Positions 1 through 64,000 of a DNA stretch of 64,000 bases are shown here, one piece after another. The position numbers and the translations under genes were made by a program. The DNA lies in the NCBI GenBank assembly GCA_000447185.1, contig KE647357.1, positions 2,573 through 66,572 of the forward strand, read 5' to 3'. The first letter of the stretch is position 1. Each line of letters opens with the position of its first letter. The stretch comes from Vairimorpha apis BRL 01 (taxonomy: Eukaryota > Microsporidia > Nosematidae). The notes beneath the pieces are model-generated. The model worked only from the letters and a program-made list of their open reading frames with translations. It was not told where the DNA came from and made no database searches.

Positions 1-250
1 TATATAATTTGCATATGGTATAGCAAGTTCTCTAAGTCTAGTTAATTCATTTTGTCCAGCTGTATCCCATAATCTAAGTTCTATTATTTTGTTTTAACTT
101 TATATTCAGATTTTGTTGCAGAAAACGTTGTTGTCCTTTTTTGCTCTTCAAACTCCTTATAAAGATGTTTATTTAATAAACTAGTTTTCCACATGATCCA
201 TATCCTATTAAAGTTACCTGTTTAGAAATTTCTAAATCATCTTCTGTCAT
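1..250 (-). CDS. Rho/Rab-like small GTPase, N-terminal part, frameshifted, runs off left edge
   Basis: Reading leftward from the ATG at 250-248, the protein shows a P-loop GYGSCGKTS (G1) and then LWDTAGQ (G3), so it is a Ras-superfamily GTPase. The stretch after G3 (NELTRLRELAIPYANY) resembles the Rho/Rac pattern more than Rab or Arf. Such proteins switch between GTP and GDP states to steer actin, polarity or membrane traffic. The start at 250 is preferred over the ATG at 259 because a CCCC block sits two bases before it. Two breaks interrupt the frame, one in the T4 run at 185-188 and one in the T4 run at 87-90; each is repaired by one extra base. The effector loop and the G4/G5 motifs lie elsewhere or beyond the edge. 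The subfamily is uncertain; the GTPase call is firm. Confidence 0.8.
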
Positions 251-252
251 TA

Positions 253-256
253 GGGG
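253..256 (-). promoter_or_regulatory. CCCC start-site signal of the GTPase gene
   Basis: On the minus strand CCCC lies two bases before the ATG at 250-248 and just inside an upstream in-frame ATG at 259. The position of this microsporidian-type signal favours the downstream ATG. Confidence 0.5.
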
Positions 257-259
257 CAT

Positions 260-1006
260 TAAATTGTTTTACGTATAAAATTAAAAATAAAATTAAATCT
301 TGTTTAATAAAATCAATTTTAGCATGTTTTTTTAAAAAAATATTAATTTTTAAAATTATACTAATATATTTCAAATTAGCAATTTTTAAATGTTTTATAA
401 ACAATTAAAAATTTTATATTATTATTTGAATATATTAATTTTTATAACTTCAAAAAATGAAAAATATTAAAAGATTGTATTATTATTATTGTATAAGCAA
501 AATACATTTAATCAACATTTGCTTCTATTATTAAAAAGATTCGTTCTTGTTAAATAATTTTTATTAATAATAAATATAACTAGATTTTTTAACCCAACAA
601 ATTATTTGAGAGATATTAATAAAATAAAGAGATTTTGAAATAAATATTACAATAAAATTATATAAATAAAATATAATATTGATGTTATATTTTTTCAGAT
701 TAAAAATTTACTTATAAAATCAAAAGATAAATATTTCTGTTTTAATAAAAATATTTATTATAAAAATTAATTTTATATTTTAAAATAATATTAATTTTTC
801 TTTTTTTAAAGATTTGTTTTTACTAAAAAGTTTATTCTTTTATGTTTTATAACAAATTTAGTTAAATAAAATATTGTTCTATGTTTCTAATAAAAAATAA
901 ATTTTATTATCATTCGAGAATATAAAAGATATATATTTAATTATTAAGTTATAATTTTGATAAATCAAAATATTTATTTGATTTATAAACTTATATATAA
1001 TATAAT
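260..1006. other. AT-rich spacer without a gene
   Basis: Nothing coding is visible on either strand. A short string at about 585-605 (TTTTTTAACCCAACAAATTA) resembles the 3' ends of the retroelement copies elsewhere in the window and may be a solo 3' remnant. Confidence 0.5.
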
Positions 1007-1690
1007 ATGTTGTATCCTCATTGTAATAAAGCTAGAAAAACAGTAGATCATATGGCCACAAGATGCGAAAAGATGCTAGGTCAAGATTATATGCGCAGAC
1101 ACAATGCTATTGTTAAATGCATTCATTTGTTATTGTGTAATAAACATAATATAGCAATAGGAAATAAAAAACTGAGAGGATATTTTGTGCAACAAATAGT
1201 CGCAAATAAATATGTCGAAATAAGAGTAGATACAACCATAAAAACAGACGTCAAGATAAGATATAATAAACCTGATATACTGTTAATTGACAAAATTAAG
1301 AAAGAACTACTTATCGTGGAAATAGGAGTCACTTCACTTGACAATTTGCAACAAGTCGAGTCAGAAAAATTTAGGAAATATGATGAACTTGCAAATGAAT
1401 TGGGTTTAATACATGGATGTAAGACAAAGATCATACCATATGTGATAACGTGGGACGGTATAGTGAGTAAATATCACTCTAAACATAGAAAAGAACTTGG
1501 TATCACTGACAGAATTGAGGCATACATTCAGTCTACAACTCTTATAAAGAATCTTGAGAGCATTTCAATGGAGTACAGGAGAGGAGAGAGGATAGCTGAA
1601 ACCGAAGAGGCAGACCAGCAAACAAATGTTTTCCAAGGGCAAATACTAGTGTGAACAAATTATATTATAAAAATAACCCTTAAATAAATA
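1007..1690 (+). mobile_element. 5'-truncated non-LTR retrotransposon copy: zinc motif plus restriction-like endonuclease domain
   Basis: The open frame 1007-1654 is the C-terminal third of a site-specific-type non-LTR element. It begins inside a zinc motif (PHC, then H and C in VDHMATRC), where the first cysteine of the expected CPHC is a tyrosine. It then carries the restriction-like endonuclease core: KPD, about 15 residues later VEIGV, then KYDELANELG and YVITWDGIVSKY. Nothing of the reverse transcriptase is present upstream, as expected from 5' truncation during target-primed reverse transcription. A short 3' tail with AAATAACCC follows the stop. G+C is clearly higher than in the flanks. 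It aligns by eye with the element at 51.7-55.2 kb and with relics near 8.9, 23.4 and 55.8 kb. The frame is open, but a lone endonuclease cannot retrotranspose. Confidence 0.85.
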
Positions 1691-2473
1691 ATTTTAATAT
1701 AATATGTTGTTATTTTTTATAAAACAATTACTTGATTTTAATATTAAAAAAGACTTTTATTAACTGCATATAAAATTAATAACATTAAACATCTATTATT
1801 TTATTATTAAAAAGTACAAATTTTAAATACTAAGTTTATTTTTAAATAAATTTAATATAAATTAGAACATATAGTAATTTATATGTAAGTAAATTTTTTT
1901 AACTAATATTTAATTATTTTTATAATTTATGCTAAAAAAATTTAATTTCACAAAAATACAAATTAAAGATTAGTTTTTTTATATAGATTATTTAATTTTA
2001 TAGTTTACATTTATAACAATAAATTATTTTTTATATTATTAATAATTTTCAAAATTATATTATTGTTTAAGTTAAATTAATTTATTTTTAAAATTTAATT
2101 TATTTTTTCTAAGTTATATAAATATATATTTTTTAAAATTTTTTTTAATAATATAACTTTAATTTTTTATTAAATTAAAAATTAGATATAGAATTTGAGG
2201 TATTTTTATTTAAAAATGTTTAATATAATTAAACAAAATTAAAATGCATATTTATTGATTTTACAACTATAATATAAGTAAAATGTTTTTAAAAGAAATT
2301 AAAAAGTAGTTAATAATAAAAAAAAATTATTCTAAATCTAGTACTTTTAGTATGTAAAAAATCCTAATCACAAATAAAATATATTTTATTTTTAATTTAA
2401 CACTATAACAAACTTGTCAATAATTATATATTATATTTGAAATTTTAAATAAAATTAAATTAAATAAACAAAA
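1691..2473. other. AT-rich spacer
   Basis: No supported gene, RNA or repeat is seen. Confidence 0.5.
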
Positions 2474-3619
2474 TTATTTTATTAATGATAAAATCCAATC
2501 AGTAAAATTTTCCTTTTGTATAACATTTTCATAGAAAAATCTCCATTCTTTGCAAAATTGTGCAAAATTTAAATTACTTTTTTTTCTATCATACAAGGAT
2601 CAAACATAAAATTCATTAAAGCATCTTTTTGGGAAGAATATTTATTAAACATATTATTTAAAATATATCTAAAATTTAACTTATGATTTAATGTTTGATA
2701 AACAAAAATTCTATCAGTACTTATACATTCAGAAATTGACATATCACCTGTGCATCCAACAATTTTTTCACTATTAAGTAATAAACAATCATATTCAACC
2801 TTACTTAACACATCATATGAATCTATTTGTATGAATTTATCATTAACCATCAATTCTAATTGATATTTTTTAGTTCTTCTAATCATAAAATTACCCATTC
2901 TATTAATATAATATAAAATAGTATATTTAGAAGTAAATCCTTTTGTTTTTTTTCTTCTTCTAATAAGTTAAATACTGTTTCAAAATTTTCATTATGAATT
3001 TCAAAACTATAATTTGTAAGAATTCTAATATTAGTCAATTTTGTATAATCTAATATTAAATTGATGAAATAAAAAAGTGAAAAAACATCTTTAACTATAT
3101 CAAGTTTTGCATAATAAGTAAAATAGTATGGTGATTTTATCATATCTTTAATAAGTGTTACATTATACGTCTGATTAATGTTTAAGTATTTCAATTTTCT
3201 CGGTAAATTTTCCCAATTAGTGATATGTTTGTAAATGTTTGTAAAATCTTTTAATAAAAATTTTATATTATCTGTTGATTTACCATACTCATCAATATTA
3301 ATTACCTTTTTATGATGAAATTGATCATACATTAAAAAATGAAAATTAATTATATAATCATAAAAATTAACTAAATATTCTAAATTAATTTGAGAAGAAT
3401 TATATACGTTGAAATTGCAATGTAAGCTTTCTAAATTATCACAATTTTTAAATACATGATTTTTCTTTAAAAAATTAATTTGTTTTTCCATGCAATTGTA
3501 AAATACCACTTTAATATCGTGAAAAGGAACAATTTCTTCAAAAAGACGAAATCCCCAGCTTATGTCTCCAAAACCAGCTTCTACTTTTATCAAGGCTATA
3601 ATTTTTTATTTTTTGTCAT
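2474..3619 (-). CDS. Possible GT-B-type glycosyltransferase, three frameshifts
   Basis: The joined frame is about 380 codons. It starts at the ATG at 3619 and is broken in the T6 run at 3602-3607, the A4 run at 2887-2890 and the T8 run at 2578-2585; one extra base repairs each. After a beta-strand-like start (IIALIK) comes VEAGFGDISWGFRLFEEI, a glycine-rich turn followed by a helix as at the N-terminus of GT-B enzymes. Near the C-terminus, LLLNSEKIVGCTGDMSISEC, IST and then FVYQTLNHK resemble the donor-site segment of such enzymes. The end is rich in aromatic residues (FCKEWRFF, DWIL). Length and motif order recall the bacterial rhamnosyltransferase EarP, but this is from memory of the family and weak. 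Without a search the safe statement is an unrecognised protein with GT-B-like features. The next gene on the same strand is the CEF1-like protein at 3750. Confidence 0.35.
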
Positions 3620-3749
3620 TAATAAGGTATATAAAAAATCATTTTTTTAATTTAAAATATTTAGTGTATAATTGGTCTAAAATTTTTAAACTTTATGTCT
3701 CAGTAAAAAAATAAAAATTTGCTAGATTTAATACTTTAGATATATGATA

Positions 3750-4148
3750 TTACTTTTTTATTCTATTTACAGCACAGTCCAACAATGCATAATCATTATC
3801 ATCAATTGAATCTTTCAATTCATTATATTTAAAAGTATCCAAATCTTTATAAACTAAATTTAAATACTTCTCATAACAATCCTGTTCACATTTATTCAAA
3901 ATTTCACCAATAAGTTTCCATTGGGGTTTTAGATGTTTCGAAATTTCTAATAATTTACTTATATCCTCATCAGTCCAGATTGAATTTTTACAAAGAAAAT
4001 CATAGTATCTTGATTTACATTCCATAGCTGTTCGTTTAAGAATTGTTGCAATTTTACTCCATTTATTCAAACCATATTTCATAATACTCATCTTTAGAAT
4101 TTCATCTTCTGATTTTTTCCATGGTTTGTCAATTTTTTCTAAAGCCAT
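3750..4148 (-). CDS. CEF1: CEF1/CDC5-type Myb-domain splicing factor, short form
   Basis: The 132-residue protein is nearly all DNA/RNA-binding Myb repeats. R1 (about residues 10-51) contains PWKKSEDEILKMSIMKYGLN and KWSKIATILKRTAMECKSRY. R2 (about 55-98) contains IWTDEDISKLLEISKHLKPQ and W-K-L-I-G-E-I-L. The R2 wording, with a run of residues ending in PQW, is typical of CDC5L/Cef1 rather than of transcription-factor Mybs. Cef1 is the core scaffold of the Prp19 complex in the activated spliceosome. Here the long C-terminal tail of yeast and human proteins is missing, as expected for a reduced microsporidian version. A CCC block (4158-4156 on the minus strand) precedes the ATG by seven bases. 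The frame is intact. Confidence 0.8.
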   Translation of the reverse strand: MALEKIDKPWKKSEDEILKMSIMKYGLNKWSKIATILKRTAMECKSRYYDFLCKNSIWTDEDISKLLEISKHLKPQWKLIGEILNKCEQDCYEKYLNLVYKDLDTFKYNELKDSIDDNDYALLDCAVNRIKK

Positions 4149-4285
4149 TTAAAAAGGGTGTAAACTTTTTGAATAAAAAAATTCTTTCAAATTTATTAAT
4201 TATTTTCTTTATTTTATTAATACAAATAACGTTAATAACTTATTAAAAATTATAATTATTTATTTTCACAATAACAAATTATATT

Positions 4286-5165
4286 TTAAAAATGTTTTTC
4301 TTTAATTTCTGCTAAAATAATTTTGATTGTAGAAATTATTTCCAATAGATCATTTTCTGTAATTTCTTCTTTATTAATAAATGTGTGTAATTTGTCTATT
4401 TTTTTTCTTTTAAATATTTTATTTTTATACATTCATTTCTAATATTACACAATATTTCTTTTAAACTATCTATTTTATTTTCTTTATAATCTTGTAATAA
4501 ATCAATTAAATTATTTACAGTTATTTTTAATTTATCTTCTTCAAATACATATCGATTTTTAATAATAAGTTTAAAAATATTAAAAAATTCATTTTGAAGT
4601 AGTTCTTTTCTTACTTTATTGTCTTCAATTTTTTTATAAATTTCTATAGTTTTTTTATATATATTATATTGTTTTAATCCAGAATATTTAGATTTATCTA
4701 TTTTATCTACCAACAATTCGTAATTAAAAAGAATTTCTATTGAATTATCAAATTGCTGATCTATTTTTTTTGATTAAAATTGTACATATAAGCGACAATT
4801 TTATCTTCAGAATATCTATTTTTCAAATAGTCTAAAAATAATTTATATTTAAAATCTTTATTTTCTTCATTTATCAAATCTTCTTCTAATTTTAAAACAG
4901 TCAAAATTTTTTTAATATCTTCTATACTATCATTTACATTTGCATTGTATCTTAAATTATAAACATGTAGTACATCCGAAACTAAATTTTTAAATTTATC
5001 TTCTTTTAATTTAAATAATTTTTTCCTCATTTTTTTATCTGTTTTATCATATTCTTCTCCATTTCTTCTATGAATATCATTAATTACATCGTGCATTAAA
5101 TCATTAAAACTACTATCAGGAAGTGACAACATTTTAACAATTGAATCATTGCTTTCTTTCACCAT
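4286..5165 (-). CDS. Spa2/GIT homology-domain (SHD) protein, two frameshifts
   Basis: I place the start at the ATG at 5165, with a GGGG block nine bases upstream on the minus strand, rather than at an ATG 54 bases further up. Two SHD-like repeats follow near the N-terminus: KMLSLPDSSFNDLMHDVIND then IHRR, and KKLFKLKEDKFKNLVSDVLH then VYNLRY. They fit the family pattern KL..L....F..L..DV.....RR. In fungi Spa2 and Sph1 are polarisome scaffolds that tether MAPK modules and formin regulators; in animals the domain occurs in GIT proteins. The rest is helical and lysine-rich. The frame breaks in the T8 runs at 4764-4771 and 4399-4406, each repaired by one added base. The domain call is by eye and moderately sure; the role is inferred. 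Confidence 0.55.
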
Positions 5166-5173
5166 ACTAAAAT

Positions 5174-5177
5174 CCCC
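5174..5177 (-). promoter_or_regulatory. GGGG start-site signal
   Basis: The plus-strand CCCC reads GGGG on the coding (minus) strand, nine bases before the ATG at 5165. It lies inside the longer open frame and so favours the shorter protein. Confidence 0.45.
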
Positions 5178-5219
5178 TAAAAAATTTTGCATAGTAAATT
5201 TAACATGGTTAGTATCCAT

Positions 5220-5649
5220 TAATTATTATTGTTTAAAGTAAATTTATTTATGTTTCATAAATTTAATCATATCAAACATAAACAAAATGTTTCATAATTA
5301 AAATTTACTTTATTTTAGATTTAAACCAGTGTAAAAATATTAATATCAATAAATTTAAAAAAATTAAAAATATTATACACCTTTTGATAAATTTAAATTT
5401 TTTTTAAAAAAAGCAATATTATTGTAAACTAAAAATTCAATATACTTTTTAGAAATTTTTTTTTCACTAAAAACAATTTTATAAGTCAATTTTTATCAAT
5501 GTAATATATGATAAAATATCTATATATTTAATTATAAAACAACCAAAAGTATTATAATAAAACATCATAATAAGTTTAAGAAATCTATAAAATCATTGTT
5601 TATTATTTGATCATGAAATATAATATACATTTGCTATTTACCCTAAAAA
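5220..5649. other. Divergent intergenic region
   Basis: This 430-base AT-rich gap separates the minus-strand SHD gene from the plus-strand RFC gene, so it presumably holds both promoters. No sharp motif is seen except the CCC at 5641-5643 just before the RFC start. Confidence 0.5.
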
Positions 5650-6564
5650 ATGAATGGGCCATTTGTAGAAAAATATAGACCAACTACTTTTGATGATATT
5701 GAAGGAAATAAAGAAGTAATTGAATGTTTAAAGTCAATGATAAAATCAAAGTTTTTTCCAAATATGCTATTTTATGGACCTCCTGGTACTGGTAAAACTA
5801 CTTGTATTCGAATTATTGCGAAAACTTTACCTTATACAAGTGTTTTAGAACTTAATGCTAGTGATGAAAGAGGTATAAAAATTGTTCGACATACAATTAA
5901 AGAATTTGCATCTACATATAGTAAAACATTGAAACTAGTAATATTAGATGAAGTCGATTTTATGACCAGAGATGCTCAAAATGCTCTTCGAAGGATTATG
6001 GAAGATTATTTTCAAACTACTAGATTCTGTCTCATTGCAAATTATCCTAAAAAAATCATACCTCCTATATTAAGCAGATGTTCAAAATTAAGATTTAATC
6101 CTATTACAAAGATTAATAAAAGTGTAATTGATATTTGCAAAACAGAAAATATAGAAATTGATAATGATGGGTTAGATTGGTTAATCAAAACTAGCTATGG
6201 AGACATGAGAAAATTAATTAATGATATACAAGGTATACAAAATTCGTATGGGAAAATCAATAAGAATACAGTTATGCAATTCAATGGTTTACTTACAGAA
6301 GATAATTATTTTGATTTATATAATTTACTTTTGACAGAAGAAATCGAAATTATAAAAAATAAATTTATTGAAATAAAAAATAATAAATCAATTGATTTAC
6401 TTTCTATTATAACAGAAATTACAAATTTTATTTTACAATCCGATCTTAAAAGTAAATTAATCATTTTGAAAAAATTAAGTGAAATTGAATATAGATTAAA
6501 TTTAGGATGTAATGAAATTGTGCAAATAAATGCATTAATAGGAATTTTTATTTTATATAGATAA
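5650..6564 (+). CDS. RFC3: Replication factor C small subunit (RFC3; human RFC5 type)
   Basis: This is an AAA+ clamp-loader subunit that helps load PCNA at primer-template junctions. The order of motifs is complete: VEKYRPTTFDDIEG (RFC box II), Walker A GPPGTGKT at residues 43-50, LNASDERG at about 68-75, Walker B DEVD at 100-103, AQNALRRIMEDY (sensor-adjacent helix), sensor 1 IANY, the arginine-finger motif SRC at 142-144, and GDMRKLIND (sensor 2). The DEVD form and the ALRRIMEDY/RFC.IANY wording fit the Rfc3 ortholog best among small subunits. At 304 residues it is shorter than the usual 340 or so, mainly at the C-terminal collar. CCC at 5641-5643 lies six bases before the ATG. The frame is intact. 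Confidence 0.9.
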   Translation: MNGPFVEKYRPTTFDDIEGNKEVIECLKSMIKSKFFPNMLFYGPPGTGKTTCIRIIAKTLPYTSVLELNASDERGIKIVRHTIKEFASTYSKTLKLVILDEVDFMTRDAQNALRRIMEDYFQTTRFCLIANYPKKIIPPILSRCSKLRFNPITKINKSVIDICKTENIEIDNDGLDWLIKTSYGDMRKLINDIQGIQNSYGKINKNTVMQFNGLLTEDNYFDLYNLLLTEEIEIIKNKFIEIKNNKSIDLLSIITEITNFILQSDLKSKLIILKKLSEIEYRLNLGCNEIVQINALIGIFILYR

Positions 6565-6689
6565 ATCTACTAAATACTGTATTTTATTATGTAAATTATA
6601 AATTTCTTTGGTTATTATTTAAAATTAATATGGTTTTTAGAATATTAAAAAATAAAATTATTGTAGTTTTTTGAAAAATATTTTTGTAT

Positions 6690-6692
6690 CCC
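6690..6692 (+). promoter_or_regulatory. CCC start-site signal
   Basis: CCC ends six bases before the ATG at 6699 and selects it over an upstream in-frame TTG. Confidence 0.45.
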
Positions 6693-6698
6693 ATTTAC

Positions 6699-8065
6699 AT
6701 GACTAATGATAAAGATTTGGAATTATTTCTTTTATATCAAATAAATTCCATAGAAGATAATGGAAACATATTAAAAGACTATAACGATAATCTTGAGATA
6801 ATTTCTGCAATATTAAAAGATAATCCAGAATTGATTAATGTACTAAATAAATCAAAATTTTTAAAGTATCATTCAATTTTACTTTTAAAAAATCATCCTT
6901 CAGAAATATTTAATTTTTTAAATTTACATTTTATAAATTTATGTTTACCAGAAATATATTTTTCAAAAAAATTTATATTTTTTCTTACAGATAATTTGTA
7001 TGAAAATTTATTTGCTGATTATTTGCCAAATATTCGATTTTCATATAATCTTATTTCTAAGCATGATTTTTTATTAAGTTTGTTTTATGAATGTGGATAT
7101 TTTTCATTATTAAATTCTATTATAAATATTGATGTGTGTAAATTTTATAATTTAATATTTAAAAATGTATTATATGATTCAAATTTAGAATCTAAAGAAA
7201 TTAAAAAAAATTATGATGTTTTTTATGAAATTCAAAGACGAAATTTTGATAACGAAATTGTTTTCAAAGAAAATAATTTATTTTTTTTCAAAAATATTTC
7301 ATACGGAAAACGTGGATCCAAGATACATGAAAAAATCTATAATGAGCTTGAATTGTCGTCTTTATTTAACTTAATTGTATATGATGTTTTAGAAATGATT
7401 AATGTGATTAATTATAAAAAAATAATTTTAATTTTTTAGTAGACAACAAGGATATAATTCAAGGTTGTTTAGAAAAAAATATTGAATGTTTAAGATTTGT
7501 TCGTATTTATTATACAGAATTTGATTCTCTTTCAAATATTAACTTTTACAAAAAGATTGTTAAATTTATTAATATAGATGATTATAATCTTAGTTACGAA
7601 GTTTTATTAATTTTGATTTCAAATCCAAATATTGAAAATTTGCAAAAAATATTTACAGAAAAAATATTAAAAAAGATTTTTGAAATATTAGAATTTACAA
7701 TAATAGAATGTACTAAATGTTTAACATCAAAATGTAAGGGTATTTGTACTCTAAATCATATACTTGATTTTTTACTTAAAGTTTATAATTCAATTAATAA
7801 ACACTATTTTTATAAAATTAGTATTTTAATTTTATTAAATGAAATAGGGAAATTGATAGAACATGAATTTATTTATTTATTTTATTTTGACATAATTTCA
7901 TATTTTAAAAGTAAAAAATATAATATTTCAAGAATATTATTTCCATATTCAAAAAAGAAAAATTCTAATTTAAAAAATATAAACGAAGATGAATTTGGAA
8001 TGGATAAAATAAAAGAATCAAAACAATTTACTGAAAATAAACTGGAAGATAGTGATAGTATTTAA
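6699..8065 (+). CDS. Helical protein of unknown function, one frameshift; faint SAPS-like character
   Basis: The frame from 6699 stops at 7439 but continues in the next frame to 8065. One extra T in the T6 run at 7432-7437 joins them into about 455 residues. The protein is almost entirely alpha-helical, rich in Leu, Ile, Phe, Asn and Lys, and has no signal peptide. A segment DFLLSLFYECGYFSLLNSII and the late motif NEDEFG faintly recall SAPS-domain subunits of the Sit4/PP6 phosphatase, which are helical repeats of this kind, but I would not rely on this. It is followed tail-to-tail by BUD20 with only 15 bases between stop codons. No catalytic motif is visible. Confidence 0.6.
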
Positions 8066-8080
8066 ATAAATATAAAATTA

Positions 8081-8392
8081 TTAAAATAAACCTACTGCCA
8101 TTTCTGCATGCTTTTGTGTATGAATTACGTCACCTAATTCTTTGACTCTTTTTTTATGCACTTTTGATTTTTTATGTGTACTTAAAGCATTATCAGAAAT
8201 AAAAAATCTGTCACATTCTATACAATAATATTTACTTTCTTTGTTGAACTCATCATCAATAGGTATGATATTATTCAAAATATTTCGTTGTATCTGGTCA
8301 AGACCAAGAGTTCCTTCTTTTTTTAATCTTGAAGAATTTATTCGTCTTTTATTTTTTTGTTTATGTGCTTGTTGAGTTTTCTGACGAGCCAT
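8081..8392 (-). CDS. BUD20: BUD20/ZNF593-type C2H2 zinc-finger ribosome biogenesis factor
   Basis: The 103-residue protein has a basic N-terminus (MARQKTQQAHKQKNKRR), then GLDQIQRNI, then one C2H2 finger (YYCIECDRFF, later STHKKSKVH) followed directly by KKRVKEL and a final AEMAVGL. This finger with the KVHKKRVKEL tail is diagnostic of the Bud20/ZNF593 family, a shuttling pre-60S export factor. The yeast protein is longer mainly at its N- and C-terminal extensions. The start at 8392 is chosen over a longer frame because CCC directly abuts the ATG on the minus strand and because family members begin with a short basic tail. It is intact and convergent with the preceding gene. Confidence 0.85.
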   Translation of the reverse strand: MARQKTQQAHKQKNKRRINSSRLKKEGTLGLDQIQRNILNNIIPIDDEFNKESKYYCIECDRFFISDNALSTHKKSKVHKKRVKELGDVIHTQKHAEMAVGLF

Positions 8393-8395
8393 GGG
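8393..8395 (-). promoter_or_regulatory. CCC immediately upstream of the BUD20 start
   Basis: On the minus strand the sequence reads TTACCCATG. The motif selects this internal ATG over an ATG eleven codons upstream. Confidence 0.45.
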
Positions 8396-8736
8396 TAAGA
8401 TTTTTTTAATAAAATTATTCTTCAAATTTTATGGAATTTTTTATTTGTTTTATAAATACAAAAAATAAATTTTCAATAATTTTTTTATATTGATTTAAGA
8501 ACAAAATTAAATAAAATTTTAAAGAGTTATTTTTTAAAAACATATAAATTGATTAGAAAAACTAAATATGAATTAATTTTTAAAACATATATTTAATGAT
8601 ATTTTTATTATTTAGGTTTTTTCTATATTAAAAAAAAACTTATTATGTGTGTACACTGTGTATAGTTTATATAATATATATTTGATAATTTTATTATTAA
8701 TATATTTATTTATGAAACCAAAGATTTCATTAAGTC

Positions 8737-9045
8737 TTAAGTTTTTGTATCTGCGTCGTAATAACTAATTCTCTTATGTATACTAGTCACGTACTCGATT
8801 GCGCTTCCATCTTCTCTCAAGCCTTGCTTTTATTCAAATAAAATGCTTTCAAGAGTTTTTTTTATTACCCTGGCCTGAATGTATGCCTCGATCCTGTTGT
8901 ATATACAGAGCTCTCTATTATACTTGCTGTTATATTTCGTAACCAACCCGTCCCAAGTCACGACATATGTGATTATTATGATATTACATTTGTGTTTTAA
9001 CCCTAACTTTCTTGCTAGTAACTCGTATTTTCTTGACTTTTCTAA
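8737..9045 (-). mobile_element. Retrotransposon relic: C-terminal end of the endonuclease domain
   Basis: On the minus strand the sequence encodes KYELLARKLGLKHKC, then YVVTWDGLVTKYNSKY, then NRIEAYIQARVIKKTLESI. This matches position for position the endonuclease tail of the copies at 1.0-1.7 kb and 51.9-52.3 kb. A TAA interrupts the frame after LESILFE, and the continuation ends at ADTKT. Nothing of the element lies upstream of about 9045, so this is a 5'-truncated dead copy. G+C is visibly higher than in the flanks. Confidence 0.8.
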
Positions 9046-9499
9046 TTGATAATTTTATATAATAACATTATATTTTAAAAACATATTTAAAAAACAACAC
9101 AAATTATTATTGTAATTTATATAATATTAATAACAATAAATATTCATATAATTAATATTACATTAAAATTGTGTTAATTTTTATATATCAATAAAAAATA
9201 AAATATATTTATTAAATTATTAAATTAAAAAACAACAATTATTCATTATAAATAATGCTACTATAACAATAAAACTTATTTTTAATTTTTCTTCAAATTT
9301 TTCGCATTTTATTATAATTTTTTTTAAAAAAACAATTAAGAATAAATATTTAATTTTATCGATTAACATTACATTTAGATATATCAATATTTTGAATTTA
9401 ATAAAATATGATTACATTTATATAAAATCAATTTTTTATCAAAGATAATAAAATAATTAACAAATTAGATTTCGAAATAATTTTATTTTTTTAATTTGT
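9046..9499. other. AT-rich spacer
   Basis: Nothing supported is seen. Confidence 0.5.
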
Positions 9500-9708
9500 T
9501 CATTTCATATTATCATCGTTTTTTGAAGGTCTACCTCGTTTTTTTTATTTCCTTTTTTTGATTGTACGTCATCTCCTACACTATTTTTGCTAATTTTGCT
9601 CTCAGTTTGTTCTTTATCTTTATCAGTGTTTTTAGTACTGTTTAATTTACTTTTATTTTCATTTTCAATATTTTTCTTTGGCCTTCCTCGTTTTTTTGTA
9701 TCTGGCAT
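9500..9708 (-). CDS. Small AT-hook protein with two hooks, one frameshift
   Basis: The 70-residue protein begins MPDTKKRGRPKKN, a canonical AT-hook (RGRP with flanking lysines) that binds the minor groove of AT-rich DNA. After a charged Lys/Asn/Ser/Thr linker, a second hook KKRGRPSKN appears when one A is added to the A8 run (T8 at 9539-9546). Without that base the frame ends in an unrelated tail (DLQKTMII). Restoring two equivalent hooks is good evidence that the break is an indel. A small double-hook protein recalls HMGA chromatin proteins, a fitting partner for so AT-rich a genome, but its role is inferred. No CCC/GGG start signal is seen. Confidence 0.65.
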
Positions 9709-11274
9709 ATTACATCAAAAAAAAATTATTTATAAAAAAAATATGGCATAATGAAATTTTTGACATTGTAATTATTTATTTGTTGTATTATAAGATTTGT
9801 ATGCCAATCTTAATAAATTTTTAAATTTGTAAGATATTTTGTAATAAAAATTAATATTTTTATTTTATTTAATATAAATAAAAAGTAGTACAAATATATA
9901 ATAATCATCGATATTAACAAAATATATTATTATTACTTTAAATTAAAATTTACGAATACAGATAGTTCTAACAATAAATTATTTTTTTACAATCACTTTA
10001 TTATTTTAAACAAAGAATTTATTTAGAAAAGAAAATGGAAAATTTTTTTTTATGCAAATACAAATTTATTAAATTTTAAATTTTATTTAATGTAATAAGT
10101 CTTGTTAATTTTTATAATAATCCAAAATTAAAAATTTATCTATTGATTTTTTATAAATTTAGAAAATATCAAAAAAAACAATATATTGTACAATGTATTA
10201 TAAATTTTTGTAATTGTATTAGTTTTATTTTTTATTGTACTATATATTTTTTAAACATTTTAAAAAATTATTAGATATAAAATTATAGTACAAAATAAAT
10301 TTTATGATTTATTATTTTTTTTGAATGTTAATTGTTTTATAATTATTATTACAATGAACAAATTTTATTAGATTTTTAAAACTAATATTTTATTTGGTTT
10401 AATATAATAAACAATTTGTATCATTGATTGAAATATTTTCAAAATATTTAACTTTTATATACAAAATAAATTTTAACAAAAATTTTACTAGTCGTATCTT
10501 TTTATAAAATTTATAAATATAAATCAATAAAATTAACAATGCTAAAAAATACTTATTATAAACATGTGTACTCTGCTTTTTTGTTTTTTAGTATTTTTAC
10601 TATGTAATTTATAAAATTGCTAAAGAATTTTTTGTATATATCGCAATTCATATTTTTAAAAAAAAATTAATAATAGTACATTTTTATATTAAAAATTAAT
10701 TTTAATTAATTAAGATAATTATATTTTTTATATCCTTTAATTGTTAACTCCTTCATTTATTATATATTTTTAGAGTCTTTATATTTCAAAAACTCGTATA
10801 ACACTTATTTAATTGTAAATATTAAATTTACACATAAACTTTATTATATTTTTTGTCAATCTTTTTCATCTTTAACATATAAATTTAAAAAAATTTTAAT
10901 TTACAAAACTATTTTTATTCATTCGATGATAGTTGTAGTAATACTTTTTTAATCAATAGATAATATGCTCAATATGTTTTATATAAATATTTCAATTATA
11001 TTTTTTTAGTTTTACCTAATATAAAAATATAATTTTTTAATTTTAAATATCTTATATATTTTTTTATACTTATAACATCATCCAATGAATTGATTTATTG
11101 TTCGAATTGCATATTTTACAATATCATTAATTATTTAAAAATTTAAAAAAATAATATAATAAAATTTTTAATACAAATTCATTATGTTTGTTTTTTTAAC
11201 AAGATATTTGTATGAAAATAAGTTTTAATTTTATTTAATTAAAAATACAATAAATTTTTTATTAAATAATTTTA
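9709..11274. other. 1.6 kb AT-rich spacer
   Basis: No open frame, RNA-like structure or repeat worth naming is seen on either strand. Confidence 0.5.
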
Positions 11275-12180
11275 TTATACTAAAATAAAATTACTTTCTA
11301 TAGAAAATCTTTTCAAAGTATATTTTGGTACATTAATTTTATAATATTTATATGAAACACTTAATAAAAAAGAAATTAATAAAATAAAAATAAGTTGTGG
11401 TATAAAAATCAACCAATTTGTAAAATTAAGATCAATAAATAGTATTGTAGAAAGATATAAAATTAATAAGATTGAAATAAATATTAAAATATTATTCTTC
11501 ACTTTTTGTAAATACAAACTGATATCAAATGTAACCAAAATGATAATTAAATTTAAATGTGGATAATCGAATTTTTTTATAAAACAAATAGACAAAATAT
11601 ACAACACACTTACTAAATATGTTTTGAAACTATTATAATTAATAGTAACGTTTGTTATCTCAATAAAAAGCAAAATAAAAACGTTATAATAAGTCAAATT
11701 TAAGGTGTATGTGAAATATTTCAAACTTAAATACAGAACAATTTTATAATATTCATAATCAATTCTTAGTGCATTTCTTAAATTAATAACAAATAAAAAA
11801 ATATTACAAGAAAATAATAAATAATAAACATAAAATTGTTTTTTGAAATAATATAAAAATGGAAATATATAAATATTAATCAAAATAACTAAAAAGAAAC
11901 AAATATAACAATAAATATTTGTAGTATCAAACATTCTGACAATAATAAAAGATTCTTTTTCTTTTTCTAAAATATATATACAAGGGTCTCCTATTAAATC
12001 ATAAAATTGTCTTTTATATTTATCTTTCAAGATTTTATATGCTTGATTTACAGCAACAAATTCATCTGCCCCTTGTTTTGTTACAGTAGGATGAACTTTT
12101 CTTATTTTCTTTTTATAAGAAGTTTCTATTTCTTCAATTGTGCAATTTTCATGTAAATCTAAAATATCATATAAACTCAT
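11275..12180 (-). CDS. Membrane J-domain protein with a degenerate HPD motif
   Basis: The first 65 or so residues are a J domain: MSLYDILDLHENCTIEEIET, then SYKKKIRKVHPT, then FVAVNQAYKILKDKYKRQFY. The invariant HPD, which triggers Hsp70 ATP hydrolysis, is HPT here. About seven or eight hydrophobic spans follow, so it is a polytopic membrane protein, probably of the ER, with the J domain at the N-terminus. This is unlike Sec63, where the J domain lies between membrane spans. The start at 12180 follows a CCCC block (12196-12193 on the minus strand); upstream in-frame ATGs would overlap the divergent gene. A BiP gene at 45.6 kb could be a partner if the J domain faced the lumen, which is inference. 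Confidence 0.7.
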   Translation of the reverse strand: MSLYDILDLHENCTIEEIETSYKKKIRKVHPTVTKQGADEFVAVNQAYKILKDKYKRQFYDLIGDPCIYILEKEKESFIIVRMFDTTNIYCYICFFLVILINIYIFPFLYYFKKQFYVYYLLFSCNIFLFVINLRNALRIDYEYYKIVLYLSLKYFTYTLNLTYYNVFILLFIEITNVTINYNSFKTYLVSVLYILSICFIKKFDYPHLNLIIILVTFDISLYLQKVKNNILIFISILLILYLSTILFIDLNFTNWLIFIPQLIFILLISFLLSVSYKYYKINVPKYTLKRFSIESNFILV

Positions 12181-12192
12181 TTTACAAAAAAT

Positions 12193-12204
12193 GGGGTTTA
12201 CCCC
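12193..12204. promoter_or_regulatory. GGGG-TTTA-CCCC palindrome shared by two divergent start codons
   Basis: The inverted repeat GGGGTTTACCCC sits between the ATG at 12180 (minus) and the ATG at 12209 (plus). Each gene reads a CCCC upstream of its start, 12 bases away on the minus strand and 4 bases away on the plus strand. The two start codons are only 28 bases apart. Confidence 0.6.
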
Positions 12205-12208
12205 TTTT

Positions 12209-12388
12209 ATGGTAGACAAAGACTTATTTTCAGATATCAATCATTTTAGTTCTAGTGATGATCATTTATCTGAAGAGTCAGATATATTTGAAAGTGATAT
12301 ATATCCATTAAAAGGTGACGATTATGAAAAATTAAAAGAAGAACTTAAAAAACAAGAGAATGGAATGAAGAATTATAAATTTAATTAA
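12209..12388 (+). CDS. Small acidic protein of unknown function
   Basis: The 59-residue frame starts at the ATG four bases after CCCC. The N-terminal half is rich in Asp, Glu and Ser (SSSDDHLSEESDIFESDI); the second half is a charged helix (DDYEKLKEELKKQENGM). There is no signal peptide, membrane span or recognised motif. A longer frame opening upstream overlaps the divergent J-protein and is less likely. The start signal and the compact divergent arrangement support a real gene. The function is unknown. Confidence 0.55.
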   Translation: MVDKDLFSDINHFSSSDDHLSEESDIFESDIYPLKGDDYEKLKEELKKQENGMKNYKFN

Positions 12389-14276
12389 AATTTAGTATTT
12401 TTTAGCAAGTTAAAATGCTGTACAATTTTTTATAAATATTTTACAATTAATAATGTATTTGTTTGTTTAAAAAAATCGAAAATTATAACAAAATTTTTAA
12501 TATTCAAATATAAAATTTCAGTTGTTTTTTAAAATATTATTTTACTTATAAAATTAAATAAAATATATATCAAAAATTTTTTTGATAATATCTATATTTT
12601 TAACATGCATATAATTTAAATTCATTTTTAAATAAATATGAATGTTTCTACGATGAAAAATATACTTTTAATAATAAGATATTTATAGATAATGTTTATA
12701 CAATAAAAATTACATATAAATTTATTTTTTTTATAATAAAATAAGTAAATATCACTTTTAACATAGAAAGAAACTTATCAGCGAACAGATAAAAGATTTT
12801 ATAAAAAATAATTTTTATTAGATCTTGAAAGCAAATAATGGTTAAAAAAATTGTTATCTAAATCTAATAAAAAGACCTATATAAAAACTGTGTTAATTCC
12901 GATATATCATAAACATAATAATATTATAGTAAAACTAGTTCTCAAATAAGCAATTTTTTTTCATTAATTTTTATTATTTGCTAAAAGTAGTTTATTTTTT
13001 GCATTTATTTATTTAAAAAAAATTTAAATGGATAACGATAAGTAATTAATTTTTTTTAAACTCCAATATCAATAATTTAGTTTTTTAATCTATAAAGTAA
13101 AGACTTAATATTTTTTAAAACTAATATACAGAAAAAAAATTTGAAATTTAGTTATCAATTTTTGCATTCGTTAGATTAATTTATTTATACAATCAAATTC
13201 TACTTACACAATATTTAAATTTACATTAATAAGTTTTGTGCCAAATTTAAAAAATTTATTAATTTTAATAAGGTAAAAGTTTAAATACAAAATATGAAAA
13301 ATATTAAAAATATAACTAATTTAATTTACTAAAATATAATTTTGTGCTACTTAAATTTTCAAAGTTTAGTTATATTAAATGGATTATCAAAAATTTATAT
13401 TATTATTTATTAAAAAATAAATTTTCTAAATAACATTACATATAATTAAAGAAATTTTTTAGATACATATTTATATTAATTAAAATAAAAAAGTTTGTTT
13501 TTTGATTTGTTAATAAAAAAATTTTATAAAATAAATATTTATTTAAAATCAAGAGATTTAATAATTTTTATGTATACTTTCTTATAAAATAAATTTGTTT
13601 TTAGAATTTATAAATTTTAAATAAATTTTGCAATATTTTTATTTTAAGCACAAAGATTTTTTTTAAAATTTTAACATTAAAATTTCATTAATTATTATAT
13701 TTATTAATACATCAAAGAAATTTAAAAAATAAACCTATATTTAGATATTATTAATTATTATAAAAATATTATTGAATAATTATAAAATGTAAAATATTAA
13801 TATAATGAAATATTTAATTTCATATTAAAGTAAAGATATTTTTGCAAAAATAATATATTTTATAAGATAATTTTAAATCTTATGTTAAAAATTTTTAAAT
13901 CTATTTTATATTTAATTTTATTTGGATTATTACATAAAATCTAATTTTTTTTGCTATTTTATTGTAAAAATTAATATTAAAATTTTTGTTTTTTTTACAT
14001 ATCTATGATATAAATAAAAATAATTATAAAATCATTAGTATTTTTAAAGCAAAAATATTGTTTAATTTAAAATAATTAATTAGATAAGATTAGAAAAAAT
14101 TTTTAATATGTTTAGTTGTTTATTATATTTTAATTGCTTAATTATTAAATTTTTAATTTAAATAAAAATTATTTATATGATACTTTTTGTTAATATCAAA
14201 CATTAAATAAATTTATTATTTTAATCAATTTAGAAAATTAGTTTTTCATATAAAAAATAATTGATTTGAATTATCG
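12389..14276. other. 1.9 kb AT-rich spacer with one more complex island
   Basis: Most of it is featureless. At about 12760-12960 the composition is less simple, and a broken plus-strand reading contains RKKLISEQIKDFIKNNFY and, in another frame, VLIPIYHKHNNIIVKLVLK. This may be a decayed gene or element; I could not identify it. Confidence 0.35.
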
Positions 14277-15010
14277 TTATATATATAAAGACCTTATTTT
14301 TTTCCATTTTTCTTTTTGTTCAAAATTAAAAGAATCTTCAATATTTACAACATCCAGTAATAAAATAACAAATTTAAATATTGGATTCGTTTGTCTTCCT
14401 TTTAAAATATGTAATATTTTAACTTTTTGTATATTATTTTTATCCCTAAAAATTCTTTGATAATTAATAAAAGTTTTAAATATTATTTGACGTATATCAA
14501 TGCAAGATAAGTAAAATAAATGAAACAATTTAATTTTTGGTATAAATTTAATGTAATTTTTTAATTTTTCAATATTATAATTCAAATTTTCTAAATTATT
14601 ATTTTTTAAATTTACTATTTTTTTTCTAAATTATCCTCTTTTTTTATTATATTCAATTCTTTTATTTCAGCTTCAATAATTGTAAATTCAGATAATCCTT
14701 TAGTTAAACAATTTTCATATGAGTTTAATTTAAAAATTAAATATTTTCTTGCAAATAATTCAATATTTAATCTTTTTTTTATTTGTTCATATTCTTGTTT
14801 TGACAAAAAATATTTAAAAAATTTTGTGTTTTCAATAAAACTTAAATTATTTTTTGCAAATTGAGCATTAAATTCATAAACAAAATTTGGGCAAAAAATA
14901 CCATTTTTATATCTATTTTCATATATATCTAATAAATCATAAATCGATGCATAATCATCAAGTTTTAATGAATTTCCATAGATTGTTAAATATAATAATA
15001 TTATAAACAT
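14277..15010 (-). CDS. Probable secreted protein of unknown function, one frameshift
   Basis: The protein starts with a short hydrophobic leader (MFIILLYLTIYGNS) that looks like a signal peptide. It continues with an Asn/Lys/Ile/Phe-rich helical body of about 245 residues in total. The frame breaks at the T8 run 14618-14625 (GAAAAAAAATAG on the coding strand); one added A restores a continuous reading through EKLKNYIKFIPKIKLF to the stop at 14277. No conserved domain is recognised. Lineage-specific secreted proteins of this composition are common in microsporidia and may act on the host or the spore wall, which is inference only. Confidence 0.55.
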
Positions 15011-17638
15011 TATATAAAGGTAATTTGTAAAAAAAACTTTTTTAAATTTAAATTTATATTAAATTAAAATTAAAAATTTTATTATAATTAAAAAATAAAA
15101 TTCTAATATAGTAAAATTTGAATATTTATTGATAATAATTAAATTCTATCAAGATTTAATTTTAATAAAATGATAATAAATAAAAATATATATATGTTTT
15201 TAAAATAAAAACTATATTATATAAAATTAAAACACTATTAAATATAATTTATAGATCAAAAAATATTAATTTTGTTTAAATTATTTTTTGTGTCTAATTT
15301 TTTAACATTTAAAGATTTTTTGATAATTAGAATATAAATGTTATCAATTTTTAATATAATTAAATTTGTATTGAATTAAAAAATTAAAAATTTAAAAATT
15401 AATATTTGACTTATATATTTTATTTAATTTTTAAAGAAAATAAAATTTTTTTATTTGATATTTAAATTTTTATATAAATAATTTACTACTTTTTTTTATA
15501 TTTTATATTATAAATAATCATAATGATAAAATTAAAAATTATTAAAATTCTTTTTTGCATGTTTATCGAAAAATTTGTTTATATAAAATTTTAATTTACA
15601 CTTAAACTATCATATCCCTTATTATAATGTGTAAAAAATTTTTAACATATTAGACTCGTTTTCAATCAAAATAATTATATGTAATGTAACAAGTTAATTT
15701 TTATAATTGTTTTCAATAAGTAATCTTATATTCATATAAATTTATTACAATTATAATATATATTATCGTATAATTATTTAAAGTATTTTTTTTGATGCAT
15801 AAGTATTATAAATGTTATAAAAATGTTTTAGTGTAAATTAATTATTTTCTCATAATTCTAATTTAAAATAATTATAAAATTTTTAGATGTTGTACACAAA
15901 ATTGTATTTTTTTATGATTAGTATTTAATATATATGCATAATTTTTAATTTTAAAAAAAATGCAAAAAAATTTGTACAAAGTTTTTTCATTATATATTTT
16001 GTTAATATTTTATTGTACTTTTTAATATTCATAAAATTAATAAATTTTATAATTTCATCTTTTTTTTAAATTATTATTAATATTTTTTTCAAATTTTTAT
16101 ATAATAAATGTTTGTATAGATGTAAATAAAAAAGTTTTGTACCATATTTAAGAGTATTTATATTTAAAAATACATTTAATTAATAAAAAATTAATGGTTT
16201 ATATAATTTAAATTAAATTTTTTAACTTGAAACTAAAAATTTTATTCAGGGATATTATATATTTAATTTATTTTGTGTTTAATATTGTTACATAAAATCA
16301 ATCATTGTGTAAATATTTTATTTTAGTGTTTTTTATAATATTTAAGAAAAAAATCAAAATCATATATTTTTAGTTGTCATACATAAAAAATTTTGTAAGC
16401 TTTTAATACTAATATTTATACAAAAATTATAAAATTTTATTTTAAAAAAATTAAATCTATAGTATTAAAATATATAAATAAAAACTTTTGTATTTTTAGA
16501 ATGATATTTATAATATTTAGCTAAAAAATTATATAAATTAAATTTCTTCTTTATTTGTTTTATATTCAAATTTACAAACAATAAAATTATACTATAAAAA
16601 TATTTTATATTAAATGTTAGATTTTAAAAGTTTATACAGAGCATAAACTATAAAAAAACATAGTTTCTCAAATTCTAAAAAATTAATATTTGTTACATGT
16701 AATTATATATATATATTTTTATATAAATTTATAAATTAAATGACATTTTTAATTTTTTGTTTATTTTATAACATAAAACTATATACTATAAACTTTCAAT
16801 TTTAACAAACAAATGTAAGATAAACTATAATCGTTAACTTTTTTTGATGATTTAATTTTCAGCAAAAAAATTTTAAAAATTGTTTTATAGATTTATATAA
16901 ATTTTAAATTTTTTTTATGTTTAAAAATATAAATTATATTGAATTAAATTTAAATGAAGATATTTTAGAGAAACAATTAAAAAAATGCTTTTTTTGAGAA
17001 GAATAATGAAATATATATATAAAGATTATTATATCTTTTCATAGCCTTTTTTAATGCTTTTATAAGGATAAAAACTAAATTTAAATAAATAAAAACAAAC
17101 ATTACAACAAAAAAGATTTGGTTTTTATTATAATAAAAAACCAATATAAATATTTTTAATTGATGTATTGATTTCTTTCAATAAAATGTTTTTTATTATT
17201 TAAATTGTTTTAGTATTTTTTATTTATTAATAATTGTCATATTATAATAAAATTTTCATCTTTTAATTTTTTGTTTTATGTAGAATTATTATGTAAAATT
17301 TCTATTTTTATTATTTAACATTAATTTTAATATCAAACAATAATATTTAATAAATTTTATAAATAAAAAAGTGATTGTAGAAAAATATAAATTTTAAACG
17401 TGATAATTAAAATTTACAGGAATTTTTAAAATAATTAAAAAATATAAAAAGATTTAATTTCAATCAAAAATAGTCGTGATTTGATAGGTAATGTTTTTTA
17501 CGTTTAAGATATTAATATAGATATTCTAAATACAAACAAACCCAAAACGCGAATTTATACATTTGAAATATAAGTTCCCTAAACTCATTTACAAAATAAT
17601 TATAGATAATATATAAACTTATATAATATTTTTTAAAA
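15011..17638. other. 2.6 kb AT-rich spacer
   Basis: No supported gene is present. A 27-codon frame from about 16918 (encoding NINYIELNLNEDILEKQLKK) looks faintly coding but is too short and isolated to call. Confidence 0.45.
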
Positions 17639-17877
17639 TTATTTTACAGTCTTTGATTTACTTAATAATGTTTCTTCATCTTCTATGTCTTGTTTTTTAT
17701 CTTTTATTTTTTTAAAAACTTATGATGGTGTTTTTTACATTGTTTTATAATATCTAACTCTTTATTTTCATAGTTTAAATCATACCCTAAACCAACACGT
17801 CTAGGTAAAAAACATCTTGTTATTTTTGAAGTAGTAAATTTTGAAGATTCTAATAATTCTGATATTTTTTTATCCAT
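17639..17877 (-). CDS. Small basic protein of unknown function, one frameshift
   Basis: Starting at the ATG at 17877, five bases after a CCC block on the coding strand, the protein reads MDKKISELLESSKFTTSKIT, then RCFLPRRVGLGYDLNYENKE. It continues past an apparent stop once an A is added to the A7 run (T7 at 17707-17713), giving about 80 residues with a charged tail ending in LLSKSKTVK. The PRRVGLGYDL segment looks conserved, and the Lys/His-rich middle suggests a nucleolar or RNA-associated factor, but I cannot name the family. Confidence 0.55.
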
Positions 17878-18338
17878 TTGAAGGGTAATGGTTTTTTTAA
17901 AATACATTATAAACATTTATATATTCGAATATTTTTTTATAAATTTAAATAGAAAAAATTTAAAAAAAATCTTATTTTAACAAATGGCAATTATTTTAAT
18001 TTTTTTATAAAATTAATGTAGAATTAAAACATCAATAAGATATCATAACATTATAAAAAATTACATTTTAAAATTATTTTTTTTAAATCGTATTAAAAAA
18101 CTCCATATGTTCAAGCTTAAGACAATATATTTATGTATATATTACTGTAAATTATTTATTTCTTTATTATTAACTAAAAATCAAAAAAACATAATTAATT
18201 TATTTAATTTAAAAATATTTTTAAACATTTGTTTTTCTATTCAAAATTTTATTAATTTTTAAATTAAATTAATTTTAATATTTACAAACAAACATATATT
18301 TATATAGATTAATTTTATTTAAAAAATGAACAATACAA
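17878..18338. other. AT-rich spacer
   Basis: Apart from the CCC signal just upstream of the 17877 start, no feature is seen. Confidence 0.5.
17883..17885 (-). promoter_or_regulatory. CCC start-site signal
   Basis: On the coding strand TACCCTTCAA precedes the ATG at 17877 and argues against the longer frame starting 13 codons upstream. Confidence 0.4.
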
Positions 18339-18863
18339 TCAAAATTTAAAAATTTTATTAAAATATTTTTTAAAATTTAAATTATAATTAAAAAAAAATT
18401 TATCAATTAATATAAAAATACACATACTAACGAAAATCATTAAACTAATATACATAAACCTTATCTCTTTTTTCTCAATGCTTTTTCTTTCAAGTATTTT
18501 ATTTTTAGTATGAATTAAAGCTTTATCTATGTCAGTATTGGTATAATCTAGTCCTAATAATTTAATAGTACCCTTATTTAACAATGCCATGTTATTATCA
18601 ATCTTGTTTATTTGTCTATTAACAATATTTACAGTAGATTCAAGTATTTCTGGAATTTCTTCTTCTTCTTTAGATATCATATGTTGAAATAATTTTTGAC
18701 GCCAATATTTGACCTTTTTTTGGTTCATTTCAGTATATGATTCTTTGTCATATAAATCTTGTTCATATTCATTGATCAGATCTTTAATCTTTGCTATTTG
18801 ATTTTCATTAAGTGTTCTTGATAATTCTTTATCTATTAAACTTTCTAAATTTTGATGAGGCAT
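18339..18863 (-). CDS. Tail-anchored SNARE-like protein (Sec20/Use1-like)
   Basis: The 174-residue protein is a helical, charged cytosolic region followed by one membrane span near the C-terminus (FMYISLMIFVSMCIFILID) and a short basic tail. Before the anchor lies a heptad-like stretch (INKIDNNMALLNKGTIKLLG, then DIDKALIHTKNKILERKSIE) with the spacing of a SNARE motif. The N-terminal helices resemble those of Sec20/BNIP1 or Use1, the ER SNAREs for Golgi-to-ER retrieval. The central layer residue cannot be fixed by eye. CCC precedes the ATG by four bases. The tail-anchor is firm; the SNARE assignment is tentative. Confidence 0.45.
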   Translation of the reverse strand: MPHQNLESLIDKELSRTLNENQIAKIKDLINEYEQDLYDKESYTEMNQKKVKYWRQKLFQHMISKEEEEIPEILESTVNIVNRQINKIDNNMALLNKGTIKLLGLDYTNTDIDKALIHTKNKILERKSIEKKEIRFMYISLMIFVSMCIFILIDKFFFNYNLNFKKYFNKIFKF

Positions 18864-20192
18864 CTAAGGGTTAGTACAATGCACATTATTGTAAAAGTAA
18901 ATTACAATATTTGCTATGCTCTATAAAAGTAATGTTCATAAAACAATAATTAAGATACATCAACATATATTTTTTTGGAAAGTAAAAATTTAAGGTTTAA
19001 ATATCAAAATAAAATAAATATTATTAGTTTTGAGTTATAAAAAATAAAATACTTTTTTTTAAATAATTTTTATTATAATAATAATATACTTTTTTAGAAC
19101 ATTATTGATTGTTTATAAATATCTAACTATTAAATTAAAATATAAAAATATTTTAATAAAATAATTATCTGTTATTTTCTTTTTCTAAAAATTTAAAATG
19201 AATCATTAATAAAATATATTTTTTAACATTAATTTTAAATGGTAAAAATATTTTTTAATTCTAATATATTTTAATAAATAATTTAATTTTTATAAAATAA
19301 TTAAAAAAAACTACTTTTAATTTTATATATATCAAAATAGTAATTTTTATTTTATTGGTTGAATCATCGTTATTATAAAATTAGCACAATATGTTAAATA
19401 TATCATAATTTCAGATCAAAAATCAAATACTAATATTATTTTAATAATATACAAATAATTTTTTTTGTTATTAAAAATAACATGTCATAAAAAAAATTAA
19501 TATTGTAATTTATAATAAAATATTATTTATTTATATTACTAAATTTATTAAATAAAAACAAATTGATAATTTTTATAAAGATATTTATTAAATATAAATT
19601 TAAAATTAAATCGAATTTTATTACTAAAAGGTTGGAAAATTTTCAATTTTTTTTGTTTGAAAAAAAATAAAATTTAAATTAATTAATTTGTTTTTAAATA
19701 AAAAACAATTATTTTGCATTTAAAAAACTAACACTTTTAACACATTTAAACTCTTTAAAGTATGTAATTATTTTTTTTAATGAAAGAACTATTCATCAAT
19801 TAAAATAATGATATTTAAAATGATTTATGATCGACAATCAACAAAATTTTAATTTTTTATCAAACAAAAAGTATTAAATCATATTTAAAAGTAAATTTAT
19901 AAAATATATAAGTTTTCATACTTTGACATCATTTCAATTAAATAAATATAGTTAACGAAATTTCAAAAATCCGTCTTTTAAAAAATCAAAAATTTAAAAT
20001 AAATTTAAATTTTTTAATTTGAAAAAAAAATAAAACATTAAAATTTTTTTTATAAAACAAAAATAAGAATTTTTAATTTATGATAAATATAAATTAAAAG
20101 ATTTTGAATTTATTGACTCAATTTTTGTACATTATTTACTTATTTAAAATTTGTGTTTTTATATTATATGTTTGTTTGTTTGTCATCATAAA
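18864..20192. other. 1.3 kb AT-rich upstream region of the GATA gene
   Basis: No gene is seen. A short TTTG tandem occurs at about 20169-20182, just before the uORF of the GATA gene. Confidence 0.5.
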
Positions 20193-20303
20193 ATGTCAAA
20201 TCCATCAACATTTTCTGTTTATTATAATGATCTTAAATTAAAAAATAAAACTATTTTAATCAATAATTTATTTATAAATAATTTTATTAAGCATAAACAA
20301 TGA
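20193..20303 (+). CDS. Upstream ORF overlapping the GATA start codon
   Basis: A 36-codon frame (MSNPSTFSVYYNDL...KHKQ) ends with TGA at 20301-20303, which overlaps the ATG at 20300-20302 of the GATA gene in an ATGA arrangement. Such an overlap suits termination-reinitiation. It could instead be chance, or a lost N-terminus of the main protein. Confidence 0.4.
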   Translation: MSNPSTFSVYYNDLKLKNKTILINNLFINNFIKHKQ

Positions 20304-21382
20304 CAAATCTCAATTCACCAAATGATGATAAAGTTGAAATGAACAAAAATAAAGAATCTGATTGCAGATATGATAAACATGTAGGTATGAGTTATAGTAA
20401 TGATTTTAATTATTCTAATTTAAATTACTCCAATATGAATTATTCTAAGGATTTAAAAAATGAAAATAATCAAAAAAATAAAAGTGAAGAAATAGGAACA
20501 GGAAATAAATCTCAACAATACAAAGGACTCAATAACCAAGAAATATATAACAGTGGAAATAAATTTTACGAAAATAAAGACTTTAGCAATAAAGATTATT
20601 ACAATGATATGTACGCGAATCCAAATTTATATAAAGATACATATTCTAATGAAATGTATAGCACTTTTAATAAAGACAATCAAGATTATTATTATAGAAA
20701 TCAACCATATAATTATTCTTCTGTAAAACCATACACAGATGAACCTTATAGACTATATAAGACTGATCCAAACAACTTTCAAGATATGAATGAATATTAT
20801 AATAATCAAAGATATTATGATGATCAATATTATGAATCAAATGCAAATTCTTATGGTAATTTTACACCATACAATCCATATCCTAAATTAGGAAGAGAAA
20901 TGAAAAGAAAAGCAAAACAAAGAATTTGTTCGAACTGTAACACAACTAGCACTCCTTCATGGAGGCGCGGAGAAAATGGAAAAAGTTTATTATGTAATGC
21001 TTGTGGGCTTTATCAAAAATTACATGGTCGAGCTCGTCCATATACTGTAACTCCAAATGGGAGAACAAAAGCATTAAAAGGAGGCTATGAAAAAACTTTA
21101 TGTGTAAGTTGCAATAATCTTTATCCTATATCTGAAATTAGAGGATCAAATAATGCACATGTTTGTGATAATTGTATGGTTAATATAAAAAATGCACAAG
21201 AAAATGGTTATAATTATAATGATTATCAATATTATAAATATGGAAATTATCATAACTATTACAATGGGCAAGTAGATTATCCTACGGAAACAGATCCTGA
21301 CAATGTAAATGTAAATAACAATGTATATGAGAATTTACAAAGTGAAGTACTTCCTAGAAATGATTTTAAAAAGGATTTCTAA
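20300..21382 (+). CDS. GATA-type zinc-finger transcription factor
   Basis: The 360-residue protein has a long low-complexity N-terminus rich in Asn, Tyr, Asp and Ser (repeated NYSN/YYN blocks). A single GATA finger lies at about residues 210-235: CSNCNTTSTPSWRR, 18 residues between cysteine pairs, then CNACGLYQKLHGRARP with a basic tail. CX2CX18CX2C is the spacing known from fungal and plant GATA factors. Downstream, CVSC and, 18 residues later, CDNC make a second possible zinc site without the GATA signature. The protein presumably binds GATA sites in the nucleus. No CCC/GGG signal precedes its ATG; instead it is overlapped by a uORF. The frame is intact. Confidence 0.9.
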   Translation: MTNLNSPNDDKVEMNKNKESDCRYDKHVGMSYSNDFNYSNLNYSNMNYSKDLKNENNQKNKSEEIGTGNKSQQYKGLNNQEIYNSGNKFYENKDFSNKDYYNDMYANPNLYKDTYSNEMYSTFNKDNQDYYYRNQPYNYSSVKPYTDEPYRLYKTDPNNFQDMNEYYNNQRYYDDQYYESNANSYGNFTPYNPYPKLGREMKRKAKQRICSNCNTTSTPSWRRGENGKSLLCNACGLYQKLHGRARPYTVTPNGRTKALKGGYEKTLCVSCNNLYPISEIRGSNNAHVCDNCMVNIKNAQENGYNYNDYQYYKYGNYHNYYNGQVDYPTETDPDNVNVNNNVYENLQSEVLPRNDFKKDF

Positions 21383-22440
21383 TAAATATATAATTACTAA
21401 TATCATATTTATTTGTATTAAAACTTTGTCAAAAAATGTTTATGAATGATATTGAGGTATAACAAATAGTTTTTTTTAATTAAATTGATACATTTATCTT
21501 TAGTATTTTAAATTTATTACATATTTTGTAATATAATAAAAATATAAAGTACACATAAACACTTATTTTATATTGTTTTTATTGAAATGTTAAATCTTTA
21601 TTTGTTTTTTAATATGTTTATTTGTTTTTTTTGTGTCAATATGTAAGATATTTAAATTTTTATTAAATTAATTAAATTTTAAGTTTTAAATAAAAATGAT
21701 ATTATTTTAATTTTTTTATTAAAATATTATAAAAAATGTTTTTTATAAAGTATATAATTATTTATTTTTCTCAAATTTTAAGTTTTTATGTTATATATCA
21801 TAAAAAATGTTAAAATATGTTATGTTATGTTTAAAAATGTAAATTTTCAAATTTTAATAAAAATCATAATTATACATCAGTAGAATTTAATTTATTAATT
21901 TAATAATATTTTTTTATTCAAACAATATAAATAAAAAATATTTATATATTTCGTTTTAATTTTATAATTTATAATAAAAAATTTTTATATTAATGATAAC
22001 TTAATATGCATATTTCAAATTTTAACAATAAATAAGAGTATTTTAAAAATATTATAATATGATGTATTATTATACAAGGTATTCTACAAATTTTATAAAA
22101 TAAAAATAAAGAATTTTTTTAATAACCTTAAATATGAATGATAACTTGTTTTTTCATATATCAACATTAAACTAAATTAAATTTATATAAATTTAAAATT
22201 TTTTACTAATTTTGATTAAATAAATACATTAAAATTATTTTAATAATAAATATTTTTTATACATTTTAGATAAATATTTTTAATAAATTTTTTACGGTTA
22301 AAGATTGATGAAAATGTCTATTTTTTTATTCATATATAATTTTTAAAATAAAAAGAAATAAATTTATTTTAAATATTAAATTTTTTTTCTTAAATAAACA
22401 TAAAAAATTTATTAAAGTATATAATAAAATAATAAAAAAA
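21383..22440. other. 1.1 kb AT-rich spacer
   Basis: This is a tail-to-tail gap between the GATA and RRM genes with nothing supported. Confidence 0.5.
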
Positions 22441-23120
22441 TTAATAATTTTTACTATTTGTGGGTTTTAAAGCTACTCTAATTTTTTTATCTTTTATTTT
22501 TTTCCATCCATATACTTTACAGCTTTCAAAGCAGAACTTTCCTTCTCAAAATTAACATATCCTTTATTATTTTTTATACCGCTAGATATAATTTCTCCAT
22601 ATTTACTAAACATTTGTAAAAAATCCATTTCAGTAACTTCATTACTTACATTATAAATATAGACACAATGTTTATGGGTTGTTGAATTTGTACTTGTAGA
22701 AATTTTTAAATAATTTTTTTTAAAACTAATTTTACCATTTAATAAAAGTAGATTAGAAGCATCTTTTTTGTTCACAAACACTAATAACAATATATTTTTA
22801 AGAAATTTAATGTGTAAAATTTCACCATAATAACTAAAAAATGTATTAAGTTCATCTAATGTAGTATCAATTGGTATGTTGTGAATATAAACCTTAGAAT
22901 CACGTTCATATGCCCAGTCTACTTTAATATATTGTTCTTTAATTAATTTACCATTTAGCTTATTTATAGCTTCAACACATGATTGTTTAGAAGAATATGT
23001 TATAAATATAGCTTTTTGTGTATTTGAAATGTTCTTAATTGTTCCATATAAGCTAAATATTTTATGAATATCATCATTTGTAAAATTATTTGGAATATTA
23101 CTTACAATAATTTTGTTCAT
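22441..23120 (-). CDS. Three-RRM RNA-binding protein (PABP/ELAV-like), one frameshift
   Basis: RRM1 (about 3-73) starts IIVSNIPNNFT (RNP2) and has KAIFITYSS (RNP1) and AINKLNGK. RRM2 (about 75-147) has VYIHNIPIDTT and a degenerate RNP1. RRM3 (about 151-220) has VYIYNVSNEVT, GYVNFEK and ALKAVKYMDGKK. The last part of RRM3 is recovered by adding one A to the A7 run (T7 at 22497-22503), which extends the protein through IRVALKPTNSKNY to the stop at 22441. Short, tightly packed RRMs suggest a poly(A)-binding or ELAV-like mRNA binder; the proline-rich tail and MLLE domain of PABP are absent. A CCC lies 14 bases before the ATG. Confidence 0.75.
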
Positions 23121-23238
23121 AAATCAATATTTATGGGTTTTTAAAGAAAAAATGTATTTTTTCATAAAATATAAATAATAATATATAAAGTTAATTGTTT
23201 GAAAAGTTAAAAAATACGAATTTTTATATATCTAGCTT

Positions 23239-23570
23239 GTGATGTTATATAAGGCCAATGAAACAAAAATTTTATTATATGTCATAATATTTGATTGTAT
23301 AATGACTAATTACTATAAAAAATATTTACAGCAACTGAACATCAGCTTAAACATAGAAGCATACATTCAATCTAGAATATTAAAGAAAACTTTAGAAACT
23401 ATATTTTTTAAGCAACTCAGGAGTATCGATGACGATCTAAAGAAAAAGAACATTATAATTTGTGCTATTAAAAACTTGATAAAGCTTGCCCAACAAGAGG
23501 TGTAACAGAAGTATGACAAATAAATAACTTTATAATATAATTAACCCAGCAAATAAACTTATTTTATAAA
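23239..23570 (+). mobile_element. Retrotransposon relic: last part of the endonuclease domain and 3' tail
   Basis: From about 23266 the frame encodes TKILLYVIIFDCIMTNYYKK, then LNISLNIEAYIQSRILKKTL, which aligns with the KTKIIPYVITWDGIVSKY...RIEAYIQ end of the copy at 1.0-1.7 kb. The stop at 23505 is followed by a tail containing TTAACCCAGCAAATAAAC, shared in pattern with the other copies. This is a strongly 5'-truncated, diverged copy. It is not a host gene even though the frame is open. Confidence 0.75.
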
Positions 23571-24110
23571 ATTTAATTATATTTATTTATCTTTAATTTC
23601 TAAATTTTAAATAATATTTAATTTTTTTCAAATGTAAAATTATATGGTTTTATTGTAACAAAAAATTATAGCTTAAACATATAATATATATTGACAAAAT
23701 TTTTATAGTATCTTAAATAGATCATAAAATTATTGTTTATATATGTTTTTATTAAAATTTATATTCATAGCCAAAAACATATTAGAAAAAAATATATAAA
23801 TTGAACATTTAAAGAATATCGTGTTTTCAAAAAAAATTTATAAATATATTTTAACTAATTAATTTATAAATTTTTTAAAAGGCTTTCATATTTACAATTT
23901 TTAATAAATATTTACATCATAATAAAATATTGTAAATTAATATAATAAAATTTAATTATTTTCATTATAAAATATTATGATCAAAGTAAATTTTTTTATA
24001 CTTAAAAATTAAAGAATTTTTTCCTAGTTTAACGAACCATATTTATATATAATATTAGAAAACATTTACAATAATAAATTTTTTATATCTAAATATTTTG
24101 CCCTTAAAAA
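23571..24110. other. AT-rich upstream region of SOF1
   Basis: Nothing is seen except the CCC at 24101-24103 just before the SOF1 start. Confidence 0.5.
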
Positions 24111-25316
24111 ATGAAAATAAATACTATATATCATCCTCCAGAAGAGTATATAAAAGAGCGAAAAAAAGATATAAGTAAATCAAAATTTTCTAAAAATCCA
24201 GATCATCATCCATTTATAAAAGAACGAGAGCTTGTTAGGGCAATTAATGCTTCAAAAATTGGACGTCTTTTTGCGAAACCATTTGTTGCATCTTTAAGTC
24301 ATCACAAAGAAGGAATCAACAATATGGTTACACATCCTTTAAAAGATATGATTTTGACATCAAGTTTTGATGACAATATTATTTTAACTGATATTGTATC
24401 AAGAACAGAAGTTGTTAATTTAGAATATAAAAATAAAGTTAAAGGAATTGGTATTGATAATTTAGATAATATTTATGTCTGCAATAACAAACAAGTTTTA
24501 AGATTAAATGATGATAAAATGTTTAAAAATGAAAGTAGTGTTAATAATATTTGTTTAAATATTGATCTTTTTGTTTCCACGTATAATTCTTTAGAGATTT
24601 TTGATACAGAAATGGGATGTTTAAAAAATACTATAAAAATTGAAAATTCTGAAAAAATTTCTAGAAATCCTGTTTTTACAAATCTTTTAGGATTTACATG
24701 TAATAATTCTGTGTTTATTTCTGATTTACGGTTGAATAAAACAGTTATTGAATTTTGTTTAGAAAATAAAACAAATGGTTTGTCTTTTAGTCCATCTGAT
24801 GGTTATTTTATAAGTTTGGCCAATGAAGATGCTAATGGATATATTTACGATTTAAGATATAATCATAAACCTGCAAATACATTAAGAGGTCACGTATCAG
24901 CTGTTACATGTATAAAATATAATCCTCAAGGAACAGAAATATGTACCGGAAGTTTTGATCAATCGATAAGAATTTTTAAGATAGATGAAAGAAAGAGTAG
25001 AGATATTTATTATAATAAAAGAATGCATAATATAACGGGTTTAGAATATAGTAAAGATGGACAATTTATAATATCTGGTAGTGATGACGGATCTATAAGG
25101 ATATGGAAAGCTGAAGCTAGTAAAAAATTAGGAGCATTAACTAAAAAAGAAAAAGATGTTATGAATTACAGTAAGGTTTTAATTGATAAATATAAAAACG
25201 TTCAAGAGGTTGACAGAATAAATAAACATAGATTTGTACCTAAATTACTTAAAAATAAAATGAAACAGCAACATGAACATCATGAAGCTGAAATTAGAAA
25301 AGGTCGTTATAAATAA
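24111..25316 (+). CDS. SOF1: SOF1/DCAF13 U3 snoRNP WD-repeat protein
   Basis: Sof1 is a WD40 component of the small-subunit processome needed for 18S rRNA maturation. The N-terminal family signature is present (HPFIKERELVRAINASKIGR then LFAKPFVASL), followed by a seven-bladed propeller; clear blades include GHVSAVTCIKYNPQG...CTGSFDQSIRIFK and MHNITGLEYSKDG...ISGSDDGSIRIWK. The C-terminus has the family's basic tail (INKHRFVPKLLKNKMKQQ, ending HEAEIRKGRYK). At 401 residues it is a little shorter than the yeast protein. CCC lies seven bases before the ATG. The frame is intact. Confidence 0.92.
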   Translation: MKINTIYHPPEEYIKERKKDISKSKFSKNPDHHPFIKERELVRAINASKIGRLFAKPFVASLSHHKEGINNMVTHPLKDMILTSSFDDNIILTDIVSRTEVVNLEYKNKVKGIGIDNLDNIYVCNNKQVLRLNDDKMFKNESSVNNICLNIDLFVSTYNSLEIFDTEMGCLKNTIKIENSEKISRNPVFTNLLGFTCNNSVFISDLRLNKTVIEFCLENKTNGLSFSPSDGYFISLANEDANGYIYDLRYNHKPANTLRGHVSAVTCIKYNPQGTEICTGSFDQSIRIFKIDERKSRDIYYNKRMHNITGLEYSKDGQFIISGSDDGSIRIWKAEASKKLGALTKKEKDVMNYSKVLIDKYKNVQEVDRINKHRFVPKLLKNKMKQQHEHHEAEIRKGRYK

Positions 25317-25476
25317 TTTTTTTGTAAAAAATATTTGATTTAAAGTTACAATATTAATAATTTTCAAATTTTTTTAATTAGAAACAATATATTCAACGAT
25401 TTAAGGAAATTAATATTTCTACTTACAACATATTTTATAAATAAAAATTTTTTTAATAAATTATATTTTAAAAAAA

Positions 25477-25665
25477 TCAAATCTTTCTTATTTTTTGTTT
25501 TAAAATTCTTTTCTTTTTTTTACACATTTCCTCAATATTTATTAAATTTTTCTTATTAATCTCTTTTGTGATTTTAAAATCTTCACTTTTATCTTTATTT
25601 GATCTTTTAAAATATTTAGTGGGTTTTTTGTGAACTTTTATTTTCTTAATTGGTTTTTGTGCCAT
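25477..25665 (-). CDS. Small very basic protein of unknown function
   Basis: The 62-residue frame (MAQKPIKKIKVHKKPTKYFK, then RSNKDKSEDFKITKEINKK) is dominated by lysine and ends in a second basic cluster. A CCC block lies nine bases before the ATG on the coding strand, which supports a real start. The N-terminal KKPTKYFKR recalls the start of ribosomal protein eL32, but the rest does not follow that family convincingly and the usual length is about 130. It is probably a ribosomal or nucleolar protein; the family is not established. Confidence 0.45.
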   Translation of the reverse strand: MAQKPIKKIKVHKKPTKYFKRSNKDKSEDFKITKEINKKNLINIEEMCKKKKRILKQKIRKI

Positions 25666-26248
25666 AATATATATGGGTTTTAAAAGTAAACTAAAAATTT
25701 ATTTCATAATAGAAATATTTTTGGATTGTATTCAGTTACCAACATTTACTTAGATAATTATTGTCTTTATCTTGCATAAAATTCACATTAACAGATTATA
25801 AAGATTTAAACTAAAATATTATCAAATTAATACGAAAAGCAGTTAAATTAAATTTCAGACTATTAAAAATTTGACAACATCTTTTAAAAATTTTATTAAA
25901 TTTTTTTATAATATCAAATACATACAGTGTTAAAATCATACTGTATTTGCTATTGTAAAATATATTTTTATATTTTAAACAAATTTTTTAGAATAAACAT
26001 TTAAAGTTACAATCATAAAAAATAAAATAAAATAAATAATAAATTTCAGTTACTTAATAATTTTTAAATATATATTATGTTATACATCAAATGTACTATT
26101 ACTTTAATTTAACAATACTTTTTTTATTTTTTAAAAACGTTAAATGTATAACATACATTATTCGATTAAAAAATTATTTTTGTAAATTTTTACAAATTGG
26201 ATAGCATATTAAAAAGTTAAAAATTTCTTTTTTCATCACAAAATAAGT
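25666..26248. other. AT-rich spacer
   Basis: Apart from the CCC signal just upstream of the 25665 start, nothing is supported. Confidence 0.5.
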
Positions 26249-26905
26249 TTAATTTACATATTTAAATATATTTAAAGCTTCAATAATAATTTTTGTCCAT
26301 TTAGAAATTTCTCCTTGTTTTAATAAGTTATTATAACCATCTTCATCAACCCAAGCAAAATTACAAACTTCCGATTCATTAATTAAAACAGAAGATTTTT
26401 TTTTACATATAAAAATATAATCAATTTCCCACTCATAAAAATTTTCACTTTTTTTAATTATTTTTTCATTAATTGCATCCTCTTTAAAATCTTTAAATTT
26501 TTGTTTAATTGGTTCATTATTCATCAGAAAGCTTTCTTCAGAATCATTTGTTGCTTTATATTGCACTCTTCCAATAAATTTTAAGTCATCTATATGTATA
26601 TTTTTTAAACCCAATTCGTATTCTGCTCTTTGTATTAAATGGATTTTTGAATCTAAAACAGGATCAGAATATGAAAGATGGTTTAAAAACGGATGACTAC
26701 AAACAGTATTCGCCCATTTAAGTGGAAAAACGAGTTTTTGACTTGATCTTTGTTGCATTAATAACTTTTTACCATCAAATAAAAACATTGAAAAAGCTCT
26801 GTGTAATTGTAAACTGTCCTTATAGTGACCATTTAAAGCTTTTGTTGTCCCAATAATTATGTCGTTAGTATCTACTAATATTAAATTTTTGTTGAAATTA
26901 TCCAT
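26249..26905 (-). CDS. IDI1: Isopentenyl-diphosphate delta-isomerase, type I
   Basis: This Nudix-fold enzyme interconverts IPP and DMAPP in the isoprenoid pathway downstream of mevalonate. Visible landmarks are LHRAFSMFLFDGKKLLMQQR (substrate-binding strand and Nudix entry), KLVFPLKWANTVCSHPFL with the catalytic cysteine and metal-binding histidine of CSH, IQRAEYELG (Nudix-like helix), and YEWEIDYIF, where the two metal-binding glutamates of the usual EHE motif are kept but the central residue is Trp. The 218-residue length is near the eukaryotic norm without a targeting extension, suggesting a cytosolic enzyme. An in-frame A8 run (T8 at 26397-26404) is intact here, unlike those in broken genes. 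The ATG is preceded directly by ACC. Confidence 0.92.
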   Translation of the reverse strand: MDNFNKNLILVDTNDIIIGTTKALNGHYKDSLQLHRAFSMFLFDGKKLLMQQRSSQKLVFPLKWANTVCSHPFLNHLSYSDPVLDSKIHLIQRAEYELGLKNIHIDDLKFIGRVQYKATNDSEESFLMNNEPIKQKFKDFKEDAINEKIIKKSENFYEWEIDYIFICKKKSSVLINESEVCNFAWVDEDGYNNLLKQGEISKWTKIIIEALNIFKYVN

Positions 26906-27574
26906 GGTTTTGAAAAAAAAATATTTTAAAAATATTTTTTTTAATATATTTTTAAATTTGACATCATCGGTTTGTTAACTTCGAAATTTAAACATTTTTT
27001 TAAATATATTTTTTATAGCATTAATATATATTGAAATTATAAAAATAATAACATGTAATTAAAATGGATATTTTATATTTATTTTAGATATATACATTAT
27101 GTTATATTAAAATCTATAATTATATTTTTTTTAAAATAAAAAACTAAATAAAATTACTTTATTTAATTACTTACCTACTTAAAATTATTTTTTGAGAGAA
27201 AAATCTAATATATAATTTTAAATATTGTTACGCATAAACCAGATTAATCTATTATTAGTTTTAATATTAATCTCACTTAACATGTAAATTAGAGAATTAA
27301 AAAGATTTAAAGAATATATTAATTTTTTAATAATTTATTTATTTTATATTGTGAATTTAAAAATTTATTTTTGTAGCAAGAACTTTTTGAAAAAAATTAT
27401 AACAATAATTTATCAAGTTTTATCAGAAAAAATTTATATATTTTAAAAATAAAATTATATCTTTTTGTTATATTTGCAATTATTAAATTAAAAAATAGTA
27501 AAATATTATTTATTGTAATTTTTAATAAATATAAAACAAAAAATATTAAATAAAAAATTCAAAAATTTAATTAT
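26906..27574. other. AT-rich spacer
   Basis: Nothing supported is seen. Confidence 0.5.
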
Positions 27575-27928
27575 TTAAATAGTTTTATCTTTAGTAAATA
27601 AATAATAAGGATATAAATAAATCATACTAGCAATATTAAATGAAAACATTCCTAGCTCAAGCATAATCCTTATGTTACTGTACATTGAAATCTTCCTATA
27701 TAAAATAAGTAAAATACCTTCTATTATGAAACCAATGCTAATATAAATATAATAACTTTTTTTAAATAAATATTTAAAACAATTAAATCTTGTTAATCCT
27801 GTCAAAAAAGAAATTGCTTGATAGTGTGTATAATGCAATGAAAAACAATCAATAATTATAATTATCATTTTTATTGTAGTATAAATCATAAGATAATATG
27901 GTAAAAATCCTTTTTTGTTACCATTCAT
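27575..27928 (-). CDS. Small polytopic membrane protein of unknown function
   Basis: The 117-residue protein has about four hydrophobic spans (around LMIYTTIKMIIIIIDCF, AISFLTGLTRF, YIYISIGFIIEGILLILY and MFSFNIASMIYLYPYYL) and a short charged C-terminus (FTKDKTI). CCC lies two bases before the ATG, a typical start context here, so I consider it a real gene. No family is recognised; its size and topology would suit a small ER or vesicle membrane protein. Confidence 0.55.
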   Translation of the reverse strand: MNGNKKGFLPYYLMIYTTIKMIIIIIDCFSLHYTHYQAISFLTGLTRFNCFKYLFKKSYYIYISIGFIIEGILLILYRKISMYSNIRIMLELGMFSFNIASMIYLYPYYLFTKDKTI

Positions 27929-28769
27929 AAGGGATTTAAAAAACTTAAAATTAAAAACCTAAATTTAATACATAAAACCCAGATTTATAACTTAATAAAT
28001 TTTAAATTACTTAATATTACAAAATAAAATCATTTTAGAACTATTTTTAATTATTATTAGTTCAGAACAAACAGGTGTTTACCAACTTTTATCTTAAATT
28101 TAATTATTCTGTATTCTTTTATGCCTTTCTTTCAAACGCTTTCGTGTGTTTATTAAGATTAGTAGATTTTATAATACACAATTCTGTTTATAATTTAGTT
28201 TTTAATTATGTTAAAATTAATATTTTCTTACCATATCTTCTAATTTGCATTTAATTTACAATCATTTAATAAAAATTGAAATTTTTCCGTTAATTTTCTT
28301 CTAATAAAACAATTTTAATATTGAAAAAAAAATTTAAATACAAATTTATACTTTATGATTTTATATTAATTAATTTTTTTATATATTTTAATTATATATG
28401 TTTAAAAAAATTCTTTAGAAAATATTTCATTTTGATATATAAAATTAATTTATAAGTGTCAAATTATTGTGCACAATTAAATAATTACTAAATTTAAATT
28501 TTCAAGTAAGTAACATTCTATTGTAGATTTATTATTAAAAAAAATTTAATTATCAAAAATTTTAAATAATCATATATAAATATTAAACTTTATTAGGAAA
28601 ATATTTTTATATAAATTATAATTATTTTAATTCATCTTTTTACATTAACTGTTTTATTTTTTACTATATTTTTTAATTTTTTAAATAAAAGGTTTAATTT
28701 GATTACATTTATAATATTTTAATAGTTTGTTTCAACAAAACATAAATTTTGTTTTATATTTAAAAACAA
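27929..28769. other. Intergenic region with a less AT-rich island
   Basis: At about 28060-28200 the sequence is more complex (for example CAGGTGTTTACCAACTTTTA and CAAACGCTTTCGTGTG). On the minus strand it reads INTRKRLKERHKRIQNN before stops. It may be a decayed gene; it was not identified. Confidence 0.35.
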
Positions 28770-29041
28770 ATGGATTATAGTAATAGAACAGGATATTTAA
28801 AATACAAGACAAAAATAGATAATATAGAAACAGATTTTGAGATATTTGAAACTAATACACATGTATTTATATTTATCGATCAAATAGAAGGAGAAATTAA
28901 TTTATATGATAATGAAGTCAAAAAAGAATTATTAAAGAAAAATTTACAAAGAAAAAAGAATTTAACATATGCAGTAATTTAAGAAGTAAAGATACAGTAC
29001 ATAATATAGTAGAACATATTTATGAAATTTTAACACAATAA
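28770..29041 (+). CDS. Small protein of unknown function, one frameshift
   Basis: The frame begins MDYSNRTGYLKYKTKIDNIE and continues with a beta-like stretch (FEIFETNTHVFIFIDQIEGE). One added A in the A6 run at 28952-28957 replaces an early stop with a helical end (CSNLRSKDTVHNIVEHIYEI), giving about 90 residues. The beta-rich first half and helical end would fit a small chaperone such as a proteasome assembly factor, but no motif proves it. No CCC/GGG signal is seen. Confidence 0.45.
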
Positions 29042-29122
29042 ATTTTATTAATATAAATTGTTTTTTTTATAATTCATTTAAAATTGAAATACAAATCTTA
29101 AAAATAAAAAATCTTAATATAA

Positions 29123-29646
29123 TTAAAGCATTGAATTTTTTAAACCTTTAATTAAATTATTAATCCTGATTTCTTTTTCATTGCATTCATTTTCAAGTTC
29201 AGTTGTTTTGTCTTTCAAAATTTTCAATTTATTTTCTAATTCAATATTATAATTTTTATTTTCTAATGTTTTTTCTTGTATAAATTTCAATAATTCGAAT
29301 TTATCTTCAACTAAATACGATTCTAAAATTTCTTGTATGTATTCTTCATTTTTTATATCTTTAGTAACAGAAATATTATCTTTAATCATTAAATCTAGTT
29401 TGTTTAATTTTGTTTCTAAGTCGTATTCTTTTACTTTTTTTTAAACAAATCGCTCAATTTATTTTGTAAGTTGTTTAATTGTTCTTTATAATTTTTTTCA
29501 TTTAATTTAGATGAATCTGGTTTGAAAAAACTGTCAACATGGGGGCTTTGCTTTGCTAATTGTTCATATTTCGTTAAAATTTCTTGAATTGCTTTTTTAT
29601 AAACTAGTTTAAATTTTGTAAATCTCGCTCCTTGTGATTTTTCCAT
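29123..29646 (-). CDS. Coiled-coil protein, possibly Nnf1/PMF1-like, one frameshift
   Basis: Two open pieces become one protein of about 174 residues when an A is added to the A8 run (T8 at 29435-29442). The N-terminus (GARFTKFKLVYKKAIQEILT) resembles the head helix of Nnf1/PMF1, a subunit of the Mis12 kinetochore complex. The C-terminal third is a strong coiled coil (NYNIELENKLKILKDKTTEL and onward). Length and layout suit Nnf1, but similar layouts occur in many coiled-coil proteins. No zinc or enzymatic motif is seen. It lies head-to-head with lipin, with 238 bases between starts. Confidence 0.5.
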
Positions 29647-29884
29647 AAAAAGTAGGATATATAATAATTATTTTTAAAATCATTTAAAAATTTATTTTTT
29701 ATTAAAACACAAACATTTTTTAAAGTATTTTGAATAAACAATTAATAGATTTAATATATAAAATTTAATAAAAAATAATTTTTAGATTTTTATGTTATAT
29801 AACAAGTTTTAATTTTAATAAAATTTACAAAATTAATTAGATGTTATTATTAAGAAACAAAAAATAATTTTTTTAATATCCCTA

Positions 29885-31597
29885 ATGGGTTTAGTAAGTA
29901 AAATATTTAACTCTTTTTCTGGAATTTATAATAATGTTAATATTATTACATTTAGTGGTATTAATGATATTATTGTCGTAAAAGATCAAAAAGGTAAATT
30001 AAGATGTTCAGATTTTCAATTGAAATTCGGAAGATTATATTTTCCTAATATGAAAGCTCAGCAAGTTCATTTAATCGTAAATAATGTAATGATACATGAT
30101 ATACCTATGTTCATTACTCCTCAGGGAGAATTGTGTTTTGAAAAACATTCTAGTAAAGATGAAGATATTCATTACGATGATGTATTAGGATACATAAATA
30201 CATTAGATAAAATAAAAGATGATAGTATAGATGAATATTTAAAAATGCATTTTAGTAAACTAAGTGTAAAAAATTTAGAATTGGATGAAATTACAAGAAA
30301 ATTTTTTAGGAATATACGAATGGATAATTTTGATAAACGTACGTTTTATTTAGGTTATAGAAATGTATCTACAGATGACTTTTATAGTGAAAAGGCATTT
30401 AAATTAAATAAATTTAAAAATATATTTGGATCAACAGAATATTACAATTGGTTGATTAATAAATATAGACAATTATTATTAATTTTAAATGGATTATTTT
30501 TGTATGCACCATTCAGTAAAATTGAAAAAAAGTGTGATCCAAGAGGTTGTTGTGAAACTGAGATAACATTTTCAAATTGTATGGATAGAAAATTTCAAAT
30601 ATCAATTCATGCTACTTTTGCTTCTTTTATATGTAAAAATTTAAGTGATGAAAAAAATATTGTGGTTAGACTTTCTGGATGCAAAAATTGTAAATGTGTT
30701 TTTTATTTTTCATATAATTTTTTTACTCGAATGTTTTTTGAATTGAGAGGTGTAAATATGAATAGATCGAAAAAATTAATAGAACTTCTAGAAAATGAAC
30801 ATAATAAAATAATAGGATGGAATTTGTTTGGCACAAAAAAACTTCTTAAAAGAAATATCGCATATTCTTTACGTTTAAATCATGAAGAATTAAGTAAACT
30901 AAATCTTAAATATGGAAAAAATAGTATAATTTTTAAGGTAGGCGGGGTTAATAAACAATTAGAAGGTCATATATATCTTTGGTCTTATGATGAAAAAATA
31001 ATAATATCTGATATTGATGGTACTATAACAAAAAGTGATATTTGGGGACATATTTATTGTTTAATAGGAAAAGATTGGACACATGTAGGCATAGCTAGTT
31101 TATTTTCAAAATTATATAGAAGCGGTTACAAAATCATGTATTTAACTGCTAGGCCCCTTCAACAATCCTTTAGCACAAAAAATTATTTAACAAATATTGA
31201 TCAAAATGGAGCTAAATTGCCTGAAGGTCCAGTGATATTGTCTCCAGATGGTTTATTTGCAGCATTATATAGAGAAGTTGTTATAAAACGACCTGAAGAT
31301 TTTAAAATTGCATGCTTAGAGAATTTAAAGGAAATTTTTGGCGGAAATAATCCCTTTGCTGCAGGGTTTGGAAATAGAATTACTGATATTATAACATATA
31401 AATCCATTGGTATTTCTTTAATACGTATTTTTACCGTTGATGAAAGTGGTAAATTATATGGTGAATATATAGGAGAATTAACAAATACTTATAAATCTTT
31501 AAATGATTTTATGGACTCTCTTTTTCCGCCAGTTAAAAAAGGAGAATCTCCATTTACCGAACATGCTACAACAGATGGATTTTATTGGTCTAAATAA
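29885..31597 (+). CDS. PAH1: Lipin-type phosphatidate phosphatase
   Basis: Lipins dephosphorylate phosphatidic acid to diacylglycerol at the ER/nuclear membrane and so set the balance of phospholipid and storage lipid. The N-LIP domain is at the start (MGLVSKIFNSFSGIYNNVNI, then CSDFQLKFGRL). The C-LIP HAD domain has the catalytic DIDGT at residues 376-380, then TKSDIWGHIYCLIGKDWTH, YLTARPLQQS, GPVILSPDGLFAALYREV and RPEDFKIACL, all family landmarks. At 570 residues it is compact; the long linker of yeast Pah1 is reduced. CCC lies two bases before the ATG. Its last 16 bases overlap the end of the convergent gene at 31582. Confidence 0.93.
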   Translation: MGLVSKIFNSFSGIYNNVNIITFSGINDIIVVKDQKGKLRCSDFQLKFGRLYFPNMKAQQVHLIVNNVMIHDIPMFITPQGELCFEKHSSKDEDIHYDDVLGYINTLDKIKDDSIDEYLKMHFSKLSVKNLELDEITRKFFRNIRMDNFDKRTFYLGYRNVSTDDFYSEKAFKLNKFKNIFGSTEYYNWLINKYRQLLLILNGLFLYAPFSKIEKKCDPRGCCETEITFSNCMDRKFQISIHATFASFICKNLSDEKNIVVRLSGCKNCKCVFYFSYNFFTRMFFELRGVNMNRSKKLIELLENEHNKIIGWNLFGTKKLLKRNIAYSLRLNHEELSKLNLKYGKNSIIFKVGGVNKQLEGHIYLWSYDEKIIISDIDGTITKSDIWGHIYCLIGKDWTHVGIASLFSKLYRSGYKIMYLTARPLQQSFSTKNYLTNIDQNGAKLPEGPVILSPDGLFAALYREVVIKRPEDFKIACLENLKEIFGGNNPFAAGFGNRITDIITYKSIGISLIRIFTVDESGKLYGEYIGELTNTYKSLNDFMDSLFPPVKKGESPFTEHATTDGFYWSK

Positions 31598-32547
31598 TTT
31601 TTTTTATGTATGAAACAATAGAAAAGATAAAAAAACTTTTTAAAACAAATAAATTTTAATTTATGTTTATAGTTTTTTTTCCTATTACTTTTCAATCTCA
31701 CAATTCTTCTACTTTTTTGTTTAGATAAATTTTTTAGTTCTAATTCTTTTTTTACACGATTTACTATTTCTGTAACAAGTTTATCTGATATTTGTGATTT
31801 AGATTTTTTATTAGATTTATAATTTATATTATTTTCATTGTCAGAAATTTTAAAGTCATCGAAAATTTTGTTTTTATTAAAGTCAACTTCTGCTGTTTGT
31901 ACAATATTTTTAAATTGTTCATTAAAATTTGTATTATCGCTATAATTTTGTAAATTGCTATTATAAGGCTTTTTTTTACAACTATATAATGAATTTATAA
32001 AATTTGTTTTTGTTAAATGATTACTTAATTTACTTAAGTCTTCAATTTTAAAATTTTTAAAAACATTGGGCATATCATAATCAAATAATTTTGATGCCCA
32101 TCTTTGCAATGCTAAAATTAAATATGTTAAAGTGTCTGAGTCCATTGCACTTATAGAAGAAAAAGAGGTTATATATTTAGACATACAAGGATTTTTCATC
32201 TCGTGATACAAATCATCAATTGCATCGTCTGGAGAAGATGCTATTACAACATAATTTCCCTTTAAATCTATTATATCCTCCATTCTAGAAGTTAAATCGC
32301 TTGTTCCACCATGCTTTTTTAATTTATAATATTTATTGTCTAAAGCAAATGAACTAAAACTTTTTAATTCTTCCAATTTAAGTATAATATTAGTTTGACT
32401 TAAAAAAAGATTATATCTATCTATAATGGTTTGTATTACTTGTTTATGAATTTGTTCTATTTGTGGTTCTAATAATTTCTCATATAAAATATTAACACTT
32501 ATTTCTTCAGTTCTATTATATAATAAAAGCATAAATAAAATAAACAT
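31582..32547 (-). CDS. Probable secreted protein of unknown function
   Basis: The 321-residue protein begins with a short hydrophobic segment (MFILFMLLLY) that may be a signal peptide. The first half is folded-looking (YVVIASSPDDAIDDLYHEMK, TLTYLILALQRWASKLFDYD). The second half is Asn/Lys/Ser-rich and becomes strongly basic (SKQKSRRIVRLKSNRKKN), ending in an aromatic stretch (FFYLFYCFIHKK). No family is recognised. It is convergent with lipin and overlaps it by 16 bases. The terminal aromatic tail could be a membrane segment or read-through of 3' sequence after an indel. Confidence 0.5.
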   Translation of the reverse strand: MFILFMLLLYNRTEEISVNILYEKLLEPQIEQIHKQVIQTIIDRYNLFLSQTNIILKLEELKSFSSFALDNKYYKLKKHGGTSDLTSRMEDIIDLKGNYVVIASSPDDAIDDLYHEMKNPCMSKYITSFSSISAMDSDTLTYLILALQRWASKLFDYDMPNVFKNFKIEDLSKLSNHLTKTNFINSLYSCKKKPYNSNLQNYSDNTNFNEQFKNIVQTAEVDFNKNKIFDDFKISDNENNINYKSNKKSKSQISDKLVTEIVNRVKKELELKNLSKQKSRRIVRLKSNRKKNYKHKLKFICFKKFFYLFYCFIHKKNYLDQ

Positions 32548-34213
32548 GTTGTTTTTTTAAATTTGTTTTTACTTTATGTTTCATTGAGATAAAAGTTTGT
32601 TTTTCTCTGTGTTTCAAAAATGTTGAAAATAGAAAATATTTTATACAAATATTTTGCATTCAAAACTTGTTATTAAATTAATAAACAGTTAAATTTATAA
32701 ATATTTTTAATGTATAATTAGTTAAATAAATCTTTTTTAATTTAAAAATTTTTGATATTTATTCTTAAATATCCAATATTATATTCATTTATATTAAAAA
32801 ATTTTCATAAGTAATTACTATAAAATAAAAATATATTAAAATTTTTTTGAACGATTTATAATTAAATTATGTTTAAAAAACAACTTCATTATTATGTAAA
32901 AATCAAAACTTAAATATTTAATTTAATTTTATTATAAAGAAGATAAAATTAGTTTACGAAGTTTAAATTTTTTTTTAATCTTTGACAAAGAAAGAATAAA
33001 TATTAATTAAACTTTTATAGGTTATATAATTAATACTTTTTTAAGATAAATTAATACTTAAGAATTTGTCAAATTTTTAAAAAATATTTTTTATTTATAT
33101 GCAATATTTAAAAAAACCTATTTATAATTAATTAAAAAATTTTAACTTATATAATGTATAAGTAAAAAAAATAATCATTAGTTACTTATTCATTAATTAT
33201 AGATTAATATATCAGCTTTTTTGTTTGTACAATAATCGTTTTGTTTTATTTTTAATATTTTATTAGAATAAAAATATTTTAGATTTGACTATACTAAATT
33301 ATGTTTCTCGATATAAAAAATAACTTTTCTATTTACTTAAATAAATAAATAAATTATGTTTTTTGTTCAAAAGAAATAGTCATTTGAGCTAATTTATAAA
33401 CATCATAATACTTTTTATAGTTAAAATTTTTTTAAATATATAACAAATTAATTAAATTAATAAGTCAAAAAATATTTAAATAGTAATATTTTAAAATATT
33501 TAAAAAAGGTTTTTTATCTATAATCACAAAAATAATATAATAAATAATAATAAGAAACACTATAAAGATTAAATTAAAAAAAAATTTGTTATCTGCTTAA
33601 ATAAATTAAAGTTTTAAATTTTATTGAAACAATTTAAATATCATTTAAACAAAAACAAACTCTAAATTACAAATTATAAATTATAATATCAATTCAAATA
33701 ACGTATAATTGTACAATAACAATGCTTTTAATTAATATTAACAAAAATTATGATTTGTATAAAAAAATTTTTGTTAGTAATTGATGAGTTTTTTGTGTGA
33801 AAATTAAAAATTATTGTTATGTTTTTAGTACTTAAATATTTTATTAACATAATATAAAATTTTCATATAGTATTTTCATTTAAAAATTCACAATATTAAA
33901 TGTTTGTTTTTTTTGAAAGATTAAAATTGCAAATTTATAAAATTGTATATTTATATTATAAAAATATTTTCTATTAATTTTAATAGAATAAGAAAATATA
34001 AAAAGAAGTATATACATATGAATTTTTACAAACCAGTTACACTTTTTTATTAAAATAATATATAATTACAAAAATCTTTCATTAAATATGTAAAATAAAC
34101 TATTATTAAAAAATATCAAATATTTTCAATAAATTTAAAAAATAAAAATTATTGTGTTAAAACATTTAAACTAAGATATTTAAAATCTAAATATTATATT
34201 ATAAACAAATTTA
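32548..34213. other. 1.7 kb AT-rich spacer
   Basis: No gene or clear repeat is seen. Confidence 0.5.
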
Positions 34214-34864
34214 TTATAATTCACATCTTTCTGCATGCATTAAATCAAAAGCTTTGTCTTTATAAAAAAAATTAATGCTTACACCCATATCTCCTTCAGG
34301 TTCTTCGCTTAAAGAAACTGGATTTTTAGAATTAGCACCGCATGCATGTAATAAAGCGTTAGCAAGTGTTAATTCAAATTTTGTACGTTCTGCATTAACA
34401 AAAGTTGTCATGGTTTTGACGCATAGAGTATTATTACTTTGAACAATTAAAGGACTTTCGAGCTTAGCATTAGCAAAATCATCATTATAAATTTCTGAGT
34501 CACAATTATAAAACAATAAAACATTTTTTCCTGGATCGATTGTATGAACTTGTTGAAGTTGATTACTCAATTGTTCAATAGAATACCCACACGTATCTAA
34601 ATCTATTCCTATCGGAAGTTCTGGTTGAATAGTTATGTTAAATTGAAACATTGGATTTTTATTTGTTGGTTCTTTTTCTGCTCTTTTTCTTAAATCGCTT
34701 TCCACTTTTGATTTGACAATATCAACTGCATTTTCTAGATTATCCATTTTTAGTTCAAATTCTCGTCGACCTTTGTCACTTATAAATATGTCTAAGTAGA
34801 TCGGTACTACTTCTGGTGCAGGTTGTGGCGTGTTGCATAATATAGTAAAAAGAAGATGGAACAT
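34214..34864 (-). CDS. Secreted cysteine-containing protein; faint metalloprotease-like remnant
   Basis: The 216-residue protein has an N-terminal hydrophobic leader (MFHLLFTILC) and a well-balanced composition, with richer codon use than its neighbours, as for an abundant protein. Five cysteines lie in the mature part (contexts DTCGYS, YNCDSE, TLCVKT, HACGAN, ERCEL), suggesting disulfides outside the cell or in the spore wall. The helix FELTLANALLHACGAN sits where an ADAM-type metalloprotease would carry its zinc helix HExxHxxG, but the zinc ligands are not there, so if related it is inactive. No family is established. Confidence 0.55.
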   Translation of the reverse strand: MFHLLFTILCNTPQPAPEVVPIYLDIFISDKGRREFELKMDNLENAVDIVKSKVESDLRKRAEKEPTNKNPMFQFNITIQPELPIGIDLDTCGYSIEQLSNQLQQVHTIDPGKNVLLFYNCDSEIYNDDFANAKLESPLIVQSNNTLCVKTMTTFVNAERTKFELTLANALLHACGANSKNPVSLSEEPEGDMGVSINFFYKDKAFDLMHAERCEL

Positions 34865-36272
34865 ATAAATGTTTTTTTTCTTCTATATTTTTTATATATC
34901 GATAATCTCAAACATGTTTCAAAAAATTCACAAAACAATTTGTTTTAAATTGAGAGCGATATTTAGAATTTTTATAAATTTAAGAAAAAATTAAAAATTA
35001 ATACTATTAAATTTCACTATTGTAATTTAAAAAGAGAAATAACTAAAATTTTTGTTATTAATTTTTTATTTAAATTATAATTTTTTAAATTATTTGTCTT
35101 GTGTTTCATTAAAATTAAATTTTAAATTAAAAAAATATTTGTCTTATAAAAATAGTCAATATGTTTTAATTTTATATATAAATATACCAAATACTTAAAA
35201 TATTTATTACAATTTTATTTAAAATTATAAATTTTAAATAATCTAAATTTAAAAATAATTATATGTTATAAATTAAATTTATATTTAAATGATACAAATA
35301 TTAAAAATAAAATTTTATGATATTAATATGATTAATTTTATTTCGAGTTATTTTAGTTTATTTTTTGAAATTTTTCCGATTTATATTCTATTAGTTAATC
35401 AATAAAAAAATCTAAAATTAAATTAGATTTTTACTTAAATTATTAAAAAATTAATTCTTTTACTTTATGAAAACAATTAATTTTATTTACTTAAATTATT
35501 TAAAATTTATTAAAAATAATAAAAAATCCGTATGTTAAAAAAAATAAATTGAATCATAAATTTCAAAGTAACAAAAATTAAAAAATACTATACCTTTTTT
35601 TGTCTATTACAAATTGTTAACATTTTTTAACTATAAAAATAAAATAAAATATAAAAATATAAGATTATTTGTTTGTCAAACATATTTAAAATATGATGAT
35701 ATACAACTAAAAAACATCATACGTTATAATTACATTAAATACTAAATTTTTTAAAGGTTTATAAGAATTTAATAAAAAGTTTAATTTATATGTTTTGTTA
35801 TAAAATAAAAAATTTACGAAAAGAAAAAAAAATAATGTAAATTACAATTTTAACTATACTTTAATTATATGTTAAAAATTAAATTAATGTAGAAAAAAAA
35901 TACAAATTTATGAACAAAAATATATATAATTTAATTTTATAATAATTTAAGTTATGCTTTTGATGCATATAATAAAGTGGATAACACAGAAAAAATAAAA
36001 TTATTAAATTTATTTTAAAGTATTTAATTTATTTATATTTAATAATTATAAGTAAATTTTTAAGTATTAATTTTTTTTAACAATATAATATAATTTTATT
36101 TTCAATTAATAAATTATGTACATCTTTTAAATAAAATATCATTATTTAATTTAAATTTTAAACTTTTCTATACGTTAAACAAAAAAAATTGTACTTTAAA
36201 TATTTTTGTAAATGTTTACTAAATCAGTTTTTGTTTTAAAATTATTATTAATAGTTTTTAAAAAAAAACAAT
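34865..36272. other. 1.4 kb AT-rich spacer
   Basis: Nothing supported is seen. Confidence 0.5.
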
Positions 36273-37703
36273 ATGTATAAAAAATTATTTTGTATAATTA
36301 TAACTTCATATTCAATAAAAAATTACAACATAGATATAGATACAATTAATAGTTATAAACTTAAAAAATTTATGGCTACAAATATACCACCTTTACCAGG
36401 AATACTAGACTATTTTTTGATATCGACATTTGGTTCTTTATTTTCTACTATACTAAAGTATACAATATTTTTCATATTATTTTCAAATAATATTCTTGCT
36501 TCATTGATTTTATATGAAAATAATTCACAATTATCTTATAAATTAATATTTATTACAATAAGTGAAAAAATAGAAAATATTATTTTTAAATCATTTTTTT
36601 TAGGATTGTGTATAGTGTGCGATATTTCAAGTGTATATGATGTTTTAATAATTTTAATGATAGAAATTTATAATTATTTTATTAGACTCACTAATAGAAG
36701 AACTAATGTTTATTATGAAACTTTTAAGTTCTGCAAAAATTTAATTCTTTTAACATTAATTCCTATTTTAATATATATAAGCATATTTTATTTTGATTAT
36801 GAGTTAAGAAATAACACTATATCTTCATCTTTTTCTTTAGAATTTAATAGCTCATTTATAAAAACAACACCGACCCATTTAAAAGTTAAACATAAATCTT
36901 TTATTACCATTATAAACAAATATCATAAAACCTATATTTCTTTTGATGATCAAAAAATTTTATCGACCCCTGAATTGAATTCTAATTGTGTGTGGCAAAT
37001 TTTATATAACAAAAAAAATGCATTTCGTTTAATGCATGTTAAAACACGTAAATTTTTATCAATAAATCATGTAAATGATAATGATAAATTTTTTAATTTA
37101 GAGTTGTCAGATTGGGATTCAATTGAAGGCACTAATAATGAATTATTTAGAACGGAAAAAGCATTAAATGCGCGTAAAGAGTGTTTTACAATTAAAAATA
37201 CAAACACTGGATTATACTTAGGTATAAATAAATTTAATGAAGTTTATGGTAGTATATACAGTAATATGAAACATAGATATTTTTATATTGCAGATAATCA
37301 TATAATGAACAGTAATGAAAAAAAATTTAATATTTTATATCCTTCAAAAAGTTTATTGTCAAAAATATATGAACATACAAAATTTATTTGCCAAAGACAA
37401 AAAAGAAAATTTGATAGTTTACATGCATTAATTATCATTATAATTCCAATTATTAAATTATTTAAAACAGTAATAACGACTAGAAGAATTTATAAAATTA
37501 ACATCAAACCTTATGTCGTTTTTATATGGTTAAAATGTTTAATATTGTTTTTTTATTGCAATGATAATAGTTATATTAGATCTATGAAATTAATAATAAA
37601 ATATATATTTTTGAAAGATATTTGCAGATTTAAATTTTATATATATCTACCAATGCTATTATCAATGATGGTTTACAATAAAATATATTATGACATAATT
37701 TGA
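36273..37703 (+). CDS. PMT-derived membrane protein with MIR domain, catalytic N-terminus absent
   Basis: The layout is membrane spans, a lumenal MIR domain (about residues 200-340) and more membrane spans, as in dolichyl-phosphate-mannose protein mannosyltransferases. The span before MIR (LILLTLIPILIYISIFYFDY) and the following SSSFSLEFNSSF match the usual PMT junction. MIR repeats show as SFITIINKYHKTYISF, FRLMHVKTRKFLSI and FTIKNTNTGLYLGI. PMTs normally exceed 700 residues and carry the catalytic Asp-Glu in the first lumenal loop. Here the protein is 476 residues and no such loop is visible, so it is either a degenerate paralog or a regulatory remnant. Composition is strongly shifted to Ile, Asn and Lys. 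No start signal is seen and no coding sequence is apparent upstream. Confidence 0.65.
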   Translation: MYKKLFCIIITSYSIKNYNIDIDTINSYKLKKFMATNIPPLPGILDYFLISTFGSLFSTILKYTIFFILFSNNILASLILYENNSQLSYKLIFITISEKIENIIFKSFFLGLCIVCDISSVYDVLIILMIEIYNYFIRLTNRRTNVYYETFKFCKNLILLTLIPILIYISIFYFDYELRNNTISSSFSLEFNSSFIKTTPTHLKVKHKSFITIINKYHKTYISFDDQKILSTPELNSNCVWQILYNKKNAFRLMHVKTRKFLSINHVNDNDKFFNLELSDWDSIEGTNNELFRTEKALNARKECFTIKNTNTGLYLGINKFNEVYGSIYSNMKHRYFYIADNHIMNSNEKKFNILYPSKSLLSKIYEHTKFICQRQKRKFDSLHALIIIIIPIIKLFKTVITTRRIYKINIKPYVVFIWLKCLILFFYCNDNSYIRSMKLIIKYIFLKDICRFKFYIYLPMLLSMMVYNKIYYDII

Positions 37704-38460
37704 ATGAAAAAAATTAAATCAAATAATAAATACAATTTATTGTAACTTGTTAAAAATTATAAATTAATATTTTTATAAATTTTTTCACTTAAATATTGAT
37801 GATTTTTTATACACAAAAAAAATAAATAAAACATAATTTCGTATAAATTTATATAAATAATTTTAATTTTTTTTAATATTTAAATTTATCTACCAAAATA
37901 ATATTAAAAAAACTAATGTAAAAATATGAAAAATATTAATATTAGTTGCTCAGAGTAAAGTTTTATATATTGTGTTTTACTTATATCAAGTTTTAATTTA
38001 GACAAATATAGTATATACCTTAATTTTAAATTTTAATAATCATTAATTTCCTATTTTTTTATAATGTATCTATTATTTAAGCTTTTATAGTTAATTTATT
38101 TAAATTAATCTATAAATTATATTTAAAAGTAATTTAAGAATTATATTATTTTGTTTTTTAATGTTAAAAAAAGTATTATTGTACTTTATTTGTAAATATA
38201 AAAATATAGTTTAAAAAAATTATTAATGTAATTAAAGATAATTCAAATTTAATAAATTTTTTTTTAATATTTTGTTTGATAAAAGTATTTAACTTGACAA
38301 TTTAAGTTATTCAAAAAGAAAAACAAAAAATTTTATATTTTAAAACAGTTAAAAATAAAATATTGATATTTAATTTGAACATTATCAATTAAATTATATA
38401 TTTTTATGACAAAAACTAACATTAACAAATTATAATAATAAAAAATAATTAAAATATCAT
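37704..38460. other. AT-rich spacer
   Basis: Nothing supported is seen in this tail-to-tail gap. Confidence 0.5.
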
Positions 38461-39222
38461 TTATTTATCTAAAATTTCCTTATTAGATTTAAGGCCTTTA
38501 TCATATTCTTCTTTAAAATATAAAGATTCACTGTCCTCTTCAAATTTAACCAAATACATCTTTTTGTCACTTTTATCATCATCAATAGTATCTTCAGTAG
38601 TCATCCACACCCAAGCATTACTCAATTTAGTATTTTTAACTAATGGATATCTAGGATTAATGTAATGATGACATCCGAATCGCATAATACCATCTCTTGT
38701 CATCATAATTTTAGTCATATTATTATCATGTTGTGTAACAATCATAATTGAACCTACACCTCTTTCTTCAAATTTTTTTTTCTCTTTATTAAACATATAC
38801 AATTGACATCTTGATTTAAAATTAATTTTACCATTTATGTTTGTTTCTATATAATCTTCTTGTATTTTTTTTAGGTCTTCTGTTGTCTCGATATCATCTG
38901 ATTTTTTTATAGAAGATGTCAAAAAAGAACTTTCTTTCTTTTTATTTTTAATTTCAACTCCGTTTTTTTCTTCAACATATGATTTAGTTATTTCACTAGT
39001 AGAAGTTATTGGCTTTACACTTTCTTTTTTATCTGATTTTTCTTTATTTTTTAAATCCAAAAGCTTATCTGTATTCTCCTTTATAGATAATTCATTTACA
39101 TCTTTCACTTCCTCTACATTGCTATCATTATCATCTTTTTTTGATTCATTAGATCTATGTTCTTTGTTACTATTATTTTCAAAACTTTCTTTATCATTAT
39201 TAGATGCAGACTGAAAATTCAT
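38461..39222 (-). CDS. Ran-binding domain protein (RanBP1/Yrb-type)
   Basis: The first half is a disordered charged region (Ser, Asn, Glu, Lys). The second half (about 130-250) is a RanBD1 domain: INFKSRCQLYMFNKEKKKFE, ERGVGSIMIV, KIMMTRDGIMRFGCHHYI, then NAWVWMTTEDTIDDD and YLVKFEEDSESLYFKEEYD. The ERGVG and WVW motifs are hallmarks. RanBD proteins bind RanGTP and promote its release from karyopherins and its hydrolysis. The long acidic N-terminus recalls Yrb2 more than the minimal Yrb1, but FG repeats are absent, so the ortholog is unclear. CCC lies four bases before the ATG. The frame is intact. Confidence 0.88.
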   Translation of the reverse strand: MNFQSASNNDKESFENNSNKEHRSNESKKDDNDSNVEEVKDVNELSIKENTDKLLDLKNKEKSDKKESVKPITSTSEITKSYVEEKNGVEIKNKKKESSFLTSSIKKSDDIETTEDLKKIQEDYIETNINGKINFKSRCQLYMFNKEKKKFEERGVGSIMIVTQHDNNMTKIMMTRDGIMRFGCHHYINPRYPLVKNTKLSNAWVWMTTEDTIDDDKSDKKMYLVKFEEDSESLYFKEEYDKGLKSNKEILDK

Positions 39223-40240
39223 TAAAGGGCAATAAAAATATTTTAGAATTTTTTTTTAAATCTAATAAAATATTCAATTGGATAAAAAATTTTATTTTTT
39301 AAATTTAAGAATTTGTATATACTATAATATGATTATATATTTTTTAAAAAAAATATTATATTATGTTTCTTGTAAAAATATTGCTTATAACAAAATTTTT
39401 ATATATCTATTAATTTACAATTTAAATTTTGTTAATATTATTGTCAAATTATAAAGAATGGATATAAATATAATAAATATTTCAAAAATATCAAAATACT
39501 TCATTTATGCTCTTTATATTTTAATATCAAAATTTTAAAATTTATATTTGCAAGAATTAAAAAATAAAATTTTTTAAAATCCAAATAATGAAATAAAAGT
39601 GAAAATCAAATTGAATAATATATTTTTAAATTCAATAATTATTTAAACATGTTTTAGCCGAACTTAAATTATATATATATATAATTTTTAATTTTTTTTC
39701 ATTTATTTAAATACTTTATAAATCTCAATGTTTAAATATGATTTAACAAATAATATTTTTTGATTATTTAAATATAAAAAATATTTTTGTAAACCAAATA
39801 ATGATTTAAATTAATATAGTATTTATAGATAGTTATATACTTAAAAAAACAATTAAGTTTGGGTATATGTTTGTAAAAAAAATTTTATTTAATTATATAC
39901 AAAAAAATTATCAAACATTTTGGTATTGTTTAAGTCAAATTTATAGAAAAACATGATGTATATAAAAGACAATATGTTTTACAATGATATCATAAATAAT
40001 GAAAATTCAATATTTGCATAATAAATGTTTTAGATTTTTTACAATAATAATTTGATTTAAATTTAAAAAATACGTTATATGCTAAAAAATAAAAATATAA
40101 TTTTTTTAATACTGAAACCTCTTGTAACGACTTTTGTGATCAAAATCAAAAATCATTTGTTTATACAAAACCAATACATTTTTATTTAAAACGCACCAAC
40201 AATTAATTTATGTATATAAATATTTTTTATTGTATAAAAT
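39223..40240. other. 1 kb AT-rich divergent intergenic region
   Basis: It separates divergent starts. Apart from the CCC before the RanBD start at 39222, a more complex stretch at about 40110-40200 lies just before the plus-strand start. No motif is recognised. Confidence 0.45.
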
Positions 40241-41263
40241 ATGAATGACATGATTTTAAAATTACAACAAATTGAACAAAACATTCTTAATTCAAAACTT
40301 AAATACATAAAAAAAGATATTACATCAAGTTTAGACAAAATTTATACATTGCAGATTGAAAAAGCTCAATATTTTTTAAAATTGTTTTACACTAAGTACA
40401 ATATAACAATTAATTTAAATAAATTGAAATCAACAAATAAAACAATTGAAATATTAAAACTTAAAACAGAAATAAATTCAAAATTTAAATATATGAACAT
40501 TTTAATAACAAACAAGTTAAAAATAATAATTGATTATAAGATAAATCGATTTAATAAATTTATATATTATAGAAGAGATAAAATTTATACTTATATAAAA
40601 AATAAAATGATTTATACTGAAAAAAGAGATAAAATAATTAAAAAAAGTAATATCTTATTTAGTAAATGGATACATTCAATTATAACACATATAGAAATTT
40701 TTTTAAATTTATTAAATTCAAATAATTTTGGTATTACATCAGATAAAAAGTTTTATTACAAAAAAGAAAACGAAAGTATAAAAAAATTAAACGATGAATT
40801 TTCATCAAAAGAAAAAACACAATTAATTTCTAATAATTTCGATACTTCTGCTCATAAGTTCAAGTCTACTGATGTTTATACAAATTTATTTAAAAATGAT
40901 AAATTTAATAATATAGAAATTAGTACTGATTCAATTTATAATTTGCATTCTTTTAATAGTACAGAAACTAATAGTAATGGCCATTATTTCAATTCTTCTG
41001 AAATAAAAAACTTACGAAAAGAAAGTGATTTTACTGAATCAAACCACGAATTTTTTAGTACCACAACAAATAATTTAAATATACAATTTTTAAGTTCATT
41101 TCTTGTTAATAAAGAAAATTTGTATAATCATAATGAAATCAATTATGAAAAAAACAATTCACAAAACGCAGATAATTTTTTTATATCAATGCAAAGAGAA
41201 TCTAAAAAATATGATCACAGATTTAATTGTAAAAATATAACCGTTGTAAATCATAAATTTTAA
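40241..41263 (+). CDS. Asn/Lys/Ser-rich protein of unknown function, probably broken at its 3' end
   Basis: The 340-residue frame has a helical first half (IEQNILNSKLKYIKKDITSS and onward) and a low-complexity second half rich in Asn, Ser, Phe and Thr. The stop at 41263 is followed by a second in-frame stop nine bases on. The same frame then stays open to about 41480, encoding similar composition (NNVKNTPKKFSNAHIETNLH), and coding character continues to 42097 in other frames. The original gene may therefore have spanned about 40241-42097. No domain, signal peptide or start motif is seen. Confidence 0.45.
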   Translation: MNDMILKLQQIEQNILNSKLKYIKKDITSSLDKIYTLQIEKAQYFLKLFYTKYNITINLNKLKSTNKTIEILKLKTEINSKFKYMNILITNKLKIIIDYKINRFNKFIYYRRDKIYTYIKNKMIYTEKRDKIIKKSNILFSKWIHSIITHIEIFLNLLNSNNFGITSDKKFYYKKENESIKKLNDEFSSKEKTQLISNNFDTSAHKFKSTDVYTNLFKNDKFNNIEISTDSIYNLHSFNSTETNSNGHYFNSSEIKNLRKESDFTESNHEFFSTTTNNLNIQFLSSFLVNKENLYNHNEINYEKNNSQNADNFFISMQRESKKYDHRFNCKNITVVNHKF

Positions 41264-41569
41264 CAGATATAAATTAATCAACATGATTATAAATTTAATA
41301 ATGTGAAAAATACACCAAAAAAATTTTCTAATGCACATATAGAAACAAATCTTCACGAAATACATCGTTCCTTAACAAATGTTGATATAAAAGATAATCA
41401 AAATGATAATATGTCATATAAACAAGAACAAATACCTAATAACACAAATCATGTATTTAAAAATAAAAAAAATCTTTTATAAATCATGATTTTAATTCAG
41501 TAATATCAGAAAAAAATATAATTTTTTCACAACAGAATTTAGTACTGAGCGATCACATAAAAAAACGGA

Positions 41570-42097
41570 ATGAATGAGATATTTAATAATAAACGTAAAA
41601 ATGTTCCTTTAAAATTAAATAAACACACCAATAATTCTTTGATTAATTCTCATATGTATAATTATTCAGATACACAACAATATAAAATAAAACATACTAA
41701 TGTAAATACAAGAGTGCATTTGAATATATATCAATCGTTGTTTAAATTTGGTCAATATTTAATAAAAAAACTTAACGAAACATATAAAATAGAAACAAAA
41801 AATATACATCTTGACAACGTTAAACTACATATTCTTCTTACTTTAATTAAATTAAGATGTAATTTTTTAAAACATAATACTAAAAATATACAAGATGTAA
41901 ATTATGACAGAATTTATTTTATATTAAGCGAAGGAAATATAGATAGTGATAAAAGATTTTTTGAAATGATAGATGAGACTATACACGAAATTGACAAATT
42001 TAAAGATCCTGTTATTATAAGAATGGGAATACAATTTATACTCGCAAAAAAATACGTTAAAGATATTATAAATTTGAAAGAATCAATTAAACTGTAA
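41570..42097 (+). CDS. Unknown helical protein, possibly the C-terminal part of the preceding gene
   Basis: The 175-residue frame has an Asn/Lys-rich start and a better-ordered helical second half (YQSLFKFGQYLIKKLNETYK, HILLTLIKLRCNFLKH, FFEMIDETIHEIDKF, RMGIQFILAKKYVKDI). No start signal precedes its ATG, and the upstream 300 bases look coding in interrupted frames. I therefore suspect it belongs to the gene starting at 40241. No family is recognised. Confidence 0.4.
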   Translation: MNEIFNNKRKNVPLKLNKHTNNSLINSHMYNYSDTQQYKIKHTNVNTRVHLNIYQSLFKFGQYLIKKLNETYKIETKNIHLDNVKLHILLTLIKLRCNFLKHNTKNIQDVNYDRIYFILSEGNIDSDKRFFEMIDETIHEIDKFKDPVIIRMGIQFILAKKYVKDIINLKESIKL

Positions 42098-43129
42098 ATA
42101 TTAAATATTTTTTTGTATATAAAATATAATAAATTGGAATATTATTCATGTTAAAAAGCAATAATACTTTTAGTTTATATTTTTAACATTATATAAAGTT
42201 GTCTGAAATATGTAAATAATTTTTTTTTAAATCAATTTATTTAATAAAAAGAATCTTGTTTAATCTAAACTGGAGAAAAACAATACATTGTTAAAAATAA
42301 TAAATTATTTTCAATCTATTATATATCATTATAAATATTTATTTATTTAAAATTAAATAAAAATATTTTTAAAAAGTTTAAATTTTTTTTAATATTGAAA
42401 TCAATTAACAAAAATTTAAATTTCATAATTATTATTCAATATAACAACTCATATTGTAGCAAAGACTTGCGGAAGAGCTCCAAACTTAGGCAGCTCTCTA
42501 CAAAAGACTTAGATTGTTAATTTTTTTAATTAAAAATACTTTTATTTACTTTGATGTATTGTAATAGGACGTTTCTCATTTTTCTTACTGCTTTCTATAT
42601 ATTAAGGGTTAACACTATTTATATTTTTATTGTTCTAAAAAATAAAATAAATTAACACATAAAATAAATAATATATTTAAAATGATAAATTGACCAATTG
42701 AATAAATCAATGTGATAATTTTTTAAACACATATCATTATATTTAAATATAACAATAAATGTTTAATTATAATTTATATACAGACAAATGTTTTTGTTAT
42801 TTTCTATTTAAACAATCTTTTAATCTTTAAATTTGTTTATATGTATTTAAATTACAAATAAGAAATTTATTATTATTTAAAAATTTCTCAATCTTTTAAA
42901 TTTTTTTTAAAAATTTATTTTATTAAATTTTGTTTTCATTCTAATAATAAAAAAAGTTATTTTTTTAATTATTATACAAAGATTTAACTATTTGTAAACG
43001 TAAGAAATTATTAAGATTAATAATCAAATAAATTAAAACATCAAAGAATTTACATTGTAATTTTCATAAAAATATGATATACTAAATTTTTTTTTAAATA
43101 CAAGGTTTTGATTTTAAATTTATGTTATA
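42098..43129. other. Intergenic region with a G+C-richer island
   Basis: At about 42455-42620 a G+C-richer patch includes GGAAGAGCTCCAAACTTAGG. On the minus strand it reads LSLELFRKSLLQYELL, similar to SFELYRSNFYRKL just upstream of the reverse transcriptase of the element near 54.2 kb. It may be a small retroelement relic. The rest is featureless. Confidence 0.35.
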
Positions 43130-43132
43130 CCC
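43130..43132 (+). promoter_or_regulatory. CCC start-site signal
   Basis: CCC ends four bases before the ATG at 43137 and favours it over the in-frame ATG at 43122, which lies upstream of the motif. Confidence 0.45.
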
Positions 43133-43136
43133 TTTA

Positions 43137-44809
43137 ATGCCAAATTTAACAAATTCTAATAAAAATTTAATTGTAGATAAAGATTATATATACATACAAC
43201 GAGATAATTTTTTATTAAAATTTACGCATTTAAATGAATTATTAGAAACTACTATTTGTCAAAATATAGTAAAAGAATTTAATAATAAGTTTTATATTAA
43301 TGGTTCAGAAATAAATTTTGATAATCGTGAAGAATTTAAATTTGACAAAGTGCAAGATTTTCATATTTATAATAGTAAATTATATTTTTTTACATATACT
43401 TATAATATCTATTATTATTATGAAAAGTTTTTATATTATTATGAAAATTCATCTATATACAGATTAAATTTGGAAAAACAAAATATTGAATTTATTTGCA
43501 AAGCAGAACATGTTAGTTACTTATATGTTAAAGATAATTACATTATTTGTAGTACATTACAAGGAAAGATTATTATTATAAAAGAAGACGATAATTTAAA
43601 AAATACAGATTCTGAATTAGAAATGGATCAGTCTAATAATAAATTTACAAGTTCAAAAAGATACGACATATATATATTACACAAACACGACACACCTATA
43701 GTTAATACTCTTAAAATAGATAATATTTTATATATTTTAACTAAAAATAATAAATTTAGTGCACTTGATTTAAGGAGGGACAATATAAAATATTTATGTG
43801 AATTTATCAGTTCAAATATTAAATTAGTAAATTATGAAGAATATTTATACATTCTTAATGAATATGAATTTATAAAATATAATATTAAAACAAATGAAAA
43901 AAATATTTATTATAATTTGCCATTTGCTAGTAAAGTTTTTAACATACAAATTTCTACAAAAAATGATATTGTAGGTTTTTTAAAAGTTGATCCTGTGTTT
44001 GATTCTAAATGTAATAGCGAACATAATTTTGCAAATACAAAAATAAATAATAATATAATAGAAAATAATGATGCATTAGATCAAATAAAAAACAACAAAG
44101 ACAATAGATATTTAGATAATGAGAATTCTAAAAATAATCTATTACTTTCAGGTTATAAAAATAATATTTATATATTTAAAAACAATTTACAAATACTTAA
44201 AATATATGCTATAAAAAACAATGGAATTTTTGTTTCTAATAATTTAATATTTATTTTAATAAGAAATAAAATAGATATTTATCTTTTAAGTTCTGATTTG
44301 ATTTTTTTAAAAAGAATTAATACTGTAAAAAATTTATTCGATATTTTTTTTTAGAGGATATTATTTATTATATAATTAAAAGTAATGATGGTTTTAATAT
44401 TTTAAGGAGTGATATGATAAATATTTGTTTACAAAAAGAAATTATTAAATATAAATTTATTGATAACAAAATATATTTATTAAAAAAAGAGAATTTTAAA
44501 AGTAACGAAAACTTTGAAAATAAACATTTTAGATATATTATTGATAAAAATGTTAAAGATTTTGAATTTCATAACGGCAAATTAATATTAATTAAAGATA
44601 AATTATATGTAAATAAACTAGCATATGATTTGACATATGATAAAGTTTATGTTTTTAATGATAAATTGTTCTTAGTAAAGACAAACACAATAGATATATA
44701 TACTTTAGATATGTATAAAATTTCAACCTATACAGTAAAAAAAATTATAAAGGATTTGCTTGGTGAAAATATATTAATTTTTGAAGATGATGAAATCTCA
44801 AATTTTTAA
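43137..44809 (+). CDS. Beta-propeller-like protein of unknown function, one frameshift, perhaps longer
   Basis: Two frames join into about 558 residues by adding one T to the T9 run at 44344-44352 (giving FFLEDIIYYIIKSNDG at the junction). The protein is a series of short beta strands with turn residues (KVQDFHIYNSKLYFFTYT, YLYVKDNYIICSTLQGKIII, NTLKIDNILYILTKNNKFSA, YEEYLYILNEYEFIKYNIKT) typical of a WD-like propeller lacking clear WD dipeptides. Such diverged propellers in microsporidia are often processome or vesicle-coat subunits, but I cannot choose. Coding-like sequence continues in broken frames to about 45018, so the true end may lie there. Confidence 0.55.
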
Positions 44810-45620
44810 TAAATTATTAGATTAATCTTTTATTAGTAATATTTTAAATTCGTATTATTTTAAAATTTTTGATTGTGATGTTTGTATTTTACAATATATA
44901 AATTTAGATCGATATACAGATTGTTATATATTTTTATTATTATTTTTATTTAAATGGTAATTATTATAAATTACAAAAATTTAATGTTTTTTATTTAAAG
45001 AAAAATTTAACTTCTTAATTTTTTAAATTTAATGACAAGATCAATTTTTGTATTATTAAATTTATAAAATTTAACTCTAAAAAAGTAAATTTATTATAAC
45101 TAATTTGGTAATAAATTATATATTTTGTCATAATTTTAAGATTATTAACTACTTATGATATATTTTTTGAAAAAATAAATTTATTAATAAAGATTTTTAT
45201 TTGTTTTAATGAATTCTATCTCTTTAATTTATTATAATACATAAAAAAATTAAAATATTTATTTGATTTAGTGTTTTTTTAATTATTTTAAATAAAATAT
45301 TTTTATGTAAAGTTGTGCTTAGTTAATATCTAAATTTAAATATGTACTACAATTTAAAAATTTAAATTAACGTTGTTGTAGTGTATAATTTATCTTTTTA
45401 TAATTTTTTTTATTTAATAAATAATATTTAATATTCTTAACGACTAAAATCTAAAATAATATTATTTTTAAATTAGTAAATAAAATAATTCCACGATAAT
45501 AAAATTATTAATATAAAAAATAGCAATTTAAATTATTTCAAATAGTATTTTTAACATTATTATATCTTTAAACAAAAAAATATTAAATATTATTAAAAAA
45601 TAAAAATAAAATTTTATTTC
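44810..45620. other. Spacer; first 200 bases may be decayed 3' coding sequence
   Basis: Up to about 45018 interrupted plus-strand frames read like coding sequence (FDCDVCILQYINLDRYTDCY; NYYKLQKFNVFYLKKNLTS). The remainder is plain AT-rich DNA. Confidence 0.4.
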
Positions 45621-47681
45621 TTACAACTCTTCTCTTCCTTGTTCTTTATCTTCATGATGAGTTACTTCAGGTTCAGTCTTTTCTACTTCGGGTTGAGTTT
45701 CAGCTTTCTTATCTAAAATACCGGTTACTGCTTCGTTAAAACTTGTCAACCTATCTTCAATATCTGCTTTACTAGCTGTATTCTTGTTATCATTTAACCA
45801 TTTATTAGCTCCGTTAATTAAACCTTCAACATCAATCTTATCTTCTTCAGAAACACCAGATACACTAATTCTATTTTTAGTCATCTCAATTGTAAATTCA
45901 AATTCTTTTAATTTATCAAACTTGGCTTTTAATTCAGCATCTGCTTCTTTATGCTTTTCAGCATCTCTTAAAATTTCTTGATATTTTTCTTTGTCCATTC
46001 TTGATACTACACTGTCAAATCTAATTCCTGCTTCTTTATTGGTATTTTTATCTATAGCTTTAACTTCTATAGTTCCATCTGTTGTCATAGCAATTTCAAT
46101 TGAAATTCTAGGCATTCCTTTTGGTTGATTTGGTTGAACATCAAGTACAAATTTACCTAAAAATTGATTATCGCTGAATAAATATCTTTCTCCAATAGCT
46201 ACCTGAATCATAACTTTCTCTTGATTATCATATGATGTAGTAAATTCTTTCTCTCCCTTTCCTGGAATCCTAGAATCTTTTAACAAAATGGCTGTAAATT
46301 CATTACGATCTGTACAAACACCGATCGAAAGAGGTACTGAGTCAGAAACTTCAATAGCGAGATCTTCAGGAAGCATATCTACTTCACCTGCAGCTAATAA
46401 ACAAGCACCTTCTGCAACAATTGTATCGGCATCTAGACTATCATATAAAGCTACAGTTTTATTACCATCACTAGGAAATATTTTTCTTAATAATGTTTTA
46501 ATATAAGGAATTCTACTGGAACCACCGACTAAAAGAATTTTTGTAATCGATTCTTTTTCAAGTGGTTCATCGTGTCCCTTAGATCTTTCATTTTCTTTTC
46601 TAAACATACCATAATCAGGATCAATGAGTACTTTTTCAATTTCATTGTAAAATTTTTTATTTAATTCATCAAACTTACTCATTGTCATTGAAAATTCAAT
46701 TGAATCTGCATCTTTAAAAATAAAAGTATCTTTATGTTCGTTTGCAGATTTGTCCTTAGAATACTGAGTACATAATTTAATTTTAAAATCTTCTACAAAT
46801 TTTCTTAATCTTAAAAGTGTTGTTTGATCATTTTTAACATCAAATCCGAATTTACTTTTGATTTGACTTGCAAAATAATTTGTTAAATTATCATTAACAT
46901 TTTCTCCACCCAAGAAATTGTTTCCTCCATGCTTGTTTACATACAATGAATTACCATCTGTTTCTACTACTGATACATCAAAAGTACCACCTCCTAAATC
47001 AAATACCATAATTCCTTCTGAGCTATTTTCAAACTTTAAATTTTCCATTGCTTGATAAGCAACAGCAGCTGCAACAGGTTCTTTTCCCATAACTGGTTCA
47101 GGAAGACCAGCTAAGGCTGCTGCTCTTTTCGTATTTTCAACTTGCAATGGTGAAAAGTAAGCAGGATGTGTAATAGCCAAACTTACAATATTGTAATACT
47201 TTTCAATTTCTGTTTTAAGATCACGTAAAACATAAGATGAAAGATGTTCTGCATCTGTAACTTCAATTTCATTTTTTCTATCATCTAATACTAAAAATTC
47301 AAGCTTGTGTTTTCCATCTTGAAATGCTCTTCTTATTGGAAAAGTAACACTCTTTTTAAAATCATCAAGTCTAGTAATTTCATCTAAACTAGATACACCC
47401 ACACATCTCTTAAATCCAAAATAATAGTTAGTAGATGGATTATTTACATGATGATTATTTGCTTCGTGTCCTGTTAACCAAAGTGTTTTTCCATCAATTT
47501 TATTGTGTAAAACAACTGATGGATATGTAAATAATCCATTTTCAAATTGTAAAAAGGTTGGACGTGTTTCTCCTTTCTTTAGAATACTTACACATGAAAA
47601 TGTTGTACCCAAGTCAATTCCTATGGCTGCATCTGGTTTACTAGCTGCAACAAACATTAATGTTGTGAGAAAGCTTAACAT
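45621..47681 (-). CDS. KAR2: ER-lumenal Hsp70 (BiP/Kar2)
   Basis: The 686-residue chaperone has a signal peptide (MLSFLTTLMFVAAS) followed at once by the Hsp70 start AIGIDLGTTFSCVSI. The nucleotide-binding domain shows FDLGGGTFDVSVVE, GGENVNDNL and ILLVGGSSRIPYIKTLL. The substrate-binding domain and an acidic helical lid follow. The C-terminus is GREEL, so the last four residues REEL probably serve as an HDEL-type ER retrieval signal. It folds secretory proteins and drives translocation with J-proteins. Base composition is markedly richer in G+C than its neighbours, as expected for high expression. A GGG-type motif lies two bases before the ATG, unlike the CCC type of most genes here. The frame is intact. 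Confidence 0.95.
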   Translation of the reverse strand: MLSFLTTLMFVAASKPDAAIGIDLGTTFSCVSILKKGETRPTFLQFENGLFTYPSVVLHNKIDGKTLWLTGHEANNHHVNNPSTNYYFGFKRCVGVSSLDEITRLDDFKKSVTFPIRRAFQDGKHKLEFLVLDDRKNEIEVTDAEHLSSYVLRDLKTEIEKYYNIVSLAITHPAYFSPLQVENTKRAAALAGLPEPVMGKEPVAAAVAYQAMENLKFENSSEGIMVFDLGGGTFDVSVVETDGNSLYVNKHGGNNFLGGENVNDNLTNYFASQIKSKFGFDVKNDQTTLLRLRKFVEDFKIKLCTQYSKDKSANEHKDTFIFKDADSIEFSMTMSKFDELNKKFYNEIEKVLIDPDYGMFRKENERSKGHDEPLEKESITKILLVGGSSRIPYIKTLLRKIFPSDGNKTVALYDSLDADTIVAEGACLLAAGEVDMLPEDLAIEVSDSVPLSIGVCTDRNEFTAILLKDSRIPGKGEKEFTTSYDNQEKVMIQVAIGERYLFSDNQFLGKFVLDVQPNQPKGMPRISIEIAMTTDGTIEVKAIDKNTNKEAGIRFDSVVSRMDKEKYQEILRDAEKHKEADAELKAKFDKLKEFEFTIEMTKNRISVSGVSEEDKIDVEGLINGANKWLNDNKNTASKADIEDRLTSFNEAVTGILDKKAETQPEVEKTEPEVTHHEDKEQGREEL

Positions 47682-48398
47682 GACCCTTATTTTAAAAAAA
47701 ATATTTATAGTTTTTTTACAAAATAATTAAAAAATAATTCTAGAAAAAATAAAAACAAATTACTTTTAAAAAATAGTTATTAAATGATCTGATTATCGAT
47801 CAAATGATAAATAAATAGATTTAAAAAATTATGAATATGTTTTAAGTAAATATTTTAAAAATTTTATATACAGTATAAAGTTAAAAAAAATTACAATTTA
47901 TTTATATTTCATAAAAACATATGGGTGAGTTTGAATTTCAGTTATTTAAAATTTAATTATTTTAGAAGTTTTTGATAAATTTTATAAATTAAATTTTTTG
48001 TGTGAAAATCATATATTTTATTTTTTTGTATTTTACATCAATAATTTATATTTTTATTATATTAATAAATATAACTAATAGATTTTTACAATTTTATAAA
48101 AAATAAATATCGTAAATGATCTTTTTTATATTGATATTTTTAAAAAAGTTTATGGAGATATCGAAATAATTTTTAAAATCTAAATATATATATATTATTT
48201 AAACATATGTTTTTAAATATTTTATTATTATATATTATGTTAAATTACAAGACATTTTATTTTAATTTTAAAATAAAGATTACATACGAATATATCTGTA
48301 TTATTTTTTAAACAAAATAATAATATTAAATAATCGTTTGATTGTTTTAAATGATTTTTTATTTTTAATATCAAATATTTTTAAAATATAAAAAAAGT

Positions 48399-48533
48399 AT
48401 GCCATGTCATATTTGTAAAAAATCAAATAAAAGTATAAATGTTTTTTTAACTGTTTATATTGCAAGCAAAATATGCTATTTAATATCTAAGCTATTACTG
48501 TTTTTGGTAGTGATAAGATTATTAAATTGAATA
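48399..48533 (+). CDS. Doubtful small ORF with CXXC motif
   Basis: The 44-codon frame starts MPCHICKKSNKSIN. Adding one T to the T7 run that follows shifts the reading to a second CLYC motif (NCLYCKQNMLFN), giving paired CXXC motifs as in small zinc-binding domains. It is short, isolated and has no start signal, so it may be chance. Confidence 0.2.
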
Positions 48534-48859
48534 TTAAATTTTTTTTACTATAAATTTATTTTGTTTACTTTAATATATTCAGATAAAAATGAAAAAAAAT
48601 AATTTGTTTTATAGATTTTACAATAAGAAAAAAACTTTTGTTTATATTTTATAGATAATAAAATTGTAAATTTTAATTTTTTTGGATAAATATTTTTAAT
48701 TACTGTTAAATGTCTTTTAAAAACATTATATATTTTTATGTAAATTTAAAAAAAATAGATCAACATAAAAAAAATGAAGATAATGTCAAGCATGTAAAAA
48801 TAAAACATATTGAATGATAAAATTAATATTTATATGATGTTCTTTAAATGTTGTGAAAT

Positions 48860-48892
48860 TTTTATCATATTTTTTATCATATTTTTTATCTA
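48860..48892. repeat. Short tandem repeat, three units of about 12-13 bases
   Basis: TTTTTATCATA-type units follow one another three times with small length differences in the T run. It is a local replication-slippage repeat with no known role. Confidence 0.5.
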
Positions 48893-51800
48893 AAATTTTT
48901 TAAATTATCATAAAATAATAATTTCAAACAATATGTTTAATTTTTAATTTTATATTATTTATTTAGACAAAATTATATATATATATTTTTTTTGAGATTT
49001 GATATTATCATTTAAAATAAAAATAAAATAAATATTCTAATATTTATCAAAATTCTTAATATAATAATAAAAATTAAAAATAATATTATAATGTTATAGT
49101 ATGCAATATTTTTAGATTTAAATAATTAGAATCTATTAAAGCTTGTAAAAGAAAATTAAATTTATATGTATAATTATATTTGTATAAAAAATATCTTTTA
49201 ATCAGACCATTTGATAAAATTTAATAAAAATATATATATTTGTTCTTATCTTTAATCATATTAATTTATCAAATTTAAAAAAATATTCTCTACAACTTTT
49301 AAACTATGTTTCAGTTTTACTTTATTATAATATATATCTACATCACTTTTATTACAATATATTTAAACAACATTTTTTTAAAAATATTATAAATAATATA
49401 TGTTATGAAAACAAAATTAATTATGAATTATGTTATTACTATAAAATATTTACAAAACACTTAGTTATTTATTTATAATAAAATTTAATTTACTAAGTAA
49501 AAATAAAATACTTAAATTAATTATAAACTGTTATATTGTTATTTTTAAAATTAAACTTTTAATATCTTTTTACAATTATATAGGTTTTTTAATGAAAAAT
49601 AAAAATTAATTTTTATTCTTTAATATATAAAAAGTTTTTATTTTTAAAATAAATTTTGTTTATAGTTTTTTCAAATTTTTTAAAATAAATAATAAATGTT
49701 TTATTTTTAAACTATAACTATAAGACATTATTTAAATAATGTTTTAATTTATTTCTATTTCACTATATAGAATATTTATATCTTTCTATTGCAAAATTTT
49801 ATGTTTTATTAATTTATTTTTTATAGTCTATAAAATCTTAGTTTAGGTTATAAAAATACAACATTTATATATATATTTTGTAATTTATTTATCAATCAAA
49901 CGAATATTATTGCATATTTTATAAATTTTATATTAAATTTTTTTAAAAACGATTTTTTTTGTATTTAGATTATTATAGTTATCTTTTTTCATAAAAATAT
50001 GACAATCCTGTTTTCTTTTTTAAAAAATATAAATTAGTATTTTAAAAATTTTAATGTTTATATAATAATATAGACAAAAATATAATCTTTAACAAATACA
50101 GTAATGCTTATAAATAATTCAACAATTTAAAAATTTATTGTAAAAAAATTAATTTATTTTTATAAATTTTTATTATGACCAATAATGTATTATTTTAATC
50201 ATACATAATTTATTTTATGAAATATTTCAGCTATAATTTTTTAAAACTATTTTTTTAAATTTAATGCCGTTATTTTTAAACTTTTACAATAAAAAATTCA
50301 AAAATAAGTTTTATTTATATGTTATCTAAATTTGTTTTAAAAAACTGTATTTCTTTCAAAAACAATCAGATTTTTATAATTTCTTTTTAAAAATTTGTTA
50401 AAGATAATAATATACAAAGAAAATTATAGAAATATATTTAAAAAATTTATAATAGAATTTGTAATATAAAAGGGTAAAAGTTTAATTGTATATTTTACGC
50501 TTTTTTATTAATTCTTTCTTCAACGTTTAGTTTATATAGCAAAAAATTATGCACAAGTAAATTTTCTAATACGAAACCTTGAAATAATAATGTGTTAGAT
50601 CATATATTCATTTATATCTTGCAGTGCAACCATTTATTTTTTATCTATAATTTTAATCTTTGCACTTTTGTTTTTGTCATTTTTTGTAAATATTTTCTCA
50701 CTATACAATATATATAGATCACATTATGTTAGATACAGTATATATAAATTTTAAAATTTTTCCCTTCATCTAAATAAGTCCATATCATTTTGTCGATTTC
50801 GATTACTTTGCGTTAAAAAAATTATATTGAATATCATTTATTTTTTTTTTTTTTGATTTATTGTTTTCTATTTTTTTGTGAAAGATACAAATGCAGTATC
50901 GCTGTATTTAGAAATAAAAATTAAGTTTTTATATGAATTTTTTATTTAAATGAATATATTACCACAAGATCTTTAGTTAATTTTTTTGTTATTTTTTACA
51001 TTTTTTGGAACAAATTATTATCTACAAATAAAATGTGGTTTGTAGAAAATTTAAATTCAACTAGTTGATTGAAAAACAACTATTTTCATACATTTTAAAT
51101 GGATATAGTTATTTAAACGGTTTAATAGTTAATATATTTATATAATAATTAAAATTGCAGTTGTTACTAGTATTGTTTTATATATTAATATTTAGACGAA
51201 AATGTTATATTAATCACTAAAATTTATAAAACAATATTTTTTTGTTGATTTCAGCCTGTAATTTTAAAAGAAGTTTTAAAAAAAATTTTATACAATTAAA
51301 GAAATCTCGATATTATTTAAATTTATCTTTTAATTAAACTATTTTCTCAAAGTTTAATAATTGATAAAATAACGTATTAAAATTTTAACTTTTTATAATT
51401 TTATTATAAAGATTAAAAAATAATGCTATTTAATATTTTTTTAATTTATATCAATTATAAACTTTTAACTTTATTTACTAATATATAAATTTTAATTCTA
51501 CATTTATTAAATATAATATTAGTTAAGATGTATAAAATATGATGGATTTTTAATATTAAAATAAAAATATTTTTTACTTAATAAATTTTTCTATATCATT
51601 CATAACATTGTACAATAAAATATTTTTATTTAGTTTATCTAATGAAAATAATTTATCTATTATGATAGAAAAAGTTTATTGGGTTATTATTTTATATTTG
51701 TTAATTATTATTAGTATTTTCAATTTGTGGATTATTTAAAACAATTTCATCTTCATATTCCTCACTTTGATTATCTCGGGGCTTTTTTGTTTCGTTTATT

Positions 51801-51904
51801 TTGAGTTTCGTCTCCTCGATATTTATATTTTTTAAAGATATAGTTTTTACTAAATTCTCCACTGCTTTTTCCACCTCGTCCTCTCTTGGTTCAATCCACT
51901 CATA

Positions 51905-52841
51905 TCATCTTCTTCTATCCATAGAAATAGACTCTAAAGTTTTTTTAAGTACAATGAATTGCATGTATACCTCAAGATTTGGTTGTATTTCCAGCTCTTT
52001 GATATACTTTCTGTTGTACTTAGTTACCACCTCATCCCATGTTATTACATATGGAACAATCTTTGTCCGAGATTTAAATATTTGTCCAAGTTCATTAGCC
52101 AAAAGATCATACTTTCTTAATTTTTCGTTTTCGACAATAGTCAAACGGTCTTGATTGGTTATTCCAATCTCGATAATTAAGATTTCTTTATTCTTTTTGT
52201 CTATTACTAGTATGTCAGGCTTATTATGGCAGACTTTAATATCAGTTAATACTCTTGTATCCACTCGTATCTCGGCATTGTCATTAGACATAACCTCTTG
52301 AACTGAGTGGCTTCTTATTTTATTCGTCTTTTTAAATCCATATTTTTACAAAGAAGAAGATGTATACATCATACTACTTCATTATGCCTTCTCATGTAGT
52401 CAAAACCCAACATTCGGTCGCATTTGGTAGCTAAATGATCAACTGTCTTTCTTTGAGATCCACAGTGAGGACATTGTCCTACTTGACCACAGAAGATATT
52501 TCAATCCTGTAGGAAGTATAAATTGCTTCGGATCTGGCCTGATTGTTTCCCTTTGTTAGCCATGTAGACGAATCCTTAATGCTTATTAGTTCATTGGTCT
52601 TAGCTTTATACAACTTACCGTGATTTGACCGATTTTGAATTTCGTTGTATAATTTTAATTTTTGTGCTTCAACTAACACTTTTAAGGATGGAATTTCTTC
52701 CAGACTATACCTAATTTTGAGGTAACTTACTATAAGAGACAGGTGAGAAGCACATGCTTCTTCACTTTTCAATATTGCAGCACGTCTAAGAGAGCTATTT
52801 CTAGTCTCGTTAAACGATTTATGCATTGTTAAAAGCATACA
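51905..52841 (-). pseudogene. Connector, zinc motif and endonuclease of the retrotransposon, in pieces
   Basis: One piece (52838-52479) is the helical connector (MLLTMHKSFNETRNSSLRRA, ISIKDSSTWLTKGNNQARSE), leading in an adjoining frame into CPHCGSQRKTVDHLATKCDR then MLGFDYMRRHNEVV, an intact CCHC-type zinc motif. The second piece (52291-51905) is the endonuclease: EIRVDTRVLTDIKVCHNKPD, ILVIDKKNKEILIIEIGI, KYDLLANELG, then VPYVITWDEVVTKYNRKY. The KPD and EI residues fit the PD-(D/E)XK-type active site. A frameshift around 52.3-52.4 kb separates zinc motif and endonuclease. The sequence extends towards 51.7 kb with a charged tail before the 3' end. Confidence 0.85.
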
Positions 52842-53114
52842 TTCACTATCACTTTCAATATTAGTAAGTCCTCTCCCATTTCCGTTCTGGGTAGGTACAG
52901 TCTTTCTTTACATGCTGGCTGTAAATGAACTTAGTACTTAATTAGTACCTGACGGATGTCATGATCAAGACTTTTAAAATCACTAGGTTCAAGTTTCACG
53001 AGTCCTACATGGTAGTTTATAACTGATATTGCATGCCCATTGATGGCTCGAATCATGTTCTTACCATTGAATTTAGTCATACACAGTTTTTCTACCCGAC
53101 AAAGTATTTCTTTC

Positions 53115-54128
53115 TTAACTTTTAAAAATCTCTTTTTTGACTATAATGGAGGCGTCTTCCGTTATTCCTAGGTATTTATAACCTTGATGGCCTTCCAATA
53201 TAACTGCATCGCTTTCATACCTTGTACAGTTAGCAGCGGATTTTCTTTGGTTAATCTCAAGTCCTACAGTCGCAAAGAATTTTTTAGTTTCTTCATTTAT
53301 TGACTTGAGAGTTACTTCGGTCTTTGCAAGAAGCTTTATATCATCATTAAACAGCAGGTGGTTAGTTATAAAGTCCTTTTCCTTTAAATTAATTTCTACT
53401 TTGGGATACATTAAATTAAGTTTTCTACTCAACAGGTCCATACATAGAACAAATAGTAAAGGTGATAGAGAGACTCCTTGTAAAATTCCTCTCTCTATCT
53501 TTTTCTCCAAAATTGTTTCCACTCCCGATTTTATCTCAATGTGCCACTGGCTGATAATACTTTCGAGGAAAGTAACTATCCATTGAGAGAGATTCAATTT
53601 ACTTACGCACGCTAATAGATATCTATGTTCTACTGAATCGTAGGACTTTTTAACATCTATCCACATGGTTTTCAGTTTGTTACCATGTTCCTTATTGATT
53701 GCTATATTAACCATAGCTTGTTCTTTGGCTCCTTGCACGTTTCTAACTGTACCCATCTGGTTTTCAGCCAACAACCCTCCTCTCTCTACTATTAACTGCA
53801 TAACTTTCGTCGTGCATTTTGTTGTTAGTTTGTAGAGATTAGACATACATGTGATAGGCCTAAAGTCGCTACCACGTGTTGGAACACCTCTCGGTATCAG
53901 GTATGTCAAACCTTTGTAAAACCAAGATTCGGTATTTTCCCCTTTTAAACATATCTCCTTTATAACCTTGTAAAGGAATGAATGAATACTTTCACATTTC
54001 TTAATAAAAAAATTGTAAATGCCATCGCATCCAGCAGCTTTCCAATTCGGAAGATATTCAATAATATCAACAAATTCTGCATATGTAGGAAAATGTTCTT
54101 GATCATTTGTATCAGGGACATACATCAT
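53115..54128 (-). pseudogene. Reverse transcriptase domain of the retrotransposon
   Basis: The open 337-residue piece contains the canonical order of motifs: LPNWKAAGCDGIYNFFIKKC (entry motif), LIPRGVPTRGSDFRPITCMS then NLYKL, WIDVKKSYDSVEHR (motif A with the catalytic Asp), ERGILQGVSLSPLLFVLCMD (motif B, where the usual Asp after QG is Val), and LLFNDDIKLLAK (motif C, FNDD with both aspartates), then GLEINQRKS and KYLGI. Catalytic residues remain. The frame opens after a shift that cuts it from the upstream segment NHDVIKVDIENFWSTMWEK and ends in a stop before the thumb. It is therefore a broken part of a larger polyprotein. Confidence 0.9.
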
Positions 54129-55250
54129 AAGGTAAGCATCGAAGGCTCTATTTGTATCTATATCACATTTTTTCCCACATAGTAGACCAGAAGTTTTCTA
54201 TATCTACTTTAATCACATCATGATTAATTTTTTGAGCATTTCTGAGTTTTCTATAGAAATTGCTTCTATAGAGCTCAAAGCTTTAATTTTGCACTCTATA
54301 TTCTCTGCGTCGGTTATCGACCTCCAGCTTCTTCGAATATACAGCTGCTCTTTCGCTAAAGATAATTATAGCTTTAGAAGTATCCTGATGTAAACATGCA
54401 AGCATATTCATCTCTTCATATACTTTCTAGCGTCGCGCTTTTTTTCAACTGAGAGTTTTACAAAAGCTCGAACCTTCTTAAAAGATTCACCTTATTTTCA
54501 AGTAAAGCAATCTTACTTTCAATGCTTTCTACCCATTTTGAGGATTAACATCTTTACGGGTAGTCTCCTTATAGCAAATCTGTGCTGCCTACAGTATCCG
54601 TCCTATCTTGGACATTGAATGGGGTGGAAGCTTACTGACATGATTTTGTACAGCTTTGATAGTGCATCAAGCTTTATGGAATCAAATTTCAAAAGTAGGA
54701 ATTTTTGCGTTCTTTTCATTTTTTCAATACTCGTTTTATTTAGGATTGCAAGCTTTTCCTTAAAAACATTAAATGTTTCTGAAAAAAATTTTACCATTTA
54801 AAAGACTACACTCCTTTTCCACTGTTTCGGTTTTTCTCCTTTTATTGTTGTCCAATTTATACTCTCTGGCCAAGTATTGTTTACCATTATTACTAGTGAG
54901 AGCCTGTTTTGCTCTACTGATAAACTCTTGGATCTCCATGTCAGTTAAAAAATCCTACAGAAGACATCGTTAACTTTTTTCCAACCTCCTCTTGGCATTC
55001 TTCCAAACCTATTAAGTACTGCTAATTATATTTTTTGAGGCCGTTCTTCTTTAATAAACTCGATACTTGTAAAAATTAAATCTAGAGTTTCGGAAGTGAA
55101 AAAAGAGGAATTATTAGCTTTTTTAATACCGTCCTCTTCAGTAATACTAACATTGTCGTCTATTGTCGCTTCAACAGTTTTTAAATGTTTTGTTTTGTTT
55201 TCTCCTGTTTGCTCTGTCTTTACCCCCTTATTTTTTATATAACATAATCA

Positions 55251-55735
55251 TTTTTACTTGTTATTAATATAAATTAATCTTTAATAAAACAATCTTATAC
55301 ATTAAATATAATAAATACATTCAAAATTTGATTTTTTAGTTTGATTTTTTATGTAAAAAACAAATTTTAACAAGTTAATAACTTGATAATTTATAACTTA
55401 TAATTTTTGTCTTTACAAAAATTTCTTAGATTATTTTTTAATTTTAAAGTTTTTAATATTTTTTTTGTTAATTTTGCACAAGTTGGGTAAACTTAAAGAT
55501 CTCAAAAATTCTTAATTTTATAAAATTTAATTAAAAGTTTTTGTACATTCATAAATCATTTTTTATCTATTAAAAATATTTATGCAATTAATTTATTCAA
55601 GAATTACACGAACGTTAAAATCTCTAACAATAAACTCAACATCTTTGTGCAGGACATTGTGAAAAGAAAATAATCTTAAAAAAGGTAGGTAACTAGTATA
55701 AACAACTTATAAACAGTAAAAATAAAAAAAAGGAA
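55251..55735. other. AT-rich spacer between two facing element copies
   Basis: Mostly plain AT-rich DNA. From about 55610 the composition begins to resemble the relic that follows. Confidence 0.4.
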
Positions 55736-55925
55736 GTATGATCTGTTAGTGTATGAGCTTGAATTAGTTTATAATACAGAATAAAAATTATTCGTTTATC
55801 CTAACATTGGATGGATTGTAGACTACATATCATAAACAGTACTCAAAGAAAATTAATTCTCTACTAGTATGGAAGCTTACATAAAAATTAAAACCCTAAA
55901 GAAAACGATTGAATTATCCCTCTTG
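55736..55925 (+). mobile_element. Strongly decayed retrotransposon relic, endonuclease tail
   Basis: The plus strand reads KYDLLVYELELVYNTE, then a stop, then YPNIGWIVDYIS, a stop, and later STSMEAYIKIKTLKKTIELS. This matches in order the KYDLLANELG, YVITWDGIV and IEAYIQ...KKTLESIS parts of the other copies. It faces the large element on the minus strand, so the two lie with 5' sides towards each other. Confidence 0.65.
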
Positions 55926-57441
55926 ATTACTAAGACGACTTGAAGAAGATTGTATTAGAATCAACAACATTGAGCTTATAAAAGTTAATTTTATAGAATA
56001 GACAGATACAAGTAATTGGTGTAAAATTAAGGACTGTGAACGAAAAAAAAGAGAAACTATATTAAATAATCTTTCATCTATAAATATGTTCAATATGATT
56101 TATATTATAGAAATTTCTTAAAAAATTTTCATATTAAAATCTTTGACAGAGTAAAAAAATCATCCCATAATTTTTACATTAAAGAACATAAATAAGGATC
56201 TATTATGACAGAAATGTATTTATTTATAAACCTACATTTGATTTTTTATTTTTATTAAAATGAAAATATCTAAAATTAATAACTTTTTTTTAAAAGAATG
56301 TTACTGAAGTATTAGAAACAATAACTATATAATACAATGAGATAAATAAAAAATAGTATTTATTTTAAATCTTTTTTCAATCTATAATAAAATAACTAAA
56401 TTTTTCATTTATTTAATTTTACAAAAACTATTAAAATAATTATTTTTTTTAATTTTAAAAAAATATCTACTACTTAAATTTATATTTTAGTTTATTTAAT
56501 ATATATATTATTTTAAAATATAAATTATTACATAGATTTTTTTTGTTTTAATTTTTTAAAACCTAAATTATGAATATTTTTATAATGATATATGTAGTTA
56601 ACTTTTGAATTTGAAGTATTTTTGAATTTTTATATAATATATTTATTTTATAATAAAAAATTATAACTTTTTTTATTTATTTCAATTTTATTTATTTATA
56701 TTTTTTACATCATTAAAATAAATATTATATTAATAAATAAAATATACACGTAATTTTGATTATATATAATGTTTTGGACAAATTTATAAATATAATAAAA
56801 ATTAATAAATTTTTACAAATTATAAATAATAGAATATTTTGTTTTTTATATTGTTTAAAATTTCTGACATATTAAATTAAAATATTTTTTTAATTCAAAG
56901 ACCTTTAATTTTTTAGATTTAGACTACATTTAAATCGTATTTTTAAAATATATTATAAAATATTATTGTTATTTAATTATATGATAATAATAATAAAAAA
57001 TTTTCTGCTTACTAAAAAATTATTTTTTAATTATAAATTAAAGACAATTTATTTTACATTACAAAAAATTATATTTTCATTTAAAAAAATATATTTTTTT
57101 TAGATATGATATAAACCAAAATGCAAAGTAAATGTTTTTTATTGGTTATTAAATTATAAAATTAACAAAACTTTATATACAATAAAAATTGGGTATTAAA
57201 AACAAAAAGTAATAAATCAAAAATTAAACAAAAATTTTAATTTACTCACTTTTAAATTTGTAGAACAAACTAACATACAATTTGATTGGCATCTAAATAT
57301 AAATCAGTTATCGAAAAAATATATCTGATAAATTGATAATTTTAAGTAAACCAGTAGAAAATTTCTTTTTTTAATATAACTAATATAATGATTTGTTATG
57401 TTATTTATATAAAAAATTTGAAATAATATATCAATACGTAA
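55926..57441. other. 1.5 kb AT-rich spacer
   Basis: Apart from decayed sequence up to about 56050, nothing is supported. Confidence 0.5.
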
Positions 57442-57996
57442 ATGATCTTAGAATTAAATCAAAATGATTTTTTTTATGAACTATGTGAAAACGATGAAGT
57501 TTTAGTCTATGAAGAAGAAGATAAATTTTACAAACGGTTTTGTTCATGTTTATCAGATTCTGTAGTAAAAATATGCGTAAAAAATATGGAAACACTAAAA
57601 AATCGTTTATTATATGACCTTAATGTATTTGATTTACCATTTGCTATTTATTATAGTAATGTTATAACTAAACATCACAAAATACAGAAAGAGGTCAATC
57701 GTATTGATCTTATTAAATATGATTTGTTAGAGAGAAAAGTTAATAAAATTATTTATTTAAATAATGTGGCTATTTTTTTAGAAGGTCGTCCTGGTGAGAC
57801 GGATGAAGAAACTACTAAAATCATTGAACAATTTGAATCCATACCTTATGTATATTATAATGTTTTATTAAATAATCGTTTACGAAATTATGTTACAGAT
57901 ATGACTAAATGTAATACATTTCCTCAAATATACATTAATGGTAATTATATCAAAAATCACAAAAAAATACCACAATTACTTTCACAGATCAAGTAA
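57442..57996 (+). CDS. Grx3/4 (PICOT)-like protein lacking the CGFS cysteine, copy 1
   Basis: The 184-residue protein has two parts. The first (1-85) is thioredoxin-like, with a strand VVKICVKNM and the cis-proline segment FDLPFAIYYSNVITKHHK. The second (about 100-184) follows a monothiol glutaredoxin: KIIYLNNVAIFLEGRPG, a helix EETTKIIEQF, a strand YVYYNVLL, then TFPQIYINGNYI. Grx3/4 proteins use CGFS and glutathione to hold an Fe-S cluster. Here CGFS is replaced by acidic/Thr residues (GETDEET), and the later GG is also lost (IKNHKKI). It is paralogous to the gene at 60110, 2.1 kb away on the same strand. No CCC/GGG start signal is seen. It is probably a non-catalytic paralog. Confidence 0.65.
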   Translation: MILELNQNDFFYELCENDEVLVYEEEDKFYKRFCSCLSDSVVKICVKNMETLKNRLLYDLNVFDLPFAIYYSNVITKHHKIQKEVNRIDLIKYDLLERKVNKIIYLNNVAIFLEGRPGETDEETTKIIEQFESIPYVYYNVLLNNRLRNYVTDMTKCNTFPQIYINGNYIKNHKKIPQLLSQIK

Positions 57997-60109
57997 AATT
58001 ATAAAAATTTGTTTTTATGTTTTATAAAATTTTTTTTGTACAATTAAATTTTTGTTTATAAAATAAATCTACTTAAAATTATATAAAGTATTTTTTAATT
58101 AAGAAAATTGAAACTTTCTAAATATATAAATTATTAAATTGATTATAAGTTTGTTTTATTTTATTTATATCATAAATTAATTTATTTTTAAACTACATTT
58201 TTTGTTAATTTATTTTTTATATCATTATTTTGTTATTAATAATTTGAATTTATTAGAAAAATGTTTTTAAATGCAAAAAATTTAAATAAAAATATTATTC
58301 TATTAAATAATAGTATATAAGATTTTATGATTATAAATAATTGTATTTTTATATTTTCACATCAAATTCCTATTCATAATTTTTTTTAATGAGCAATTAT
58401 TATTTTCCTAATATACTTTTTTAATTAAAATGAAATATAAATAATTTGTAAATTATAATTTTAAATGATGGATTATTATGTAACAAAATAAGGCATATTT
58501 TTGCTTTAATTAAAACACAATTATAATTTGTTTTAGAGACTATTTTTATATTTTTAAAATGATTTCTAGTTAATGTTTAATCTAAATGATTAATTCATTT
58601 TTTAATCAAATTTTGGTCATTATATATGATATTTTTAATTACTTATTAAATAAAGTTTACACAATATTATAAGTTAATTGTAAAGTTAAAATTTTTTTCG
58701 TTTTATTATAATATTTTTTTTTACTTTAATTAATGTAGTTAAAATAAATTTTATATATTAACTAAAATTAAAATAATACTTTGTATTACAACATTAATTA
58801 AATAAGAAAAATTGGTTTATCACCATTTGATAAAAAATTTTAAAACAAAAAGAAAATATAAAGACTTTTATTATAAAAAAATTTAATATTTATAATTTAA
58901 ATAAAATCAAATCAAATCAAATAAAACTTAAAAATTAATATATAAAAAAAATAAATATTTTAAGGATTAGATAATTGTAGAATTTAAATATTACATTATA
59001 ATTAAATATTTATAAATAAAAAATATTTAAACTATTTTATTTATTCGATAAATAAAAAATACAGTAAAAGTAAAATTTATAGTTTATTTAATTTTTGTAC
59101 AATTAAAATAAATTTTAAATGTACATAATTTAAAATTGCAAATTAGGTAAATACACATTTTATACTAAATATTTTATTGAATATTATTTCATATTTTATA
59201 AATATTATTATTGATAAAACAACAGTATAAAATTTTTTCAAAATTTTAGCGTCTTTTTTTACCATAATTTAAAATAAATTTTAAATGCAAAGATCTATTA
59301 AAATTTTTAATTCTATTGATTTTTCAAATTATTATTATTTTTAACAGTTTATAATTTAACAAAAAATCGTATTTTTCAATTAAAATGCTATATTTATTAT
59401 TGACAAACTAATTTTTTTGTTTTTTATAGAATATAAAATTATTTTATAAATTTTAATAAAAATTTTAAAATTTCTTTTTTTATTTAAAATATAATGTATT
59501 TGATTTTAAATTTTTAAAAATTATTAATTTTAGACTTTGAGTCAATATTATATATAAATAATATCTTACTGTAAACAAATAATAATTATAAGTAATATTT
59601 AATGATTAATTTTCATATAAATAAAATTTAAAAAATTTATCTAAATTTTTAATTAACTAATTATTTTTTTGATAAAAAAGTTTAATAATTTTAAGCAAAA
59701 ACAAGGTTGTTTTTATTTATTAACTATAATTTATCTCATATTTTTTAATAGCAAAAAAATCAAAATTTATATTAAGTAATAAATTAAATTTATATCATGT
59801 TTAAAATTTTTTCTTTTTATGTATATCATAACTTGTTTTTATTTTAAAAATTTGCTTTGACAGATTTGATGTTTAAATGAAAAAGATATGAATAAATTTT
59901 TAAATTTTTTTTAATTTAACAAAAGTAAAAATTTTATAAAATACCTTGTAGGAAAGATCTAAATTGTTATAAAACCAGATAAATGTATGTATATTAAAAT
60001 TTAAATTCGATTTTACAGTTTTTGTAACATATAACTATTGTATTTATAGATGATAAATAAATTAAAAGGTTTGACTAGTTTATTTATATAAAGATTTTTT
60101 AATATCTAA
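57997..60109. other. 2.1 kb AT-rich spacer between the paralogs
   Basis: No gene remnant of a third copy is visible. A short TCAAA tandem occurs at about 58905-58922. Confidence 0.5.
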
Positions 60110-60670
60110 ATGAGAATAGAACTTGATCAAAATGAATTTTTGTATGAGTTATGTGAACATGATGAAGTTATAGTTTATAAAGATGAGAATGATCCTACAT
60201 ATAAAAAATTAATATCTTGTTTTTCAAAATCAGTTGTAAAAGTATGTGTTAAAGATATGGATACACTTAAAAATATAATTATGAATGATTTATGTGTTTC
60301 AGAAATACCATTTGCAATATATTGTGGTCATATTATTACTAAGCATCATAAAATTCAAAAGGAAATAGAACGAATAGATTTTTTTAAAGAAAGTATCTTA
60401 GAACGTAAAATACAAAAAATAATTTGTTTAAATGATATTGCTATCTTTATGGAAGGTAAACCAGAAACTACAAATGAACAAACTTTAGAAATGCTAAAAA
60501 TATTTAAAAATATATCTTACGCATATTATAATGTACTTTTAAATGAAAGACTTAAACTTAAAGTCATCGATATGACAGGATATTTCAACTTTCCTCAAAT
60601 TTTTATAAATAGTAATTTTGTAGGTGGTATAGAAGAAGTATTAAATTTACATCATAAAGGAGAACTATAA
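60110..60670 (+). CDS. Grx3/4 (PICOT)-like protein lacking the CGFS cysteine, copy 2
   Basis: The 186-residue paralog of the gene at 57442 shares about half its residues by eye and the same two-part layout: N-terminal thioredoxin-like (VVKVCVKDMDTL, SEIPFAIYCGHIITKHHK) and C-terminal glutaredoxin-like (KIICLNDIAIFMEGKP, YAYYNVLLNERL, NFPQIFINSNFVGGIEEV). It keeps the glutathione-binding-type GG before the last helix, which copy 1 lost. Like copy 1 it lacks CGFS (ETTNEQT in its place). Duplication followed by unequal decay is the simplest history. Fe-S ligation through this site is impossible as written; a scaffold or binding role is inference. No start signal is seen. Confidence 0.68.
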   Translation: MRIELDQNEFLYELCEHDEVIVYKDENDPTYKKLISCFSKSVVKVCVKDMDTLKNIIMNDLCVSEIPFAIYCGHIITKHHKIQKEIERIDFFKESILERKIQKIICLNDIAIFMEGKPETTNEQTLEMLKIFKNISYAYYNVLLNERLKLKVIDMTGYFNFPQIFINSNFVGGIEEVLNLHHKGEL

Positions 60671-61796
60671 AATTAATGATATAAATTAAATATTGTTTTT
60701 ACAAAATGTTATATTTAATATACATATTAAACAATTTTTTAATTAAGAAAATTATTTTTGAAAAATAGTATTTTATATGACTATTTATTCTATAGTTTAT
60801 GTAAAAATAAATAATTACTTTAGTAAAAACATTGGTTTTAATTACAATCTTATAAACATCATATTTTACTTCTAGAATATATTCATATATACGAGTTCAC
60901 AAATTTAAGCTCATATATGTCGTTTTCAAAACATGGATTAGACGTATGATAAATATAGCTACTTTTGTTATTCTATTATATATTGCTATGATAGTTTATG
61001 ATGTTATTTTATCATAATATATAGTATAATTTATATTTTTTATTAATTCATGACTTATAGTTATAGCCCGCTAGTAGTTATATGTTTTTTCCATTCTTAT
61101 ATCTTTTTTAATATGTAAGCTGTAATTTCATCCCATCACTTAATATTTCTTTAATTTCTTTAACAAATTTAATAATTTCTTTAAATGTATTTTTTATTTA
61201 TTTTTGAAATCGACGAATTTTATTAATTTATATATGTATTAAGAACATACATCATAAATGATTAAATAAGAACCTTCAAAGATTCACTATAACCATTATT
61301 AAAAAAAAATTGGAAATTTATACTTTTCAATTTTAATTATTGCCTCCTCTTTTAGTAATGTATTAACATTCTTTGACACTATGTAACCATATTGTATGCA
61401 AACTTATATTTTTTTTAAAAATATAATTTTATCTTGAAGTGAATATAATTCACCATCTTTTAGTTTAGTATATTTTCATAGTAAACCAAGGAAATAATTC
61501 TTTGATAAATACTAAAAAAAACTATTTTTATTTTGTAATTTTTTGAATGATTTATTTTATATTTTAATGTATAAATAGATTTCTTAATTTCATGGAAAAT
61601 TTTCATAGTATTTACTTTAAAATACTGTACTTAACCATAGAAAGAATTAAATCTTAGAATGATGTGTATTTCTAACATCACATGTTTAAAAATAGCTATA
61701 CTTTTTAAATAATTTTTGATTAGATTTTAAAGTGTTGTGAAATTAAGAAAATTAATATTGTTTAAAAAATAATTACTTTTTTTGTAATTAATTTTA
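60671..61796. other. Intergenic region with a decayed, more complex island
   Basis: Between about 60880 and 61480 the sequence is less simple than other spacers. The minus strand reads FAYNMVT, KYKFPIF, NNGYSESLKV and WDEITAYILKKI in interrupted frames. It looks like an old gene or element; I could not identify it. Confidence 0.35.
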
Positions 61797-61801
61797 CCCT
61801 C

Positions 61802-63660
61802 ATGAATAAAGGTCTTACGCTTTTTAATAATAGCAGAAGGTTAGAAAATAAATATAATAAATTAAAACTTATAAGAAGTAAAATTATTAATGATATGTTA
61901 AAAGATTCGTTAAAAAAATCTCAGGCAAATGAACATGAATTGGAAATAAAAAATAATTTATTAGATGAAAAAATCCAAAATAGCTATAAACGGATTAATT
62001 TAATAGAGCAAGATATAAAAAATTAAAAAAAGAAGAAACTAATGTAAAGTCTAAATATTCTAAAATTTAGCAAAGAAAATGAAATTTTATTAAAAGAAAA
62101 AGAAAATTTTGATACAAAGTTAAATGACTTAATAGAACGAGAAAAGAAATTTGCAAATGAAGCACAGATATTTTCATTAGAAAATAAAGAGCTTCAAAAC
62201 AATTTAAATATTTTAAAAAATGAAAACTCTTCTTTGCATAAAAAAATTGAAGATCTTCAAAAGCAATTGGACATATTAAAAAAAGATAGTCAAAAATATA
62301 AACAAACAATTAAAAAGTATGAAGAGATAGAAAAAACATCTGATAAAAATAAGAAAATTACTGAAACAAACAATAAAAAATACAAAGATTTAGAAGTTGA
62401 ATATAATAAACTTAAACAAAATAATTCTAAATTAATCAATTTTAGTACAGAAAATGAGAAATTAAAAAAGATAATTCAAGATCATGAAACCATTGTACAA
62501 AATTTAAAAAATGAAATTTCTAAAGTTAAGAAAAGAAGAAATAAAAAATTGAAAAAAAAATTACTAGAAACAAAAATAGAACTTGATAAAGCTAATGATA
62601 AAATATTAAAAGTTGCATCCGAAGTTTTAAAAACTAAAAATAAAATTAAAGAAGAAAATGAAAATTTTTAAAAAACTAAATTAGAAGAATTAAAGAACTT
62701 ACAAAAAGAAAATAATGAAATTAAGAAAAATAATTCAAAAAACAATTTGATAATTTGAAAATTGAATATGAACAAAAAATATTAAAATATGAAAATGAAA
62801 TAAAACAACTTAAAAAGAAATAAAAGATAACAAGATAAAAAACAAGATGTTAATTTAAAAAAGGAAATTTTAAAGAAATATCAAAGCATGAAAAAAATTT
62901 AGAAAATAACAATAAGCAGCTTTTTGAAGAAATTCAAATATTGAAAATAGAAAATGACAAATTAAAATTACAAAATGAAAAACATGTTAAAATCAAAGAA
63001 TTCTTCTGAGAATTTTAATGAAATTATTACATCAATGAGTCAAAAAATTGATGAATTAAAAAAAGAATCTAAAGAAAACAGTGATATTTTAAACAAAGAA
63101 ATTATTAAATTTAAAAATATATTACGAGAAAAAGAAGAAGAAATTGAAAAAATTAGAAAAGTAAATGATGAAACATCTGTAAAAGATAATACAATTAAAA
63201 TATTAAAAGAAAGTTTAAAACTTAAAGATAAATTGTTAAATCAAAAGATTAATGTAAATAAGGACAATAAATATGAAATAAACGAAGATGATGTTTTAAG
63301 CAATAAGCAATTTAAAATGGAAAATTTAGGGAAGAATTTGAGAAAAACTAATGATATAAATAAAAATAACACTAATATAGTCAATAAAAATGATTTGGTT
63401 TCAAAACAAAAAAGAAAAATAAGCAAAATACAAAACCGAAAAATGAAAATAAAAAACTGAAAAAAGAAGAAAACATTGATGATCCTTTAAAGAATGGTTT
63501 ATCTAACAAAAATCAAAATATCGTTGATGAAACTAATAAATTTATCGATCTGGACTCTGTTGTTAAAGCAAAGGCAAAAAGTGCAATTAAAAAAAATACC
63601 TTTGATAGATAAATCACTTCCATGGAAAGATACAAATTCGTTTTTTGTCTAATTTAACTT
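61802..63660 (+). pseudogene. Long coiled-coil protein gene, heavily fragmented
   Basis: The ATG at 61802 has CCC two bases upstream, a good start context. From there coiled-coil sequence rich in Lys, Glu, Asn and Leu runs almost without pause to 63.6 kb (LENKYNKLKLIRSKIINDML; LHKKIEDLQKQLDILKKDS; SKNSSENFNEIITSMSQKID), ending with a more complex segment (IPLIDKSLPWKDTNSF). It is split by many breaks: near 62026, 62068, 62671, 62755, 62822-62860, 63003, 63460, 63600 and 63648. Some need one added base in an A or T run, but others need two, or are in-frame stops. It is either a pseudogene or poorly resolved sequence. SMC-, myosin-tail- or polar-tube-like roles cannot be told apart. Confidence 0.55.
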
Positions 63661-63702
63661 TTACAGATTCAAGTCCTGTTATAAAAAAATTTGATAAAAA
63701 TA

Positions 63703-63705
63703 CCC
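63703..63705 (+). promoter_or_regulatory. CCC abutting an ATG
   Basis: CCC lies directly before the ATG at 63706, as at BUD20. This could mark a new gene start or be chance inside the preceding gene. Confidence 0.3.
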
Positions 63706-64000
63706 ATGAATAAAGATAAAAATGAAAATAATGAAAATTTCACTTTATTTGATGAAAATAGATTGTTTAACACAGCTGAAATTAATTATTTATGCGATAT
63801 ATTAAATTCAAATTTTTCAGATTTAACAGAACAAGATAAAAAAGATTCTGAAAATGCAAATATAGATCAATTATTTGCAAATTTAAGACTTATGCTTTTA
63901 GATTTAAAAAATAAAAAAGAAGTTGTTTCTGTATATGCTTCTAAAATATTATATGGTATAAAATGGTGGATAGAAAAAGAGGGAGCATCATTTATAATGG
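63706..64000 (+). CDS. Unknown protein, partial, runs off right edge
   Basis: An uninterrupted frame of 98 codons reaches the window end. After an Asn/Lys/Glu-rich start (MNKDKNENNENFTLFDENRL) it becomes well ordered and helical (EINYLCDILNSNFSDL, LFANLRLMLLDLKNKKEVVS, ASKILYGIKWWIEKEGASF), suggesting a folded domain. It could be a separate gene with its own CCC signal or the C-terminal domain of the preceding coiled-coil gene, joined by a two-base correction. No family is recognised. Confidence 0.5.
   Translation, partial: MNKDKNENNENFTLFDENRLFNTAEINYLCDILNSNFSDLTEQDKKDSENANIDQLFANLRLMLLDLKNKKEVVSVYASKILYGIKWWIEKEGASFIM

What the first reader, a model, noticed from the sequence alone, without database searches (positions are those of the whole stretch)
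57442..60670. Tandem Grx3/4-like paralogs that have both lost the CGFS cysteine
Both proteins keep the thioredoxin-like plus glutaredoxin-like layout and the FPQI(Y/F)IN segment, but the Fe-S-binding CGFS is replaced by acidic/Thr residues. Copy 2 keeps GG in the glutathione-site region and copy 1 does not. Cytosolic monothiol glutaredoxins serve iron-sulfur trafficking, a function microsporidia retain through mitosomes. Two open, conserved frames without the cysteine suggest selection for a different role.
Basis: partly seen in the sequence, partly recalled or inferred. Interest (0 to 1): 0.75.

Follow-up and report, generated by a model that had tools for sequence, protein, structure and literature searches.

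The report
Twin glutaredoxin-like proteins missing active site
A honey-bee gut parasite carries two neighbouring genes for proteins shaped like iron-sulfur-carrying glutaredoxins whose active site has been deleted, yet both are kept intact by selection beside a normal copy, so they probably do a new, cluster-free job.

The parts
57442..57996 (+). Copy 1: CGFS-less Trx-like/Grx-like protein, 184 aa
   Evidence: ortholog P0005 77% identical
60110..60670 (+). Copy 2: CGFS-less Trx-like/Grx-like protein, 186 aa
   Evidence: orthologs P0002 83%, P0003 78%; near-identical P0001 99%
57442..57726 (+). Copy 1 N half (residues 1-95), Trx-like by homology to the canonical Grx3 N half; the best conserved part
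   Evidence: model of this half is low confidence
60110..60397 (+). Copy 2 N half (residues 1-96), predicted strand-helix-strand-helix-strand-strand-helix order of a Trx fold
57781..57804 (+). Copy 1 remnant of the active-site loop, EGRPGETD: Lys to Glu, CGFS deleted
60452..60475 (+). Copy 2 remnant of the active-site loop, EGKPETTN: Lys to Glu, CGFS deleted
57919..57930 (+). Copy 1 FPQI, the retained cis-Pro segment
60590..60601 (+). Copy 2 FPQI, the retained cis-Pro segment
57952..57957 (+). Copy 1 position of the GG glutathione motif, here KN
60623..60628 (+). Copy 2 GG retained (GGIE in place of GGCD)

Best explanation
The two genes are tandem, CGFS-less paralogs of the cytosolic monothiol glutaredoxin Grx3/4. 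SHOWN: deletion of the CGFS motif, loss of most glutathione-site residues, a predicted Grx fold, purifying selection between the copies, an ortholog of each copy elsewhere, and a separate CGFS Grx3 in the same genome. INFERRED: they cannot hold a glutathione-ligated [2Fe-2S] cluster or do thiol chemistry at the Grx site. They act as cluster-free protein-binding modules in which the N half is the working surface and the Grx half is mainly a scaffold. The most likely specific role is to bind partners that canonical Grx3 also binds and so compete with or tune it. Copy 1 and copy 2 have diverged in the old glutathione pocket (KNHKKI against GGIEEV) and probably differ in partners. My odds: anatomy and ancestry about 0.9; no cluster at the Grx site about 0.85; adaptor or competitor role acting through the N half about 0.4.
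Against: No partner, expression or localisation data. The S. pombe Cys-to-Ser Grx4 behaved like a deletion in growth and iron signalling (PMC4373815), so the Grx4 job itself needs the cluster. The shift rests on few unnamed relatives; three of nine canonical pairs lean to the N half at three or all four boundaries (P0007/P0008, P0011/P0012, P0006/P0012), and 25 of 96 contrasts are not significant. Taken alone, the copy-2/P0002 pair is not significant (Fisher p 0.18), nor are the two canonical pairs tested (0.22, 0.19); copy-1/P0005 (0.0007) and copy-2/P0003 (0.007) are. Most of the copy-1 N half has pLDDT under 65. An off-target control, CGFS-less N half against canonical C half, scored 19.0, above the shuffles' 95% mark of 17.0. 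dS is near saturation. Three Cys gained in the N half (15, 37, 46 of copy 2) are invariant in 5 of 5, so a relocated metal site is not excluded; but 3 of 6 Cys columns invariant is no more than the 50 of 96 for all columns. Copy 2 keeps GG, so some residual ligand binding in that pocket is possible.
Confidence: 0.5

Rival explanations
1. Metal or redox site relocated: the proteins still handle metal, but through Cys gained in the N half (Cys15, Cys37, Cys46 of copy 2, with His80) instead of CGFS plus glutathione.
For: All four residues are invariant in 5 of 5 CGFS-less proteins and absent from the same columns in 7 of 7 canonical ones; the N half is the best conserved half.
Against: Cys columns are no more conserved than others (3 of 6 against 50 of 96). 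From the predicted order of elements Cys15/Cys37 and Cys46/His80 appear to sit at opposite ends of the sheet; that is my reading, not a distance measurement.
Confidence: 0.15
2. Relaxed, decaying duplicates: active-site loss reflects slow pseudogenisation after duplication.
For: Very long branch between the CGFS-less set and canonical Grx3 (about 3.2-3.4 changes per column in all); C half less conserved than N half.
Against: Open frames in both copies, dN/dS 0.32, far more conserved than a neutral simulation, and orthologs 77-83% identical in relatives. Divergence between CGFS-less orthologs (about 0.2-0.3 changes per column) is not more than within canonical Grx3 groups (about 0.2-0.4), if the species pairs correspond, which is not known.
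Confidence: 0.05
3. Grx3 duplicates that still work with canonical Grx3 as heterodimers, where one CGFS per dimer or a BolA-like partner supplies the missing ligand.
For: Grx clusters are bridged between two subunits or with a BolA protein (PMC4373815, passages on Grx4-Grx4 and Grx4-Fra2). The overall fold is kept.
Against: The glutathione pocket that supplies the other ligand is also lost (Lys to Glu, no GGCD). No BolA gene was found in this genome (0 matches to PF01722; only 4 of 14 prokaryote control genomes ring, so sensitivity is uncertain).
Confidence: 0.15

Closest known systems
Cytosolic monothiol glutaredoxin Grx3/4 (PICOT, GLRX3), including the microsporidian ThGrx3 and EcGrx5
   Same: Domain order (divergent short N half plus Grx half), length, cis-Pro segment, full-length profile match. 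A divergent, truncated Trx domain is described for E. cuniculi, and a similar stretch, not recognised as Trx, for T. hominis (PMC5216125, passages).
   Different: CGFS deleted, Lys to Glu, Trp and GGCD Cys lost; constraint shifted to the N half.
Degenerate Grx domain inside a three-domain Trx-Grx-Grx protein (P0022, unnamed source)
   Same: By eye, P0022's middle Grx domain also has Glu for the Lys (LEGTPEEP), no CGFS, and GGIE for GGCD.
   Different: It sits beside a CGFS domain in one chain; here the degenerate domain has its own gene. The A3 profile scores P0022's CGFS domain higher than the degenerate one (32.1 against 22.7 bits), so the likeness is probably convergent.
Single-domain Grx-like proteins that lost the active site (PMC2679010, passages)
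   Same: Loss of the active-site motif with the Grx domain kept; the authors suggest co-option for a new function.
   Different: The passages concern single-domain proteins (one panel is the bacterial tree); these are eukaryotic, two-domain, in tandem, and beside a CGFS gene.
SH3BGR/SH3BGRL family (recalled as Grx-fold proteins without the catalytic Cys)
   Same: Works-like comparison only: a Grx fold used for protein binding (recalled).
   Different: No Pfam SH3BGR match for either copy at E up to 10; canonical P0012 and P0013 show it only at E 0.13 and 0.078, below cut-off.

Membership tests
Grx3/4 (PICOT) cytosolic monothiol glutaredoxin | Grx fold in the C-terminal half | tested here: met
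Grx3/4 (PICOT) cytosolic monothiol glutaredoxin | N-terminal Trx-like domain | tested here: inconclusive
   Homologous to the canonical N half (0 of 200 shuffles, probability 44.5 when tested alone); Trx-like element order in the copy-2 model. No match to the one Trx domain tried (P0022) and no thioredoxin family in Pfam. The canonical N half itself meets thioredoxin in the PDB only at E 0.15. Fold search barely tested residues 1-90.
Grx3/4 (PICOT) cytosolic monothiol glutaredoxin | CGFS active site | tested here: not met
   Gap at the Cys column in 5 of 5
Grx3/4 (PICOT) cytosolic monothiol glutaredoxin | Glutathione-site Lys before the active-site loop | tested here: not met
   Glu in 5 of 5; Lys in 7 of 7 canonical
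Grx3/4 (PICOT) cytosolic monothiol glutaredoxin | GGCD glutathione motif | tested here: not met
   GG kept in 3 of 5 (copy-2 lineage), Cys lost in 5 of 5
Grx3/4 (PICOT) cytosolic monothiol glutaredoxin | TFP/cis-Pro segment | tested here: met
   Pro in 5 of 5, FPQ in 5 of 5
Grx3/4 (PICOT) cytosolic monothiol glutaredoxin | Glutathione-dependent [2Fe-2S] binding | not testable with these tools
   Needs protein; inferred lost from the missing ligands
Grx4 family monothiol glutaredoxin, TIGR00365 | Score over curated cut-off 117.1 bits | tested here: not met
   30.6 and 43.0 bits; but canonical P0006 and P0012 also fall below it (108.4 and 108.5), so the cut-off alone does not separate them
SH3BGR (PF04908) | Pfam match | tested here: not met
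   No match at E up to 10 (HMMER's filters drop most matches above about 0.1)

The most novel reading that the evidence does not exclude
A microsporidian lineage with a much reduced cell plan has turned its iron-sulfur chaperone into a dedicated, cluster-free partner-binding module: a burst of change, then duplication into two copies held under purifying selection with the N half as the working surface. It may serve as an antagonist or regulator of canonical Grx3, or with a new metal site in the N half.
Probability: 0.3. Interest if true: 0.7.

Novelty: new variant of a known kind. Interest (0 to 1): 0.5.

Why it matters
Microsporidia shed genes readily, so keeping two constrained copies of a protein whose defining chemistry is gone is unexpected, and it separates what Grx3 does as a cluster carrier from what it does as a docking module. 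In HeLa cells only the Trx plus first Grx domain rescued loss of GLRX3, and single domains did not (PMC12375892, abstract), so the Trx-like half matters for reasons still being worked out. A natural protein with a conserved N half and a gutted Grx half would be a clean test.

Tried and rejected
Pseudogene or chance ORFs: rejected by dN/dS, neutral simulation and orthologs.

Loss of the CGFS protein from the genome: rejected; C55 carries one and an intact form is in other assemblies.

More hidden copies: the copy-2 protein against the genome gave five matches: itself, copy 1, two other Grx genes and C66, which reads as a ribosomal L17-like ORF (name recalled), taken as chance.

New metal site: the Cys columns are not enriched for conservation, so not promoted.

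Full 'inversion' of constraint: my first four contrasts per boundary (16 in all, every p under 0.03) were a choice. The fuller set shows a consistent shift toward the N half, but canonical Grx3 is mixed rather than uniformly C-weighted, so I now say shift.

Promoter change: both copies lack the CCC/GGG start motif described for microsporidia (PMC2803860, abstract). The motif is in the 20 bases before 9 of 12 other window ORFs with a Pfam match and 3 of 14 without, and just before canonical Grx3. But three other Grx genes also lack it, so it does not single out the copies. I scored 28 of the 33 ORFs; five were dropped (one antisense to 1007-1654, one at 2569-2898, three in the retroelement at 51.9-54.1 kb).

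Age of the split: trees group the CGFS-less set with full support but cannot place it. Holding it with the three CGFS-type proteins costs 0.78 log units (p-AU 0.425), and holding six canonical proteins together (P0013 left out) costs 0.78 (p-AU 0.419); neither is rejected.

dN/dS with other species could not be done: I had the relatives as proteins only. Their species are unknown, so pairing P0002/P0003 with P0007/P0008 is an assumption. That V. ceranae lacks these genes was not shown.

Paper searches (two searches returned no papers): I saw no report of CGFS-less Grx3 in microsporidia in the listings or in the passages read. The library lacks most papers of subscription journals.

Full report
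Source. The genome (5.96 Mb, 223 contigs) is Vairimorpha apis BRL 01. NCBI's V. apis BRL 01 glutaredoxin P0009 lies on a contig of 10,945 bases, the length of C55 here, and matches the C55 gene apart from a missing stretch. Taxonomy: Microsporidia, Nosematidae.

The two genes. ORFs 57442-57996 and 60110-60670 lie on the + strand, 2.1 kb apart, and are 55% identical. Pfam Glutaredoxin matches both over the cut-off, but only from profile position 20 or 22 on. The best PDB relatives are monothiol glutaredoxins such as GLRX5 and GrxS14.

Loss of the site. I compared five CGFS-less proteins (both copies, P0002, P0003, P0005; P0001, 99% identical to copy 2, was left out) with seven canonical Vairimorpha-type Grx3 proteins (P0006-P0008 CGFS; P0010-P0013 CQFS). 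In the CGFS-less set: glutathione-site Lys to Glu 5 of 5; the Cys column a gap 5 of 5; the Ser column Asn/Asp 5 of 5; Trp of WP lost 5 of 5; cis-Pro kept 5 of 5; GG kept in 3 of 5; Cys of GGCD lost 5 of 5. The exact place of the gap within the loop is an alignment choice. The Lys is reported as strictly conserved in all Grxs, very rarely Arg (PMC7351949, passages).

Ancestry. Profile-profile alignment of the CGFS-less set with canonical Grx3 spans residues 9-186 (probability 98.9, E 2.5e-17). The N halves alone beat all 200 shuffles (26.5 against at most 22.5), but with probability only 44.5 and over 40 columns; an off-target control (CGFS-less N half against canonical C half) reached 19.0. 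Neither N half matched the one Trx domain tried. The canonical N half finds a thioredoxin first in the PDB, at a non-significant E of 0.15. A divergent, truncated Trx domain was reported for E. cuniculi, and a similar stretch not recognised as Trx for T. hominis (PMC5216125, passages).

Selection. Copy 1 against copy 2 over 184 codons: differences at codon positions 1/2/3 are 72/34/87; NG86 dN 0.37, dS 1.14 (near saturation), ratio 0.32; N half 0.23, C half 0.45. Neutral drift to the same third-position divergence gave a mean of 16 stops (minimum 6) and at most 63 of 184 identical residues in 500 runs; observed 99 identical and both frames open.

Relatives. Two searches of 5.8 billion protein clusters returned the same CGFS-less proteins: P0001 (copy 2, 99%), P0002 and P0003 (83% and 78% to copy 2), P0004 (the window's own copy 1) and P0005 (77% to copy 1). 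The other 13 hits are one 328-aa three-domain protein and twelve of 102-109 aa; I read the sequences of 4 of those 13. The search needs shared 5-residue words, so more distant relatives could be missed. Copy 1 and P0005 form a firm clade; the copy-2 clade is less firm (83/83 and 85/92). The duplication therefore predates at least one species split.

Constraint shift. CGFS-less orthologs: N half 86-88% identical, C half 64-79%. Canonical proteins of V. apis and P0007/P0008: N half 69-74%, C half 74-81%. On the 172 columns ungapped in all 12 proteins, lnOR for N over C identity is +0.69 to +1.75 in CGFS-less pairs and -0.89 to +0.60 in nine canonical pairs. Of 96 contrasts 96 have the same sign and 71 have p under 0.05. 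Three canonical pairs lean to the N half at three or four of the four boundaries (P0007/P0008, P0011/P0012, P0006/P0012). Contrasts share sequences and are not independent.

Genome context. Six Grx-family matches: the two copies; C55 (Trx-like plus CGFS Grx, split over two frames in this assembly); two tandem CxxC glutaredoxins on C188; and one CSDT glutaredoxin on C71. An Isu1-type scaffold (PF01592, E 5.8e-51) and Dre2/CIAPIN1 (E 2.4e-7) are present. No BolA was found (4 of 14 controls ring).

Mechanism. With Lys, CGFS and GGCD gone, the inference is no glutathione-ligated cluster. In fission yeast, Grx4 without its Grx Cys builds no cluster and behaves like a deletion in growth and signalling, but its binding to Fep1 is only mildly affected (PMC4373815, passages). 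In human cells only Trx plus one Grx domain rescued GLRX3 loss (PMC12375892, abstract). I therefore read the copies as cluster-free docking modules, most likely touching canonical Grx3's partners. A relocated metal site and heterodimers with canonical Grx3 remain open.

Novelty. Active-site-less Grx proteins are known (PMC2679010, passages), and P0022 shows a degenerate Grx domain in a multi-domain protein. I did not find a tandem, selected, two-domain CGFS-less pair beside an intact Grx3 reported (listings and passages only). New variant of a known kind.

Noticed in passing
G000 contig C55, L001 about 1420-1997 (- strand): The canonical CGFS Grx3 is split over two reading frames in the BRL 01 assembly; an intact 187-aa form exists in other assemblies (P0006). 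NCBI's 135-aa model P0009 omits the CGFS stretch, so a reader of the public annotation would wrongly conclude that V. apis lacks CGFS.
   Followed up: yes
P0010-P0013 (P0012 V. bombi, P0013 V. necatrix): Canonical Grx3 in these carries CQFS rather than CGFS, while V. apis and two unnamed relatives keep CGFS.
   Followed up: partly
L002 779-1042 and 1453-1767 (contig C188): Another tandem pair of glutaredoxins, single-domain with CTRC and CPFC motifs; each has a CCC run just inside the ORF rather than before the ATG.
   Followed up: no
P0022: A three-domain Trx-Grx-Grx protein of unnamed source whose middle Grx domain has, by eye, lost CGFS, the Lys and GGCD, in parallel with the window copies.
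   Followed up: partly
window 51905-54128 (-) and 1007-1654 (+): Broken non-LTR-type retroelement pieces: a reverse-transcriptase-like ORF and two copies of a related C-terminal ORF (read by eye; 1007-1654 had no Pfam match, the others were not scanned).
   Followed up: no
window 20300-21382 (+): GATA zinc-finger protein (PF00320). The repressor Fep1, a Grx4 partner in fission yeast, is a GATA factor (recalled), so this is a candidate partner to test; there is no evidence of a link.
   Followed up: no
window 57401-57413 and 60080-60092: Both copies share TTATTTATATAAA upstream of the ATG (at -41 to -29 and -30 to -18) and lack the microsporidian CCC start motif.
   Followed up: partly
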